A stretch of 46,651 nucleotides of DNA from a virus: positions 1 to 46,651 of IMG/VR virus record IMGVR_UViG_3300031586_000005; one strand, written 5' to 3'. This document shows, piece by piece, positions 1 through 46,651 of this stretch (within the stretch, counting starts at the first letter, position 1; every line of letters begins with the position of its first letter). A program made the translations under genes and the position numbers. The notes under the pieces were generated by a model. The model saw only the letters and a program-made list of their open reading frames with translations. It was not told the origin of the DNA and ran no database searches.

Positions 1-134
1 TTCTTTTGATGACTTGGCTTCCAGCCTGTCAGTCTACGCAAAGCGCCGTAAACATACTTATTCAGACGTTCTCCTACGAATCCTTTCTTACGACCAGACC
101 GTTTAAGCTTTTTCTCTAATTCCTCTGACATCAT
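1..134 (-). CDS. small basic late protein, truncated by window edge
   Basis: Unrecognised. The reading frame opens with two consecutive ATG codons behind an AGGAA ribosome site (GATAGGAAATAATG) and runs off the left edge with no stop. The visible 44 residues begin MMSEELEKKLKRSGRKKG and are rich in Lys and Arg. The gene lies just after the protease gene in the same direction, in the portal-to-capsid stretch where small head-assembly or scaffold-related genes are common. The continuation lies outside the window, so no function is assigned. Confidence 0.6.
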   Translation of the reverse strand, partial: MMSEELEKKLKRSGRKKGFVGERLNKYVYGALRRLTGWKPSHQK

Positions 135-143
135 TATTTCCTA

Positions 144-1160
144 TCAATATTGCTCATTTTCAACATGTTCAACAGCCTTCTCCTTATTATATTTATCCAT
201 AATGAACATAGACTTTATGTACTCGATGTCAGGTATGAATAAATCACAGGGCATAGAACAATTAAGCACAGGAGAGCGAGCACCAACGACGATTCCCCTG
301 ACAACACCGTCCATAGTAAATATAGGACCACCGGAATTTCCAGGATGAACCGCACTATCCGACGTGAAAGTAATTTCCCAACCATACTGCTCTCCTGTTA
401 TTAAATTAACATAATCCCAATTTCTATCAAAACCAGATATAATTCCCTTAGACACAGAATTAAAGTTCCTGTTTCCATAAGGCGAACCAATAGTATATAC
501 TTGCTGTCCTAACTTACAATCTTTAATACTACCAAGTTTTGCCGGAACCAATTTAACTTTATGTGTTACTTTCTTACATTCAAGTTCTCTTTCTTTTTCT
601 GCTACACAAGTTAAATCATCAATATAAATAAGAGATATATCATATTTTTTACTGGATATAGCTCTTGTTGCATGAAGTTTATGCCCTTCGTTTGTAGTAA
701 TATCAAATGATTCTACCTTCTCACTAACATGTCTTGCAGTTGCAATTATATTTGGTGTAATCACAAACCCACTTCCTTGCCACTCTGGACACATAATATG
801 AACAACGCTTTTTATTGACTCTTGAACTATATCAGTAAAATTTGGTTCTTGTGGTTCAACTATAACAACGGGTGTATCTGTTTTCTTGTCTAATTCTTTT
901 TTCCATTTTTCCCATCTACGCAGCGCATTATATTGAGATACCCAACTGTCTTTAAGATAATCTAAATCATTTTCAAGTTGGTTTTTCATGTGTAATAAAT
1001 TATCTTTCCACTCCTCCATTGCCTGTAAATCTTTTTCTAAAATATCTATTTTATTGTTTAATAAATCAACTGTATTTGATTTATTTGAACTCCAAAAAAA
1101 TCCTCCAATAGTCAACAATACTGCTAACACTACAATAAACTCGCATTTAAGTATTTTCAT
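144..1160 (-). CDS. membrane-anchored trypsin-like serine protease
   Basis: 338 aa. An N-terminal hydrophobic helix (about residues 7-23) is followed by a charged coiled-coil segment (about 30-92) and then a chymotrypsin-fold S1-type peptidase domain. The catalytic triad is readable: His144 in ATARHV, Asp174 in KKYDISL and Ser276 in GNSGGPI. The GSGFVI strand before the His and the late FIPDIEYIK strand are typical of HtrA/S1-like proteases; no PDZ domain is present. It starts directly after the portal stop behind AAGGAGAC. This is the slot where many phages keep a prohead protease, but those usually have other folds. Possible roles are head maturation, or an envelope-anchored protease acting in host takeover or lysis. 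The family call is firm; the role is inferred. Confidence 0.9.
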   Translation of the reverse strand: MKILKCEFIVVLAVLLTIGGFFWSSNKSNTVDLLNNKIDILEKDLQAMEEWKDNLLHMKNQLENDLDYLKDSWVSQYNALRRWEKWKKELDKKTDTPVVIVEPQEPNFTDIVQESIKSVVHIMCPEWQGSGFVITPNIIATARHVSEKVESFDITTNEGHKLHATRAISSKKYDISLIYIDDLTCVAEKERELECKKVTHKVKLVPAKLGSIKDCKLGQQVYTIGSPYGNRNFNSVSKGIISGFDRNWDYVNLITGEQYGWEITFTSDSAVHPGNSGGPIFTMDGVVRGIVVGARSPVLNCSMPCDLFIPDIEYIKSMFIMDKYNKEKAVEHVENEQY

Positions 1161-1161
1161 T

Positions 1162-2961
1162 TTAGTCTCCTTGTCCCCCTGTGTTAGTATTTCTGTTAAT
1201 CCCTACACCGTTTCTCATATCAAAACCGGTTGAATTAGCCTCGCGTGACGGCAACATAGCTCCCAAAGAATCATTAAGTTGTCCTGGGTTTTTACTTTGT
1301 TTACCAGTATCTGTCTTGAGCAGATAATCAACATCAGGATTGTCCCCAGGCAACACAGATTTATACCACTGCGGAAAACTATCGAAACCTCCGTATTCCG
1401 CAAGTGTGTTATCAAGCATCTGCAAATCAATATCAGCACCCTGTTGCCTTCTAAGCTGCATGGTAGGCAGTATCCATGTGGTAGCATATTGGAACAACGA
1501 TTGATACTTCATCTCAGGTGTCTTACGTTGTGTACTATACGGTTCGACATTAAGAATCAACTGTGAGAAATCTGCTACCTTATCAGGTTTGCTAAAATAC
1601 ACAGGATACTCATAGTCACCCAAACCAGGCACTTTAACGGTATCCAATACCTCGACATAAGACGAAGGGTCATCCATAACCATATTAGTCCATTTTCGTA
1701 AAATTGATGTCATCCAGTTGTGAAACCGTATGTAATAGCTATTCACCATTCTTGCGGCGTTTGAAAACACCATTTGATCCTGTCCTAATGTATCGGATGT
1801 CGGCCCTGCTCCTCTGAATATATCAGAAGTTGTAGAACCGGCCTTTTGAAACTCCCTGTCAGTCCATTCCATCCAGCCCAATCCTTCGCTTGTTACACCA
1901 CCGAAGTTAAACTGTTTAACATCACCCATGCCCTTAACAGTTATTACATCTATACCCTTTTTTGACTTCAGTACAGCTTCAGCCGCTTTCCTCCCAGTTG
2001 GTTCTGCGGCTATAACAGTTCTTTGTGCTTCAGCTTTCCTTCTCTCAGAATCTGCTACAGCATTAGCGGTGGTATCAAGGTCGTAAATATCCCACGCTGG
2101 AGGGATAGGAACTGGGCAATTTGGAGGAAATCTATATCCAAGATAGTCATACGGATTTATGGCTGCATCAATGGTTTTTAAGACAATTGCCTTATGTCCC
2201 ATTGGCATTATTGTCTCAATTGTCTTCTCTCTTCTGTTGTATATATCTATAAAGGTGGAATATTCCTCAAGTGCCATTTTGTTGTAATCATAATCACCTT
2301 TGGATGTTATTTCCTCGGCACTGTATTTGGTAACAAGATTGCAGTCAGCTTTGATGAAATCGGCTACCTGTTTTCCGTATCTATCCTTTCGTGCAAATAA
2401 ATCTTTAGCATACTCTGTAGGCAATCTATACATGTCACCTTCAAACGCAAAGTCAGCCCTAACCTTCACACTTGGGTCACCTATATAATCACACGGTTCT
2501 ATGATAGCAACTTTAGGACTACCTACTTTTATTCTCTCACCGCCAATAGAAACACATCTGTCATATTCATTAAATGTGCGGGCGATTGCAGCACCGAAGT
2601 AGGAAGCAACAGCGCCTGGGATAAAAACATTCTCTGCGAAATCGTATTTTTCAATAAGGAAATTAACTATGAGTTTCATCGCGTATGCGAATGACCTTAG
2701 CTTAGGCGCTCTCGGCTCTATAGATACCTTTGGATTACCTTCGGCCAGATATGAAACTCCAGCAGACACGGCACGATTCATAAGGTTAATCAAATGCCAG
2801 CGTGAGTATCCTTTGTTGTAGTATCCTGAAATCCACAGCCGCTCAAGTCTTTGAGAATGATGTAACGCACCTTCGTATTTCTTAGGCCATGCTCTTGCAA
2901 GCATTTGATACCGTACTACACGATTATGTTTAACATCTTTTTCATCAAGTACTTTAGCCAT
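1162..2961 (-). CDS. portal protein
   Basis: 599 aa, the right length for a podovirus/P22-size portal. It forms the dodecameric ring at the capsid vertex through which DNA is packaged and ejected. The call rests on size, a position immediately after the large terminase, an alpha/beta body with a long helical region (about 320-420, containing the ERRKAEAQRTV helix and the WMEWTDREFQKAG segment), and a low-complexity Gln/Asn-rich C-terminus. Its ATG lies 4 bases past the preceding stop behind AGGACATAAAG. No motif is diagnostic by eye, so context carries much of the weight. Confidence 0.82.
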   Translation of the reverse strand: MAKVLDEKDVKHNRVVRYQMLARAWPKKYEGALHHSQRLERLWISGYYNKGYSRWHLINLMNRAVSAGVSYLAEGNPKVSIEPRAPKLRSFAYAMKLIVNFLIEKYDFAENVFIPGAVASYFGAAIARTFNEYDRCVSIGGERIKVGSPKVAIIEPCDYIGDPSVKVRADFAFEGDMYRLPTEYAKDLFARKDRYGKQVADFIKADCNLVTKYSAEEITSKGDYDYNKMALEEYSTFIDIYNRREKTIETIMPMGHKAIVLKTIDAAINPYDYLGYRFPPNCPVPIPPAWDIYDLDTTANAVADSERRKAEAQRTVIAAEPTGRKAAEAVLKSKKGIDVITVKGMGDVKQFNFGGVTSEGLGWMEWTDREFQKAGSTTSDIFRGAGPTSDTLGQDQMVFSNAARMVNSYYIRFHNWMTSILRKWTNMVMDDPSSYVEVLDTVKVPGLGDYEYPVYFSKPDKVADFSQLILNVEPYSTQRKTPEMKYQSLFQYATTWILPTMQLRRQQGADIDLQMLDNTLAEYGGFDSFPQWYKSVLPGDNPDVDYLLKTDTGKQSKNPGQLNDSLGAMLPSREANSTGFDMRNGVGINRNTNTGGQGD

Positions 2962-2964
2962 TCT

Positions 2965-3165
2965 TTATGTCCTATTTTTACCAAATCCAATCTTATTGTC
3001 TTCCGTGTAATCATCAATCTCACATTCGTCTATTTCTATTCGTACCAACTCTCCACCACTTTTTAGATAAACAAACCAATAGGTGTTTGTATCAAAAAGA
3101 ACTTTTGTTATCATTCCATGAATACCAGTAAAATGCACAATTCTATCGCCGATTTTATATTTCAT
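2965..3165 (-). CDS. small SH3/KOW-like beta-barrel protein
   Basis: 66 aa from the ATG that overlaps the terminase stop (TAATG). A longer frame runs upstream to 3240 but is inside the terminase gene and Lys/Arg-rich, so the coupled start is preferred. The sequence opens MKYKIGDRIVHFTGIHGM and alternates short beta strands (ITKVL, TYWFVYL, LVRIEI), as in small SH3-like or KOW-like folds. An acidic segment follows (DECEIDDYTED). The function is unknown; its place between terminase and portal suggests a minor head or packaging accessory. Confidence 0.65.
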   Translation of the reverse strand: MKYKIGDRIVHFTGIHGMITKVLFDTNTYWFVYLKSGGELVRIEIDECEIDDYTEDNKIGFGKNRT

Positions 3166-5159
3166 TAGTCCCACCACTTTTTTCCTCTGTCTCTTTGTTC
3201 CTTGTTTTTTCTCTCCTTTGCTTCCTTTCGTGCCTGCCAACTGTTCTCGGCATAAAACCTCGACTCACTTCCGTTTCCAGGCTGCTGTTGTCTTCTGCCG
3301 TAATTGGCTATTGCTATGGCAATAACCCTATCTCCATGTGCGGCCTTAGCACCACTTGTCTCCGTTTGTGCAGCAGCAGGGCCAATATCTATTTTGCCTT
3401 CAAACCACACATATCCTTCCATTTCGTTCACAGTTTGTTCGTCATAGATTTTCAATGGGCTGAATCGAGGATTTTCTTTAAGTCCTTCATACAATGCAGA
3501 ATCCAAATTGTTCAACACTTCCAATTTAGTGCCATTCGGCCCTTGTGTACTTCTCCATCCATACTTATTTCCGCTCTTATTTTTCTTACCAGACCTATCC
3601 TCTTTGACAAACAAATTGTAATATCCCAATTCGTCAACACGTTTCAAAAAGTCTGGTGCTCCATTCTCCTCCCAGATTAGAATCGGCGGCACATTGCCTC
3701 CAACCCATTCACATAAAGCAACACACTTTTCTGCAAAATCTGTCATTGATAGATAAGGCGTAACCAATAGTCCTTCAATTTTGTTTGTATTTACGTTCAA
3801 CACGGCAGCAACAGAATTGGTAGTCCCTGTTCCCTTCGATATGTCACAACCTACAACATAATTATGACCTTGAAACGGCAGACTATCCTTCAACTCGCCC
3901 CACCATGACAGTATTGAATTTTGGCCTCCATTATCAAACCACGTGTCGTAGACATATCCGTTCTCATCAAGAGTATAACCAATATCACCTTGATAATAAG
4001 GCGCACGTGTTTTGTCTCTTAGCTTTTCCAACAGGCCAAACTGAAAGAACATGTCAGTTGAGCCGCTCTCAATCATCAATAGGTTTTGGCTTTTACCTCT
4101 CGGTGTAATAGCCTTATCTCGTTCAAACTCATCAAGCCAAGCAGTACGGTCACAACCGAAATTACTAATGTTCCCGTCTGCGATAAAGGGAAAACATTTT
4201 GGCAAGTCATTAATGTTGTAAACAACATCAGACTTAATGTTATCAAATACTTTAGGAAATGTTTTGTGATAGTATTCAACATCTTTAATCAATACCTTTC
4301 CGTCTTCAGGACTCGTATAACGTCCAGCACCCTGTATTGGATTGTCATAAAAACTTAATTCAATTACTTTGTCAGGATACTTCGTCATTAACTTGGCATA
4401 AGGATGTGCCGCTCCCCAGGGGCCGGTTGTGCTGTTAAATATTGATGTAGGAGATGTGTCGGCCAGATTTTCTATAATCCATCCGGCCTCCTTTGGGTCA
4501 ATCTGTGCGGCTTCATCTACCAGCGACGCTCTACTTCTAAATGCTTTTCCAAAACCCAGGTTAGTTGCTTCACCTTTGAACGCAGACCCATTTACAAGAT
4601 TCTGCATGAAAAGATGCTTCTTATAAACAGGTGGTTGCAGATATTTTGGTAATGTCACTAACATATAAAGCAACTTGTAAAACAACGTCTCTTCAGAGCC
4701 CAACACCCTACCGTCTTTTATCTCAGAACCGTCATCTACCAAACTCTCTTTTCTACTGCCCAATAAAAATCTTTCATCAGGGCTAACCAAAAAATAAAGT
4801 AAAAGTATTCCGAGATTTATATACGTAGCGCCTTGTTTTCTTGACTTCTTAAAAAATCTGTCCTGTTCTGTCTCAATAGCGTCTTTTACACTTCTTACCC
4901 CTATCTCCTGATGCAACCACAATATAAATGGAAGGTGCTTATGCCTTAGTTGTGAGTTAAATGTCCATAAAGAGCTATTGAAAAAAATCACAGGGTCAAG
5001 AAACGACAATGCAAGATAGTTCGCAGTAGCCTTTTCATCGGTACACAGAAATCCATGAAGGTCTTTCCTGAAGGCAATATTCTCTTGCACACAATTTGGT
5101 ATTGCTGCAAGAAATGTCTCAGTGTTCTTAGATATTATGTTGTACTTTTCTGCATTCAT
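3165..5159 (-). CDS. terL: terminase large subunit (packaging ATPase and nuclease)
   Basis: 664 aa, with ATPase and RNase-H-like nuclease domains in the usual order. The N-terminal motor shows a deviant Walker A around 104-112 (KKSRKQGAT, with the basic residues upstream as in lambda-type terminases) and a Walker B LVDEAA at about 213-218. The C-terminal nuclease has its acidic residues at Asp439 (VVGCDISKG), Glu497/498 (LIWEENG) and Asp610 (HGDRV). It translocates DNA into the prohead and cuts the concatemer. It follows the small subunit with a small zinc-ribbon gene between them. Confidence 0.95.
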   Translation of the reverse strand: MNAEKYNIISKNTETFLAAIPNCVQENIAFRKDLHGFLCTDEKATANYLALSFLDPVIFFNSSLWTFNSQLRHKHLPFILWLHQEIGVRSVKDAIETEQDRFFKKSRKQGATYINLGILLLYFLVSPDERFLLGSRKESLVDDGSEIKDGRVLGSEETLFYKLLYMLVTLPKYLQPPVYKKHLFMQNLVNGSAFKGEATNLGFGKAFRSRASLVDEAAQIDPKEAGWIIENLADTSPTSIFNSTTGPWGAAHPYAKLMTKYPDKVIELSFYDNPIQGAGRYTSPEDGKVLIKDVEYYHKTFPKVFDNIKSDVVYNINDLPKCFPFIADGNISNFGCDRTAWLDEFERDKAITPRGKSQNLLMIESGSTDMFFQFGLLEKLRDKTRAPYYQGDIGYTLDENGYVYDTWFDNGGQNSILSWWGELKDSLPFQGHNYVVGCDISKGTGTTNSVAAVLNVNTNKIEGLLVTPYLSMTDFAEKCVALCEWVGGNVPPILIWEENGAPDFLKRVDELGYYNLFVKEDRSGKKNKSGNKYGWRSTQGPNGTKLEVLNNLDSALYEGLKENPRFSPLKIYDEQTVNEMEGYVWFEGKIDIGPAAAQTETSGAKAAHGDRVIAIAIANYGRRQQQPGNGSESRFYAENSWQARKEAKERKNKEQRDRGKKWWD

Positions 5160-5162
5160 TAT

Positions 5163-5345
5163 TTAACAAATAGTGTACCAATCAATCCAAAACGGCCTTG
5201 CTCCTGTCATCGACCTATAGATACGAATTTCTGGAGGTTCTTCAATATATTTCTTTAACCAGTTGTTTTCTCCACAACTACATTCTTTAACATCAGGTGC
5301 ATTAACTTTTCCACATCTTGGACATATCCAGCCTTCATTCATCAT
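5163..5345 (-). CDS. small zinc-ribbon protein
   Basis: 60 aa. Two knuckles, CPRCG and CSCG, 11 residues apart near the N-terminus, indicate a zinc ribbon; the rest is short and polar. The start is the ATG at 5343-5345 behind a good AGGAG with 7-base spacing; this overlaps the last codons of the small terminase gene. It sits between the two terminase genes, so a DNA- or protein-binding role in packaging is possible but unproven. Confidence 0.7.
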   Translation of the reverse strand: MMNEGWICPRCGKVNAPDVKECSCGENNWLKKYIEEPPEIRIYRSMTGARPFWIDWYTIC

Positions 5346-5994
5346 TTTGTGTCTCCTGTTCAATCACTTCTGCTTCAACTTGTTTATTACCAACTCCAGT
5401 TAGCAATTTACCCGCTAATCTATCAATTTGCTCGCCAACCAATTCGGCAGTAATATTCAAGTTCAAATTCTTGTTTTCAACCTCCACCTTCTGTTTACTC
5501 TTAAATGCCTCCTCATCATCCAGCTTCAACTGGTTACTCAAATTACACATCATAAACGTTGCCAGTGTAGCATTACCGGCCTGGTGCATTGGTATGTCCT
5601 GCTTCTCAATCTTAACAACATTTCCTTTAGCATCATATTCAGTCTTTGTCTTAGTGGCCACCCAGTCATATCCACATGCCTCTTTCAACCCACTGGCCAC
5701 CACTCTCTTCAACTGTCCTCTCTTGCCCTCGTTACACGCTTTTCTGAAACTTGGGAAACTCCTCTTCCATCCCTTTATTGCAGACGCTGGCACGTCAAAC
5801 GTATGGCTCAAGTCATTCTCGCTGAATCCAACGGCTATTAGCCTTGATGCGATATTATCATACTCAGGTTTGTATTGTTCTGTCCAAAAATTTTGTGGTT
5901 TTCTTGGCTCGCCAGCCTGCCACTTAACCGGCTTAACATCTACAGCAATCGGCTTGCTTTTACTTTTATTCTTTGTCGCTTTCTTCTTACTCAT
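5335..5994 (-). CDS. terS: terminase small subunit
   Basis: 219 aa. A basic N-terminal tail (Lys-rich to about residue 20) precedes a helix-turn-helix at about 45-85 (LIAVGFSENDLSHTF then VPASAIKGW), typical of small terminases that recognise the packaging site. A helical oligomerisation region follows, ending in an acidic tail. Immediate linkage to the large subunit supports the call. Upstream (5995-6089) is a short noncoding gap with a strong hairpin. Confidence is high from context plus the HTH, though small terminases diverge quickly. Confidence 0.82.
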   Translation of the reverse strand: MSKKKATKNKSKSKPIAVDVKPVKWQAGEPRKPQNFWTEQYKPEYDNIASRLIAVGFSENDLSHTFDVPASAIKGWKRSFPSFRKACNEGKRGQLKRVVASGLKEACGYDWVATKTKTEYDAKGNVVKIEKQDIPMHQAGNATLATFMMCNLSNQLKLDDEEAFKSKQKVEVENKNLNLNITAELVGEQIDRLAGKLLTGVGNKQVEAEVIEQETQNDE

Positions 5995-6015
5995 TCAACT
6001 CACATGTAAAATGTC

Positions 6016-6060
6016 GGGGAAGACTGTCATAACTTTTGGCGGGCCTGACACGTCTTCCCC
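6016..6060 (-). promoter_or_regulatory. large hairpin upstream of small terminase
   Basis: GGGGAAGAC at 6016-6024 pairs with GTCTTCCCC at 6052-6060, and a further TGTCA/TGACA pairing extends the stem past a one-base bulge to about 14 bp. No T-run follows on either strand, so it is not a standard intrinsic terminator. It could be an RNA processing or translation-control hairpin, or a packaging recognition site, since such sites often lie in or beside the small terminase gene. Confidence 0.5.
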
Positions 6061-6089
6061 ATTCGGATAAATATATGTTATCATCGAAG

Positions 6090-6299
6090 TCAATGTGCAT
6101 TATCTACAATTTCCTGTTGTTTTTCCACACATTTGGTTAAATCAATTTCGTCAATATTTGTGGCATCCCAATTTATCAGGATAACACCTATTCCGTCGTC
6201 GAAGAAATTCTCTCCACAATCGGCACATTTCAACCACGATTTTAGCTGGCTATCAACAGCCCATTCGTAGTTGTTATGCCCACATCTACATGTTTTCAT
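6090..6299 (-). CDS. small zinc-ribbon protein
   Basis: 69 aa. Cys pairs CRC near the N-terminus and CADCG around residue 31 fit a two-knuckle zinc ribbon; the C-terminal half is acidic. Its ATG overlaps the stop of the preceding gene (ATGA), so translation is coupled. Unrecognised beyond the metal-binding pattern; one of several small Cys-knuckle proteins in this phage. Confidence 0.65.
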   Translation of the reverse strand: MKTCRCGHNNYEWAVDSQLKSWLKCADCGENFFDDGIGVILINWDATNIDEIDLTKCVEKQQEIVDNAH

Positions 6300-6538
6300 T
6301 CCTCGTCTCCAGGTTCAATCAGCGTTAATCGTTGATTATCACATTCTGTATTGATTTCTGATTCATAAATCCTGCTAATTTGAATTATAGCCAGACTAAT
6401 GTTTATTTGTGCTGCTGTAAGCGCATCTACAGCCATTTCTTTCGTTTTTATGCGCTGCGACGCTATAACTATTAACTCTTTAGCACGCTCCATGTGTTGT
6501 TTACACATCTCTTCGGCAGTATGCTCTTTTTCCTTCAT
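6296..6538 (-). CDS. small helical protein, unknown function
   Basis: 80 aa, predicted almost wholly helical with heptad-like spacing (about 8-65). It is preceded by an excellent ribosome site in the box TTAGGAGACAAGAAATG, which recurs before the neighbouring gene. It is not recognised. First-gene position in the late unit would fit a regulator or packaging accessory, but the sequence does not show this. Confidence 0.65.
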   Translation of the reverse strand: MKEKEHTAEEMCKQHMERAKELIVIASQRIKTKEMAVDALTAAQINISLAIIQISRIYESEINTECDNQRLTLIEPGDEE

Positions 6539-6561
6539 TTCTTGTCTCCTAATGCGCTATC

Positions 6562-6855
6562 TTACTTTGTATAAAGATTTTCATCCTCTATATACAATTT
6601 ATCATCAACAATCCAAAATCCAGAAAACCAATTGGCTTTATATGGATTAATAGTCTCTGTTACTTCTGCTAATTGAAACACAACATGCCTCATTTTTACC
6701 GTTATTTCAGGCATAACTCCTGAAAAATAAAAATCATTATTTGACGTTAATGCAGTAACAACAATATGTCCTTCTCTTATTGCCTTTTCATTAACTTCCA
6801 ACTCTTTCCAAAACTTGCCATTAACAATAAACGGAAATATCCTTTGTTTTGTCAT
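6562..6855 (-). CDS. hypothetical protein, first gene of late unit
   Basis: 97 aa when started at the ATG at 6853-6855, which sits behind GGGAGACAAGAA, the same ribosome box as the next gene. A longer frame to 6906 is open but has no ribosome site. The protein is mixed alpha/beta with aromatic-rich strands (FYFSGVM, NWFSGFWIV). No family is recognised. It is the most upstream minus-strand gene, so the late promoter should lie to its right. Confidence 0.65.
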   Translation of the reverse strand: MTKQRIFPFIVNGKFWKELEVNEKAIREGHIVVTALTSNNDFYFSGVMPEITVKMRHVVFQLAEVTETINPYKANWFSGFWIVDDKLYIEDENLYTK

Positions 6856-7278
6856 TTCTTGTCTCCCAAATTCGGCTATTTTCATTACAGGTTTCCATCC
6901 ATCCAAATTATTATAGGACTATACCTTTTCTCAAATCGTGATTTTAATATTACTTCTCTAACAGTATACCACCCTTTCTCTTCCATTCCGCAAATCGCCC
7001 TACCTCCCCCCTCGTCCGTGAGTGGAAGTGACTTCGAGCGGACGGTCGATTGTGCTCAGCCAAGCGGCGATGGTGGCCGTTGTGCCCAAGTAAAGCGCTG
7101 GCTTTCGTGCCGATTGATTGGATTGTGCACTGTTCTTGAGAACTATTGGCGGGCTTAACGGTTGACCGTGTACGATTGTGTAGGCCGTTTGGTGGCTGTC
7201 TAACAGCCGGAGAACGATGCTGGCCGTTGAATCGGAATTGTTGGTCATGGGGTTTTTCCTTTTTATTTTATTTTTCTC
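6856..7278. other. divergent intergenic control region
   Basis: This gap separates the leftward late unit from the rightward early unit. The segment at about 7000-7250 is visibly richer in G and C than its AT-rich flanks. Reading leftwards, TATACT-like and TATAAT-like -10 boxes occur (plus-strand AGTATA near 6962 and ATTATA near 6910), but none has a good -35 at proper spacing, so the late promoter is not fixed. A 94-codon minus frame here lacks a ribosome site and looks accidental. The region carries repeated GATTGTG words. Confidence 0.6.
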
Positions 7279-7325
7279 TTGCATGTCACTTTGTAATGTG
7301 TTATACTGTAATTATGGCGATTGTG
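7048..7325. repeat. dispersed GATTGTG heptamer repeats
   Basis: The word GATTGTG occurs at 7048-7054, 7121-7127, 7174-7180 and 7319-7325, with a one-base variant CGTTGTG at 7078-7084. All are in the same orientation. Four exact copies of a 7-mer in under 300 bp are unlikely by chance. The last copy lies just downstream of the -10 box of the first early promoter, so binding there could block or recruit polymerase. Candidate regulator sites or iterons; spacing is irregular. Confidence 0.45.
7279..7307 (+). promoter_or_regulatory. sigma70-type early promoter
   Basis: TTGCAT (7279-7284) and TATACT (7302-7307) are separated by 17 bp, with a T-rich tract upstream. Transcription would start near 7314 and give a short leader before the first early gene at 7347. 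Confidence 0.75.
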
Positions 7326-7346
7326 CCTAATTGAGAGGACGTTAAA

Positions 7347-7544
7347 ATGAAGTTCTACGCATATAAACTAACAGACAAAGGAACAGAGCCAATGGGAACA
7401 CAAGGCCGTATTTTGTTTGAACTAAAAACGTTTAGAGGAGCATATCGTAGAGCCTTGCGAATTTTGGGCAATAACTTTAGATTGTTTGTTTACACTAATT
7501 TTTATGATGATAAAACTTTCAAAGAGATTACACATAAATACTAA
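7347..7544 (+). CDS. early leader protein, unknown function
   Basis: 65 aa, basic and aromatic (MKFYAYKLTDKG at the start). It is preceded by TTGAGAGGACGTTAAAATG, a strong ribosome site. It is alone between its own promoter and an intrinsic terminator, so it would be made first after infection, before the rest of the early unit. This arrangement fits an early host-takeover factor or a regulator of readthrough, but the sequence matches no family I know. Confidence 0.8.
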   Translation: MKFYAYKLTDKGTEPMGTQGRILFELKTFRGAYRRALRILGNNFRLFVYTNFYDDKTFKEITHKY

Positions 7545-7562
7545 ACTCATTTCCTTCTCATT

Positions 7563-7592
7563 AAGCCCGGTCAATCGTGTCGGGCTTTTTTT
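7563..7592 (+). terminator. rho-independent terminator
   Basis: AAGCCCG (7563-7569) pairs with CGGGCTT (7581-7587) across an 11-base loop, followed by a T-run to 7592. It ends the leader transcript. Confidence 0.85.
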
Positions 7593-7812
7593 ATTCACTT
7601 GTCAAATAAGCGAATGACTACTGCTACAACTGTAATGCTACAACTGTAGTAGATTGTACCACGATTTAGACGAATGTCAAGAGAAAAGTCTTGAAAGGGT
7701 GAAATTTTTTTGCTTTTTTATTCAATAATTGCACAAAGGATGGAATGTAAGTGTTTTGTGGATATGGAGTTACAAGTATTTTGACTATTTTGTGAAATTG
7801 CCGAGAATTTTA
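7593..7812 (+). other. noncoding AT-rich spacer
   Basis: Together with the flanking terminator and promoter this makes about 350 bp without a gene between the leader ORF and the early train. It holds the tandem palindrome at 7623-7648. The rest is AT-rich, with homopolymer T tracts near 7707-7721, and no supported reading frame. Confidence 0.6.
7623..7648. promoter_or_regulatory. tandem palindromic operator candidate
   Basis: GCTACAACTGTA occurs twice, at 7623-7634 and 7637-7648, on a 14-bp period. Each copy is itself an imperfect palindrome (CTACA-AC-TGTA), and the whole block is flanked by ACTAC and GTAGT. It lies about 165 bp upstream of the promoter at 7813. The geometry suits a dimeric regulator; no such regulator is recognised in the window. 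Confidence 0.45.
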
Positions 7813-7841
7813 TTGTATTAGTGGCGGAAAGGTTGTATAAT
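7813..7841 (+). promoter_or_regulatory. sigma70-type early promoter
   Basis: TTGTAT (7813-7818), 17-bp spacer, TATAAT (7836-7841). It drives the early small-gene train starting at 7894. Confidence 0.75.
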
Positions 7842-7893
7842 ATAGTAGAGCTAAAGAGTTTCCGAATTGATAACCTTTGTTGGAGATGATAAA

Positions 7894-8109
7894 ATGGCAA
7901 GAGATAAAAGATTTCATATAGAAAATAATTCTCATAATCACGACGTTGCCAAACAGGGAGATATTCTACTTAACATAGCACACAAAGCGATGATCAGCGT
8001 TAAGTTTCTCGGCAACGAGGATATGCACTGTATATGTGAGTGTATTGAGTTGATTGAACGAGCACAAGCCAACAGGCAAAACTTGCGTTATGACTGGTTT
8101 TTAGGATAG
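7894..8109 (+). CDS. small early protein, unknown function
   Basis: 71 aa from the ATG at 7894, chosen because TTGGAGATGATAAAATG is the recurrent initiation box of this operon; a frame opening at 7867 has no such site. Mostly helical, with a Cys pair (CICEC) at about 46-50. Not recognised. Confidence 0.7.
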   Translation: MARDKRFHIENNSHNHDVAKQGDILLNIAHKAMISVKFLGNEDMHCICECIELIERAQANRQNLRYDWFLG

Positions 8110-8127
8110 ATTGTTGGAGATATGATC

Positions 8128-8274
8128 ATGGAGATAAGAATACCAAAAGAACGATTTGATGATATAATGGAGTATATTCAAATAGCAAAAGAGCATGGCA
8201 GTGAGGGATTGATATTACGAAGCAAGCGGGACTTTGAGAGAGTAAAGCCGACAAAAAAGAGGAGATCAAAATGA
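8128..8274 (+). CDS. small basic early protein
   Basis: 48 aa (MEIRIPKERFDD at the start), ending in a Lys/Arg-rich tail. TTGGAGATATGATC precedes the chosen ATG; an in-frame ATG at 8122 is too close to the ribosome site. Its stop overlaps the next ATG (ATGA). Unknown function. Confidence 0.6.
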   Translation: MEIRIPKERFDDIMEYIQIAKEHGSEGLILRSKRDFERVKPTKKRRSK

Positions 8275-8414
8275 AAAGTCTAACAATTAGGGCCATTAGA
8301 ATCTTATACAATCGGCATTTGGAACAAGGGTTTTTGTTGATGACCGACTACTGGTTGCTTATCCGACTTGAAAAAAGACACCATCGGCTTTATGGTTGCC
8401 GCTATACAGCCTAA
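8271..8414 (+). CDS. small basic early protein
   Basis: 47 aa, Arg/His-rich and helical (MKSLTIRAIRILYN at the start). It overlaps the previous stop (ATGA) and has GGAGATCAAA before its ATG. Its TAA stop lies inside the 5' arm of the structured element that follows. Confidence 0.55.
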   Translation: MKSLTIRAIRILYNRHLEQGFLLMTDYWLLIRLEKRHHRLYGCRYTA

Positions 8415-8464
8415 AACCTGTAATACCGTCCAGTTTAATAGCTGGACGGACTTGTGGGTTTTAG
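8411..8464 (+). promoter_or_regulatory. stem-in-stem intergenic RNA element, copy A
   Basis: Outer arm CTAAAACC (8411-8418) pairs with GGTTTTAG (8457-8464). Inner arm CCGTCCAG (8426-8433) pairs perfectly with CTGGACGG (8442-8449). The 5' outer arm contains the TAA stop of the previous gene. TAATAC precedes the inner stem and GGACTT follows it. Related copies lie at 10576 and 12458. Confidence 0.6.
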
Positions 8465-8473
8465 TTGAATGTT
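8447..8473 (+). repeat. 27-bp direct repeat, copy 1
   Basis: A perfect 27-bp match to 8883-8909, beginning CGGACTTGTGGG. It covers the 3' half of structured element A and the bases before the next ribosome site. Confidence 0.85.
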
Positions 8474-8499
8474 ATGTGATAAACAGAGGGAGTTCAAGA

Positions 8500-8688
8500 A
8501 TGACAATTACCATGAAAATAAAACTATTACCGTGCTGCAAGGAATGTGAAAGCCGTGGGCTATCATTCCGGCATTGCTATAGGAATGGCATATGTTATAA
8601 TTGCCCGGAATACAAAAAATGGAAGCATTTAGTACAGGCTGGATCGGCCAGAATAAACAAGCTGAGCATTGGCCATGTTAGTGTTTGA
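8500..8688 (+). CDS. Cys-rich small early protein
   Basis: 62 aa from the ATG behind GAGGGAGTTCAAGA; the longer open frame from 8368 overlaps the previous gene and the hairpin and is rejected. CCKEC, an isolated Cys and CYNC give a likely structural zinc site. Unknown function. Confidence 0.65.
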   Translation: MTITMKIKLLPCCKECESRGLSFRHCYRNGICYNCPEYKKWKHLVQAGSARINKLSIGHVSV

Positions 8689-8722
8689 ATTGTAACATAA
8701 ATAAATTGTTGGAGATAAGAAA

Positions 8723-8881
8723 ATGAGTATGTATATGGTTAAGATTGTAGATATACAGCATCCTAATACTCCTGTGGATATTGAAGATTTAACAAAAGAC
8801 GGTGCTTATGATATGATTTATCAAGCTAATTTGCTTATTGACGATCTGAAAGATGTTGCCGAAGCCGCAGATGAAAACTGA
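8723..8881 (+). CDS. small acidic early protein
   Basis: 52 aa (MSMYMVKIVDIQ at the start), acidic and helical at the C-terminus. Strong initiation box TTGGAGATAAGAAAATG. The TGA stop is two bases before the second copy of the 27-bp repeat. Unknown function. Confidence 0.65.
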   Translation: MSMYMVKIVDIQHPNTPVDIEDLTKDGAYDMIYQANLLIDDLKDVAEAADEN

Positions 8882-8882
8882 G

Positions 8883-8909
8883 CGGACTTGTGGGTTTTAG
8901 TTGAATGTT
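8883..8909 (+). repeat. 27-bp direct repeat, copy 2
   Basis: A perfect match to 8447-8473. Here only the 3' half of the stem-in-stem element is kept; upstream only a weak CCGC/GCGG pairing can form, so this looks like a degenerate copy. Confidence 0.85.
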
Positions 8910-8953
8910 GCGGCGTATATTGCTTTGTGTTGAATTATATGGAGAATAAGAAG

Positions 8954-9211
8954 ATGGCAGATAAACATAGACCAAATGAAGAACTAATTGCAGGATATTA
9001 CAATTTTAGTCCTGTTCGTGGTGTGAGTATATGGAAAGGGCAGGGTGGGGAATTACTTGGCCCATTTTTTAGTGAATTTCCCTGCCAGACTTGCGGAACT
9101 AAATTGGCGGGGAATCGTTATTATTGTTCGGCCACCATAGGAAAGAAGCACAGTGATACACGTGAGAAGTTAGAAATTTGTGAAGATTGTTATCTATACT
9201 TTTTTGGTTAA
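8954..9211 (+). CDS. small zinc-binding early protein
   Basis: 85 aa from the ATG at 8954 behind ATGGAGAATAAGAAG. CQTCG (about 42-46), an isolated Cys in YYCSA and CEDC near the C-terminus make a four-Cys zinc-ribbon pattern. Unknown function. Confidence 0.7.
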   Translation: MADKHRPNEELIAGYYNFSPVRGVSIWKGQGGELLGPFFSEFPCQTCGTKLAGNRYYCSATIGKKHSDTREKLEICEDCYLYFFG

Positions 9212-9233
9212 GATTATTTGAAAGGATATGATA

Positions 9234-9407
9234 ATGAGTATGCTATCTGACAAAGATCACTTGTCCAGGGTTGCGGTATCTGTGGAGAATCTTCCTGAAC
9301 TATGCGAGGGGCTTGTGAATAAAGTAAGGATGGGTATATTGACGGGAATCGAAGCGGTGAAGGTACTGGAGACATGGTGGACAAAATTGGAGGCCCAATG
9401 CCGTTGA
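9234..9407 (+). CDS. small helical early protein
   Basis: 57 aa (MSMLSDKDHLSRVAV at the start), with AAAGGATATGATA before the ATG. Predicted helical. Followed by a strong terminator, so it closes the first small-gene transcript. Unknown function. Confidence 0.65.
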   Translation: MSMLSDKDHLSRVAVSVENLPELCEGLVNKVRMGILTGIEAVKVLETWWTKLEAQCR

Positions 9408-9422
9408 CATTCTTTGTCTTTT

Positions 9423-9487
9423 GGGCGCCCAGTGGATAGAATATTTGCCGGAATACTACCGGAACAGACTGGACGCCCTGTTTTTTC
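9423..9487 (+). terminator. branched terminator hairpin
   Basis: GGGC (9423-9426) and CCAGT (9429-9433) pair with ACTGG (9468-9472) and GCCC (9475-9478); an inner CCGG/CCGG pairing sits in the loop around AATACTA. A T-run at 9481-9486 follows. A new promoter begins three bases later. Confidence 0.7.
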
Positions 9488-9489
9488 TC

Positions 9490-9518
9490 TTGACAAGGAC
9501 GTGAGGATTTGATATAAT
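9490..9518 (+). promoter_or_regulatory. sigma70-type promoter
   Basis: TTGACA (9490-9495), 17-bp spacer, TATAAT (9513-9518): a full consensus promoter directly after the terminator, serving the gene at 9546 onward. Confidence 0.88.
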
Positions 9519-9545
9519 AGTGATTGTGATATTGGAGATAATAAC

Positions 9546-9830
9546 ATGAGAGATAACAAAATGAGTTTACAAATAGAATACAAACACAGGACAAAAGGAC
9601 GTGGCTATTTTTTTGATCCTGATTCAATGAGGTTTTTCAAAAGCCGAATCGGCGCCGTTAGGATCAAAGACAATATTTGGTTTTTTGTTACCAGCGAAAA
9701 GCCGCCGCATGGCCCACGAATGTATAGCGTTCGCCGAATGGAATTAAACGGCAAAATAAATACTGTGGGAGAGTTTTGTTCTATGACGGCATATCAGGCC
9801 AATAAATTGTTTAAGGAGTTGATAAAATGA
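9546..9830 (+). CDS. conserved-type small phage protein
   Basis: 94 aa, first gene of its transcript, with ATTGGAGATAATAAC before the ATG. The order MRFFKSRIG, WFFVTSEKPP, GPRMYSVRRM, then a Thr-x-Gly-x-Phe segment resembles a small beta-rich family common in phage early regions, but I cannot name its function. Confidence 0.75.
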   Translation: MRDNKMSLQIEYKHRTKGRGYFFDPDSMRFFKSRIGAVRIKDNIWFFVTSEKPPHGPRMYSVRRMELNGKINTVGEFCSMTAYQANKLFKELIK

Positions 9831-9907
9831 GAATGGCTATCGAACAAATACTGGTTGTTTTGATAATCGTGTTGTTATTGTGTATTTTGATTATGTGTTG
9901 GAGATGA
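9827..9907 (+). CDS. 26-aa single-helix membrane microprotein
   Basis: MRMAIEQILVVLIIV at the start; residues 7-24 form one hydrophobic helix. Ribosome box AAGGAGTTGATAAAATG; the ATG overlaps the previous TGA. It is translated within the early train and is too small for a domain. It could act on the host membrane. Confidence 0.55.
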   Translation: MRMAIEQILVVLIIVLLLCILIMCWR

Positions 9908-9911
9908 TAAA

Positions 9912-10106
9912 ATGAAACAGAACGTAAAATGGTTAGGGTGTAATATGTTCAATGTTTATACATTTGCATTATCTTATCCAGGGTGGCATACATGGGACAA
10001 GCGAGACAGAGGGACAAGAGATGCTGTCAAAAGACTTGCCAAACGTGGATTGATTAAAACCAACGAATTTGGGCAGTTTAAGTTAGCAGAGGAGATAACA
10101 AAATGA
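9912..10106 (+). CDS. small winged-helix-like protein
   Basis: 64 aa. After a Trp-rich N-terminus, TRDAVKRLAKRGLIKTNEFG has the recognition-helix-plus-wing pattern of small winged-helix proteins. Initiation box TTGGAGATGATAAAATG, identical to that at 7894. A DNA-binding regulator is possible. Confidence 0.65.
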   Translation: MKQNVKWLGCNMFNVYTFALSYPGWHTWDKRDRGTRDAVKRLAKRGLIKTNEFGQFKLAEEITK

Positions 10107-10576
10107 GAATTGATGTTAAAAAGACAAAGGTCTATCCGTATGATGAACTATCGGATGAAGCAAAACAAAAGGCAATAGAAAGTTTTGCTGAAATAAATGT
10201 TGACTATGAATGGTGGGAACAGGTGTTTTATGACGCCAAACAAGTAGGGATTAAATTGACAGAGTTTAATATTGGCCGGGGATCGTATTGTCGAGGGAGT
10301 TTTACACTGGACGCCGAAGATGTCGCCAACGCGATAGTCGAACAGCACGGGGAGAGTTGCGAGACTTACAAGACGGCGGCGGAGTTTTTGGATTATATTG
10401 TCGAAGACGATGACGAACAAGAAGCACTAAATGATGATTTTTTGCAGTCAATTCTCGAAGACTATAGGATCATACTACAAAAGGAGTATGAATATTTGAC
10501 CAGCGACAAAGCTATAGTCGAGACTATTGAGAATATGGAATATGAGTTTACCGAGGACGGCAAGCTGTATCATTAA
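10103..10576 (+). CDS. conserved-type phage early protein
   Basis: 157 aa, acidic. The N-terminal block YPYDELSDEAKQKAIE followed by YEWWEQ matches a widely seen phage hypothetical family whose function I do not know. The C-terminal part is strongly acidic (VEDDDEQE), possibly a DNA mimic, which is speculation. It overlaps the previous gene by ATGA. Its TAA stop lies in structured element B. Confidence 0.75.
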   Translation: MRIDVKKTKVYPYDELSDEAKQKAIESFAEINVDYEWWEQVFYDAKQVGIKLTEFNIGRGSYCRGSFTLDAEDVANAIVEQHGESCETYKTAAEFLDYIVEDDDEQEALNDDFLQSILEDYRIILQKEYEYLTSDKAIVETIENMEYEFTEDGKLYH

Positions 10577-10694
10577 AACCATCCCTCTCTTAATACTGTG
10601 CTGTTCGGTCGAATGTTTACTGCGGCCAGTGATTGCGGGTAATACTGACAATATTGGCAATACTGGACAGCACAGACTTAACAGATTGATGGTT
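10576..10694 (+). promoter_or_regulatory. stem-in-stem intergenic RNA element, copy B
   Basis: Outer AAACCAT (10576-10582) pairs with ATGGTT (10689-10694). Inner CTGTGCTGT (10596-10604) pairs perfectly with ACAGCACAG (10667-10675), and CCAGT (10626-10630) pairs with ACTGG (10662-10666). TAATAC precedes the inner stem and GACTT follows it, as in copy A. The 5' arm overlaps the stop of the previous gene, and CATATGAGAGG follows the 3' arm. Confidence 0.6.
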
Positions 10695-10714
10695 CATATG
10701 AGAGGACTTGAAAG

Positions 10715-10906
10715 ATGAACACAGACGAACATGGCAATAAGATTGCCGAAAAAAAGATCAGCGACAAGGACAAGGGAAAGCAAAAGCGAATATTGGCAGC
10801 TATTAAAGCAAAAGGCAAAAAAGGAGTGAAAAATAGTCATTGCCCGTATTGCGGCTATCGTATTCGCAGCGCCGGACATTTTCAGGGCGAACATCATAAT
10901 AATTAA
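10715..10906 (+). CDS. small basic zinc-finger protein
   Basis: 63 aa. A Lys-rich first half (KDKGKQKR, KAKGKKG) is followed by CPYCG and a C-terminal HFQGEHH cluster, a likely C2H2-type zinc site. Start behind TGAGAGGACTTGAAAG. Probably nucleic-acid binding; unnamed. Confidence 0.7.
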   Translation: MNTDEHGNKIAEKKISDKDKGKQKRILAAIKAKGKKGVKNSHCPYCGYRIRSAGHFQGEHHNN

Positions 10907-10924
10907 GATTGAGAGGGTTGTAAA

Positions 10925-11125
10925 ATGTGGACTACAGAACAATTTGAAAAACACAATCGTGTAAAAGTGATTGAAGCTATTGAACGCGGGAAAGAAAAAA
11001 TCAAAGCTATCGAAGCACAAAAGGTGGTGAAGGAAAGACGAAATGATAGTGCTTGGCTAATGGCGGTTAATGATATTGTTGACCGAGTAGGGCTGGCGAT
11101 ACGAGATGAACTGATTACAGATTGA
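10925..11125 (+). CDS. small helical early protein
   Basis: 66 aa, helical, with an amphipathic charged stretch (VIEAIERGKEKIKAIEAQ). Start behind TGAGAGGGTTGTAAAATG. Unknown function. Confidence 0.65.
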   Translation: MWTTEQFEKHNRVKVIEAIERGKEKIKAIEAQKVVKERRNDSAWLMAVNDIVDRVGLAIRDELITD

Positions 11126-11137
11126 GAGGATAGAATA

Positions 11138-11506
11138 ATGAAACGAAATATCGAAATTGATGACACGATGCAGGAACGGACTGACAGCGTGAATACGGAA
11201 ATTAAGAAACGATTTGACGAAATAGTCAAAGAAAATCCTGACTATGACAGAGAAGATATTTATCAGGAAATATGCGACTATCTGACGGAGATGTGCGACG
11301 CCAATACTCCTATTTATAATAAATATATTGACGATTTGTATTATCTCTATGGAAATGAATTGGAAAATGCGTATAATGATGCCGGTTGTTACGATACCCC
11401 ACCGCACAACTATCGACAGGTATGTATTTTCTTCTATCTCCAACAACAGGCCCATGATTATCTTCAAGAATTATTGGATGAGTTTGAGGAAGGACGGAAC
11501 GATTGA
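11138..11506 (+). CDS. acidic early protein, unknown function
   Basis: 122 aa, Asp/Glu/Tyr-rich and mostly helical, with acidic clusters (ENPDYDREDIYQEI, IDDLYYLYGNELE). Start behind GAGAGGATAGAATAATG. Strong negative charge in an early protein could suit DNA mimicry, but no motif supports this. Confidence 0.7.
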   Translation: MKRNIEIDDTMQERTDSVNTEIKKRFDEIVKENPDYDREDIYQEICDYLTEMCDANTPIYNKYIDDLYYLYGNELENAYNDAGCYDTPPHNYRQVCIFFYLQQQAHDYLQELLDEFEEGRND

Positions 11507-11700
11507 TGGATAGTTTGATAAACCGGCAGGCGTGTAAGAGATTCGCATTACGATGGGCACAGGAGCACCGAACAGGATGGCTGCCCAGTCAGGTGTCAAA
11601 GCAGTTTATAGATGACCTGGACGCGAAGGTGCGTGTGATGATACAGGGAGCGGTAGGGAAGCATAGGACTGTAGGACGAACAATTAGAGATTTATTTTGA
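11506..11700 (+). CDS. small basic helical protein
   Basis: 64 aa from the ATG that overlaps the previous TGA (TGATG). Helical and Arg-rich (ACKRFALRWAQEHR), ending VGRTIRDLF. It looks like a compact three-helix DNA-binding or histone-fold-size protein, but I cannot place it in a family. Confidence 0.65.
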   Translation: MDSLINRQACKRFALRWAQEHRTGWLPSQVSKQFIDDLDAKVRVMIQGAVGKHRTVGRTIRDLF

Positions 11701-11715
11701 AAGAGAGGTGAAATA

Positions 11716-11787
11716 ATGATAGACACTATAGCTATATTAATCGTATTTCTATGTTTGATAATACTTTTGTTGAATCTTATATTTTGA
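11716..11787 (+). CDS. 23-aa single-helix membrane microprotein
   Basis: MIDTIAILIVFLCLIILLLN is almost entirely one hydrophobic helix. The 24 bases from the preceding stop through the ribosome site to the ATG are repeated exactly before the next gene, which supports genuine translation. Confidence 0.6.
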   Translation: MIDTIAILIVFLCLIILLLNLIF

Positions 11788-11802
11788 AAGAGAGGTGAAA
11801 TA

Positions 11803-11961
11803 ATGGAGAAAAGATATTTTTGTTTGCATTTAAGACCCACAACCATAGTAGTATCTTTATGGAACAGTTTTGGTGTTGGTTTTGAAAAGTGCGAATCGGC
11901 TTGCTGGCTTGACTTGGGTTTTCTTATGATTGCATGGTTACGCAGAGACGAAGAAAAGTGA
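11803..11961 (+). CDS. small early protein
   Basis: 52 aa (MEKRYFCLHLRPTT at the start) with a hydrophobic stretch near the C-terminus (WLDLGFLMIAWL) that may touch a membrane. It uses the duplicated 24-base initiation block AAGAGAGGTGAAATAATG. Unknown function. Confidence 0.6.
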   Translation: MEKRYFCLHLRPTTIVVSLWNSFGVGFEKCESACWLDLGFLMIAWLRRDEEK

Positions 11962-11975
11962 AAGTGAGGTGAAAG

Positions 11976-12164
11976 ATGGATAGAATACTACTGGATTTGA
12001 TTGCGTTAGTATATTGGAGTAACAAGTCTCTTTGCGAAAGAGAGTTTGACGAGGCAGAATGTTACTGCCGCAATGGAAACAACACACCGTGTCGTGATTA
12101 TGAGTTTTGCAGATTATATCGGCAAGCGAAAGAAGAACTGGAAGCGATAGAGCAGAATGGATAG
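11976..12164 (+). CDS. Cys-rich small early protein
   Basis: 62 aa. Six Cys (SLCERE, ECYCRN, PCRDYEFC) suggest a zinc or disulfide fold. Start behind GTGAGGTGAAAG. Unknown function. Confidence 0.65.
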   Translation: MDRILLDLIALVYWSNKSLCEREFDEAECYCRNGNNTPCRDYEFCRLYRQAKEELEAIEQNG

Positions 12165-12207
12165 TCCGTTCTGCATGAGAATGTTACTTTAGTGAAAGGG
12201 TTGTAAG

Positions 12208-12465
12208 ATGAAAAAGTATTATTGTGATATTTGTGGAGAAGAAATCAAAGGAGTAGATATTCCGGATTCGTGTAATATATTCTATATTACAATTACCGGA
12301 AATCAACATTTTATTACAACAAAAACTATAGGAGGAGAAGGCAAGGAGATTAAATCCCATATACAGAATGTTACTTTGAGGTTTCATATCCATCATGGTT
12401 GTCTTAAAAAACTGACAAGTTCTTCTGACGAAGATAATAAATTACATATTCCCCAAAAACCATAG
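12208..12465 (+). CDS. small zinc-ribbon protein
   Basis: 85 aa. CDICG at about residues 6-10 and a later HIHHGC cluster (about 67-72) could bind one zinc, with beta strands between. Start behind GAAAGGGTTGTAAG. The TAG stop lies inside the 5' arm of structured element C. Confidence 0.7.
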   Translation: MKKYYCDICGEEIKGVDIPDSCNIFYITITGNQHFITTKTIGGEGKEIKSHIQNVTLRFHIHHGCLKKLTSSSDEDNKLHIPQKP

Positions 12466-12535
12466 GTGTAAACTCTACAACACCTTGCCAGATAGCAATG
12501 GCAAGGACTTGTGTAGTTTAATTGGTTATGGTTTA
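12458..12535 (+). promoter_or_regulatory. stem-in-stem intergenic RNA element, copy C
   Basis: Outer AAACCATA (12458-12465) pairs perfectly with TATGGTTT (12528-12535). Inner CCTTGCCA (12484-12491) pairs perfectly with TGGCAAGG (12500-12507), with partial middle pairing between AAACT...ACAA and TTGTGTAGTTT. GGACTT overlaps the 3' end of the inner stem. As in copy B, TATGAGAGG follows, leading into the next ribosome site. Confidence 0.65.
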
Positions 12536-12552
12536 TATGAGAGGATTGTAAA

Positions 12553-12786
12553 ATGATAGAATACGGTTACGGTTGGGTCATTAGATTGAAAGAGGGTAGT
12601 CCTCACGGTAAAGAGGGGAACTATTATTCAAGACCGGAAATACCATCCTATCACGGAACACTGGAAAATGCGTTGGTAATTAGAACTCGTTTCATTGCCA
12701 GAATATTGAAGAATGAACATGAAACTATTGACAAGGTCTCTCTCTATAAGAGTGGTAGGCCGAAGAAGGTTATTGGAAGAGGATAA
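12553..12786 (+). CDS. small early protein, unknown function
   Basis: 77 aa, basic, mixed beta then helix (YGWVIRLKEG, NALVIRTRFIARIL). Start behind TGAGAGGATTGTAAAATG. Not recognised. Confidence 0.65.
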   Translation: MIEYGYGWVIRLKEGSPHGKEGNYYSRPEIPSYHGTLENALVIRTRFIARILKNEHETIDKVSLYKSGRPKKVIGRG

Positions 12787-12832
12787 GTAGGAATATAAGA
12801 CATAAGCCTACATAGGCAGAAAGGTGAGATAA

Positions 12833-13057
12833 ATGAACGATGATGAAATTATGTATAAAGGGTTTTTGACAGTGTATAAAGCCCTGGGACAAACAAGGCC
12901 CGGAATTACAAAAGAGGAACGGTTTATACTGGCCATTTTGGCAACAAGTCAGGATAGACTTGATAGAGCGAAACGGGTGAATAAGAGGAAAATTGACGAG
13001 TTGAATGGGAAATTGCCAAAAACACTGTTTAGTGATGCCATTTTTAGGCGAATTTAG
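12833..13057 (+). CDS. small helical early protein
   Basis: 74 aa, helical, with a basic middle (DRAKRVNKRKIDELNGK). Start behind GAAAGGTGAGATAA. It is the last gene before the AT-rich gap. Not recognised. Confidence 0.65.
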   Translation: MNDDEIMYKGFLTVYKALGQTRPGITKEERFILAILATSQDRLDRAKRVNKRKIDELNGKLPKTLFSDAIFRRI

Positions 13058-13207
13058 CGGTTTTTCCGTTTTACATCCCATTCCCTATTTAATATATTTA
13101 TGTATAATGTGTATGTTTATTTTTTTTTTTTATTTATATTAAATTCGGAATTGGATGTAAAGTAGATGTCAAGGAAATAAATAAATAAGAAATGGGATGT
13201 TTTTCAC
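13058..13207. other. AT-rich noncoding region with inverted repeats, replication origin candidate
   Basis: A very AT-rich core (about 13085-13148, including a 12-T run) is flanked by related words: TTTTACATCCCATT at 13069-13082, GGATGTAAA at 13153-13161 and AATGGGATGT at 13191-13200. The last two are inverted matches to parts of the first. The region precedes the replication ATPase gene and holds no reading frame. Inverted repeats around an easily melted core fit an origin or a control site; the assignment is inference. Confidence 0.4.
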
Positions 13208-13235
13208 TTGACTTTTGCCTTGTATATGATATAAT
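13208..13235 (+). promoter_or_regulatory. sigma70-type promoter, repeated family
   Basis: TTGACT (13208-13213), 16-bp spacer, TATAAT (13230-13235). The upstream bases GGATGTTTTTCAC are shared with the promoter at 15600 and partly with that at 21033. Confidence 0.82.
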
Positions 13236-13278
13236 GTTGATGGTGATAAAGAGATGTTTAATTTGAGAGGACAAGATA

Positions 13279-13593
13279 ATGGATGAAAGTAAACATACGC
13301 TGGGGCCGTGGAAACTTAATCCACAACCAAACCCGAACCGGCCAACATATTACTCAGTTTATGTCAAGCCGGGCGGGCCAGAAACAGTAGACCATATCTG
13401 CATGGTATCACACCAAATGTCTGAAAATTGGCAGGCCAATGCCAGACTTATAGCTGCTGCACCGAAGCTGCTGGAGGCGTGTAAGGCTGTAAGATTTGAC
13501 ATTTTAGATAGACCAACGCCTCATGTAAGAATCGAAACACTCAAGAAAGTTCAAACTGCTATTGCAGAGGCCGAAAAGAATAAAAGGAGATGA
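13279..13593 (+). CDS. conserved-type phage protein
   Basis: 104 aa. It begins with a beta-rich segment (LGPWKLNP) and contains NARLIAAAPKLLEACKAVR, a helix signature common to many phage and prophage small proteins of unknown function. It is the first gene of its promoter and is followed closely by the replication ATPase. Confidence 0.75.
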   Translation: MDESKHTLGPWKLNPQPNPNRPTYYSVYVKPGGPETVDHICMVSHQMSENWQANARLIAAAPKLLEACKAVRFDILDRPTPHVRIETLKKVQTAIAEAEKNKRR

Positions 13594-13595
13594 AG

Positions 13596-14846
13596 GTGAG
13601 TAAGAAAAAGGTTAAAAGAACAAAACACACAAAGACAATTAATCCGGTTGAGATATACAAGAAAAAAATAAGCAAGTATTTTGTCCTACCCAAGAACCAG
13701 GATTATATTGATTTTGTCTTCGGTGTGATATTTGCAAATAGACTGGATGTTAAACCGATATGGGCGTATTTGATTGGGCCGAGCAGCGCAGGTAAGACGA
13801 CATTACTTGATCCGATGGCCGGGCATGAGAGTATCTATGCGACAGATACGTTGACTAAGGCCAGTTTGTTACCTGGAATTGGGGTAGGCAGGCCCACTGA
13901 AAAGACAACGAGAATGGTTGTTAGAAATTCATTGTTGAAACAAGCCGATGGAAAGATTCTTGTTATCAAAGATTTTTCGCCGTTGCTAACAGAGGACTAT
14001 AAGGAGTTGAAGTCTATCCTGGGAATATTGAGAAGTGCGTATGATGGTACGTTCGTGAAAAACTTCGGCAGTATCGGACGGGTTGAAATTGAATGTCGGT
14101 TTGGATTGATTGCTGCCGTAACCGATGCTATTGATAATCATTTGATTGTGGATGCGGAATTAGGACAGAGATTTATTGGGTATAGGATGCCGAGGATTAG
14201 CATGAAGGAGGAGAGAGCGATATGTGATGCCGTACGGAATAATAAACAAAGTGAGTTGAATGAAGTGTTGCACGGAGCGGCGTATGAAATGTTGGATAGA
14301 GAGCCTAAAGAGCCGAGTATTACCAAGAAGCAGGCGGATACTATCATGTATGCGGTAGAAGTGGTTGCCCTCGCAAGAACGGCTATTGTAAGAGATAAAT
14401 ACACACATGATGCGAGTGTGGCAAGGCCGGAGAGAACAGCAAGGTTGTATTCGCAATTGATAAGTTTGGCCAAAGGAGTAGCGATGGCAAGGGGGCACAG
14501 GAGGGTTATGGGAAAGGATGTGGTGTTTGTCAGGCATGTGGCAGCGCATACTTTGTCTCTCAATATGTTGAGGCTGTTAAACATGTTTTTAGAGAAGGAA
14601 GGATTGACCAGTGATGATTTGATTAAGAGATTTGGCTGGTGTAAAAGAACGTGTGACGAGAAGCTTGATAATTTGAGATTAATCGGAATATGTGATGTGC
14701 AACGAATAGCCGGGCATGGAGGAAGAGATGAGAATATGTGGACACTGAGGAAGCAGGGGCAGTGGGAGAAAATGTTGAAGAAGTTAGATTATGATGTTTG
14801 TTATACGGGAGTAGAGAGTAGAAAGGGTAAGAATGTGAGGTTTTAA
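13596..14846 (+). CDS. AAA-type ATPase, probable replication helicase or initiator
   Basis: 416 aa using the GTG at 13596, about 6 bases after AAGGAG; the ATG at 13590 abuts the ribosome site and is less likely. Walker A GPSSAGKTTL lies near residues 59-68 and a Walker B-like ILVIKDF about 65 residues later, with Asp-Phe replacing the usual Asp-Glu. An arginine-finger-like GQRFIGYRM follows, and the C-terminal 100 residues look like a winged helix (LIKRFGWCKRTCDEKLDNL). The layout resembles phage or MCM-like replicative ATPases. It sits beside the origin candidate and upstream of the DNA polymerase. No primase domain is seen. Confidence 0.75.
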   Translation: MSKKKVKRTKHTKTINPVEIYKKKISKYFVLPKNQDYIDFVFGVIFANRLDVKPIWAYLIGPSSAGKTTLLDPMAGHESIYATDTLTKASLLPGIGVGRPTEKTTRMVVRNSLLKQADGKILVIKDFSPLLTEDYKELKSILGILRSAYDGTFVKNFGSIGRVEIECRFGLIAAVTDAIDNHLIVDAELGQRFIGYRMPRISMKEERAICDAVRNNKQSELNEVLHGAAYEMLDREPKEPSITKKQADTIMYAVEVVALARTAIVRDKYTHDASVARPERTARLYSQLISLAKGVAMARGHRRVMGKDVVFVRHVAAHTLSLNMLRLLNMFLEKEGLTSDDLIKRFGWCKRTCDEKLDNLRLIGICDVQRIAGHGGRDENMWTLRKQGQWEKMLKKLDYDVCYTGVESRKGKNVRF

Positions 14847-14859
14847 TAGAGGAGATAAG

Positions 14860-15111
14860 ATGGCTAAGAAAATATGGGCTATTTGTGATGGCACAGATTG
14901 GTATGATGCAAGCGTTGACCATTTGATACTTCCCGATGGGATGGACATTAAACAGGAGTGTGAAAATAGAATAAAACTGCTGCAAAAATATCATTTAGAT
15001 CAAAAGTTAGGGAAGAAGGCAGTTTGGCCTGGAAGTTTTACCGAATTTCTGATAAACAAAGGAGCGGTAGTACCGGATGAAAATGTTTTGGAAGAGTTTT
15101 GGTCAGATTAA
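14860..15111 (+). CDS. small early protein, unknown function
   Basis: 83 aa; start behind GAGGAGATAAG. MAKKIWAICDGTDWYDASVD opens a short alpha/beta protein with an acidic end. Not recognised. Confidence 0.65.
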   Translation: MAKKIWAICDGTDWYDASVDHLILPDGMDIKQECENRIKLLQKYHLDQKLGKKAVWPGSFTEFLINKGAVVPDENVLEEFWSD

Positions 15112-15130
15112 AAAAAAAGGAGATAAAGAG

Positions 15131-15580
15131 ATGTGTTTACAAAATGTGTTTACAAAAAGTGATCGTGAAGAAATGTTGGCGAAACTACCGGAGGAGTTTA
15201 CTGTCTGGAAGGTGATTAATGATTATGGTAGAGACTATAAACAGATGACTTTTCCTTTTCCAGGTAAGTATAGATACTCAACAGATTGCAAATGTATACC
15301 GGTTCACGCGGGAGAGGTGAAGTTCGAGACTAATGGTATACCATATTGTCTCAATAGAAGATACAAAGGAGGAGGGCATTTCTGGTTGCACAAAAAAAGC
15401 GCTGAAGACTGGAAAGATGGTGGTAGCCATGAAAGGGTGGTTCGTTGCCGAGTTAAGAAAAAATGGATTACAAATGTTGGCATACAAGATGTATATGGTA
15501 TAAGTGGAACTGTGGTTGTAACCAGCAGAGCTATATTTCCGAAGTATATCGGGCAAGTGGATAAGCAAGAAAATAATTGA
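15131..15580 (+). CDS. hypothetical protein
   Basis: 149 aa from the ATG behind AAGGAGATAAAGAG; the longer frame from 15077 overlaps the previous gene without a ribosome site. Beta-rich, basic, with scattered Cys (CKCIP). Not recognised. Its stop lies 20 bp before the promoter of the structured RNA. Confidence 0.7.
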   Translation: MCLQNVFTKSDREEMLAKLPEEFTVWKVINDYGRDYKQMTFPFPGKYRYSTDCKCIPVHAGEVKFETNGIPYCLNRRYKGGGHFWLHKKSAEDWKDGGSHERVVRCRVKKKWITNVGIQDVYGISGTVVVTSRAIFPKYIGQVDKQENN

Positions 15581-15599
15581 TGAGATGGATGTTTTTCAC

Positions 15600-15627
15600 T
15601 TGACATTGAGTAAAGATGTGGTATAAT
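15600..15627 (+). promoter_or_regulatory. sigma70-type promoter, repeated family
   Basis: TTGACA (15600-15605), 16-bp spacer, TATAAT (15622-15627), preceded by GGATGTTTTTCAC as at 13208. The start point would be near 15634, giving a transcript that opens with the structured region and no nearby ribosome site. Confidence 0.88.
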
Positions 15628-15633
15628 GTAATA

Positions 15634-15970
15634 TAGATCTTGGAGCAAAACAATAATACTTCGTCACAAAGAAGAAAGTGATTGCGAGCCGGAATTGACA
15701 AGTTAAGAACAAACGCCGAAAGGCGGTTCACAAAGCGTTGGTTCCCAAGAGGGGCTGACATGGGAACATCTGGCCCGGCATTGCGTGGAGTCTTCCCAGC
15801 CGGGAAATAAATGAGGACCTATGCCTCTCATTAATTTAATAATGGAATTAAATATGGTGCAAAGGCTACCAAAGCTCCAGCCTAATAACCGGAAAATAGG
15901 TTGCTAAAGACCCTGCGTATAATATAAAGTCTCTGGCCAAGACAGAGCTATTTAATTCCATTTGTTTTTG
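15634..15970 (+). ncRNA. large structured noncoding RNA candidate, about 335 nt
   Basis: This is the longest gap inside the early unit and has no supported reading frame, but successive strong helices. CGCC-GAAA-GGCG (15714-15725, GNRA tetraloop) is capped outside by GAAC/GTTC. GTTCCCA (15741-15747) pairs with TGGGAAC (15761-15767). CCCGGC (15774-15779) pairs with GCCGGG (15799-15804). ATGAG (15811-15815) pairs with CTCAT (15827-15831). A perfect 14-bp stem, 15841-15854 with 15949-15962, encloses three hairpins (AGGCT/AGCCT, AACC/GGTT, CTCTG/CAGAG). A T-rich tail to about 15969 follows, as in a terminator. It does not fit tmRNA, RNase P or group I intron cores by eye. It could instead be a long 5' leader of the next gene. 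Confidence 0.62.
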
Positions 15971-15981
15971 AAAAGAGCAAA

Positions 15982-16158
15982 ATGAACGAAAAACATGAAA
16001 AGCATATACCACAGGGTAAATATGTTGGACATATCGAACATTTTCCGAATCAAACAGAAAACGTTTTTACGTTTATTATTGATGAAGCAGAGGACGATAT
16101 GTTAGTTGGTAAGGGTATTTCTCAAAAAATACATGTTACGGGCACAAAGAATGAGTGA
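15982..16158 (+). CDS. small acidic protein
   Basis: 58 aa (MNEKHEKHIPQGKYVGHIEH at the start), beta-rich. The upstream GAAAAGAGCAAA is only a weak ribosome site. It overlaps the next gene. It directly follows the structured RNA, so it would be controlled by it if transcription reads through. Unknown function. Confidence 0.55.
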   Translation: MNEKHEKHIPQGKYVGHIEHFPNQTENVFTFIIDEAEDDMLVGKGISQKIHVTGTKNE

Positions 16159-16792
16159 AAAAAGTGACAAGTTGGAACAACTAAGCGAGTTCTGCGACTT
16201 GGAGTTCGGCGAGTTTGCCAAAGATGCTTTCACCGATTTGGACTTGCTGTATAAAAAAGGTAAAAGGTATCATAAGTTGTGCCAGAGACTTAGAGAATGT
16301 AACAAATGTCCGGGACTTAATATTAAGAGAGTGTCAGAGGTGGTTTGCGGATGGGGTTGGCTCAATGCGAAAATTATGTTTGTTGGGCAAAGTGCGCATG
16401 AGCCTGGAATGTATTCACAACTGCCGTTTATACTTGGGTCTGGATTGATTATTGATGCTGCATTGAGATTAAGCGGGATTGATAGAAACGATTGCTTCTG
16501 GAGCAACGCTGTTCACTGTCATCCTGAGAGAAATAGACCGAGTACAGAAAAGGAGAAGGAGAATTGCTGGTCATATTTGGCCGAAGAGATTGACATTGTT
16601 CAACCACGTATTGTGGTTGCCCTGGGCAAGGACGCTGAATGGGCGGTTAAGAGGTATATGAAGGAGAGAGAGTATGGGTTTGAGTATTTGAAGTGCTCCC
16701 ATCCCGCAAGTTTGCTCTACTCCAGTCCTGAGTCTCGCCCTAATTATATTGTAAAAATGTCACTCGACATCGATCGGATATTAAACAAATGA
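16151..16792 (+). CDS. uracil-DNA glycosylase, family 4-like, Fe-S type
   Basis: 213 aa from the ATG overlapping the previous stop (ATGAGTGA). It removes uracil from DNA. Cys50 and Cys53 (CNKC), with Cys123 and Cys139, match the four-Cys iron-sulfur pattern of family 4 enzymes. The active-site region is MFVGQSAHEPG (about 76-86), a variant of the GEAPG motif, and the second motif is CSHPASLL (about 182-189). Presence of this enzyme argues that the phage DNA does not carry uracil in place of thymine. A longer frame from 16106 has no ribosome site. Confidence 0.85.
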   Translation: MSEKSDKLEQLSEFCDLEFGEFAKDAFTDLDLLYKKGKRYHKLCQRLRECNKCPGLNIKRVSEVVCGWGWLNAKIMFVGQSAHEPGMYSQLPFILGSGLIIDAALRLSGIDRNDCFWSNAVHCHPERNRPSTEKEKENCWSYLAEEIDIVQPRIVVALGKDAEWAVKRYMKEREYGFEYLKCSHPASLLYSSPESRPNYIVKMSLDIDRILNK

Positions 16793-17283
16793 AAACGATA
16801 CCTAATTTTGAAAATTACGCAGCCACCAAAGATGGGCGAATATGGTCTAAGAAAAGTGAAAAATGGCTGAAACCACAGCGTTGGGGTAATTACTTGCGAG
16901 TGTCACTCTTTAGAAAAAAGAAAGTATATCAAGTATCTGTACATCGAATTATTCTTGAAACTTTTGTTGGTAAATGCCCTAAGAATATGGGCTGTAGGCA
17001 TATTAATAATAATCCAAGAGATAATAGAATTAGTAATCTCAGATGGGGAACACAAAAAGAAAATATTCAAGACCAAGTAAAGCATAGAACACACTCAGGT
17101 TTTTTCCGAAAAGGAGAAAACAGTCCGATGTCAAAACTGAAAGAGGCTGATGTGAGAATGATTATTTATACATACCGAACAGGACTATTTACCCAAAAAG
17201 AAGTTGCTGGAATGTACAACACAGACCAAGCAAATGTATGCCGTATAATTAATAGGAAAAATTGGAAACATATTTGGATTTGA
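16789..17283 (+). CDS. NUMOD4-HNH homing endonuclease
   Basis: 164 aa. The NUMOD4 motif at the N-terminus (MKTIPNFENYAATKDGRIWS) is followed by an HNH nuclease core (VSVHRIILETFVG, CRHINNNPRDNRISNLRWGT) and a C-terminal helix-turn-helix (TQKEVAGMYNTDQANVCRI). It is a free-standing selfish endonuclease inserted right at the glycosylase stop (ATGA). A second, related copy lies at 31265. Confidence 0.92.
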   Translation: MKTIPNFENYAATKDGRIWSKKSEKWLKPQRWGNYLRVSLFRKKKVYQVSVHRIILETFVGKCPKNMGCRHINNNPRDNRISNLRWGTQKENIQDQVKHRTHSGFFRKGENSPMSKLKEADVRMIIYTYRTGLFTQKEVAGMYNTDQANVCRIINRKNWKHIWI

Positions 17284-17316
17284 TTAAATTGATAGAGTTT
17301 TAGGAAAGGTGGAAAA

Positions 17317-17529
17317 ATGAAAGTCGAAAGGATTAAACCAGAGGCAGAATTTGTGCCTGTTGTTGTCACACTTGAGACCCAGGAGGAAGTGGACAAGTTG
17401 TTTGCTCTTTTGGATCATTGTACAGTGAATAGAGAACTTGGTACAAAAGATTGGTGGAAGCTGTTGGAGAAGTATAAGTCAAAGGGTTACGAAAAATATT
17501 TTAACAAATTTAGGGGGATTATAAGATGA
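17317..17529 (+). CDS. small early protein
   Basis: 70 aa, alpha/beta (EFVPVVVTLETQEEVDKLFAL). Start behind AGGAAAGGTGGAAAA. The ETQEEVDKLFALLDH stretch is of a type common in small phage early proteins of unknown role. Confidence 0.7.
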   Translation: MKVERIKPEAEFVPVVVTLETQEEVDKLFALLDHCTVNRELGTKDWWKLLEKYKSKGYEKYFNKFRGIIR

Positions 17530-17780
17530 AAATCACAATTAAACCAGAAGAGAAGAAAGAACATAACATCCCGTTTGACAAAATTCCAGTTGGATATGTA
17601 TATAGAGCACTGTGGAATGATGGCCCAATTGCATTGAAGTTGACTGATGGCGAGGCTGTATTGTTATGCCACGATTATGACGATGATGGCGAATGGTTCC
17701 AACTTGCTGACGGATTCAAAGGATACCCAGCGCATGAGATTTTAGGCAAACTCACAGAAGTTATAGTTGAAAAGGAGTAA
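17526..17780 (+). CDS. small acidic beta-rich protein
   Basis: 84 aa, overlapping the previous stop by ATGA. Beta strands and an acidic loop (CHDYDDDGEW). Not recognised. Confidence 0.65.
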   Translation: MKITIKPEEKKEHNIPFDKIPVGYVYRALWNDGPIALKLTDGEAVLLCHDYDDDGEWFQLADGFKGYPAHEILGKLTEVIVEKE

Positions 17781-17782
17781 AC

Positions 17783-17872
17783 ATGGATAAAGCCGTATCA
17801 CTTTTATTCCTTCTTGGTTCTATGTGTCTATTAATTGGAAGCATAATTAACGTAATAAAGGCTTGGCTATGA
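17783..17872 (+). CDS. 29-aa single-helix membrane microprotein
   Basis: MDKAVSLLFLLGSMCLLIGS: one hydrophobic helix spans most of the chain. AAAGGAG lies just upstream and the stop overlaps the next start (ATGA), so it is probably translated as a coupled member of the operon. Confidence 0.6.
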   Translation: MDKAVSLLFLLGSMCLLIGSIINVIKAWL

Positions 17873-18261
17873 AACGAAGAAAAAAAACCAGAATCGCCAT
17901 TGATTTTGACGGCGTTATTCATTCATTCAAAAGCGGGTGGCAGGGACATGGAAGAATAGATGATCCGCCGGTTGATGGTGCAATCGAATGGCTGAGGATG
18001 TTGATTTACTCGAACAAGGTTGTGCCGTCTATCTATTCGGCAAGAAGCTGGAAGTTGCTGGGTAATTGGAGGATGAGGAGGTGGTTGCGAAAACACGGAC
18101 TTACTAAAAAAGAGGTGGGGCAGTTAAAGTTTTGGTTACGTAAACCGACAGATGATTTCATTTTGGACGACAGGTGTAGAAGGTTTAGGGGGAGGTTTCC
18201 ACCTGTGAATGAGATTATGAATTTTGAACCCTGGCATGGTCATGGTATATTTGGAGATTAA
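17869..18261 (+). CDS. HAD-superfamily phosphatase
   Basis: 130 aa from the ATG coupled to the previous stop. The nucleophile motif IAIDFDGVIH (Asp-x-Asp, about 11-20), a Ser motif in IYSARSW and a C-terminal DDFILDDR acidic motif give the HAD layout with a minimal cap. Likely substrates are a nucleotide or a DNA 3' phosphate, given the DNA metabolism neighbours; the exact reaction is not readable. Confidence 0.8.
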   Translation: MKRRKKTRIAIDFDGVIHSFKSGWQGHGRIDDPPVDGAIEWLRMLIYSNKVVPSIYSARSWKLLGNWRMRRWLRKHGLTKKEVGQLKFWLRKPTDDFILDDRCRRFRGRFPPVNEIMNFEPWHGHGIFGD

Positions 18262-18264
18262 GAA

Positions 18265-18411
18265 GTGCCAAAAGATGAAATGAGATATAGAATCATTCTG
18301 AAAATACTGAATTGGACTTATGTTAAATCGGAGATTTGGTTCAACAAGGTGTATGGCCGAATGATTAAGAAAAGAATTAAACGGAGATCGAAGAATGAAA
18401 GAATTTATTGA
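18265..18411 (+). CDS. small basic protein, GTG start
   Basis: 48 aa, very basic towards the end (RMIKKRIKRRSKN). TTGGAGATTAAGAAGTG gives a GTG start in the same initiation box used elsewhere. It overlaps the next gene by 17 bp. Unknown function; possibly nucleic-acid binding. Confidence 0.5.
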   Translation: MPKDEMRYRIILKILNWTYVKSEIWFNKVYGRMIKKRIKRRSKNERIY

Positions 18412-18880
18412 TAGACATGCCGATGAGTTGCACCAAAATAAAGAAAGCATTAAGCCTACAAATCCCAAAGATGCTTTAGCAATAAACAAAGCGCCAATGT
18501 CAACACTACCAACAGGGCCAATGTATGAAGTTGCTCTGGCCATGCTGGAAGGAGCAAGGAAGTATGGAAGGCATAACTATCGAGTAGTGGGTGTGAAGGC
18601 GTCGGTTTATTACGATGCCGCAATTGGTCATTTAACATCGTGGTGGGAGGGTGAGGAAGTTGATCCTGCCAGCGGGATTCATCATCTCGGTAAAGCACAG
18701 GCGTGTTTGGCTGTCATAAGAGATGGAATGATGATGGAAAACTGGGTTGATGATAGACCGCCTAAATATCCTTGTGGTAGGAAATTGATGAGAGATAATC
18801 CGGCAGTGGAAGATATTCTGAAAAAGTATCCCAATTGTGTAGAACCTTATACAGAGTTGAATAAGAATCAGAAGAGATGA
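18395..18880 (+). CDS. dATP/dGTP diphosphohydrolase-like protein (MazZ/DUF5664-like)
   Basis: 161 aa. KPTNPKDALAINKAPMST, then YEVALAMLEGARKYGRHNYR, YYDAAIGHLTSWWEGEE and GIHHLGKAQACLAVI follow the motif order of the all-alpha nucleotide pyrophosphohydrolase family named dATP/dGTP diphosphohydrolase N-terminal. In phages with 2-aminoadenine DNA a relative supplies dGMP, but no PurZ or DatZ is visible here, so general nucleotide-pool control is the safer reading. Its stop overlaps the DNA polymerase start. Confidence 0.75.
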   Translation: MKEFIDRHADELHQNKESIKPTNPKDALAINKAPMSTLPTGPMYEVALAMLEGARKYGRHNYRVVGVKASVYYDAAIGHLTSWWEGEEVDPASGIHHLGKAQACLAVIRDGMMMENWVDDRPPKYPCGRKLMRDNPAVEDILKKYPNCVEPYTELNKNQKR

Positions 18881-20781
18881 GTAATTACTCGAACATACTG
18901 CTGCAATATAAACAAGCCAAACGGATTTGGAAGTACGACAAAGAAAGCCGGTTGTTACTCCGTCGCAAGAAAGATGTCGTTGCCTGGGACACCGAAACCA
19001 CCGGCCTTTTGTTTCATCGTCCAAGTATTTTGTTTGATGATAACCACAGAGTCGTTCAAAATCCATTCCCATTTGGCATTTCACTTTGTTTTCCTCATAA
19101 GAATAATTTGGTTTTAGTGTGGGGTCGTTGGGGTACAGATTTATATAAAGCTTGTTTGGAATTACTGGCAAAAAATTCTATGAAAGTTGCCCATAATTCC
19201 AAGTATGACTTGAGAGTGTGTAAGACAAACGGCATTGAGGTCAACGGAACTCAATTGTGTACCCTTACTATGTCCAGGATATACTGGGATCGTCGTAAAA
19301 GCCATTCTCTACAAGCGTTGAGCGAATTTATATGTCCGGGGATAAGCGATTGGGAAGTGGATTTGAAAAAAGAGTTGACCAAATTGAGACGACAATGGAG
19401 TAAAAGAAAAGATGAATGGAATCCCGCCTGGACAGACGATCCAAAGGAATATGTTAATTATAGTTTCCTGCCGAATGAAATGATTGGTAACTACAGCCAG
19501 ACAGATGTGTTTGTAGGATGGCAGTTGTTTCAAAAACTGTCACCATATATGGCCGATGAATATGGTGATATATTTGACAGGGAAATGGCCGTCACGCATG
19601 TGGTTACGAAAATCGAAGAGGCAGGGATGGGGTTTGATGCTAAGCGGGGACGGGCCGAACTTAAAGTATTGTTACCGAAGATTAAACTCAAGCGGAGAAT
19701 ACTGGATGAATTGTCCCCACCTGATTTTACTCTTGGGCCCAAAAAAATTCTGGAAGCGTTGAAATTTCTGGGGGTTAAAAGTAAACAGCTTAAAGCGAAG
19801 GGTAAGGAGACAACAAGTGTTGATGTCCTGAACCAAGCTGTTAGAGACGGTGTGCCCAAAAAAGCGGAGAGGTTTATCAAGGTGTTGCTGGACTTTAGAG
19901 CGTATAGCAAAATTGCCAATACATATTTGAAGCCATTGACCGAACAGGCTGAGAGAACAGGAGGGACTGTCTATACGACGATTAATCCGACTGATTCAAG
20001 AACAGGGCGGCCAGCAAGTCGCGATCCCAACCTACTGAACATCCCAAATCAGGATGTCAAGCAGAGAGGAAGACAGAATCATGTAAGAGAATGTTTTGTT
20101 CCTCGTGACGGCAAGGCCGTGTATTACTTTGATGTCGCCCAACAGGAATACGCTATGCTTTTTTGTTACGCCGAGGCAAATGATTTGCTTCAGGCATATC
20201 TGGATGGCGCTGACCTGCATCAACACATGGCCGATTTGTTAGGGAGACCAGATAAGAGGAAGATTGTTAAGAACCAGAATTTTGGGGTTGCTTACGGTCT
20301 TGGTATTAAAGTTATGGCGGCATCACAAAACATAAGTATTGAACAAGCCAAAGAGGAAATGAAGATTTACCACAATGAATTTCCTTTTATCGGTGAATTA
20401 CAGAGAAGGCTGAAGGATGAGTTGAGGTTTTACGGATATGTTATCGATTATTTTGGCCGAAGGTATCATGTGCCGTATGGACAGGCATACAAGGCGGTCA
20501 ATGCTATTGTGCAAGGGGGTTGTGCCCAGGCGTTTAAGCAGGGGTTGTTGCAGGTGGATGAGTTGATTGAAACGAAGTATAAGGACGCTGAGATTATCCT
20601 CCCTGTTTATGATGAATTGCAGATTGAACGGAAGATAAGAAAAGATGAGAGGGAGTTTTGCCGTGATATTATAAAAGCAATGAGTGAGATTGAGGAGTTG
20701 ATGAGTGTAGGGTTGCGGTTTAGGGTGGATGTTAAGCGAACGACGACCAATTGGGCTGATAAGGAGACATTAGAAATATGA
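18877..20781 (+). CDS. polA: DNA polymerase I-type (family A) replicative polymerase with 3'-5' exonuclease
   Basis: 634 aa, no 5'-3' exonuclease domain. The proofreading domain is intact: WDTETTGL (Asp38, Glu40), HNSKYDLRV and YSQTDVF. Polymerase motif A is YFDVAQQEYAML (near residue 418), motif B is RKIVKNQNFGVAYG (near 460) and motif C is PVYDELQIE (near 577), with Tyr in place of the usual His before Asp-Glu. It copies the phage genome. The start overlaps the previous stop (ATGA). Confidence 0.96.
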   Translation: MSNYSNILLQYKQAKRIWKYDKESRLLLRRKKDVVAWDTETTGLLFHRPSILFDDNHRVVQNPFPFGISLCFPHKNNLVLVWGRWGTDLYKACLELLAKNSMKVAHNSKYDLRVCKTNGIEVNGTQLCTLTMSRIYWDRRKSHSLQALSEFICPGISDWEVDLKKELTKLRRQWSKRKDEWNPAWTDDPKEYVNYSFLPNEMIGNYSQTDVFVGWQLFQKLSPYMADEYGDIFDREMAVTHVVTKIEEAGMGFDAKRGRAELKVLLPKIKLKRRILDELSPPDFTLGPKKILEALKFLGVKSKQLKAKGKETTSVDVLNQAVRDGVPKKAERFIKVLLDFRAYSKIANTYLKPLTEQAERTGGTVYTTINPTDSRTGRPASRDPNLLNIPNQDVKQRGRQNHVRECFVPRDGKAVYYFDVAQQEYAMLFCYAEANDLLQAYLDGADLHQHMADLLGRPDKRKIVKNQNFGVAYGLGIKVMAASQNISIEQAKEEMKIYHNEFPFIGELQRRLKDELRFYGYVIDYFGRRYHVPYGQAYKAVNAIVQGGCAQAFKQGLLQVDELIETKYKDAEIILPVYDELQIERKIRKDEREFCRDIIKAMSEIEELMSVGLRFRVDVKRTTTNWADKETLEI

Positions 20782-20996
20782 TTAATAATAGTTATTGTAC
20801 TGAATGTGTGCGGCAGCAATTAAAAATAGAAGAACTACAAAAACAATTACGATTAGCGTTTGAAGAATTGGATTTATATAGGACTAATTATAGAAGACCT
20901 GTAGTTGTTAAAGAAATAATACACCATCCGGCTAAACCAAGAACGTCTACATGTTTGTATGAAATACCTGCTTGGGACGAGTATGTGTATAAATAA
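20778..20996 (+). CDS. small coiled-coil protein
   Basis: 72 aa. A CTEC pair is followed by a short heptad-rich helix (LKIEELQKQLRLAFEELDLY) and a Pro-rich tail. It overlaps the polymerase stop by ATGA with GGAGACATTAGAAAT upstream. It may be a polymerase-associated factor by position only. Confidence 0.65.
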   Translation: MINNSYCTECVRQQLKIEELQKQLRLAFEELDLYRTNYRRPVVVKEIIHHPAKPRTSTCLYEIPAWDEYVYK

Positions 20997-21032
20997 AGAA
21001 AGTTTGGAAAATAGGTATTTGGCATTTTTCAC

Positions 21033-21060
21033 TTGACATCGGCAAAAGAGATGGTATAAT
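21033..21060 (+). promoter_or_regulatory. sigma70-type promoter, repeated family
   Basis: TTGACA (21033-21038), 16-bp spacer, TATAAT (21055-21060), with TTTTTCAC immediately upstream as at 13208 and 15600. Confidence 0.88.
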
Positions 21061-21113
21061 GTGTGATAGTGGCGAAAGAGTTGAAGAGCAAAAGAATCAC
21101 CGGAGACATTGCT

Positions 21114-21290
21114 ATGGATAGATGGGGAGCATCAGAGGAATGTGAAATATGTGGCCGACCACAGAGTTTCGGCCATTTTGCCGTGTGTCCTATATGTGAG
21201 AGGACGATGTGTTATTTATGTATTTACGACCACGATTGCCACGATGTTTGTGCTGATAGAGAAGATGGACAAGTTTTGGAGGAGAAATAA
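21114..21290 (+). CDS. small multi-knuckle zinc protein
   Basis: 58 aa from the ATG behind CGGAGACATTGCT; a GTG-started frame from 21063 would begin before the predicted transcript start. CEICG, CPICE, CYLC and a His/Cys cluster (HDCHDVC) give a RING- or B-box-like spacing of metal ligands. First gene of its promoter; likely a protein-binding regulator. Confidence 0.7.
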   Translation: MDRWGASEECEICGRPQSFGHFAVCPICERTMCYLCIYDHDCHDVCADREDGQVLEEK

Positions 21291-21295
21291 AAATA

Positions 21296-21745
21296 ATGAA
21301 ATATTCTATTGGTGATTACGTAATTGTTTCTGGGTATATGTTTCGCAAAGACAATCATGGAATCTACTGGGTTTCTCTTTCATACAGAAAATCAAGACTT
21401 GGCCAGATAGTTGGTTTAGCTACCAGATATGACGGCTCTGTAGAAGGAGGAATAACTTGGGAAGACCCAAGTTATTTCGTACCTGGAAAGGCCCATACTT
21501 TCTGGCAAGTCAAGCTTGGATATTTGAACAAGCCAATTCTTGTTCTGGAAGAACATATTCGATTGGCCGCCATAGATGAAATAGAAGAACTTCCCAGATT
21601 GTTTCAAAACCGAATTTCATGGAGCGAGCAATCCCGTAAAAGTCTAAGTTTAGATTCGGCCAATTGGCCCAGAGACTCAAAAGGAAGATGGGCAAATCTT
21701 GGCATGAAAGGTGACAAACAAGTCTTGGAAGGAGAAACAGAATGA
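21296..21745 (+). CDS. hypothetical protein with SH3-like N-terminus
   Basis: 149 aa. MKYSIGDYVIVSGYMFRKDN begins a short beta barrel similar in style to the small protein at 2965. The C-terminal half is basic and polar. Its stop overlaps the next start. Unknown function. Confidence 0.65.
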   Translation: MKYSIGDYVIVSGYMFRKDNHGIYWVSLSYRKSRLGQIVGLATRYDGSVEGGITWEDPSYFVPGKAHTFWQVKLGYLNKPILVLEEHIRLAAIDEIEELPRLFQNRISWSEQSRKSLSLDSANWPRDSKGRWANLGMKGDKQVLEGETE

Positions 21746-22137
21746 GTGTAATTAAATTTAGAACGTGGAATGGAAAAACTCTCGAATATGATCCGTGTGT
21801 TTATGGTTCACACGAATTGGGTGAGTGCTGGATAAATAAAAGCATAGAATATGAGCAAGAGAACGGAATAGTTTTTGAGCAGTTTATTGGCCTAAAAGCC
21901 AAAAATGACAGGGAAATATACGAAGGAGATATTTTATTTCACGAATATTATTATTCACCTGAGTTTTCCTGTGCCCTGATTAAAAATACAGAAAAAATAG
22001 AGGTAAAAATTCCCGATATATTTTTATTTTTAGGTTCAGATGCTGTTCAAAACAGCCCAGAAAGCGTAGAAGAATTTGTTGCTAATATGGAAGTAATTGG
22101 TAATATTCATCAGAATCCAGAGTTGAAAGACCAATAA
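21742..22137 (+). CDS. YopX family protein
   Basis: 131 aa. IKFRTWNGKTLEYD at the start, then FEQFIGLKAKNDREIYEGDI and, at the end, MEVIGNIHQNPEL, are the diagnostic blocks of the YopX family found in many phages and prophages. The function of the family is unknown. Confidence 0.88.
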   Translation: MSVIKFRTWNGKTLEYDPCVYGSHELGECWINKSIEYEQENGIVFEQFIGLKAKNDREIYEGDILFHEYYYSPEFSCALIKNTEKIEVKIPDIFLFLGSDAVQNSPESVEEFVANMEVIGNIHQNPELKDQ

Positions 22138-22628
22138 TGAGATATTTGAAAGGCAAAAAAACTCCGAAACAGTTACCACCTGTTTTATATGACAAACAGG
22201 AAAAGCGTCCCTGGGTTTTGCCATTCAAAATGAAAAGGGCGAACCTGAAGACAGGTGATTATACCTTCGAGGGTTTTGAAAAAGTAATCGCAATTGAAAA
22301 AAAGAGTGGATTAATTGAATTGCTAAACGATCTGGCCAATGGATACAGGCCAACGTTTGTCCGGTTTTTAGAGCGTTTGAGCAAATATCCGGTCAAGGTT
22401 ATTGTTGTAGAAGATACCCTGAGCGAGTTGAGCATTAGCCGTGCATTAACACATATAAGTAAAAAAAGCAGGGGTAAAGCAAGATTAACATCCAGGTCGA
22501 TTTACTACTGGACGGCGGAAATAGCGACTAAATACGGTATCCCGATTGTGTTTGTCGGAAAGCGCGCCAAAATAGACTTACTTCCAGAAGTGTTTAGAGC
22601 GTGTTTTGAGAAGGCAAATGAGATTTAA
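22137..22628 (+). CDS. ERCC4-type nuclease
   Basis: 163 aa. GDYTFEGFEKVIAIEKKS (about 40-58) holds the Gly-Asp and Glu-x-Lys catalytic elements of the ERCC4/XPF nuclease fold; the usual Glu-Arg-Lys is Glu-Lys-Lys here. It probably cuts branched or forked DNA in replication or recombination. Its ATG overlaps the previous TAA. Confidence 0.88.
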   Translation: MRYLKGKKTPKQLPPVLYDKQEKRPWVLPFKMKRANLKTGDYTFEGFEKVIAIEKKSGLIELLNDLANGYRPTFVRFLERLSKYPVKVIVVEDTLSELSISRALTHISKKSRGKARLTSRSIYYWTAEIATKYGIPIVFVGKRAKIDLLPEVFRACFEKANEI

Positions 22629-22645
22629 TTGAAAGGAACAAAACA

Positions 22646-22804
22646 ATGAATCTTTGCAGTGACAATCACGATGAAATATGTTATGAGGGTAGGTATTGTC
22701 CTCTATGTGATATGAGGGATGACTTGACCGAAAGTATAATTGAACTTGAGCGTGAAATAAACGATTTGAGAAATACAATCACAGACTTAGAGAGGGAAAA
22801 ATAA
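22646..22804 (+). CDS. small zinc-knuckle coiled-coil protein
   Basis: 52 aa. An N-terminal Cys/His set (LCSDNH, CPLC) precedes a heptad-rich helix (LTESIIELEREINDLRNTI). Ribosome site GAAAGGAACAAAACA. The stop overlaps the next start (TAATG). Confidence 0.65.
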   Translation: MNLCSDNHDEICYEGRYCPLCDMRDDLTESIIELEREINDLRNTITDLEREK

Positions 22805-23133
22805 TGGCTGACAAAAGTATAATAATTACAGAGAAAGAACTGTTAAAAAGAATTGATGAAATGTGCGCTGAAAGTTTATCCCCTGATATTTATTCAATGT
22901 GGATAGATAAAATTGTGCCACAGCTTAACGGCACAAGACTTAGATTGAAAGACAAAAAGGTTGGAATGTATGGAGATATACCACATATTACTATTGGAGA
23001 GTTCATAATGTGTGAACAAAGTGACCCTCCAGGTGAATCTATATGGATTGAACATGTAGGAGAGGATGGCGGAGAATTTCGGAAAGATTTTTTTGAAAAA
23101 GTCCTCAAAGAATACTATGACAAGAATTTTTAG
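22804..23133 (+). CDS. hypothetical protein
   Basis: 109 aa, alpha/beta, with an acidic C-terminal half. MADKSIIITEKELLKRIDEM is a helical start. Not recognised. Confidence 0.65.
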   Translation: MADKSIIITEKELLKRIDEMCAESLSPDIYSMWIDKIVPQLNGTRLRLKDKKVGMYGDIPHITIGEFIMCEQSDPPGESIWIEHVGEDGGEFRKDFFEKVLKEYYDKNF

Positions 23134-23156
23134 ATTAATGAAAAATGGAGGAAGAA

Positions 23157-23750
23157 ATGATGGCTAAAAAGAAAACTAATACATCTATAATTCCAGTTGA
23201 AGTTGTTCGGAAAGCCGAAAGTGATGCAGTTTTGATAACACAACAAGCTGAGTCGATCCTGGTGACAACAACAGAACAGGAGGAGCAAGCGTATACGGCT
23301 TTGACACAAATCAAGCAGGCGATTAAAGCCATTGAAGCCAGAAGGAAAGAGATTACAAAACCGCTTAATGCCAGTTTGAAGGCCACCAATGCAATGTTTA
23401 AGAAATTGGCTCAACCATTTGTAGACGCCGATGGAATAGTTCGTAACAAGGTGTTGGATTTTCGCCGATTGCAGGAAGAAAAGGCACAGAAGGAGTTGGA
23501 GCGGCGACAGAAAATTCAAGCATCACATGAGGCCAAAGGACATGAGATACACGAGATTACAGAACCTAAAGCGGAAGTAGCCAAGACAACTGTTACTGCA
23601 AAGCGATGGACGTTTAACATTGTAGATGTTAATAAAGTACCAAGAGAGTATCTTGTTCTGAATAATACAGCCGTTAATCAAGCCATTAGAAACGGTGTGA
23701 GGGAAATAGCTGGATTGGATATTTTCCAGGTTGAAGGGTTGAGAGTGTAA
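23157..23750 (+). CDS. coiled-coil protein, probable recombination accessory
   Basis: 197 aa from the ATG behind GGAGGAAGAA; an adjacent second ATG is also usable. Long helices (TALTQIKQAIKAIEARRK; the LQEEKAQKELERRQK segment) precede a small globular C-terminus (PREYLVLNNTAVNQAIRNG). The layout resembles phage coiled-coil proteins of the DUF1351 type that sit with single-strand annealing and ATPase genes. It is not a Red-beta or Erf family member by eye. Confidence 0.6.
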   Translation: MMAKKKTNTSIIPVEVVRKAESDAVLITQQAESILVTTTEQEEQAYTALTQIKQAIKAIEARRKEITKPLNASLKATNAMFKKLAQPFVDADGIVRNKVLDFRRLQEEKAQKELERRQKIQASHEAKGHEIHEITEPKAEVAKTTVTAKRWTFNIVDVNKVPREYLVLNNTAVNQAIRNGVREIAGLDIFQVEGLRV

Positions 23751-23768
23751 ATCAAGAAAGGATAGTCA

Positions 23769-24461
23769 ATGAGAGTCTTAACAATAGGCGATCCACATTG
23801 TCCCTGGGAACGCAAAGGTTATTTACAATTTTGTCAGGATTTATACTATCAATGGGACTGCAATACAGTAGTGTTCATTGGTGACGTCGTAGACTTTCAT
23901 GCTATTTCCTTTCATCAGCGTGAACCGGGAAGTCTTGGGCCGTTGCAGGAGTACGAATTGGCCAAACAACATGTTGAAAAATGGTATAAAGCGTTCCCAA
24001 AAGCTACAGTTACAATCGGCAACCATGACGAGCGTGTTGCAAGAAAAGCCAAATCGGTTGACATACCCGATGTGTTTATCAAATCACACGAAGATGTTTG
24101 GGATACTCCGAAATGGAAGTGGGTGGACGATTGTATAATTGACGATGTGTTTTACTATCATGGTACTGGGCAGGGTGGTGAATATCCGGCCAGTAACGCA
24201 GTTAGAAAAATGTTAATGTCGGTTGTCATGGGACATAACCACACTGCTTCAGGCACGAAATACTATGTTAATCCATTACGAAGAATATTTGCGTGTGACA
24301 CAGGAGCGGGATGCGACGACAAGGCATTGGCTATGGCCTATGCTAAATCCAAAAAACGTAAAAGTGTGATGAGTGCTGCTGTTATTATTGATGGTATTCC
24401 CTATGTAGAACCTATGCCGTGTGGTCGTGGTGAACTCTATCACGATTCTAATTTTTCTTGA
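23769..24461 (+). CDS. calcineurin-like metallophosphoesterase
   Basis: 230 aa. All dimetal motifs are in place: GDPH (7-10), GDVVD (38-42), GNHDE (84-88), YHG (130-132) and GHNH (155-158). Phage members of this fold act as nucleases or phosphatases in DNA metabolism; the substrate cannot be read. Start behind AGAAAGGATAGTCA. Confidence 0.93.
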   Translation: MRVLTIGDPHCPWERKGYLQFCQDLYYQWDCNTVVFIGDVVDFHAISFHQREPGSLGPLQEYELAKQHVEKWYKAFPKATVTIGNHDERVARKAKSVDIPDVFIKSHEDVWDTPKWKWVDDCIIDDVFYYHGTGQGGEYPASNAVRKMLMSVVMGHNHTASGTKYYVNPLRRIFACDTGAGCDDKALAMAYAKSKKRKSVMSAAVIIDGIPYVEPMPCGRGELYHDSNFS

Positions 24462-24477
24462 TTGGAAGGTAGAAGAA

Positions 24478-24705
24478 ATGAAATATGTAATAATGAAATC
24501 AGGATTTGGTGATTATTGGATTGGTAAGTTTGATACAGCAAATGTAGATTTGCCCAAAAACACAAAAGCGTTCGATGATTATGAAAATGCTTTGGAGAAG
24601 GCTTTAGATTTGACCGATTCTATTGAAAACCAAGACGAACTTGAATCTGTTGAAGAAAATGAAATTGAAATACTTGATGAAAATATGTTAAAATGGATAG
24701 CCTGA
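24478..24705 (+). CDS. small acidic protein
   Basis: 75 aa from the ATG behind GGAAGGTAGAAGAA. The C-terminal half is very acidic (SIENQDELESVEENEIEI). The longer frame from 24421 lies inside the phosphoesterase gene. Unknown function. Confidence 0.65.
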   Translation: MKYVIMKSGFGDYWIGKFDTANVDLPKNTKAFDDYENALEKALDLTDSIENQDELESVEENEIEILDENMLKWIA

Positions 24706-24717
24706 ATAGGAATAAAA

Positions 24718-24870
24718 ATGAAAGATGAAACAATAAAACGAATTGAGAGTGCGAAAAACATACTTGAACATTTAGGACATAAATATCCTTATGACGCTGA
24801 AATGCTTGAAGAACAAGTAGCCAGTTTGGAACAGGTGGTTGAAAATATTGAATTATGGTGGAAGGAATGA
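24718..24870 (+). CDS. small helical protein
   Basis: 50 aa, heptad-rich (MLEEQVASLEQVVENIEL). Ribosome site AGGAATAAAA. The stop overlaps the next start (ATGA). Confidence 0.6.
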   Translation: MKDETIKRIESAKNILEHLGHKYPYDAEMLEEQVASLEQVVENIELWWKE

Positions 24871-25064
24871 AAATACACTGGATAAGAAAACACCGCGTTT
24901 CGGAGCCATTATTCTGCGACGAAGATGGTAGAATAAAAAACATCTATATGTATGACTTTTATTCTGCCTGTGGAAGAGTAGCTGTGATAAACGGCACGGT
25001 GTTTCGTAATAAGGTTACATGTAAAACTTGTTTGAAGGCTATGAAAAAACATGAAAAGCTGTAA
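24867..25064 (+). CDS. small Cys-containing basic protein
   Basis: 65 aa. Cys at the FCDED and SACGR sites and a C-terminal CKTC could make a zinc site. Coupled start behind GGTGGAAGGA. Unknown function. Confidence 0.65.
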   Translation: MKIHWIRKHRVSEPLFCDEDGRIKNIYMYDFYSACGRVAVINGTVFRNKVTCKTCLKAMKKHEKL

Positions 25065-25227
25065 AACTTGTAAACATTTTGTGTCATACCATGAGATTTA
25101 TGACTATGATAAGTTTGAGCCTGATGATTTAGGAGAATGTCATCGAAGAGGTATTTATCCTATTTCAAATGATGAGGCTGGTGTTGGTTGGGATGATGTG
25201 TGTGTGTATTGGAGCCCAGAAGAATGA
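25051..25227 (+). CDS. small zinc-binding acidic protein
   Basis: 58 aa (MKSCKTCKHFVSYHEIYDYD at the start). CKTC, a Cys-His (ECHR) and a late Cys (DVCVYW) suggest one zinc. It overlaps both neighbours. Unknown function. Confidence 0.6.
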   Translation: MKSCKTCKHFVSYHEIYDYDKFEPDDLGECHRRGIYPISNDEAGVGWDDVCVYWSPEE

Positions 25228-26183
25228 AAAAATCAAACAGTATAATACCAAGTACAAAACTATTGTGCGTATCAGTACATAAAATGGCCGACTTCTCCTG
25301 TCCTCGCAGGTACTTCTGGCGTCGCGTTTTGAACTTACAGAGTAAAAATTTGAATACGAACTTTTGGTATGGTTCCGTTCTTGGTGCGGGGTTTGAGGCT
25401 ATTTTATTGGGCAAGAAAAACTGGCGCCAAGTAATGAGGAAAGAGCATAACAATAGTATTAAGGGATATGATGTAAGTAAATTGACCGATGAACTCGACC
25501 TGCAATACCGTCTCATCGAAGTCATATTAGAACAGGCGAAAGTTCAAGCTGCACAACATGGAATGTCACTTATCAAGTCGCAAGTACCTGTCAATACTAA
25601 ACTTAGATGTGGTGTTGTTTATTGCGGCACAGAGGACGGTGAAGGTGTGTATGAAGATAAACCCAGTTTGTACGAGATTAAGACGGCCACTAAAGTCAAT
25701 CAAGGATACCTGGATTCGTTGAAACTCGATAAGCAAATCAATAGCTACTGTTGGGGAAGTAGAAGTAGTAAGAGAAAACACTACGGCCAATGCACTTATT
25801 GTATTTTTAAGAAACCTCAAAAACGGTTGAAGAAAAATCAAACACCGGATGAGTTTGTCGAAGAGATTGCCCAGGATTGTATCGACCGGCCTGAGATGTA
25901 TTACGTTTGGTTGCAACTGTCACTTGTAAAACAGTTTGTCGATTCGGTCGGTAATAGCGTTGAGCGTATGGCCGAAATACTTAAAGGGATTTACGACGGG
26001 TTGAGCAAAGAGGAGTTACTTGATCCTAACTATTGGCCGGAGATGGAAACAAAGTGTAGTGATTATTCGGGTTGTGAATTTCTGCCGTTGTGTTTGCATC
26101 CCGATAATTGGAGAGTATATTTGAGGTTTTACAAGCAACGGACAATGTTGTACGATTTGGAAGAGGAAGAACTTGAACGATAA
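25224..26183 (+). CDS. RecB/Cas4-like PD-(D/E)XK nuclease with Fe-S cysteines
   Basis: 319 aa. An early Cys in FSCPRRYFWRR (Cys26) and a C-terminal triplet CSDYSGCEFLPLC (about 278-290) match the split four-Cys iron-sulfur layout of Cas4 and AddB nucleases. SLYEIKTATK (about 147-156) carries the Glu-x-Lys of the nuclease site. A DNA end-processing exonuclease partner for the recombination ATPase at 27351 is likely. Its final 17 residues (QRTMLYDLEEEELER region) recur at the end of the gene at 26328. Confidence 0.85.
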   Translation: MKKSNSIIPSTKLLCVSVHKMADFSCPRRYFWRRVLNLQSKNLNTNFWYGSVLGAGFEAILLGKKNWRQVMRKEHNNSIKGYDVSKLTDELDLQYRLIEVILEQAKVQAAQHGMSLIKSQVPVNTKLRCGVVYCGTEDGEGVYEDKPSLYEIKTATKVNQGYLDSLKLDKQINSYCWGSRSSKRKHYGQCTYCIFKKPQKRLKKNQTPDEFVEEIAQDCIDRPEMYYVWLQLSLVKQFVDSVGNSVERMAEILKGIYDGLSKEELLDPNYWPEMETKCSDYSGCEFLPLCLHPDNWRVYLRFYKQRTMLYDLEEEELER

Positions 26184-26331
26184 AGATTTAGCATCAGAAT
26201 ATATAGACATGAACATGGAAGAGGTTAGGTATAAAGCTGCAAAGCGTAGTTATATACCTAAAGGATGGGAGGTTGTTATGGAAAAAGGCCGATGCACATT
26301 GAGAAGGAAAAAGGAGGAGTCTGATAAATGA
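26173..26331 (+). CDS. small basic protein, probable TTG start
   Basis: 52 aa if begun at TTG (26173) behind GAGGAAGAAC; an internal ATG at 26209 is the alternative. The C-terminus is basic (CTLRRKKEESDK). It overlaps the nuclease end and the next start. Unknown function. Confidence 0.5.
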   Translation: MNDKDLASEYIDMNMEEVRYKAAKRSYIPKGWEVVMEKGRCTLRRKKEESDK

Positions 26332-26708
26332 ATATTTTTATAATATGTAGCGTCAGAAAGGCATCTGATAGAGATAAATTACTGTTAGAGTATTATGTCA
26401 ACGATTTAGAATCACAAGGCAATAATGTACACTTACCTCATAGAGATACAAATCAGGAGGCTTCTGGAATAGAAATATGTTCGCAAAATAAAGAGGCCAT
26501 AAAAAAAGCAGATGAAATTCATGTTTTCTATTCAAATAAAAGTGAAGGAACGTTGTTTGATTTAGGTGTTGCATTTGCAATGAATAAAAAAATTCGTGTG
26601 GCAAAGAATATTAAGTATGGTTTAGGAAAATCTTTTCCAAGAATGATTGACGAATGGGAACAACAGACAATGTTGTACGATATGGAGAAAGAGGGATTGG
26701 AGAAATGA
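26328..26708 (+). CDS. nucleoside 2-deoxyribosyltransferase-like protein
   Basis: 126 aa, Rossmann-like. NIFIICSVR at the start, a helix, VHLPHRDTNQ, IKKADEIHVFYS, and KSEGTLFDLGVAFAMNK match the order of the deoxyribosyltransferase-like fold, in which the loop before the G-x-A helix holds the catalytic acid. It may act on nucleosides or on ADP-ribose-type signals. The C-terminal tail (QQTMLYDMEKEGLEK) repeats that of the nuclease two genes upstream. Confidence 0.65.
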   Translation: MNIFIICSVRKASDRDKLLLEYYVNDLESQGNNVHLPHRDTNQEASGIEICSQNKEAIKKADEIHVFYSNKSEGTLFDLGVAFAMNKKIRVAKNIKYGLGKSFPRMIDEWEQQTMLYDMEKEGLEK

Positions 26709-26971
26709 AAGAGTTTGAAAAAGCCATAGAATATTATGACCATGCTGCTACACCAATAGAAAAACATTATTTTAAGGTTGGTTGGATGAGAGCCTTAGGA
26801 TGGCCTCTAAATGGTTGTTATTATATAAGTATCAAAGATAAAGACGGTCAATTCGTACATCATAAAGTTACAAAAGAAGTTTATTATTACATAAAACAAT
26901 TGGAGGCTTGTATTAAGTTTCCAAAACTGAGTAAATTAAAAGAGTTTTATCCAGAAAGGTTTTCAAAATGA
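26705..26971 (+). CDS. hypothetical protein
   Basis: 88 aa from the ATG coupled to the previous stop, behind GGATTGGAGAA. Aromatic-rich alpha/beta (YYISIKDKDGQF). Not recognised. Confidence 0.65.
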   Translation: MKEFEKAIEYYDHAATPIEKHYFKVGWMRALGWPLNGCYYISIKDKDGQFVHHKVTKEVYYYIKQLEACIKFPKLSKLKEFYPERFSK

Positions 26972-27117
26972 TTGATTCAAACATAAACCCACACGAAGTT
27001 GCCATAGAAGAGTTGTTAAATAAATTGAAAGACCTTGAAAAAAGAGTAAAAAAACTTGAAAATAAAGTATATGAAATTAAAGAGGAGAATAAAAATTGGA
27101 AATATGGAGACAAATAA
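26968..27117 (+). CDS. small coiled-coil protein
   Basis: 49 aa (MIDSNINPHEVAIEELLNKL at the start). A regular leucine/charged heptad helix spans most of it, indicating an oligomeric coil. It overlaps both neighbours. Unknown function. Confidence 0.6.
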   Translation: MIDSNINPHEVAIEELLNKLKDLEKRVKKLENKVYEIKEENKNWKYGDK

Positions 27118-27338
27118 AAAGAATAATAAAAACCTTTGAAATAACCAAATCAGGAATATGGTTTTACTATAAAGGTGACATAGTGCTGTGGAGATGGTGG
27201 TGGAGAAGAAACCCACCCCAGCCAAAAAACTACATTATGAAACAACAGGGAAAATATGTAAGCACGTTATGCGGGTCCTGTTTTAACTCATTGAAAGAAA
27301 TGGATAATTTTTGGGATGAGTATTTCAATACTTTGTAG
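27096..27338 (+). CDS. Trp-rich small protein, TTG start
   Basis: 80 aa. TTG at 27096 is 8 bases after GAGGAG. The middle is unusually Trp/Arg-rich (IVLWRWWWRRNPP), which suggests membrane-interface or nucleic-acid contact. A CGSC pair follows. Unknown function. Confidence 0.6.
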   Translation: MEIWRQIKRIIKTFEITKSGIWFYYKGDIVLWRWWWRRNPPQPKNYIMKQQGKYVSTLCGSCFNSLKEMDNFWDEYFNTL

Positions 27339-27350
27339 AGGAGCAAAAGA

Positions 27351-28307
27351 ATGAAAAAAATAATTAGAGGAACAGTAGGTAAAACAGCACCAAAGTCAAG
27401 CAAGTTCGCATCACGCTTAAAGCGCATCGCTAAACAGCAAACTATCCATGACGTTGAGTTCGAGACGGAAGCATCTGCCGCAACAACTTGTTTTGAAGAG
27501 TCCATCTCAGCCGTATTCGGTATGCCTGGTATTGGCAAATCAAAGTTTGCCGAGGAAATGGGATTTGCTTTACAAAAGAAATACCACCTATCTCAATCCG
27601 GTGCATATTTCATTCAGTGCGAAAGAATCAACCATAGTTGGAACATCCGAAAAACAATGATACCGACATGGCCGACCTTTCGTGCGTTTGTTGACAAAAT
27701 GGAGCAATCACCCGATTTGGTTAAGACGGTCAAAATGTGGGTGATTGATACTATTGACGCCTTAGCCCCGCTTGGTATCAGCACGATCTGTCACGACATG
27801 GGAATAGCGGATTTACGCGAAGCTACACGTAAAGTAGGTGGTGATGGTTGGTTCGCCGAAGCATGGCAGGAGTTGAGGTTTGAATTAGAGTATCAGATAT
27901 TACGATTGGCATCATTCGGCCCAGGTGTTTTGATACTGTCACACGAACGGGAGAGAAAGAGAACAGAGAATAACACGGAGGTCAATAAGGCCAGCATGGA
28001 TTTGAGCAATTCGATTTACAATTCAGTAGGTGACGCATGTTCGATGGTATTACACATGAGAGTGGTGAATGATGTCACAAGGAAGAAGAAGAGCCGTCCG
28101 ATTAGATGCTTGAGTTGTTTGAGTAGTGAAAGCGAGGAGGCTAAAGATAACTTGGGTGTTATATTGAAGAAATACCCAGAGGGAATGATGAGATTTGCAA
28201 CAGAGCGGGAGGCCGTTGATAACCTTTTGGGGTGTTTCGGGACGAAAATAAAGTCCCATAAAAAACTGCCTAAGAAACACAGAAAGATGGCCAGAAAAAG
28301 AGGGTAA
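27351..28307 (+). CDS. RecA-fold ATPase, Sak4/AAA_24-like recombinase
   Basis: 318 aa. Walker A GMPGIGKSKF (about 59-68) and Walker B VKMWVIDTIDAL (about 125-136) with a short RecA-like core, and a basic C-terminus (KKLPKKHRKMARKRG). The size and layout match phage nucleotide-binding Sak4-type proteins that work with a single-strand DNA-binding protein, and the next larger gene is such a candidate. Start behind GAGGAGCAAAAGA. Confidence 0.85.
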   Translation: MKKIIRGTVGKTAPKSSKFASRLKRIAKQQTIHDVEFETEASAATTCFEESISAVFGMPGIGKSKFAEEMGFALQKKYHLSQSGAYFIQCERINHSWNIRKTMIPTWPTFRAFVDKMEQSPDLVKTVKMWVIDTIDALAPLGISTICHDMGIADLREATRKVGGDGWFAEAWQELRFELEYQILRLASFGPGVLILSHERERKRTENNTEVNKASMDLSNSIYNSVGDACSMVLHMRVVNDVTRKKKSRPIRCLSCLSSESEEAKDNLGVILKKYPEGMMRFATEREAVDNLLGCFGTKIKSHKKLPKKHRKMARKRG

Positions 28308-28312
28308 GACGG

Positions 28313-28405
28313 ATGGTACCTGACGAGACGTTCGTGGTGTATAGACCCCTTCTTGCTCGCAGAATCGGTATGTATGATGAAGGAAAAACCAATGAAATCA
28401 GATAA
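28313..28405 (+). CDS. 30-codon ORF, possible remnant
   Basis: MVPDETFVVYRPLLARRIGM resembles the first residues of phage replication initiators that open with a similar PLLA-x-x-IG helix, but the frame stops after 30 codons. GAGGG lies 8 bases upstream. It could be a real microprotein or a decayed gene start. Weak call. Confidence 0.3.
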   Translation: MVPDETFVVYRPLLARRIGMYDEGKTNEIR

Positions 28406-28544
28406 AAAATTAACATGTGAAGATTGTGTAAACTTCAAGGCAAATGGATTAGATGAAAAAACATGCAGCAGAAATGTAATAGGCTCAGTTGATGATCCTG
28501 AGAAATGTACTAAGTTTGAAAGGAGGTGTCTGGCAAGTAAATAA
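28392..28544 (+). CDS. Cys-rich small protein
   Basis: 50 aa from the ATG behind GAAGGAAAAACC. CEDC near the N-terminus and three later Cys (KTCSR, EKCTK, RRCLA) suggest a zinc site. Unknown function. Confidence 0.6.
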   Translation: MKSDKKLTCEDCVNFKANGLDEKTCSRNVIGSVDDPEKCTKFERRCLASK

Positions 28545-28594
28545 TCGTATAGTAGCAGAAATAGTATTATTTTTCAATTTGAAAGGGTAAATGT

Positions 28595-29212
28595 ATGGCG
28601 AAGGAAAGTGTTGCATCAAAGTTGAGAGCATTGAAAAAGAAGTGGAAGAGCGCTACTCCACGAACAGGTGGCGGGCTGCCCGATGGTGAGTACGAAGGTG
28701 TGATTAAAACCGCCGTAGTCGGTCTGTCAAAATCCGAAGCACAGCGTCTCCAGTGCGTATGGACGATAGAGGCTACATCGGAAGGATTTGAAGGCCGCAA
28801 GCAGACCAAGATTGCTGGACTGGTGACAGAAGACAACCTGTGTTGGTTTCAGGGTGACTTGGCCGTTCTTGGTATTGATCCTCCCGACGACCCCGATGAC
28901 ATTGCAGATGCTGCCGGGCAGACCGAGGGCTTGCCGATTGCCTTCAGAGTGCGAACCAAACAGGAGTTTACTAATGTGGATTTCATTGGTTTGCTTGAAG
29001 GTGATGCGGTAGAGCAACCGGAAGAGGTTGATAAGGCCGAAGATGCCAAAGATGATGATTTGACAGCAGATGTTGTAGCTGCAATGGGCGCGGCAGATGA
29101 TGAGGAAGAACTTCAGGCGATTATTGATGACTATGACTTAGACATCAATCAGGATGACTATGAGACGTACGCTGAAGTGGCCGAACTTATCATTGCAGAA
29201 TTGGAACTGTAG
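28595..29212 (+). CDS. DUF669-like single-strand DNA-binding candidate
   Basis: 205 aa. A basic N-terminus (RALKKKWKS), an OB-like beta domain (DGEYEGVIKTAVV, LQCVWTIEA, TNVDFIGLL), then a long acidic tail (about 140-205, e.g. ADDEEELQAIIDDYDLDI). An acidic C-terminal tail after a beta core is the layout of phage ssDNA-binding proteins. Pairing with the RecA-fold ATPase supports a recombination role. Confidence 0.78.
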   Translation: MAKESVASKLRALKKKWKSATPRTGGGLPDGEYEGVIKTAVVGLSKSEAQRLQCVWTIEATSEGFEGRKQTKIAGLVTEDNLCWFQGDLAVLGIDPPDDPDDIADAAGQTEGLPIAFRVRTKQEFTNVDFIGLLEGDAVEQPEEVDKAEDAKDDDLTADVVAAMGAADDEEELQAIIDDYDLDINQDDYETYAEVAELIIAELEL

Positions 29213-29268
29213 TTGTAAGAGATTGACATGAGATTTGATATACCATAGACATACACCTCTTTTGCTCT

Positions 29269-29311
29269 GAGCGATGCGCTTCAGCACACAATCTGGGGCG
29301 CTCGCTCTTTC
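29269..29311 (+). terminator. probable rho-independent terminator
   Basis: GAGCGATGCGC (29269-29279) pairs with GCGCTCGCTC (29298-29307) with one bulged T, followed by TTTCTT. The T-run is short, so termination may be partial. It closes the recombination block. Confidence 0.6.
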
Positions 29312-29325
29312 TTGGAATTATAAAT

Positions 29326-29520
29326 ATGAAGAACTTCAAATTGGAAGTAAAATTTATTGGCGATGATGATTGGTATATAGTTACTAACGTTGATTTTCGT
29401 TGGTGGAAAAACTCACCTTCCGATGGAATCAACCATCTTGGTGTTTTAGGTAAAAATGGATTAGAGGATAAAACTGGTTATACCGATTATATAACTGATG
29501 TAAGGCTGACTGTTTATTGA
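29326..29520 (+). CDS. small acidic protein
   Basis: 64 aa (MKNFKLEVKFIGDDDWYIVT at the start), beta-rich. No clear ribosome site, unlike its neighbours. Unknown function. Confidence 0.55.
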   Translation: MKNFKLEVKFIGDDDWYIVTNVDFRWWKNSPSDGINHLGVLGKNGLEDKTGYTDYITDVRLTVY

Positions 29521-29529
29521 GGTGTAATA

Positions 29530-29868
29530 ATGAAAATACTCTGGAAGAATCTAATCTGGAATTATACTAAAAGGTATTTGTTAATAATAAAATATTATTG
29601 GAATGGTGATTACCTAAGTCAATGGGCATCTTATTATTATCCTTATAAGAAGCTTTCTATTTTAGCACAAAAGGAATGTCTTATAAGAGAAATGAAAAAG
29701 GGGTTTAAGAAAACGAAGAGGCATGACCCTAATCCGATAAGATTTGAAGACGGTCGGTGGTGGTTTTATGATGAAGTATGGATAGATAGATACGGGCCGT
29801 TTGATACAGAAGAAGAAGCCACCAATGCTTGTATTGAATATTGTAAACGGGAGTTAGACAATGAATAA
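29530..29868 (+). CDS. hypothetical phage protein
   Basis: 112 aa. A basic, aromatic N-terminus leads to a compact C-terminal domain (FEDGRWWFYDEVWIDRYG, then FDTEEEATNACIEYC) seen in many small phage proteins. Start behind TGAGGTGTAATA; it overlaps the methyltransferase start. Confidence 0.65.
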   Translation: MKILWKNLIWNYTKRYLLIIKYYWNGDYLSQWASYYYPYKKLSILAQKECLIREMKKGFKKTKRHDPNPIRFEDGRWWFYDEVWIDRYGPFDTEEEATNACIEYCKRELDNE

Positions 29869-30565
29869 ATTAATTCGTGGTGACAGTTTGAAAGTCATAT
29901 CAATACTACCTAAAGCCACAATGATATGGGCCGACCCTCCTGATAATTTAGGAATGAAATATGAAGGGTTTAATGATAACCGTGCAAATTACTCTTCTTG
30001 GCTTCAGGGATTATTAGTTACAGCCATAGCAAATTGTCCAGATATACTTTGGCTTAGTTATAATCAAAAATATCAGCCTGACATTATGTCTATGTTATGG
30101 TCTTATGATCCTATTCCTATTTGGCGGCAATTTTTATGGCATTTTACTTTTGGCCAAAATCAAAGAAATGACTTTGTTTCCAGCTATAGACCAATACTTA
30201 GGATAATGAAACCAAATGTTAAAACATACTCAGACGCGGTTTATGTTCCATCAGCCAGACAATTAAAATATAACGATAAACGGGCTAATCCAAAAGGCAA
30301 AATGCCTGATGATGTTTGGGAATACCCAAGAGTCTGCGGCACATTCAAAGAACGTAAAAAGTGGCATCCATGTCAACATCCTAAAGATTTATTACGCAGA
30401 ATAGTTTTATTTAGCACCAAACCGGGAGACCTTGTAATTGATATGTTTGCCGGAACAGGAAATATGTTCGAGGTCTGCCATGAGTTGAAGAGAGATTGTA
30501 TAGGAATTGAGATAAGTGCTGTATATTGTAGCCATATTAAAGAGAATCTACGTAAATTAAACTAA
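29861..30565 (+). CDS. DNA N-methyltransferase (N4-cytosine/N6-adenine type)
   Basis: 234 aa. The catalytic motif IV is MIWADPPDNLGMKYEG (DPPD at 25-28, a phage variant of DPPY) and the SAM-binding motif DMFAGTGNM lies near residue 195, so the motif order is that of the beta class. No partner endonuclease is nearby, so this is a solitary methylase that probably shields phage DNA from host restriction. Confidence 0.88.
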   Translation: MNKLIRGDSLKVISILPKATMIWADPPDNLGMKYEGFNDNRANYSSWLQGLLVTAIANCPDILWLSYNQKYQPDIMSMLWSYDPIPIWRQFLWHFTFGQNQRNDFVSSYRPILRIMKPNVKTYSDAVYVPSARQLKYNDKRANPKGKMPDDVWEYPRVCGTFKERKKWHPCQHPKDLLRRIVLFSTKPGDLVIDMFAGTGNMFEVCHELKRDCIGIEISAVYCSHIKENLRKLN

Positions 30566-30592
30566 TAAAAGCAGAGTTTGAAAGGAAAACAA

Positions 30593-31003
30593 ATGAACAA
30601 AAAACAAAAACTATTGGCAGGATTTTTAATACTATTCTTAGTTGTATTTATGTCTGCGAGTTGTATCCAGGACGCCATAGTACCGACATACATCGAGCCT
30701 GATTTAATGACAACTTTTGAGACCAAACCTGTAAACGGATTATACACCACGTTGTTCGATGCCAAGAGATTGCAAAAAAACATATCGCACAAGTTAGAGT
30801 ATCAAAAACTTGTAGCCAAACAGGGACAGGAGGATTTGAATATAAGTGTTGCGGCTGGTGAGGAGATTAAAAACACTGTATTCGATCCTACAGGGCCGCT
30901 CGCACTAATGTTTCCCGCTTTAGCCGGTTTAGGCCTGGGGAGATATATGAAGAGTCCGAGGGAACAAGAGTTGGAAAAGAAAGCTAATGGAGGTATAGCA
31001 TGA
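30593..31003 (+). CDS. putative lipoprotein
   Basis: 136 aa from the ATG behind AAAGGAAAACAA. A short basic end and a hydrophobic stretch (LLAGFLILFLVVFM) lead to SASC, a lipobox-like site at Cys24. A second hydrophobic segment (LALMFPALAGLGLG) lies near residue 110. Either an exclusion lipoprotein or an outer-membrane lysis factor would fit; the next gene encodes a membrane coil. Confidence 0.6.
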   Translation: MNKKQKLLAGFLILFLVVFMSASCIQDAIVPTYIEPDLMTTFETKPVNGLYTTLFDAKRLQKNISHKLEYQKLVAKQGQEDLNISVAAGEEIKNTVFDPTGPLALMFPALAGLGLGRYMKSPREQELEKKANGGIA

Positions 31004-31206
31004 CAGCTTTTCTATTGATAATTTCTTCAATCGCGTTAGGTTTGTCGTCTTTGGGTTTGGCGTCAATTCGGGAAATTGAGAGACTGAAGGAAAAATTAGC
31101 GATAGCGTTCAGATGTATAGACAGAGACAGAAGACGAATTACTGCTCTTGAAGAACGAATATACGGAGAAAATACATCTATTCGGACAGAATTGATAGAA
31201 CCTTAA
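31000..31206 (+). CDS. membrane-anchored coiled-coil protein
   Basis: 68 aa. One N-terminal transmembrane helix (FLLIISSIALGLSSLGLA) followed by a charged coil (IREIERLKEKLAIAF). It is coupled to the lipoprotein by ATGA. A helix-plus-coil next to a lipoprotein recalls inner-membrane/outer-membrane spanin pairs, although the coil is short. Confidence 0.55.
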   Translation: MTAFLLIISSIALGLSSLGLASIREIERLKEKLAIAFRCIDRDRRRITALEERIYGENTSIRTELIEP

Positions 31207-31264
31207 TGAGCAACAAGACTAACTATAGCCGCAATCAAAGTAATCCAAACTGATTGGAAATAAC

Positions 31265-31756
31265 ATGAAAGGTCTAAAACCAATTCCTGATTTTCCAAAC
31301 TATTTAATTGATACAAGCGGAAATGTGTGGTCAAAACACAGTAAAAGATATAAAACTTGGTGTAATGTAGCACACGGATACAAAGCCGTACAGCTTTGGA
31401 AAAACAATAAAGGTCATATAAAATTGATACATCGTTTAGTATTAGAAGTCTTTATTGGTGCTTGTCCAAAGGGAAAAGAAGCATGTCACAATGACAGCAA
31501 CATTGTTAATAATAGTTTGGAAAATCTAAGATGGGATACGCCAAAAAATAATCACAAAGACGCAATCAAAAGAGGAACACATTCAGGTTTGTTAAAAGGT
31601 GAAAAAGCGGGCGGAGCTAAACTGACAGACAAACAAGTCACTGAAATTAGGAAAATATCAGATTCTACTGATTTGCTTCATAGAGAAATAGCTAAATTAT
31701 ACAATATAAGTCGTTCTCAAGTGACACGTATTATTAACTATGTTAGCCGAGTTTGA
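31265..31756 (+). CDS. NUMOD4-HNH homing endonuclease
   Basis: 163 aa. NUMOD4 start (LKPIPDFPNYLIDTSGNVWS), HNH core (IHRLVLEVFIG, ACHNDSNIVNNSLENLRWDT) and a C-terminal helix-turn-helix (HREIAKLYNISRSQVTRII). Homologous throughout to the copy at 16789 but clearly diverged. Last gene of the early unit; its 3' end overlaps the convergent holin-like gene. Confidence 0.92.
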   Translation: MKGLKPIPDFPNYLIDTSGNVWSKHSKRYKTWCNVAHGYKAVQLWKNNKGHIKLIHRLVLEVFIGACPKGKEACHNDSNIVNNSLENLRWDTPKNNHKDAIKRGTHSGLLKGEKAGGAKLTDKQVTEIRKISDSTDLLHREIAKLYNISRSQVTRIINYVSRV

Positions 31757-31919
31757 CCAATAAGATAATCAAAGTGATGATTAATCCAATACAGGCTGTC
31801 CATGCGTAGAAAGCATAACGAAAATGGTGTTCCAAGTGGTTGTTAAATCCTACTTCTATGTTTTCCAGCCGCTCATCTACTCTAAGCAATAAATCGTGGT
31901 CAGTTTGGTTACTAATCAT
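31743..31919 (-). CDS. holin-like small membrane protein
   Basis: 58 aa. A short coil (LLLRVDERLENIEVGF) is followed by a C-terminal transmembrane helix (about 38-57: FYAWTACIGLIITLIILLVK) and a Lys end. The size and the coil-plus-helix layout resemble XhlA-type or small holin proteins. ATAGGTGTCTAA precedes the ATG. It is the last late gene, where lysis genes often lie, but no endolysin is adjacent. It overlaps the end of the HNH gene on the other strand by 14 bp. Confidence 0.6.
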   Translation of the reverse strand: MISNQTDHDLLLRVDERLENIEVGFNNHLEHHFRYAFYAWTACIGLIITLIILLVKLG

Positions 31920-31935
31920 TTAGACACCTATCATT

Positions 31936-31976
31936 GGTCATAAGCACATGGATGTTGCTTATGGCCTTTTTATTTT
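31936..31976 (+). terminator. rho-independent terminator of the early unit
   Basis: GGTCATAAGC (31936-31945) pairs with GCTTATGGCC (31957-31966) with one G-T pair, followed by TTTTTATTTT. It acts rightward, and the T-run overlaps the stop of the convergent virion gene. The reverse strand lacks a T-run. Confidence 0.85.
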
Positions 31977-34900
31977 CTTTGTATCCTAATCACATCTTCT
32001 TTATTGGCATTAGCCACTATATTAGCTCGAACGGCGTTTTTGATTTCATTCATTACTTCCGTCAACAGCTTAACCTTTATAGAAGACGGCACAACATTCC
32101 ATTTGGGCGAACGCACCAATTTGGTTAAAACTTTCTTATATGCCAAAGTAACCTTTGTCTCATACTCCTTAAACCGTTTCTCATTCAAATACCAATCGGA
32201 AGATATTACTTTGGATATTCCACCAGGTTTAAGATTCAACAGTTCCAACTCATCCCTGACATCGGACGGCATCGCCTTTGTCATACGCTGAATAGTCTTC
32301 TCTCTTTCATTGCCAATTTTTTCTAAAAACGAGAAGTTACTTCTGTCATAGGCGGCTTGTCTCTCAGCCTGTTCTATTTCTGGAAATTCATCTCTCATGT
32401 ATTTTTGAACTTCCGGCCCCAAGTTATCCCATCTATCTCCCAACACCTGCATGCTCAAAAGGTTCTTTTTCTGCAAAACTTCAGTAGTCTTACTGGTTGG
32501 ATATGTCTGTACTCCTGCCCCAAAGAAAGCCAATGGTGCTGCTCTCATACCGGCATACAGCCCTTGATATTGCAAAGCATCGGCAATGTCCTGAATGAAG
32601 AACGGTGTAAATCTTTGATAGAACTGTTGACTCAAACTATCGGCATCCAATCCAACATAATCGCCATAGAAAGTTTGGCCTCTCATTAAATCGAGTAAAA
32701 ACGCCGGTGCTGGCCCTAATTTACTTTGCAGGAAAGACCATATTGTATCCTGTCTTTCACCTTCAATTATTCTGCCGGATTGCGTTTTTATAGTTGGATC
32801 GGCCATTCTCAATACAAATCTAACTAACGGCAAATAACCTCCCCAGAAATCTATTCTTTGTTTTCCAATTTTAATTTTGCCAAAATCCGTAGAACGATAG
32901 TCACGCTCAATCTCGACCCCAGGTACGGCGGACATCATAGCTAAGATTGCCATATTACCGGTGATAAATGATACAACATGATAGGCCAATATTTTTCTTG
33001 CGGCCCATGACAAATTAGGATTAAACAAATCGGTAATAGCCCTTATACGGGCTTGCAGCAATCGTGGGGCAAAGAAAACTGCATTTAGCGTAGGAGCATA
33101 TCTGCCGAATGTTTTTGGGTCACCCTCACCTGTTATGATATTGAAAACATGGCCTATATCAGCCCATTGCTTATCTGTAGTAGGAACTCCCTGTCTTTTG
33201 TGCGCTATTTGTTTTAGATATTGCATGCGGATTAAATTACCACCGACAGAGTAAGCCCGTTCCGAACGCTGGATACCTGGAATCAACTTAGCAAGTTTAG
33301 AGCCGAACCTTTCTGACCCCTCTTTATATCCTACATTCTTTCCCCATTTATTTATTCTCAATCCGGTTTTGTTAATCAAGTCTCCGGCATTGGATAGTTC
33401 GACGTATAGATTGTTCTCAAGTGTTCTTGCCACATTTTCGTCAGAGGCAAGAAGTCTGACATCATTAGCAACACCTTTAGCCCATAAACCTGGTTTACCA
33501 AATGAAAGTAAAACATTTTGCCGTAGAGTACGAGATAAATCCATTGACGCGGATGTTACTTTAGGTAACGCCAAATAATCCGCTAATGTCATTCCTTTGT
33601 TACTAACTGTGTCACTAAGTTGCTCAAGTGTATTGGCAAACTCATCTCCCCACATTTTACGGGCGTATTTAATCTCGTGTGGCCTTAGTATTTCACCTTT
33701 CCTGTATAATTTTTCGAGAGCGTCACCAAGATTAACGGCTTCTATACGAGTTATTTTGTCGGTGGTTTTAAGCTCCTGGTCGAGAGATTCGTAAAACTCT
33801 GTTGGGATAACCTCTTGCAAAGGCTCTATGCCAAGTTTAACATACTCTCCTTTTAACTCTCGTTTGAAGTTCTGTCTCCAATTACCTTCTTTTTTAACGG
33901 CCTCTTCACCTGCTGAAAGTCTTCGTCCCCGTTCTTTCTTCCTTATCTTCTCCTGACTTTCATAAGTATCAATGGAGTTATTAATAGCTGCCGTAAATTT
34001 ACTAATTGGGCTGTTCAAATCTTCCGGCCTAATCTGTGATTTACTGTCGGCTTCGCTTTTAGCTTGTTCTATCTCCGCATTGACTTCGCTGTTGGCAACA
34101 GCCAATGATGTTTCCATTGCCGCTCCGGGAATAGGCAGTAATGCAAATCCCTGAGTGGCCTCCTTAGCTACATTCAACACTCTCTTTATTCTGTCTTCTA
34201 TATATCCTTTATCAACTTTGACGCCCTTTTTATCGAGATAGGCGGCAGTATCTTCGGCGACAATTTGAGTAACCTCTTGTGCCATTTCTTCGACAACTTC
34301 TTTGGTTAGATTTCCAGCGTATTTTTTGGCAAATTTACTAACCACTTTCATCGTGCCTTTTTGCACAACTTCTTGTGCTCCTTTTTTAATATTGGGCGTA
34401 AGGGTTTTTAGTTGCAACACCTCGATAAGCGAATAGGGTATTCCGGCAATATGTGACACTGTACTGGCTGTTTTATGGTCTATACCCTGTTCAATCATAT
34501 CAGCATACATACCACCAACACCTTCTTCATAGGAGAATAAAGCGGCAGCTTCGGTAGCGGCCAACTTAAATCCTATCCTTGCACCAGCACCAATCAAAGG
34601 GGCTTCTTCACTAACAGTAGGAGCGACAACACCGACAACAGCACCACCAATACCGCCAACAATAGCACCACCAATACCAACAACACCAGAACGCTTGACT
34701 GCTTCTATTAGCTGTCCAGTGGTTTTGGAAGATTTGTAAACCAGATTGAATAGAAAATTATCTTCTATGGGATCGAGTATTTCTTTTATCCGTATCTTCC
34801 TATGTGTGTATAAAGCGCCCTGTAAATCTTCTTCGGGGTTTCTCAACGCCTGAAAAACACCTAAACGGGAAAGAGTGCTTTTATTTCCTCTTCTAAAAGA

Positions 34901-35077
34901 CTCTACGACTTTATCAAGAAATCCACGTTCAGGTTTTTGCATCGGTTGAAAGCCGTATTTATCAGTTTGTTCATCTGTGGATTTTGTCTCTAAAGGGATA
35001 AAGCCATAATTGTCAGGCCGTGTTCCTACAGATTGAATATTCAAAGGCTCAAAACCATATTTGTTTTCATTGGCCAT
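31970..35077 (-). CDS. large internal virion / DNA-ejection protein candidate
   Basis: 1035 aa, the longest gene. Three copies of Tyr-Gly-Phe-x-Pro-Leu/Met start exactly 17 residues apart (Tyr7, Tyr24, Tyr41). A Gly-rich hydrophobic segment (VVGIGGAIVGGIGGAVVG, about 132-150) could insert in a membrane, and the rest is mainly helical with basic stretches. Podovirus ejection proteins are of this size and lie at this end of the tail module. No transglycosylase motif is evident. Confidence 0.6.
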   Translation of the reverse strand: MANENKYGFEPLNIQSVGTRPDNYGFIPLETKSTDEQTDKYGFQPMQKPERGFLDKVVESFRRGNKSTLSRLGVFQALRNPEEDLQGALYTHRKIRIKEILDPIEDNFLFNLVYKSSKTTGQLIEAVKRSGVVGIGGAIVGGIGGAVVGVVAPTVSEEAPLIGAGARIGFKLAATEAAALFSYEEGVGGMYADMIEQGIDHKTASTVSHIAGIPYSLIEVLQLKTLTPNIKKGAQEVVQKGTMKVVSKFAKKYAGNLTKEVVEEMAQEVTQIVAEDTAAYLDKKGVKVDKGYIEDRIKRVLNVAKEATQGFALLPIPGAAMETSLAVANSEVNAEIEQAKSEADSKSQIRPEDLNSPISKFTAAINNSIDTYESQEKIRKKERGRRLSAGEEAVKKEGNWRQNFKRELKGEYVKLGIEPLQEVIPTEFYESLDQELKTTDKITRIEAVNLGDALEKLYRKGEILRPHEIKYARKMWGDEFANTLEQLSDTVSNKGMTLADYLALPKVTSASMDLSRTLRQNVLLSFGKPGLWAKGVANDVRLLASDENVARTLENNLYVELSNAGDLINKTGLRINKWGKNVGYKEGSERFGSKLAKLIPGIQRSERAYSVGGNLIRMQYLKQIAHKRQGVPTTDKQWADIGHVFNIITGEGDPKTFGRYAPTLNAVFFAPRLLQARIRAITDLFNPNLSWAARKILAYHVVSFITGNMAILAMMSAVPGVEIERDYRSTDFGKIKIGKQRIDFWGGYLPLVRFVLRMADPTIKTQSGRIIEGERQDTIWSFLQSKLGPAPAFLLDLMRGQTFYGDYVGLDADSLSQQFYQRFTPFFIQDIADALQYQGLYAGMRAAPLAFFGAGVQTYPTSKTTEVLQKKNLLSMQVLGDRWDNLGPEVQKYMRDEFPEIEQAERQAAYDRSNFSFLEKIGNEREKTIQRMTKAMPSDVRDELELLNLKPGGISKVISSDWYLNEKRFKEYETKVTLAYKKVLTKLVRSPKWNVVPSSIKVKLLTEVMNEIKNAVRANIVANANKEDVIRIQRK

Positions 35078-35081
35078 ATTA

Positions 35082-35873
35082 TTATCTCATCAAGTTAGAT
35101 GGATTTCTGGAACGACTAAATGCCGATGTATTGATTGTACCATATCTTCTTTTGGAAGGTTTCTTTGCCGCATCTATAAATAATTGGTTTTCATTAACCA
35201 AAGTGTATCCGCCTTCGGCAACAGCTTCTTCCGCTTTATCGGCAGGAAGTTGTCCATAATTACCTCCTGCATCTTTAACCAATACATACCCAGGTTTAAT
35301 CTCTGGAGGATTCTGCGGAGGTATTTCGGGAGGTGGTGTCGCTGGTGGCGTTGTTGTTTCGCCAAGTATTCCTTTAAGTACATCTGCTAATTCATTGTCT
35401 CCTGTTCGTCTTTCCAAACCTAAAACATCTTCATACCCACCGACATCAAGAAATTTCATTTTTAGTTGAAATCTGGCTCTATCTTTTTCTCCGTCCGGGG
35501 CATCACTGTTATCAATAGTTTCCATGCCAGAACTTAACATAGCTTTTTTACGCAGTCTTTCTTTCTCATCCTGCTCAAAGTCAAACTTGGAGTGAAGTTC
35601 CATCTTCTCAACCTCCCACTCTTTGGCTCTGGCTTCTGCATCTAAATCGGCCTGTCTCATTCTTTGTTCATGCAAAAAATCCTGTTGGGAGTTCATCAAC
35701 ATTTTTTGCAGTTCCCACTCTCTTGCGGCCTGTGCCTGTTGTTGCCTAAAACTCATTTCCTGTGCTCGTCTGGCTTCCTCTCTTGCCGTTTCTCTCGCTT
35801 TGGCCTTACCTATTGTCGTACCTGCGGCGGCAGACGCTTTGGCTTCTCCAGACGGACGAATTTCAATTCCCAC
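35082..35873 (-). CDS. coiled-coil virion protein, GTG start
   Basis: 263 aa from GTG behind AAGGAGCTATAATC. Residues about 20-115 are a long Ala/Gln/Arg/Glu-rich helix (RQQQAQAAREWELQKMLM). Then come a Pro-rich linker (PPATPPPEIPPQNPP, near 182) and a small basic end. It resembles internal virion or ejection proteins of podoviruses and is paired with the 1035-aa protein. Confidence 0.6.
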   Translation of the reverse strand: MGIEIRPSGEAKASAAAGTTIGKAKARETAREEARRAQEMSFRQQQAQAAREWELQKMLMNSQQDFLHEQRMRQADLDAEARAKEWEVEKMELHSKFDFEQDEKERLRKKAMLSSGMETIDNSDAPDGEKDRARFQLKMKFLDVGGYEDVLGLERRTGDNELADVLKGILGETTTPPATPPPEIPPQNPPEIKPGYVLVKDAGGNYGQLPADKAEEAVAEGGYTLVNENQLFIDAAKKPSKRRYGTINTSAFSRSRNPSNLMR

Positions 35874-35875
35874 GA

Positions 35876-36049
35876 TTATAGCTCCTTAATATTAAATCTA
35901 TGAACAGCTTTAGGATTATCAGGTTTGCAAAAACAAGCCCAACAGCATTTATTCCGATAGATACAATTAACCCGGCCTGTCTTGAAGCATGGATGATGTC
36001 CTTCCGCTTTTTGCAACCATCTAATCTTTTGTATGGCTTCTTGGTTCAT
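35876..36049 (-). CDS. Cys-rich small protein
   Basis: 57 aa (MNQEAIQKIRWLQKAEGHHP at the start). Two His and six Cys (CFKTGRVNC; CCWACFC) in 23 residues suggest one or two zinc sites. No clear ribosome site, so the call rests on composition and on filling an otherwise empty gap between virion genes. Confidence 0.6.
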   Translation of the reverse strand: MNQEAIQKIRWLQKAEGHHPCFKTGRVNCIYRNKCCWACFCKPDNPKAVHRFNIKEL

Positions 36050-36128
36050 TGTAACTACATATTAATCTGCTAATTTAGTAATTGTACAGTTACTTTCAAA
36101 TATCCCCGTAGATGTACTTCTTGGTTCA

Positions 36129-38822
36129 TCAAATCCACCAACCCATTACGGTAATCCAAATACCAGTCCACACGACATTTTCAGCTTTATACTCTATTAC
36201 TCCATTAGCGTCACAAGCAACAATCGCTGTATTATCATTTCTAACATTAGCAACTTGTGTTCTTAAAGCTGATATAGCTTTGGCATTAGAGTTTCCATTT
36301 TTACGTAATTGGAAATTTGCATTTGCTGTATTGTCTAATACACCTAATGAAAGTAATACAGCTATAGCACCGGCAGGAATAATACCAGCACCACCTGGCC
36401 CTAAATCCAAATCTCTCCAAGTATCGTCTGTAGTAAAGTCACCTACTAAGTAATCATCTGCTGCGGGGTCTCCTCTGTCTACATACGTTCCTGCAACAGT
36501 TAAAGTAACAAAATCTCCCCCGTCTGTATATGTAAGACCAGTACCAGTTCTTAATACTCCATCATTGCTTGCTGCTCCTATATATCCAGCGGTAGCAGCA
36601 GCGTCAACTTTAACCTTTTCAGAATCTGCTCCGCCAGCGTTATCGTCAACATATTTCTTATTAGCAATCATGGCATCAGTTGTCGGAGCGGCAGATGTTT
36701 TAAGCAATGAACCATCGGCCAAAGTAGCTACACCAGTAGATTCAAATGTCTGTGACACTGTAGTGGCCGCGTTAATGGCTAATGTTTGGTCTGCTGGAAG
36801 TGCTGCCATTACTCCATATAAAACAGCATTGGTAGCTTCTGTGGCAGCATCAGCACGTTGCTGATTATCTACTATAAGAAGGTCTGAATTGTCAGCTTGT
36901 TTATATCCTGCTGAGAATCCTAAAAATATATTCCTGCAACCATCGTGCAAATCATGTCCTGAATTTTTACCAAAACAGACATTACTTCCCCCCTGATGGC
37001 AAGAAACTCCTGAAGCTTCTCCTACGAATGTATTATATGTATAAACACAGCCAGAAACAGCGCCTAATCCAGCCTGATAACCAATAGCAGTATTGCCGTT
37101 ACCTCCAGTGTGATACCTCATTGCCTGATAACCAACAGCAGTTAAGCCGCCTATTATTGAACCAGAATAAGCGGCCTCATGTCCTATAGCCACACAACCA
37201 CTGGAAGTAGTTTTGGAATATCCTGCACTTGTACCTATAAAGACATTAACATCACCATTAGTAATACCAGAACCGGCCCCAACACCAATGGCGATATTAT
37301 CTTCAGGGTTATCATCTAAAGCGTCTAATGTAGTAGAGCTACCAATACCTATATTTCTGGTGGCCACTAATTTTAGATACAAGGAATTAACACTGGTTGT
37401 GATTATTGGATTATTAAACGTTACTGTGCCACCAGTATCGAAAGGAAATGCTGCGGCGTCACTGTCAATACCATCACATTCCAGTATATCGCCATCGTGT
37501 AGATGCGCTGTAGGAGCATCTCCTGTAAATGCCAGTGTTCCAGAACCATCCTGTAATACTATAGTTCTTGCGGCAGTAGGATTCCATGACAATGTTCCTA
37601 TATTGCCGTTATCGAAACTAAGAGTTTTAGCTCCTGCTGTTTGATCTCCGATAGTAAAATTATTGCGATTAGTTCCACTTTCAACCCCAGTAATAGATTG
37701 AACTACAATTAAGACAGTACCATCTGTTGCATCAGATATTTCAACAGTTCCTAACCATTGTGCAAGATTTGGGTGTTCGGGCCTAACTTCCGTTGGTGTT
37801 CCGGCAATTGTTGGAGACACATAAAGCATTGTTCCTTCGGCAAAAGCACTGGTATTTATTCCTATTAATCTACCAATTATTAATATCTGACCGTAGTCAC
37901 CATCGGCTACATCTGCTGAAGTTACACCAATAGCTGGCATTGTGGCTTCATCATCTGCTTTTGCTAATGAAAAATTGGGAATATTATCTGTTGAACCTGT
38001 AAAGTAAACTGCCCTACCTTTTACTATAGTGTCTCCAGAAGTATTCCGTGCTATTCTAAAAGTATCCTGATTAAGTCTGGTTACAATGCCTAAATCTGTT
38101 TTTGTTTCTAATACTGTAAAATTAGCGTCTGCTACTGCATATAATCTAATGTCATTTTCCACAGGTACATCTGGGGTTGAAATTTCTGTTAAATCCAAAT
38201 AGCCTGTGAGTTTTTCATTAACGAATGTTGGACTGGCACTAATATTAACATCTTGATGAACATTTAATAAAGAATCATGGTCAATCTCGCCGTCCTGTGT
38301 AACGGCAGAAATAGCATCACCGCCATCGTCATACGTAAACACTATATTACCAACCGTGCCATCATCTAAAATACCACCAATGGCATCCTGAGCCATTTCA
38401 TCAGTGTATTGAGTAATGGTTGTTGCAATTGTTATGCTGCCAGCGCCATTGGTGACACTTATGCCGTCACCTTCGGTTAAAGTAGCAAGCGTCGGGTCTG
38501 CTCCTGTAGCCCCTATTGGTAGTTGCCCATTTGACGCTTCGGCAAGTTGGGTGACAGCATCTGTACCAGACCCAAGTAACAATCCATGATTTATTAAAGT
38601 CGCAGCGCCTGTTCCGCCATAAGCTACAGTAAGAGGAACATTAACAGACGTTAAGGCTTTGCTGGCGTTAGTAAATACAAATTCATTTGCATCCAATCCG
38701 GTAAGAGTCATTCCTGTAAAAATAGGAGATGATGTCGGCCCTAATTTGGTAGACCCCAACTTGGCAATAGCCTGTCTAATGCTGACTAAGTCAACGTCTT
38801 TGATGTTTGAAGTCAATCCCAT
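36129..38822 (-). CDS. tail fibre with YadA-head-like repeats
   Basis: 897 aa. The N-terminus carries a linker (SSPIFTGMTLTGLDANEFVF) shared with the gene at 43219, then beta-rich Gly/Thr/Asp segments. Residues about 490-650 hold repeats of the type IAIGVGAG, VFIGTSAG, VAIGHEAA, TAIGYQAG and IFLGFSAG, the left-handed beta-roll signature of YadA-like trimeric adhesin heads. A small C-terminal domain with aromatic end (WITVMGWW) follows. It should trimerise and bind the host surface. Its ATG overlaps the previous stop. Confidence 0.85.
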   Translation of the reverse strand: MGLTSNIKDVDLVSIRQAIAKLGSTKLGPTSSPIFTGMTLTGLDANEFVFTNASKALTSVNVPLTVAYGGTGAATLINHGLLLGSGTDAVTQLAEASNGQLPIGATGADPTLATLTEGDGISVTNGAGSITIATTITQYTDEMAQDAIGGILDDGTVGNIVFTYDDGGDAISAVTQDGEIDHDSLLNVHQDVNISASPTFVNEKLTGYLDLTEISTPDVPVENDIRLYAVADANFTVLETKTDLGIVTRLNQDTFRIARNTSGDTIVKGRAVYFTGSTDNIPNFSLAKADDEATMPAIGVTSADVADGDYGQILIIGRLIGINTSAFAEGTMLYVSPTIAGTPTEVRPEHPNLAQWLGTVEISDATDGTVLIVVQSITGVESGTNRNNFTIGDQTAGAKTLSFDNGNIGTLSWNPTAARTIVLQDGSGTLAFTGDAPTAHLHDGDILECDGIDSDAAAFPFDTGGTVTFNNPIITTSVNSLYLKLVATRNIGIGSSTTLDALDDNPEDNIAIGVGAGSGITNGDVNVFIGTSAGYSKTTSSGCVAIGHEAAYSGSIIGGLTAVGYQAMRYHTGGNGNTAIGYQAGLGAVSGCVYTYNTFVGEASGVSCHQGGSNVCFGKNSGHDLHDGCRNIFLGFSAGYKQADNSDLLIVDNQQRADAATEATNAVLYGVMAALPADQTLAINAATTVSQTFESTGVATLADGSLLKTSAAPTTDAMIANKKYVDDNAGGADSEKVKVDAAATAGYIGAASNDGVLRTGTGLTYTDGGDFVTLTVAGTYVDRGDPAADDYLVGDFTTDDTWRDLDLGPGGAGIIPAGAIAVLLSLGVLDNTANANFQLRKNGNSNAKAISALRTQVANVRNDNTAIVACDANGVIEYKAENVVWTGIWITVMGWWI

Positions 38823-39409
38823 TATTGTGCTGCCGCTATTTGTGCCTGTATTAATGCGTTATAATCCGGGTATGGATTTTCTATTCTTTCGACAAATCCG
38901 GCCAATCCAAGCTGCACCTCTCTCTTTCTTGCAGACAGCAAATCTTCAAGTTTTAGCCGTGCAGGTTGTGTGAAAGTCGATGCTACCTTTGTCGGTATTC
39001 CAGCAGCAGTTGTGGTTCCGTATAAACCTGAGCTAATCATTTGCTGTGTCTCTTGGCCAACCAGTTGCTTTGATTGTGTTTCTATGTCTTTAAGGCCGGA
39101 TGCACGAAGAGAAGCATTGCTGCCGGATATTTCGTTTAACACATTAGCATAAATATTACGTATTTCTTTCTCTCTTGCAACATTGTCTGCCTTTGCTTTT
39201 GAGGTAATTTGTTCGTATAGGTCTACTAAAGACTGTGACTGAGATTGTGCTTGTGCTTGTGCTAAATTACTGCCTTTGCCAATACCACTGGAAGGAACAA
39301 ATCTATATGTAACCGGCCCGGCATTACCACCACCAGATGGAACAATTCGTCCGGCTTGTCCGGTACGTCTTGCATAATCTAATGCAATTTGATAAGAACC
39401 TCTTGCCAT
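38822..39409 (-). CDS. helical virion protein
   Basis: 195 aa. Gly-rich N-terminus, a Gln/Ser/Ala repeat (NLAQAQAQSQSQSLVDLY), then long helices (DNVAREKEIRNIYANVL). Ends in an Ala/Gln tail (LIQAQIAAAQ). Coupled by TAATG on both sides to the tail protein and the fibre. Likely a tail or ejection component. Confidence 0.65.
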   Translation of the reverse strand: MARGSYQIALDYARRTGQAGRIVPSGGGNAGPVTYRFVPSSGIGKGSNLAQAQAQSQSQSLVDLYEQITSKAKADNVAREKEIRNIYANVLNEISGSNASLRASGLKDIETQSKQLVGQETQQMISSGLYGTTTAAGIPTKVASTFTQPARLKLEDLLSARKREVQLGLAGFVERIENPYPDYNALIQAQIAAAQ

Positions 39410-41214
39410 TACAGCCTACCTGCCTTTCTTGTATCAAATAATACTTTATTAACAGCCCATGTTTCCGAATCTTCGGAATTGCTTAACTTCAATCCCATAT
39501 AAGCACCTCTCATCTTTGTGCGTATTTTATTCTTTCTTCCAGTTCCGGTTAAGGTTCCTGTCTTGAATGAATCTGCACCATCTATAATATCTTCCAACAC
39601 AGTTTCGGCGTCCTTTCCTTTGTATAAAGAATATGTTATTCCATCTGTATCTGAAAAACCTCCGGCAGCCGCTCCACCTGCCAAGTCAAAAACCATTTCT
39701 GTCAACTTACCATTCATGTCAGGTTCGGCTAATGGAGCTATTGGATAAGTGACATAAGACGATATAGCTTCATCTGTGGCACCAATGTCATCATCTTTTG
39801 CACTGTCGTCAAATTTGCGAATATATCCGTCTTTACATCCCATTAGTAAATCAGCATAGTCAGTGTCATTTGCATCATAGTAGAATAAAGAATAAACTCC
39901 ACATTCTTCAGGGTAAGTCTCTGGAAAAAACCCCCGTGTTTTAAGACTGTAAAAGAAATTGGAATTAACCCCTGTAGCAATGGTTGTAATACAGATAGCT
40001 ATTCCGTGTTTTTTCTTGTTGTACGCCATAGTTATCCTGTGGGTAGACGGGTCTGCTCCAATGTCGTTTATAATGTCTGGCAACAACGTTTCCGTTAAAC
40101 ATGTAATTCCGGAGAAATTGGCCTCTATCTTATAAATGCCATTACTTCCCCAGAAATACAGATTTCTGTCATCATCGAAACACCAACTGTCTGACGCAAA
40201 CATTCCTGTAGTGTCGGAAAGATTGTCAAGTGAACCGGCAGCTATTGGATTACCTCTTAAAATATGAATACTTGAAGCACAACCGAATATTAAATAATCA
40301 TCGTGGAATGAAATAAGACATCGTGGAATATCGGGACATTGACAAGCATCTGCGTTATTTCCAGCTACCGGCCCCATAGGGTCACCATCAGCAGTATACA
40401 ACCAATTAAATGGATTTCCAGTTTCACTCATATACCACTGGTGAGGATATTCGGGATTTCCAGACAGTACAAGTTTGCCCTGATAAACAGTAATAAGATA
40501 CGCCTTTTCCGGCATAGCTCCATACGTAGCCGCATCACCCTGATACACCGTCCAGTCGTACCAAAGCGGAGGTCTATTGTTTACTGCTGTAGGTGTGAAA
40601 GCGGAACCAGCGCCGTCACCTGTAACCTCATTGTCCGTGTCAAACGTCCCTCCTGTAACTCTGCCCCATGTATGTTTTTTATCTGTATCTGTAAACTCTA
40701 CAACCATTGTGGCTCCGCTTACGGCCTGGGTAAGTGTGTCATCTACGGCATGAGCGGTTGCCAAAGCCGTATGGGTCAATCTACCATTTATACTTGTAGG
40801 CGTAAATCCAGTTCCACTACCACTTCCGGTGATTGCATTTACAACATTAAACGTTCCAGAAGTCACATATCCGTAAGTAGCAGTCTTGGCAGTATTGGTA
40901 AAATCAACTATCATCGTGGCATCAGATGTCGCTTGTGTTAAAATATCCCCTCTTGCGTGTGGAGTAGCTAAAGCACCATGATTCAGTTTGGTGTTAATGA
41001 AATCGGCCACCTTCAAATTTGAGCCGTTAGCAACAAACATTTTCTGAAGCGCTGAAGCCACAGTCAATTGATCTGCTGTATCAACAGCCCCACTACTTGT
41101 ATCAAGTTCTACCATTTCTCCTGCGGCCACGTCTATATCCTCGTAATAAATCTCATCATTACCGGCTGTTACAAGTCTTTTGTAGCTAACCTTATCAGTT
41201 ATTGCAACCGCCAT
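39409..41214 (-). CDS. beta-propeller tail protein (P22 gp10-like), main body
   Basis: 601 aa. The region about 215-600 is beta-rich with YLITVYQGKLVLSGNPEYP, HQWYMSETGNPFNWLY, LISFHDDYLIFG and WCFDDDRNLYFWGSNGIYKI, typical of large phage tail-hub propellers. Residues about 76-211 are two tandem 67-69-residue repeats (each ending GxGFTPTxI/V style). It probably caps or extends the short tail. Its ATG directly follows, in frame, the TAA of the gene upstream. Confidence 0.72.
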   Translation of the reverse strand: MAVAITDKVSYKRLVTAGNDEIYYEDIDVAAGEMVELDTSSGAVDTADQLTVASALQKMFVANGSNLKVADFINTKLNHGALATPHARGDILTQATSDATMIVDFTNTAKTATYGYVTSGTFNVVNAITGSGSGTGFTPTSINGRLTHTALATAHAVDDTLTQAVSGATMVVEFTDTDKKHTWGRVTGGTFDTDNEVTGDGAGSAFTPTAVNNRPPLWYDWTVYQGDAATYGAMPEKAYLITVYQGKLVLSGNPEYPHQWYMSETGNPFNWLYTADGDPMGPVAGNNADACQCPDIPRCLISFHDDYLIFGCASSIHILRGNPIAAGSLDNLSDTTGMFASDSWCFDDDRNLYFWGSNGIYKIEANFSGITCLTETLLPDIINDIGADPSTHRITMAYNKKKHGIAICITTIATGVNSNFFYSLKTRGFFPETYPEECGVYSLFYYDANDTDYADLLMGCKDGYIRKFDDSAKDDDIGATDEAISSYVTYPIAPLAEPDMNGKLTEMVFDLAGGAAAGGFSDTDGITYSLYKGKDAETVLEDIIDGADSFKTGTLTGTGRKNKIRTKMRGAYMGLKLSNSEDSETWAVNKVLFDTRKAGRL

Positions 41215-42246
41215 TTATATGTCCTCTACCCATACTTTGGAATTGGCAATACCTACCAGTTTTCTTGTGGTACTTATAAAATTCGGCAAGTATCCGTCAA
41301 GCACTTCGTAATCAATACCTTCTCCTCCGCCATCAACTGGATGGTCTCCGTATTCCCCGTCATTGTCAATCAATAGCCGATAGTAATATCCACCTTCGCT
41401 GTTCCAGTAGGTTTGTGATGGCGCAGAAAACCGCATGGTTGTGAACGACCATTCATCTCCTGTTGTAGTGCCAGCTTGATTTACTGAATCAATTCTCCAG
41501 TAATAAGTTGTTATATAAGATAGTGATTCCTCTTCTGTTATTTCTGCCATAGTAAAAGAGACAGCCTCTTGTTCAGAAGAAACTAATGTCAAATCTTCAG
41601 AAATAGTACCAAAATAAACATTATATGACACTGCTCCTCCGCCATCTACCCAAGTTAAAGTAGCTTGGTCTAATGTTATATTGGTCGTCGTATTTGCTGG
41701 TGCTGGTGTTGTTGCTTTTGTAGGAACATCTATCGTATTTCTTATTGATACAGTAATAGTTCCAGGGTCAGTAGCATGTTTTGATTTTCCTAAAGCCAAT
41801 ACTACACTTGTTATAGTATAATCAGAACTCGCTTTGAATGTCTGTGCTAAATACCAAGTCTTTCCATCTGAGTTTAAGAAATATAGTAAATGTGTATTAG
41901 TTGTATATGAATCTTTAACAACACCAGTTGCTTTAGTTACAAAGTAACAATCTCTATTTTCATAAGTTTGCCAATCATATTCTGTATCTCCTTCAAGATT
42001 TGCACATCTTCTTCCATCGGCATAACCATCCACAATTACTTGACCCCAGGTGGGGCAATTATTTGTATGTATATCCACATAGGTAGCTGTTGGACAGGTA
42101 CATACTATAGCATAAGTTTCACCTGATGTCAAGGCAGTTCCAGCACCTAAAGATATTTCTATTGCTTCAACATCTGGGTCTACTGGTAAATCTATTGATT
42201 CAGTTGTACCAGAAGCTAAATTAATTCCTATGGGTACAAAAGCCAT
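41215..42246 (-). CDS. tail protein with adhesin-like domains
   Basis: 343 aa. A beta sandwich (WYLAQTFKASSDYTITSV, TITVSIRNT) is followed by a fibronectin-III-like domain (about 180-275: ATLTWVDGGGAVSYNVYFG, TTYYWRIDSVNQAG, WSFTT). The end (YLPNFISTTRKLVGIANSKV) looks like propeller sequence continuing into the next gene. The inserted domains suggest surface-sugar binding. An in-frame TAA separates it from the next gene. Confidence 0.68.
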   Translation of the reverse strand: MAFVPIGINLASGTTESIDLPVDPDVEAIEISLGAGTALTSGETYAIVCTCPTATYVDIHTNNCPTWGQVIVDGYADGRRCANLEGDTEYDWQTYENRDCYFVTKATGVVKDSYTTNTHLLYFLNSDGKTWYLAQTFKASSDYTITSVVLALGKSKHATDPGTITVSIRNTIDVPTKATTPAPANTTTNITLDQATLTWVDGGGAVSYNVYFGTISEDLTLVSSEQEAVSFTMAEITEEESLSYITTYYWRIDSVNQAGTTTGDEWSFTTMRFSAPSQTYWNSEGGYYYRLLIDNDGEYGDHPVDGGGEGIDYEVLDGYLPNFISTTRKLVGIANSKVWVEDI

Positions 42247-42247
42247 A

Positions 42248-42472
42248 TTACGCCACCGCCGCCACTATACACATTGCCACAACCGGATTTTCTGCACTAC
42301 CAATCTGAGTGTCAGACCACTTGTCCAAACCAGGTCTTTGTCCAAGACGTATTTTATTTTCCAATACATCTGTAGGTCTAACATTATTCATATAACCTGA
42401 TGTGGCCGGAGACTCTTTATCAACAGGAACACCTTTACTTATTCCCTGAATTGGGGGAGGAAGTTCTGTCAT
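42248..42472 (-). CDS. N-terminal arm of a propeller-type tail protein
   Basis: 74 aa. The sequence SGYMNNVRPTDVLENKIRLG followed by QRPGLDKWS and PVVAMCIV matches the first strand region of long phage propeller proteins, yet the frame ends after 74 codons and the next ATG is one base downstream. It seems to be a detached N-terminal piece of the protein encoded by the following two genes. Confidence 0.65.
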   Translation of the reverse strand: MTELPPPIQGISKGVPVDKESPATSGYMNNVRPTDVLENKIRLGQRPGLDKWSDTQIGSAENPVVAMCIVAAVA

Positions 42473-42678
42473 TTCTTCTTACTCCTTTTGTATTTACTTA
42501 TTTCTTTTTTACTCATACCGGAAGTCATCAAACCTCTTTCGGTTTTGGAAGCATTTTTCCATTGATGAAATGTAGGAGTATTTTTTTTACCGGATTTAAT
42601 CCTTGAAGCATACCTCTTGAGATACGCTTTCTTCAGTGAAACGTCCTTAGTTATCTTCTTTTCTTTTCTTCCGTACAT
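42469..42678 (-). CDS. small very basic virion protein, paralogue 1
   Basis: 69 aa, over a third Lys/Arg. It shares its plan with the next gene upstream (YA, then a Gly-Lys turn, a Thr/Phe segment, GM[ST], Tyr-Lys/Ser-Arg and a KKK end). It would condense or neutralise packaged DNA, or stabilise head or tail. It overlaps the following gene by ATGA. Confidence 0.65.
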   Translation of the reverse strand: MYGRKEKKITKDVSLKKAYLKRYASRIKSGKKNTPTFHQWKNASKTERGLMTSGMSKKEISKYKRSKKK

Positions 42679-42679
42679 T

Positions 42680-42907
42680 TTATTTCTTCTTTCTACGTGA
42701 ATATCTCTGTTTTCCTGTCATGCCAGCCGCTTTCATTCTTGTTTCATAAGTAGGTCTACGAACCTTATCAAAATAAACAGTATCTGGTTCATAGTCTTTG
42801 AACTTAATTGGCTTTTCGCCTTTAGCTAATTTAGCTTTAGCGTATTTTTGCCATGCTCTGTGTTTCTTTTTGTGTGCTTTTAAGGCTGCTCTTTTTAATT
42901 TTGCCAT
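42680..42907 (-). CDS. small very basic virion protein, paralogue 2
   Basis: 75 aa, Lys/Arg-rich (LKRAALKAHKKKHRAWQKYA at the start, SRRKKK at the end). Related to the protein at 42469, probably by tandem duplication. The charge fits nucleic-acid binding; no known fold is recognised. Confidence 0.65.
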   Translation of the reverse strand: MAKLKRAALKAHKKKHRAWQKYAKAKLAKGEKPIKFKDYEPDTVYFDKVRRPTYETRMKAAGMTGKQRYSRRKKK

Positions 42908-42918
42908 AGTTTACTCTT

Positions 42919-43203
42919 TTAGCTAAATCCTTGTGATAATTTTCCTTCTGATTTTAACTGTTCAACAGCCATGTCCCTAATCTTTTGTGCTATCATAGCT
43001 TCGTTGGCAGCATCTTCCTCTCTTATTTGCTGTGACACTTCATTTGTTGTAACAGTCTTTCCATCGTAAGCATCATCCAAATTCACTTTCAACAAACCAA
43101 TATCATACACAGTATAATTAGGAAACGTCATACCTATTGACAAATTCTCTCTTCTTGTAGACATATCTACAACAACATTATTTTCATCGGTAATAATATA
43201 CAC
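42919..43203 (-). CDS. small structural-module protein
   Basis: 94 aa. A beta N-terminus (MYIITDENNVVVDMS) and a helical C-terminus (AANEAMIAQKIRDMAVEQL). Position among tail genes suggests a minor tail or chaperone role. Not recognised. Confidence 0.6.
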   Translation of the reverse strand: MYIITDENNVVVDMSTRRENLSIGMTFPNYTVYDIGLLKVNLDDAYDGKTVTTNEVSQQIREEDAANEAMIAQKIRDMAVEQLKSEGKLSQGFS

Positions 43204-43218
43204 TAAAGTCCTCCTGAT

Positions 43219-43839
43219 TTAATCTACCCAAAACACTATATACCGAAATATTGTTCCATTTCTATTGGCCTCAGAATCACTACCAATAACAAAACCAGCA
43301 TTACTAAAACTTTGTATTAAATTAGCTTGGTCAGTAAAATTCATAAACCGCATTGTTAAGTCCCCTTGACCATATTCAATACGATGAATTGCTCCATCTA
43401 CTGCGTAGTTGGGTTTTACTATTACGTACGCATAGGTTTTGGATGCGAGGTCAACACCAATATCAATCTCTCTATCGTCATTGCTGTCACCAGTATAAAT
43501 CCCCACCAACATGGAACAATTACCACCCGCTCCACCGGCATGGCTATGAAGTTCTGTTTCCGAGCCATCGGTCAATTCTTCAAGTTCTTCCACAGTTACA
43601 TCAGTATCTCCTGAAACAAGTTTTTTGTTACCATCCGTAAAAACCATCTTAGACGCTTCGAGTCCTGTCAGAGTTTCATTTGCAAAAGTAGGAGAACCGG
43701 TTGGCGTTAAATCCTGTGGCAATGTAACAAGCACTTCAATATCCTCCAATTTGCTTATAATGTCATCCTGCTTTTCAGATGTTGCCGTACCTATAGCTTT
43801 GCCAACATCGCTGTTATTTGTAATAAAAACTTCTTGCAT
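43219..43839 (-). CDS. beta-structured tail/fibre-related protein
   Basis: 206 aa. It contains SPTFANETLTGLEASKMVFT and ELTDGSETELHSHAG, fibre-type linker motifs, and a beta-rich C-terminus. The first of these is close to the N-terminal linker of the 897-aa fibre, so the two are probably related or interact. Likely a spike or attachment protein. Confidence 0.68.
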   Translation of the reverse strand: MQEVFITNNSDVGKAIGTATSEKQDDIISKLEDIEVLVTLPQDLTPTGSPTFANETLTGLEASKMVFTDGNKKLVSGDTDVTVEELEELTDGSETELHSHAGGAGGNCSMLVGIYTGDSNDDREIDIGVDLASKTYAYVIVKPNYAVDGAIHRIEYGQGDLTMRFMNFTDQANLIQSFSNAGFVIGSDSEANRNGTIFRYIVFWVD

Positions 43840-43847
43840 ATTATATC

Positions 43848-44342
43848 CTATTCATACAATTGAGCCACGTCAACATATATAGTTGTAGAATCCAAATCAC
43901 TTGATATAAACACAAACTTATCATAGCCCAGTGTTCGTACATAATAATGAGCTATCATTTCCGCTAAATCGTATTCTGCTCCGGCAAATAAAACATCCTC
44001 ATTTGCAGGAGCAATTGTGTCTATAAAATGAATTGTTGCCGCATCTGTGTCTTGTGTTCCAGTAGTAATAGTTAAATGGGCAATACGATGAAAATGGTCT
44101 TTACCTCTTGCCGCATATAGCTCAAGGTCGGAATCTATATCAGCAGCACCATCAGCCCTAAATCTGAACAATAAGGCATAAGGAATAGGTTCGCGTAATT
44201 CAATCTGTACTTTGTTAGCAGCAGCAATGGCATTAACAGTATCCCAATCTCTGCCTGTAACGGCCAAAGCAGCGTTTTCAACAGTTATACTTCCTGCTTC
44301 ACGCCATTTAGATGCTAAAGTAACTTTGTTTACACCTTGCAT
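43848..44342 (-). CDS. beta-rich virion protein
   Basis: 164 aa, all-beta and acidic-neutral (VTLASKWREAGSITVENAAL; HLTITTGTQDTDAATIHFID). No family recognised. Consecutive late genes of similar size here suggest minor head-tail or decoration proteins. Confidence 0.62.
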   Translation of the reverse strand: MQGVNKVTLASKWREAGSITVENAALAVTGRDWDTVNAIAAANKVQIELREPIPYALLFRFRADGAADIDSDLELYAARGKDHFHRIAHLTITTGTQDTDAATIHFIDTIAPANEDVLFAGAEYDLAEMIAHYYVRTLGYDKFVFISSDLDSTTIYVDVAQLYE

Positions 44343-44357
44343 TTGTTACCTCCAATA

Positions 44358-44735
44358 TTATGTCACTGCATTAGCTATTTCTAACCAACCAACAGTGCTG
44401 CCAAACCATTTTAATATCGTGTATCCACCAGCGCCTGTTATTTGGGTAGCATCGTTTCCTGCAACAGTATCAACGTCAACATCAACTGTACTTGTAGCCG
44501 CATATACCTCAAGTACAACCAATAGTTCCTGGCCATAATAAACGCCATCAGGCAACGTAATAACCATTGCGCTGCCGCTTGTGCCGTCAACTCTAATCAC
44601 ACGGTCGATTATGAAATTGTCCTCAGCACGGCCTGTTCTTGCCGTATAAGTTGTGCAAGTTGCCGACGTAGTTAATACCTTCACTCTTTGTGTTTTGCCA
44701 AAATCGTTTTTTGCTAAAAAGTTTTCACCTGCCAT
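44358..44735 (-). CDS. beta-rich virion protein
   Basis: 125 aa from the ATG 6 bases inside the longest frame (MAGENFLAKNDFGKTQRV), 9 bases after AAAGG; the ATG at 44739-44741 is also possible. The N-terminus resembles the visible start (ENFLGAKN) of the truncated protein at the window edge. Beta-rich with a Gly-rich end. Not recognised. Confidence 0.62.
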   Translation of the reverse strand: MAGENFLAKNDFGKTQRVKVLTTSATCTTYTARTGRAEDNFIIDRVIRVDGTSGSAMVITLPDGVYYGQELLVVLEVYAATSTVDVDVDTVAGNDATQITGAGGYTILKWFGSTVGWLEIANAVT

Positions 44736-44755
44736 CTTCATTTACCTTTCATTTG

Positions 44756-45523
44756 TTATAAATCTGTTCCATATACATTTAGTTTAGCCCTGTTGGTTCG
44801 GGCTACATTTCCATTATCCCTGCTATCATACAAGTTTCCCACCAACATATTATCAGCATCCTTTTTGGAATCTATGACAATCAAATCCTGTGTCAATTTT
44901 TCAGCCAATTGGGTATGAATACCTATTACGCCATCTTCTTGTGACTCTGCTACAGCAAGGCAATTCTCCAAAATGGCCTCGGTTGATTTTACACCACCCG
45001 GCAGAAAGTTACCTGCTTCCGTCGCTTTGGTGGGGTCTGCCTTGTAGTAGAACTGTATTCTATACGAACTATCAGGTTCTGGATAGAACATTATCTCATC
45101 GAACTCACCAATATCCGGGTCATAATCAGTCGTAACTATGGCGTAATAATAAGGGGCATAACCTACGACACCCGAAGCCCTTAGATTCATTATATTTTCA
45201 GGTGTAGTTCTGGCTATGTTTTTGAAACCAGCATTATCCTCATAGGTCGGGTCTGTTATTATAGATGAGAAGTCTTCAGGAAGCTGGTATCGCCATACAT
45301 TATCTCTCAAATTCATTGTGTGTAGCGGACGAAGAAAACTCCACTCCCAATAGTCACCGGATCGTGCATCAACAGGATATAGAAAACGCCTCAGACCTCG
45401 TTGGGCTATATCTTTACATGTAGTCAAGTCAGTGTCTGTAGGCGCTGTTCCAGTGTCAGTCAATCCTATGAAACCAGATATAAGTGTGTAAATATCGGCG
45501 TAAGTCAATCTTAAATTAGCCAT
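44756..45523 (-). CDS. head-tail adaptor (tail tubular A / gp4-like)
   Basis: 255 aa from the ATG overlapping the previous stop (TAATG). LTYADIYTLISGFIG, CKDIAQRGLRRFLYP, WEWSFLRPLHTMNL and YQLPEDFSSII are the ordered motifs of short-tail head-to-tail connector proteins. It binds the portal and starts the tail tube. Together with the propeller protein it supports a podovirus tail. Confidence 0.75.
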   Translation of the reverse strand: MANLRLTYADIYTLISGFIGLTDTGTAPTDTDLTTCKDIAQRGLRRFLYPVDARSGDYWEWSFLRPLHTMNLRDNVWRYQLPEDFSSIITDPTYEDNAGFKNIARTTPENIMNLRASGVVGYAPYYYAIVTTDYDPDIGEFDEIMFYPEPDSSYRIQFYYKADPTKATEAGNFLPGGVKSTEAILENCLAVAESQEDGVIGIHTQLAEKLTQDLIVIDSKKDADNMLVGNLYDSRDNGNVARTNRAKLNVYGTDL

Positions 45524-45897
45524 TACGTACCCCACACAATATAGGTATAGCTCGGAGTTTCGGTATTAACGTTACCATTGACATACACTGTCCCACCTGG
45601 ATTTACTATCAACACCGGCAACTCTCCTGCTTCCACTGTTTGCTCGGCGTTAAATGCGGCAACAAAGGAAGTGTCTATGTCCAGGTCATAATCATTGGCC
45701 CATATTAAAATTCCTTGTACTGTAGTAACACCGCCTAAATCCAATGCTTCTGCCGTATCTGCTACAGCCAGCGTTCTTGTTGCCAATCCTGTTGTGGATG
45801 TAGGCGCTGTTCCATCAGTACCTCTTTGCGGAACAGATATGTCCTTGTCTAACCCAGTTAGTTGCAACAATAAATTAACACTTACTTCAGCCGCCAT
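45523..45897 (-). CDS. small beta-rich virion protein
   Basis: 124 aa (LLLQLTGLDKDISVPQRG near the start; EAGELPVLIVNPGGTVYVN). All-beta and neutral, like a decoration or head-completion protein. Not recognised. Confidence 0.6.
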   Translation of the reverse strand: MAAEVSVNLLLQLTGLDKDISVPQRGTDGTAPTSTTGLATRTLAVADTAEALDLGGVTTVQGILIWANDYDLDIDTSFVAAFNAEQTVEAGELPVLIVNPGGTVYVNGNVNTETPSYTYIVWGT

Positions 45898-45914
45898 GTT
45901 ACATCCTTTCTAAA

Positions 45915-45950
45915 TGGTAACAAAGGGTAACTCCTTTTACCCCTGTTACC
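45915..45950 (-). promoter_or_regulatory. intercistronic hairpin
   Basis: On the minus strand GGTAACA and GGGTAA pair with TTACCC and TGTTACC across a small bulge, around loop AAGGAG. No T-run follows, so it may set RNA stability or partial termination between two late genes. Confidence 0.5.
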
Positions 45951-45966
45951 TAAAGGAGACAAGAGC

Positions 45967-46182
45967 CTATGTCTCGTTCTTATTTTTATTATTTTCCTTC
46001 TTAGTTTTCTCTGCGTCCTTTTTTTCCTTTTCCAACTTATAAGATAATTGAACACGCGCCATCCCTACTTGCATGACGTTACGAATAGCATCATGCTCAC
46101 TGCGAGTTAATGCAGGATTAACACACCTGCTCAATAAAACATCAACTTCGTGTAAACTATTAATCAAATCTTTCTCATTCAT
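45967..46182 (-). CDS. small charged helical late protein
   Basis: 71 aa. Helical, ending in a Lys/Glu/Asn run (KDAEKTKKENNKNKN). TAGGAGACAAAC precedes the ATG, the same initiation box as the leftmost late genes. Unknown; the size and charge would suit a scaffold-like or assembly helper. Confidence 0.65.
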   Translation of the reverse strand: MNEKDLINSLHEVDVLLSRCVNPALTRSEHDAIRNVMQVGMARVQLSYKLEKEKKDAEKTKKENNKNKNET

Positions 46183-46191
46183 GTTTGTCTC

Positions 46192-46281
46192 CTAAATACA
46201 ATGGGAAGTACACGGCTTCCCAATGACCTTCAGCGCCGTGCCACCTTTATCTACAAAGAACACATCTTTGATATTAGCCAT
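46192..46281 (-). CDS. 29-aa ORF
   Basis: MANIKDVFFVDKGGTALKVI at the start; the ATG overlaps the stop of the upstream gene by 8 bases. No clear ribosome site. It fills the gap exactly between two late genes but is weakly supported. Confidence 0.4.
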   Translation of the reverse strand: MANIKDVFFVDKGGTALKVIGKPCTSHCI

Positions 46282-46651
46282 CACTTACCATAAGGTAACG
46301 AGTAGTAGCTCCAATTAAAATTGGAATTTTATGCGTAGAAACGCCGCCATCACTCGCAGTTAAACCAATATCACCGGCAGCATCACAGGCAATTAAATTG
46401 GTAAAACTATTACTTGAAGCATGTGCTTCGACTTTAATTACGGCAGGAACGGCGGCTGCGGAACTACGGTCGTCATTACGAATACGGATACCACATCTGT
46501 CAGTGGTGTCACCAACTTCATCTTTGATGATAAAGTCACCAGCAGCAAGAAAACCAGTAGCTGTAGTACCATAGTTCTCACACAGAAGGGTTGCACCTAT
46601 AACATTAGTAGCTGTACCAGCAGTCTCATTCTTAGCACCCAGAAAGTTTTC
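46274..46651 (-). CDS. virion protein, N-terminus beyond window
   Basis: 125 C-terminal residues are visible, with no start codon before the edge. The sequence ENFLGAKNETAGTATN, FIIKDEVGD and HKIPILIGATTRYLMVSDG is beta-rich, as in capsid decoration or tail proteins. It is the first visible late gene on this side and should lie just after the missing capsid region. Confidence 0.65.
   Translation of the reverse strand, partial: ENFLGAKNETAGTATNVIGATLLCENYGTTATGFLAAGDFIIKDEVGDTTDRCGIRIRNDDRSSAAAVPAVIKVEAHASSNSFTNLIACDAAGDIGLTASDGGVSTHKIPILIGATTRYLMVSDG

Follow-up and report, generated by a model that had tools for sequence, protein, structure and literature searches.

GOLLD and ROOL are orphan RNAs encoded by phages and prophages; they are multiply pseudoknotted, often lie in tRNA islands and their function is unknown (PMC12286853). 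The theta ribozymes are small, pseudoknotted, HDV-like phage RNAs located at the 3' ends of tRNAs (PMC10879173). Type I hammerhead ribozymes also occur in phages and bacteria (Perreault et al. 2011, PMC3088659), and natural RNAs with a rearranged order and multiple pseudoknots have been described, in which it is the hammerhead itself that is permuted (Eckert et al. 2023, PMC10085705). The RNA described here can be compared with each of these systems.

The DNA analyzed, referred to as the window, is a stretch of 46,651 nucleotides from a virus (IMG/VR record IMGVR_UViG_3300031586_000005). It contains one copy of a conserved core RNA of 95 nt, at positions 15735-15829 on the + strand.

The Promoter and the Gap Behind It

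Region 15600-15970 begins with an exact sigma-70 promoter that agrees with the consensus at 12 of 12 positions and has a TG before its -10 box. A preliminary description of the window had a consensus promoter firing into a gap without a usable reading frame, and this is correct on both points, as the + strand ORFs inside the gap are all 42 aa or shorter. The GNRA-capped stem that it reported is present as well (CGCC-GAAA-GGCG, at about 15715-15726), and so is the perfect 14-bp closing stem, an inverted repeat of 15840-15853 and 15950-15963. A similar perfect promoter lies upstream of the core copy in one of the relatives, L082. The features surrounding the core are the following.

15600..15627, + strand: promoter, TTGACA-16-TATAAT with extended -10; expected start near 15634
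15708..15734, + strand: upstream hairpin GAAC..CGCC-GAAA-GGCG..GUUC plus ACAAA; resembles the upstream flank of one relative only, L084
15840..15963, + strand: separate 3' domain with the perfect 14-bp closing stem; z -2.5, no homologue found

The structural argument of the preliminary description has to be replaced. Eight strong helices had been taken as evidence of structure, but folding of the whole region is no better than that of dinucleotide shuffles (z -0.59), and the helices named are mostly other than the conserved ones. The 3' domain (15838-15965) is the sole unusually stable part of the region, and the core, when folded without pseudoknots, is slightly worse than shuffles (z +0.76), because its true helices are all pseudoknotted. 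The energy-model check that had been proposed speaks for structure in the 3' domain and gives no support for it in the region as a whole or in the core; judged by energy alone, the observation would pass for chance. Since pseudoknots make the energy uninformative, we dropped it as evidence. The T-rich end is not a canonical terminator and a 58-aa ORF starts at 15982, just past the region; for these reasons a discrete free RNA of ~335 nt is unsupported, and the conserved unit is 95 nt long.

Searches for homologues of the 124-nt 3' domain (15840-15963), including pattern searches, detected none. A scan of viral contigs for the sequence common to the window and the upstream flank of L084 gave no further copy, and no close relatives of the window phage were found through its uracil-DNA glycosylase gene. 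Elsewhere in the window, the protein encoded at 18395-18880 matches the N-terminal domain of a dATP/dGTP diphosphohydrolase in Pfam; its best PHROG is labeled 'endolysin; inhibits RNA polymerase', a label that looks wrong for this protein.

Finding the RNA Family

When the region was used as the query of a sensitive search through annotated phages, it matched three Arthrobacter phage records and a Microcystis phage (98 nt at 81% identity, E 1e-14), where the matching segment occupies a gap in a tRNA array. All of these matches are confined to window positions 15733-15830. Degenerate patterns made from the bases common to these first matches found 48, 42 and 11 viral contigs, and a looser pattern found at least 120. 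A slightly stricter core pattern, run on 257 Gb of prokaryote genomes, matched no more than four contigs, each of which came from a metagenome-assembled genome, and a plasmid collection searched with the window sequence gave no match. Altogether, more than 140 distinct members were found in phage and prophage DNA, of which 124 could be parsed in the gene order of the window and 19 are permuted. The search patterns fixed some bases, and so part of the 'invariant' columns reflects ascertainment; the variable positions of H1 and H5, as well as N5 and NL (see below), were left free, and K and M were never fixed together.

The structural alignment consists of 63 members. A covariance model of the core scores the window at E 2e-31, the window being part of the training set. 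When run on whole records of up to 536 kb, the model finds one copy each in 25 of 25, with the two permuted records showing as two half matches. The sole tandem pair of elements seen is at L101:260-440. The phages that carry the RNA infect Actinobacteria, Cyanobacteria and Gammaproteobacteria and include isolates that infect M. smegmatis, Arthrobacter and Enterobacter.

No Rfam 15 family matched the window or the scanned relatives at the gathering threshold, and with the core region the only matches down to E 10 are at chance level (e.g., Yfr11, E 1.9). ARAGORN found no tRNA or tmRNA in the window. The earlier statement that no familiar RNA family fits the region is thus supported. We found no description of the core RNA in the open-access literature, and as regards the RAGATH motifs, none of the families listed in Rfam matched. 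The RNA family is apparently undescribed and phage-specific.

The Core Fold

The core consists of two similar halves, A and B, and has four short helices in the 63-member alignment, each of which is crossed by another (H1 with H5 and H2 with H3). Its parts in the window are as follows.

15735..15829, + strand: core RNA, halves A and B; family member by alignment, covariation and covariance model
15735..15740, + strand: half A leader NCGUKG; N5 is G15735, and K is U15739, which pairs with M (A15811)
15741..15746, + strand: H1 5' strand, GUUCCC; pairs with 15762-15767; 99% of cells paired, 5 of 6 pairs double-changed
15749..15755, + strand: H5 5' strand, within the H1 loop; pairs with 15823-15829; 8 of 8 aligned pairs double-changed
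15762..15767, + strand: H1 3' strand, GGGAAC, followed by the conserved AUCUGG; from covariation and alignment
15774..15779, + strand: H2 5' strand, CCCGGC; pairs with 15799-15804; 99.7% paired, 4 of 6 pairs double-changed
15780..15783, + strand: loop L1, AUU plus NL (G15783); site of the hammerhead in about two thirds of the relatives, absent here
15784..15789, + strand: half B leader CGUGGA, conserved; first bases 3' of the cut in hammerhead-bearing relatives
15790..15795, + strand: H3 5' strand; pairs with 15813-15818; 99.5% paired, 5 of 6 pairs double-changed
15799..15804, + strand: H2 3' strand, within the H3 loop (pseudoknot); from covariation
15805..15812, + strand: conserved single strand, consensus GAAUAAMU, containing M (A15811); from alignment
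15813..15818, + strand: H3 3' strand; from covariation
15823..15829, + strand: H5 3' strand; from covariation

The covariation behind these helices is extensive. Paired cells make up 95.4% of the total, 23 of the 27 pairs have double changes (16 in shuffles), and double-change cells number 305, whereas shuffles have 70 and slid controls no more than 81. Covarying pairs in homologues were the preset test of the preliminary description, and they are found. A long-range pair joins K to M (15739 with 15811): among the 124 members in window order it is G-C in 99, U-A in 24 and unpaired in one, so that it is standard in 123 of them, and also in 19 of the 19 permuted copies. The last H5 pair is mostly U-G across members, which implies that the + strand is the functional RNA strand.

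The two halves have matching layouts. Half A is composed of NCGUKG, stem H1, a loop, AUCUGG and a tail; half B is composed of NCGYGGA, stem H3, a loop, CUA and a tail. The hairpin loop of each half pairs with the tail after the other half, forming H5 and H2. Covariation thus shows the predicted fold of the core to be pseudo-two-fold and fully pseudoknotted, with the K-M pair added to the two similar halves, and we infer that these halves descended from a homodimer. We are nearly certain that the family exists and that its secondary structure is real. Of the preliminary description, a structured RNA outside the familiar families remains, on the strength of the covariation and the lack of an Rfam match; its boundaries, its helices and the free, terminated status of the RNA are unsupported.

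A Predicted Hammerhead Ribozyme in Many Relatives

In members whose H2-H3 distance differs, CUGANGA, GAAA and the three stems of a type I hammerhead are present. This set (CUGANGA, GAAA and stems I-III) is complete in 96 of the 148 distinct half-B loci; about two thirds of the members have a complete hammerhead directly before half B, two examples being L047 and the Arthrobacter phage Constance (42741-42886). Hammerheads cut after C, A or U and never after G, and the base before the predicted cut (H17) is C in 58 cases, A in 34, U in four and never G. The predicted cleavage site of the insert coincides exactly with |NCGYGGA. In the window copy the hammerhead is missing; L1 there is just AUUG, without CUGANGA, GAAA or the three stems. 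Rfam hammerhead models gave no match at gathering among the many loci scanned, and none at E 5 in L019.

Some inserts have altered hammerhead cores and retain the pseudoknot core (L086:2500-2644, L111 and L186:4968-5040). Examples of the alterations are UUGAUAA in mycobacteriophage Gaia and CAAAA in an Acinetobacter plasmid; these inserts are probably inactive. Two loci from AT-rich phages, L065:5371-5558 and L067:5391-5577, have hammerhead-like inserts that share an unusually long stem III region (~60 nt).

Permuted Copies and Their Genomic Contexts

The 19 distinct permuted copies have the hammerhead first, then half B, a linker and half A. All 19 retain both cross-helices, N5 = NL and the hammerhead before half B. 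The permuted form is present in E. coli lambdoid prophages: among 5,426 complete genomes, 14 contain 80% or more of the query. In these prophages the element is found in the interval from the Q gene to the holin gene, immediately downstream of a terminator. In the T7-like Enterobacter phage SDFMU_EhYP, a permuted element lies between the capsid and tail genes, and in Pectobacterium phage Pappous one adjoins tRNA-Met.

A phage stem, ACAACAGGUAAGAGCANUG..CAGUGCUCUUUCCGUUGU, is common to the lambda late leader, E. coli lambdoid prophages and T7-like Enterobacter phages (L183:6037-6245; L187, lambda 44784-44860; L188:450-530). It is capped by a short segment in lambda, by another segment in phiKDA1 and Entb_48, which are relatives of EhYP, and by the hammerhead followed by halves B and A in others. 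Just downstream, the late-leader segment at lambda NC_001416 44844-44958 (L187:1501-1615) carries no annotation in lambda, and Rfam has no match to it; counterparts with 80-100% identity exist in numerous coliphage and Salmonella phage records (most of 211).

The promoters and neighbors of the whole family were also considered. A tRNA is found within 100 nt of the element in 29 of 123 members, with 7.5 expected, and all 46 of the tRNAs near elements are on the strand of the element. Some elements start 1 nt past a tRNA and stop 5-6 nt short of the one that follows. One phage tRNA array that bears the element also contains a complete tmRNA gene (L013:663-967, - strand). Most of the relatives lie in tRNA arrays or mRNA leaders and have no terminator; a nearby terminator occurs in seven of 121 members, and because of this rarity a terminated small RNA was rejected as the general form. 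A -10 box ends 6 nt before N5 in 11 members (2.8 expected), which means that transcription would begin at N5, and because of this subset an autonomous RNA remains plausible for the family. Starts of downstream genes are not enriched (28 versus 22.8 at random) and the gene products are diverse; consequently, a riboswitch for a specific gene was rejected.

Identity Covariation

An unusual pattern concerns two separate sites. N5, the base before CGUKG, and NL, the base before CGYGGA, both vary freely, being C, G, U and rarely A. They are the same base in 121 of the 124 members in window order and, among these, in 35 of the 36 short-insert members that have no hammerhead. This is a covariation of sameness and not of complementarity. 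On a rough and poorly resolved tree, 13 of the 15 differing nearest-neighbor pairs change both N5 and NL to matching bases.

One candidate explanation is a third strand outside the hammerhead that pairs with both N5CGU and NLCGY. Sequences able to do so show a modest downstream excess (17/36 versus 32/108 for other bases), and a few members (L024, L082 and L176) have clear outer stems of this kind, but the strand is missing in many members and we rejected it as a general explanation. A template duplication or an insertion-site repeat was judged unlikely, because the adjoining U/C differs between the two sites in some members, whereas N does not.

Possible Functions

Our favored reading, which we hold tentatively and with a little less than even confidence, is that the core would be a stable phage RNA that acts in trans during infection. 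It would be made from any strong transcript available, whether from its own promoter, a tRNA array or a late leader, and its ends would be set by the transcription start, by tRNA processing or by the built-in hammerhead. With the halves in the order A-B, the hammerhead cut would leave a two-piece RNA joined via H2 and H5; in the order B-A, it would release the RNA from the upstream transcript. The window copy would be a one-piece form with no hammerhead, within a longer leader transcribed from about 15634. Given that phages of Actinobacteria, Cyanobacteria and Gammaproteobacteria carry the core, its partner would likely be universal, such as the translation or transcription machinery, or else be other copies of the core RNA itself. 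The single copy, the indifference to neighboring genes, the several host phyla and a fold that survives interruption and permutation all fit an RNA of this type. However, several permuted copies have a terminator on one side and a late gene on the other, which we count against this reading, and a trans role would leave N5 = NL without an explanation.

The scarcity of terminators and the many copies in mRNA leaders also fit a cis role. The main rival, which we regard as possible but doubtful, is a processing or protection module in which the hammerhead would cut long phage transcripts and the pseudoknot would cap the new 5' end or join the cut pieces, and thereby set the stability of tRNA precursors and late mRNAs. 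The predicted cut at exactly the first base of half B would be expected of such a module, as would the same-strand position between tRNAs, the location in lambdoid prophages, directly behind a terminator and ahead of the holin gene, and that in a T7-like phage, with capsid genes on one side and tail genes on the other. It is harder to reconcile with the roughly one third of members that have no hammerhead, with genomes that have a single copy despite an array of 20-30 tRNAs and with the absence of a favored downstream gene. The near-perfect N5 = NL identity, which holds in 121/124 and 19/19 members, including 35/36 of those with short inserts, would be in keeping with a core that is itself catalytic, carrying out cleavage, ligation or strand exchange at two equivalent sites, |N5CGU and |NLCGY, which the pseudo-two-fold symmetry relates and one of whose cuts the hammerhead supplies or replaces. 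The unpaired bases at the junctions are highly conserved, and the sites flanking tRNAs resemble theta ribozyme sites (PMC10879173). Nevertheless, neither half has a known ribozyme core and N5 = NL could equally reflect a tertiary base-base contact, so we consider a catalytic core rather unlikely. In its fullest form, this would be a new catalytic or strand-exchanging RNA with two symmetric sites, descended from a homodimer, that exists in one-piece, two-piece and permuted versions and has gained or lost a hammerhead at one site; that too seems improbable to us.

The two other explanations carry far less weight. A natural aptazyme, in which the pseudoknot core senses a ligand and controls the hammerhead by swapping pairing partners, would make use of the conserved unpaired bases in the core and of the hammerhead stem I strand, which can in principle pair with N5CGU or NLCGY; there is no consistent downstream gene or pathway, however, and the N5 = NL identity persists where the hammerhead is missing, which makes this reading very unlikely. 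That the 335-nt region of the window is an ordinary unstructured leader whose similarity arose by chance would agree with its region-wide folding energy, which is no better than that of shuffles, but not with the match to an unrelated Microcystis phage (98 nt at 81% identity, E 1e-14); the covariation excludes it, the covariance model (E 2e-31, the window included in training) also speaks against it, and we give it almost no credence.

Whichever function applies, this appears to be a widespread and strongly constrained family of phage RNAs that both Rfam models and folding energy missed, and it may be the reason for certain untranslated gaps that phages have in their tRNA arrays and late leaders. 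A ribozyme at one exact point of another conserved RNA, the permutation of the halves and identity covariation are an unusual trio that, to our knowledge, is rare or unseen together. Because phage isolates for M. smegmatis, Arthrobacter and Enterobacter carry members, cleavage, processing and function are directly testable.

Comparison with Known RNAs

By the features tested, the core is not a member of GOLLD, ROOL, the phage hammerheads or the theta ribozymes. A tmRNA identity was likewise rejected, both from the ARAGORN result for the window and because L013 has a separate tmRNA besides the element. An HDV-like or theta ribozyme, with its P1-P2-P3 nested double pseudoknot and catalytic C, was considered and set aside, since the core topology has no P3 and there is no Rfam match; in addition, the core also occurs far from tRNAs and in leaders. 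The likeness to GOLLD and ROOL is that the new core is also encoded by phages and prophages and pseudoknotted. The family is enriched near tRNAs (29 versus 7.5), but the window has no tRNA. GOLLD and ROOL, to which neither a sequence match nor an Rfam match was found in the window or the scanned relatives, differ in being several hundred nt long, as compared with 95 nt for the core, which has two similar halves and is often accompanied by a hammerhead.

The insert of the relatives, on the other hand, has every core element and a rule-conforming site of the type I hammerheads of phages and bacteria (Perreault et al. 2011, PMC3088659). What distinguishes it from known hammerheads is its position inside another conserved RNA or directly against it, at a single fixed point. 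The arrangement is also the reverse of the permuted hammerheads described by Eckert et al. (2023, PMC10085705), as here it is the surrounding RNA that is permuted and the hammerhead that is conventional.
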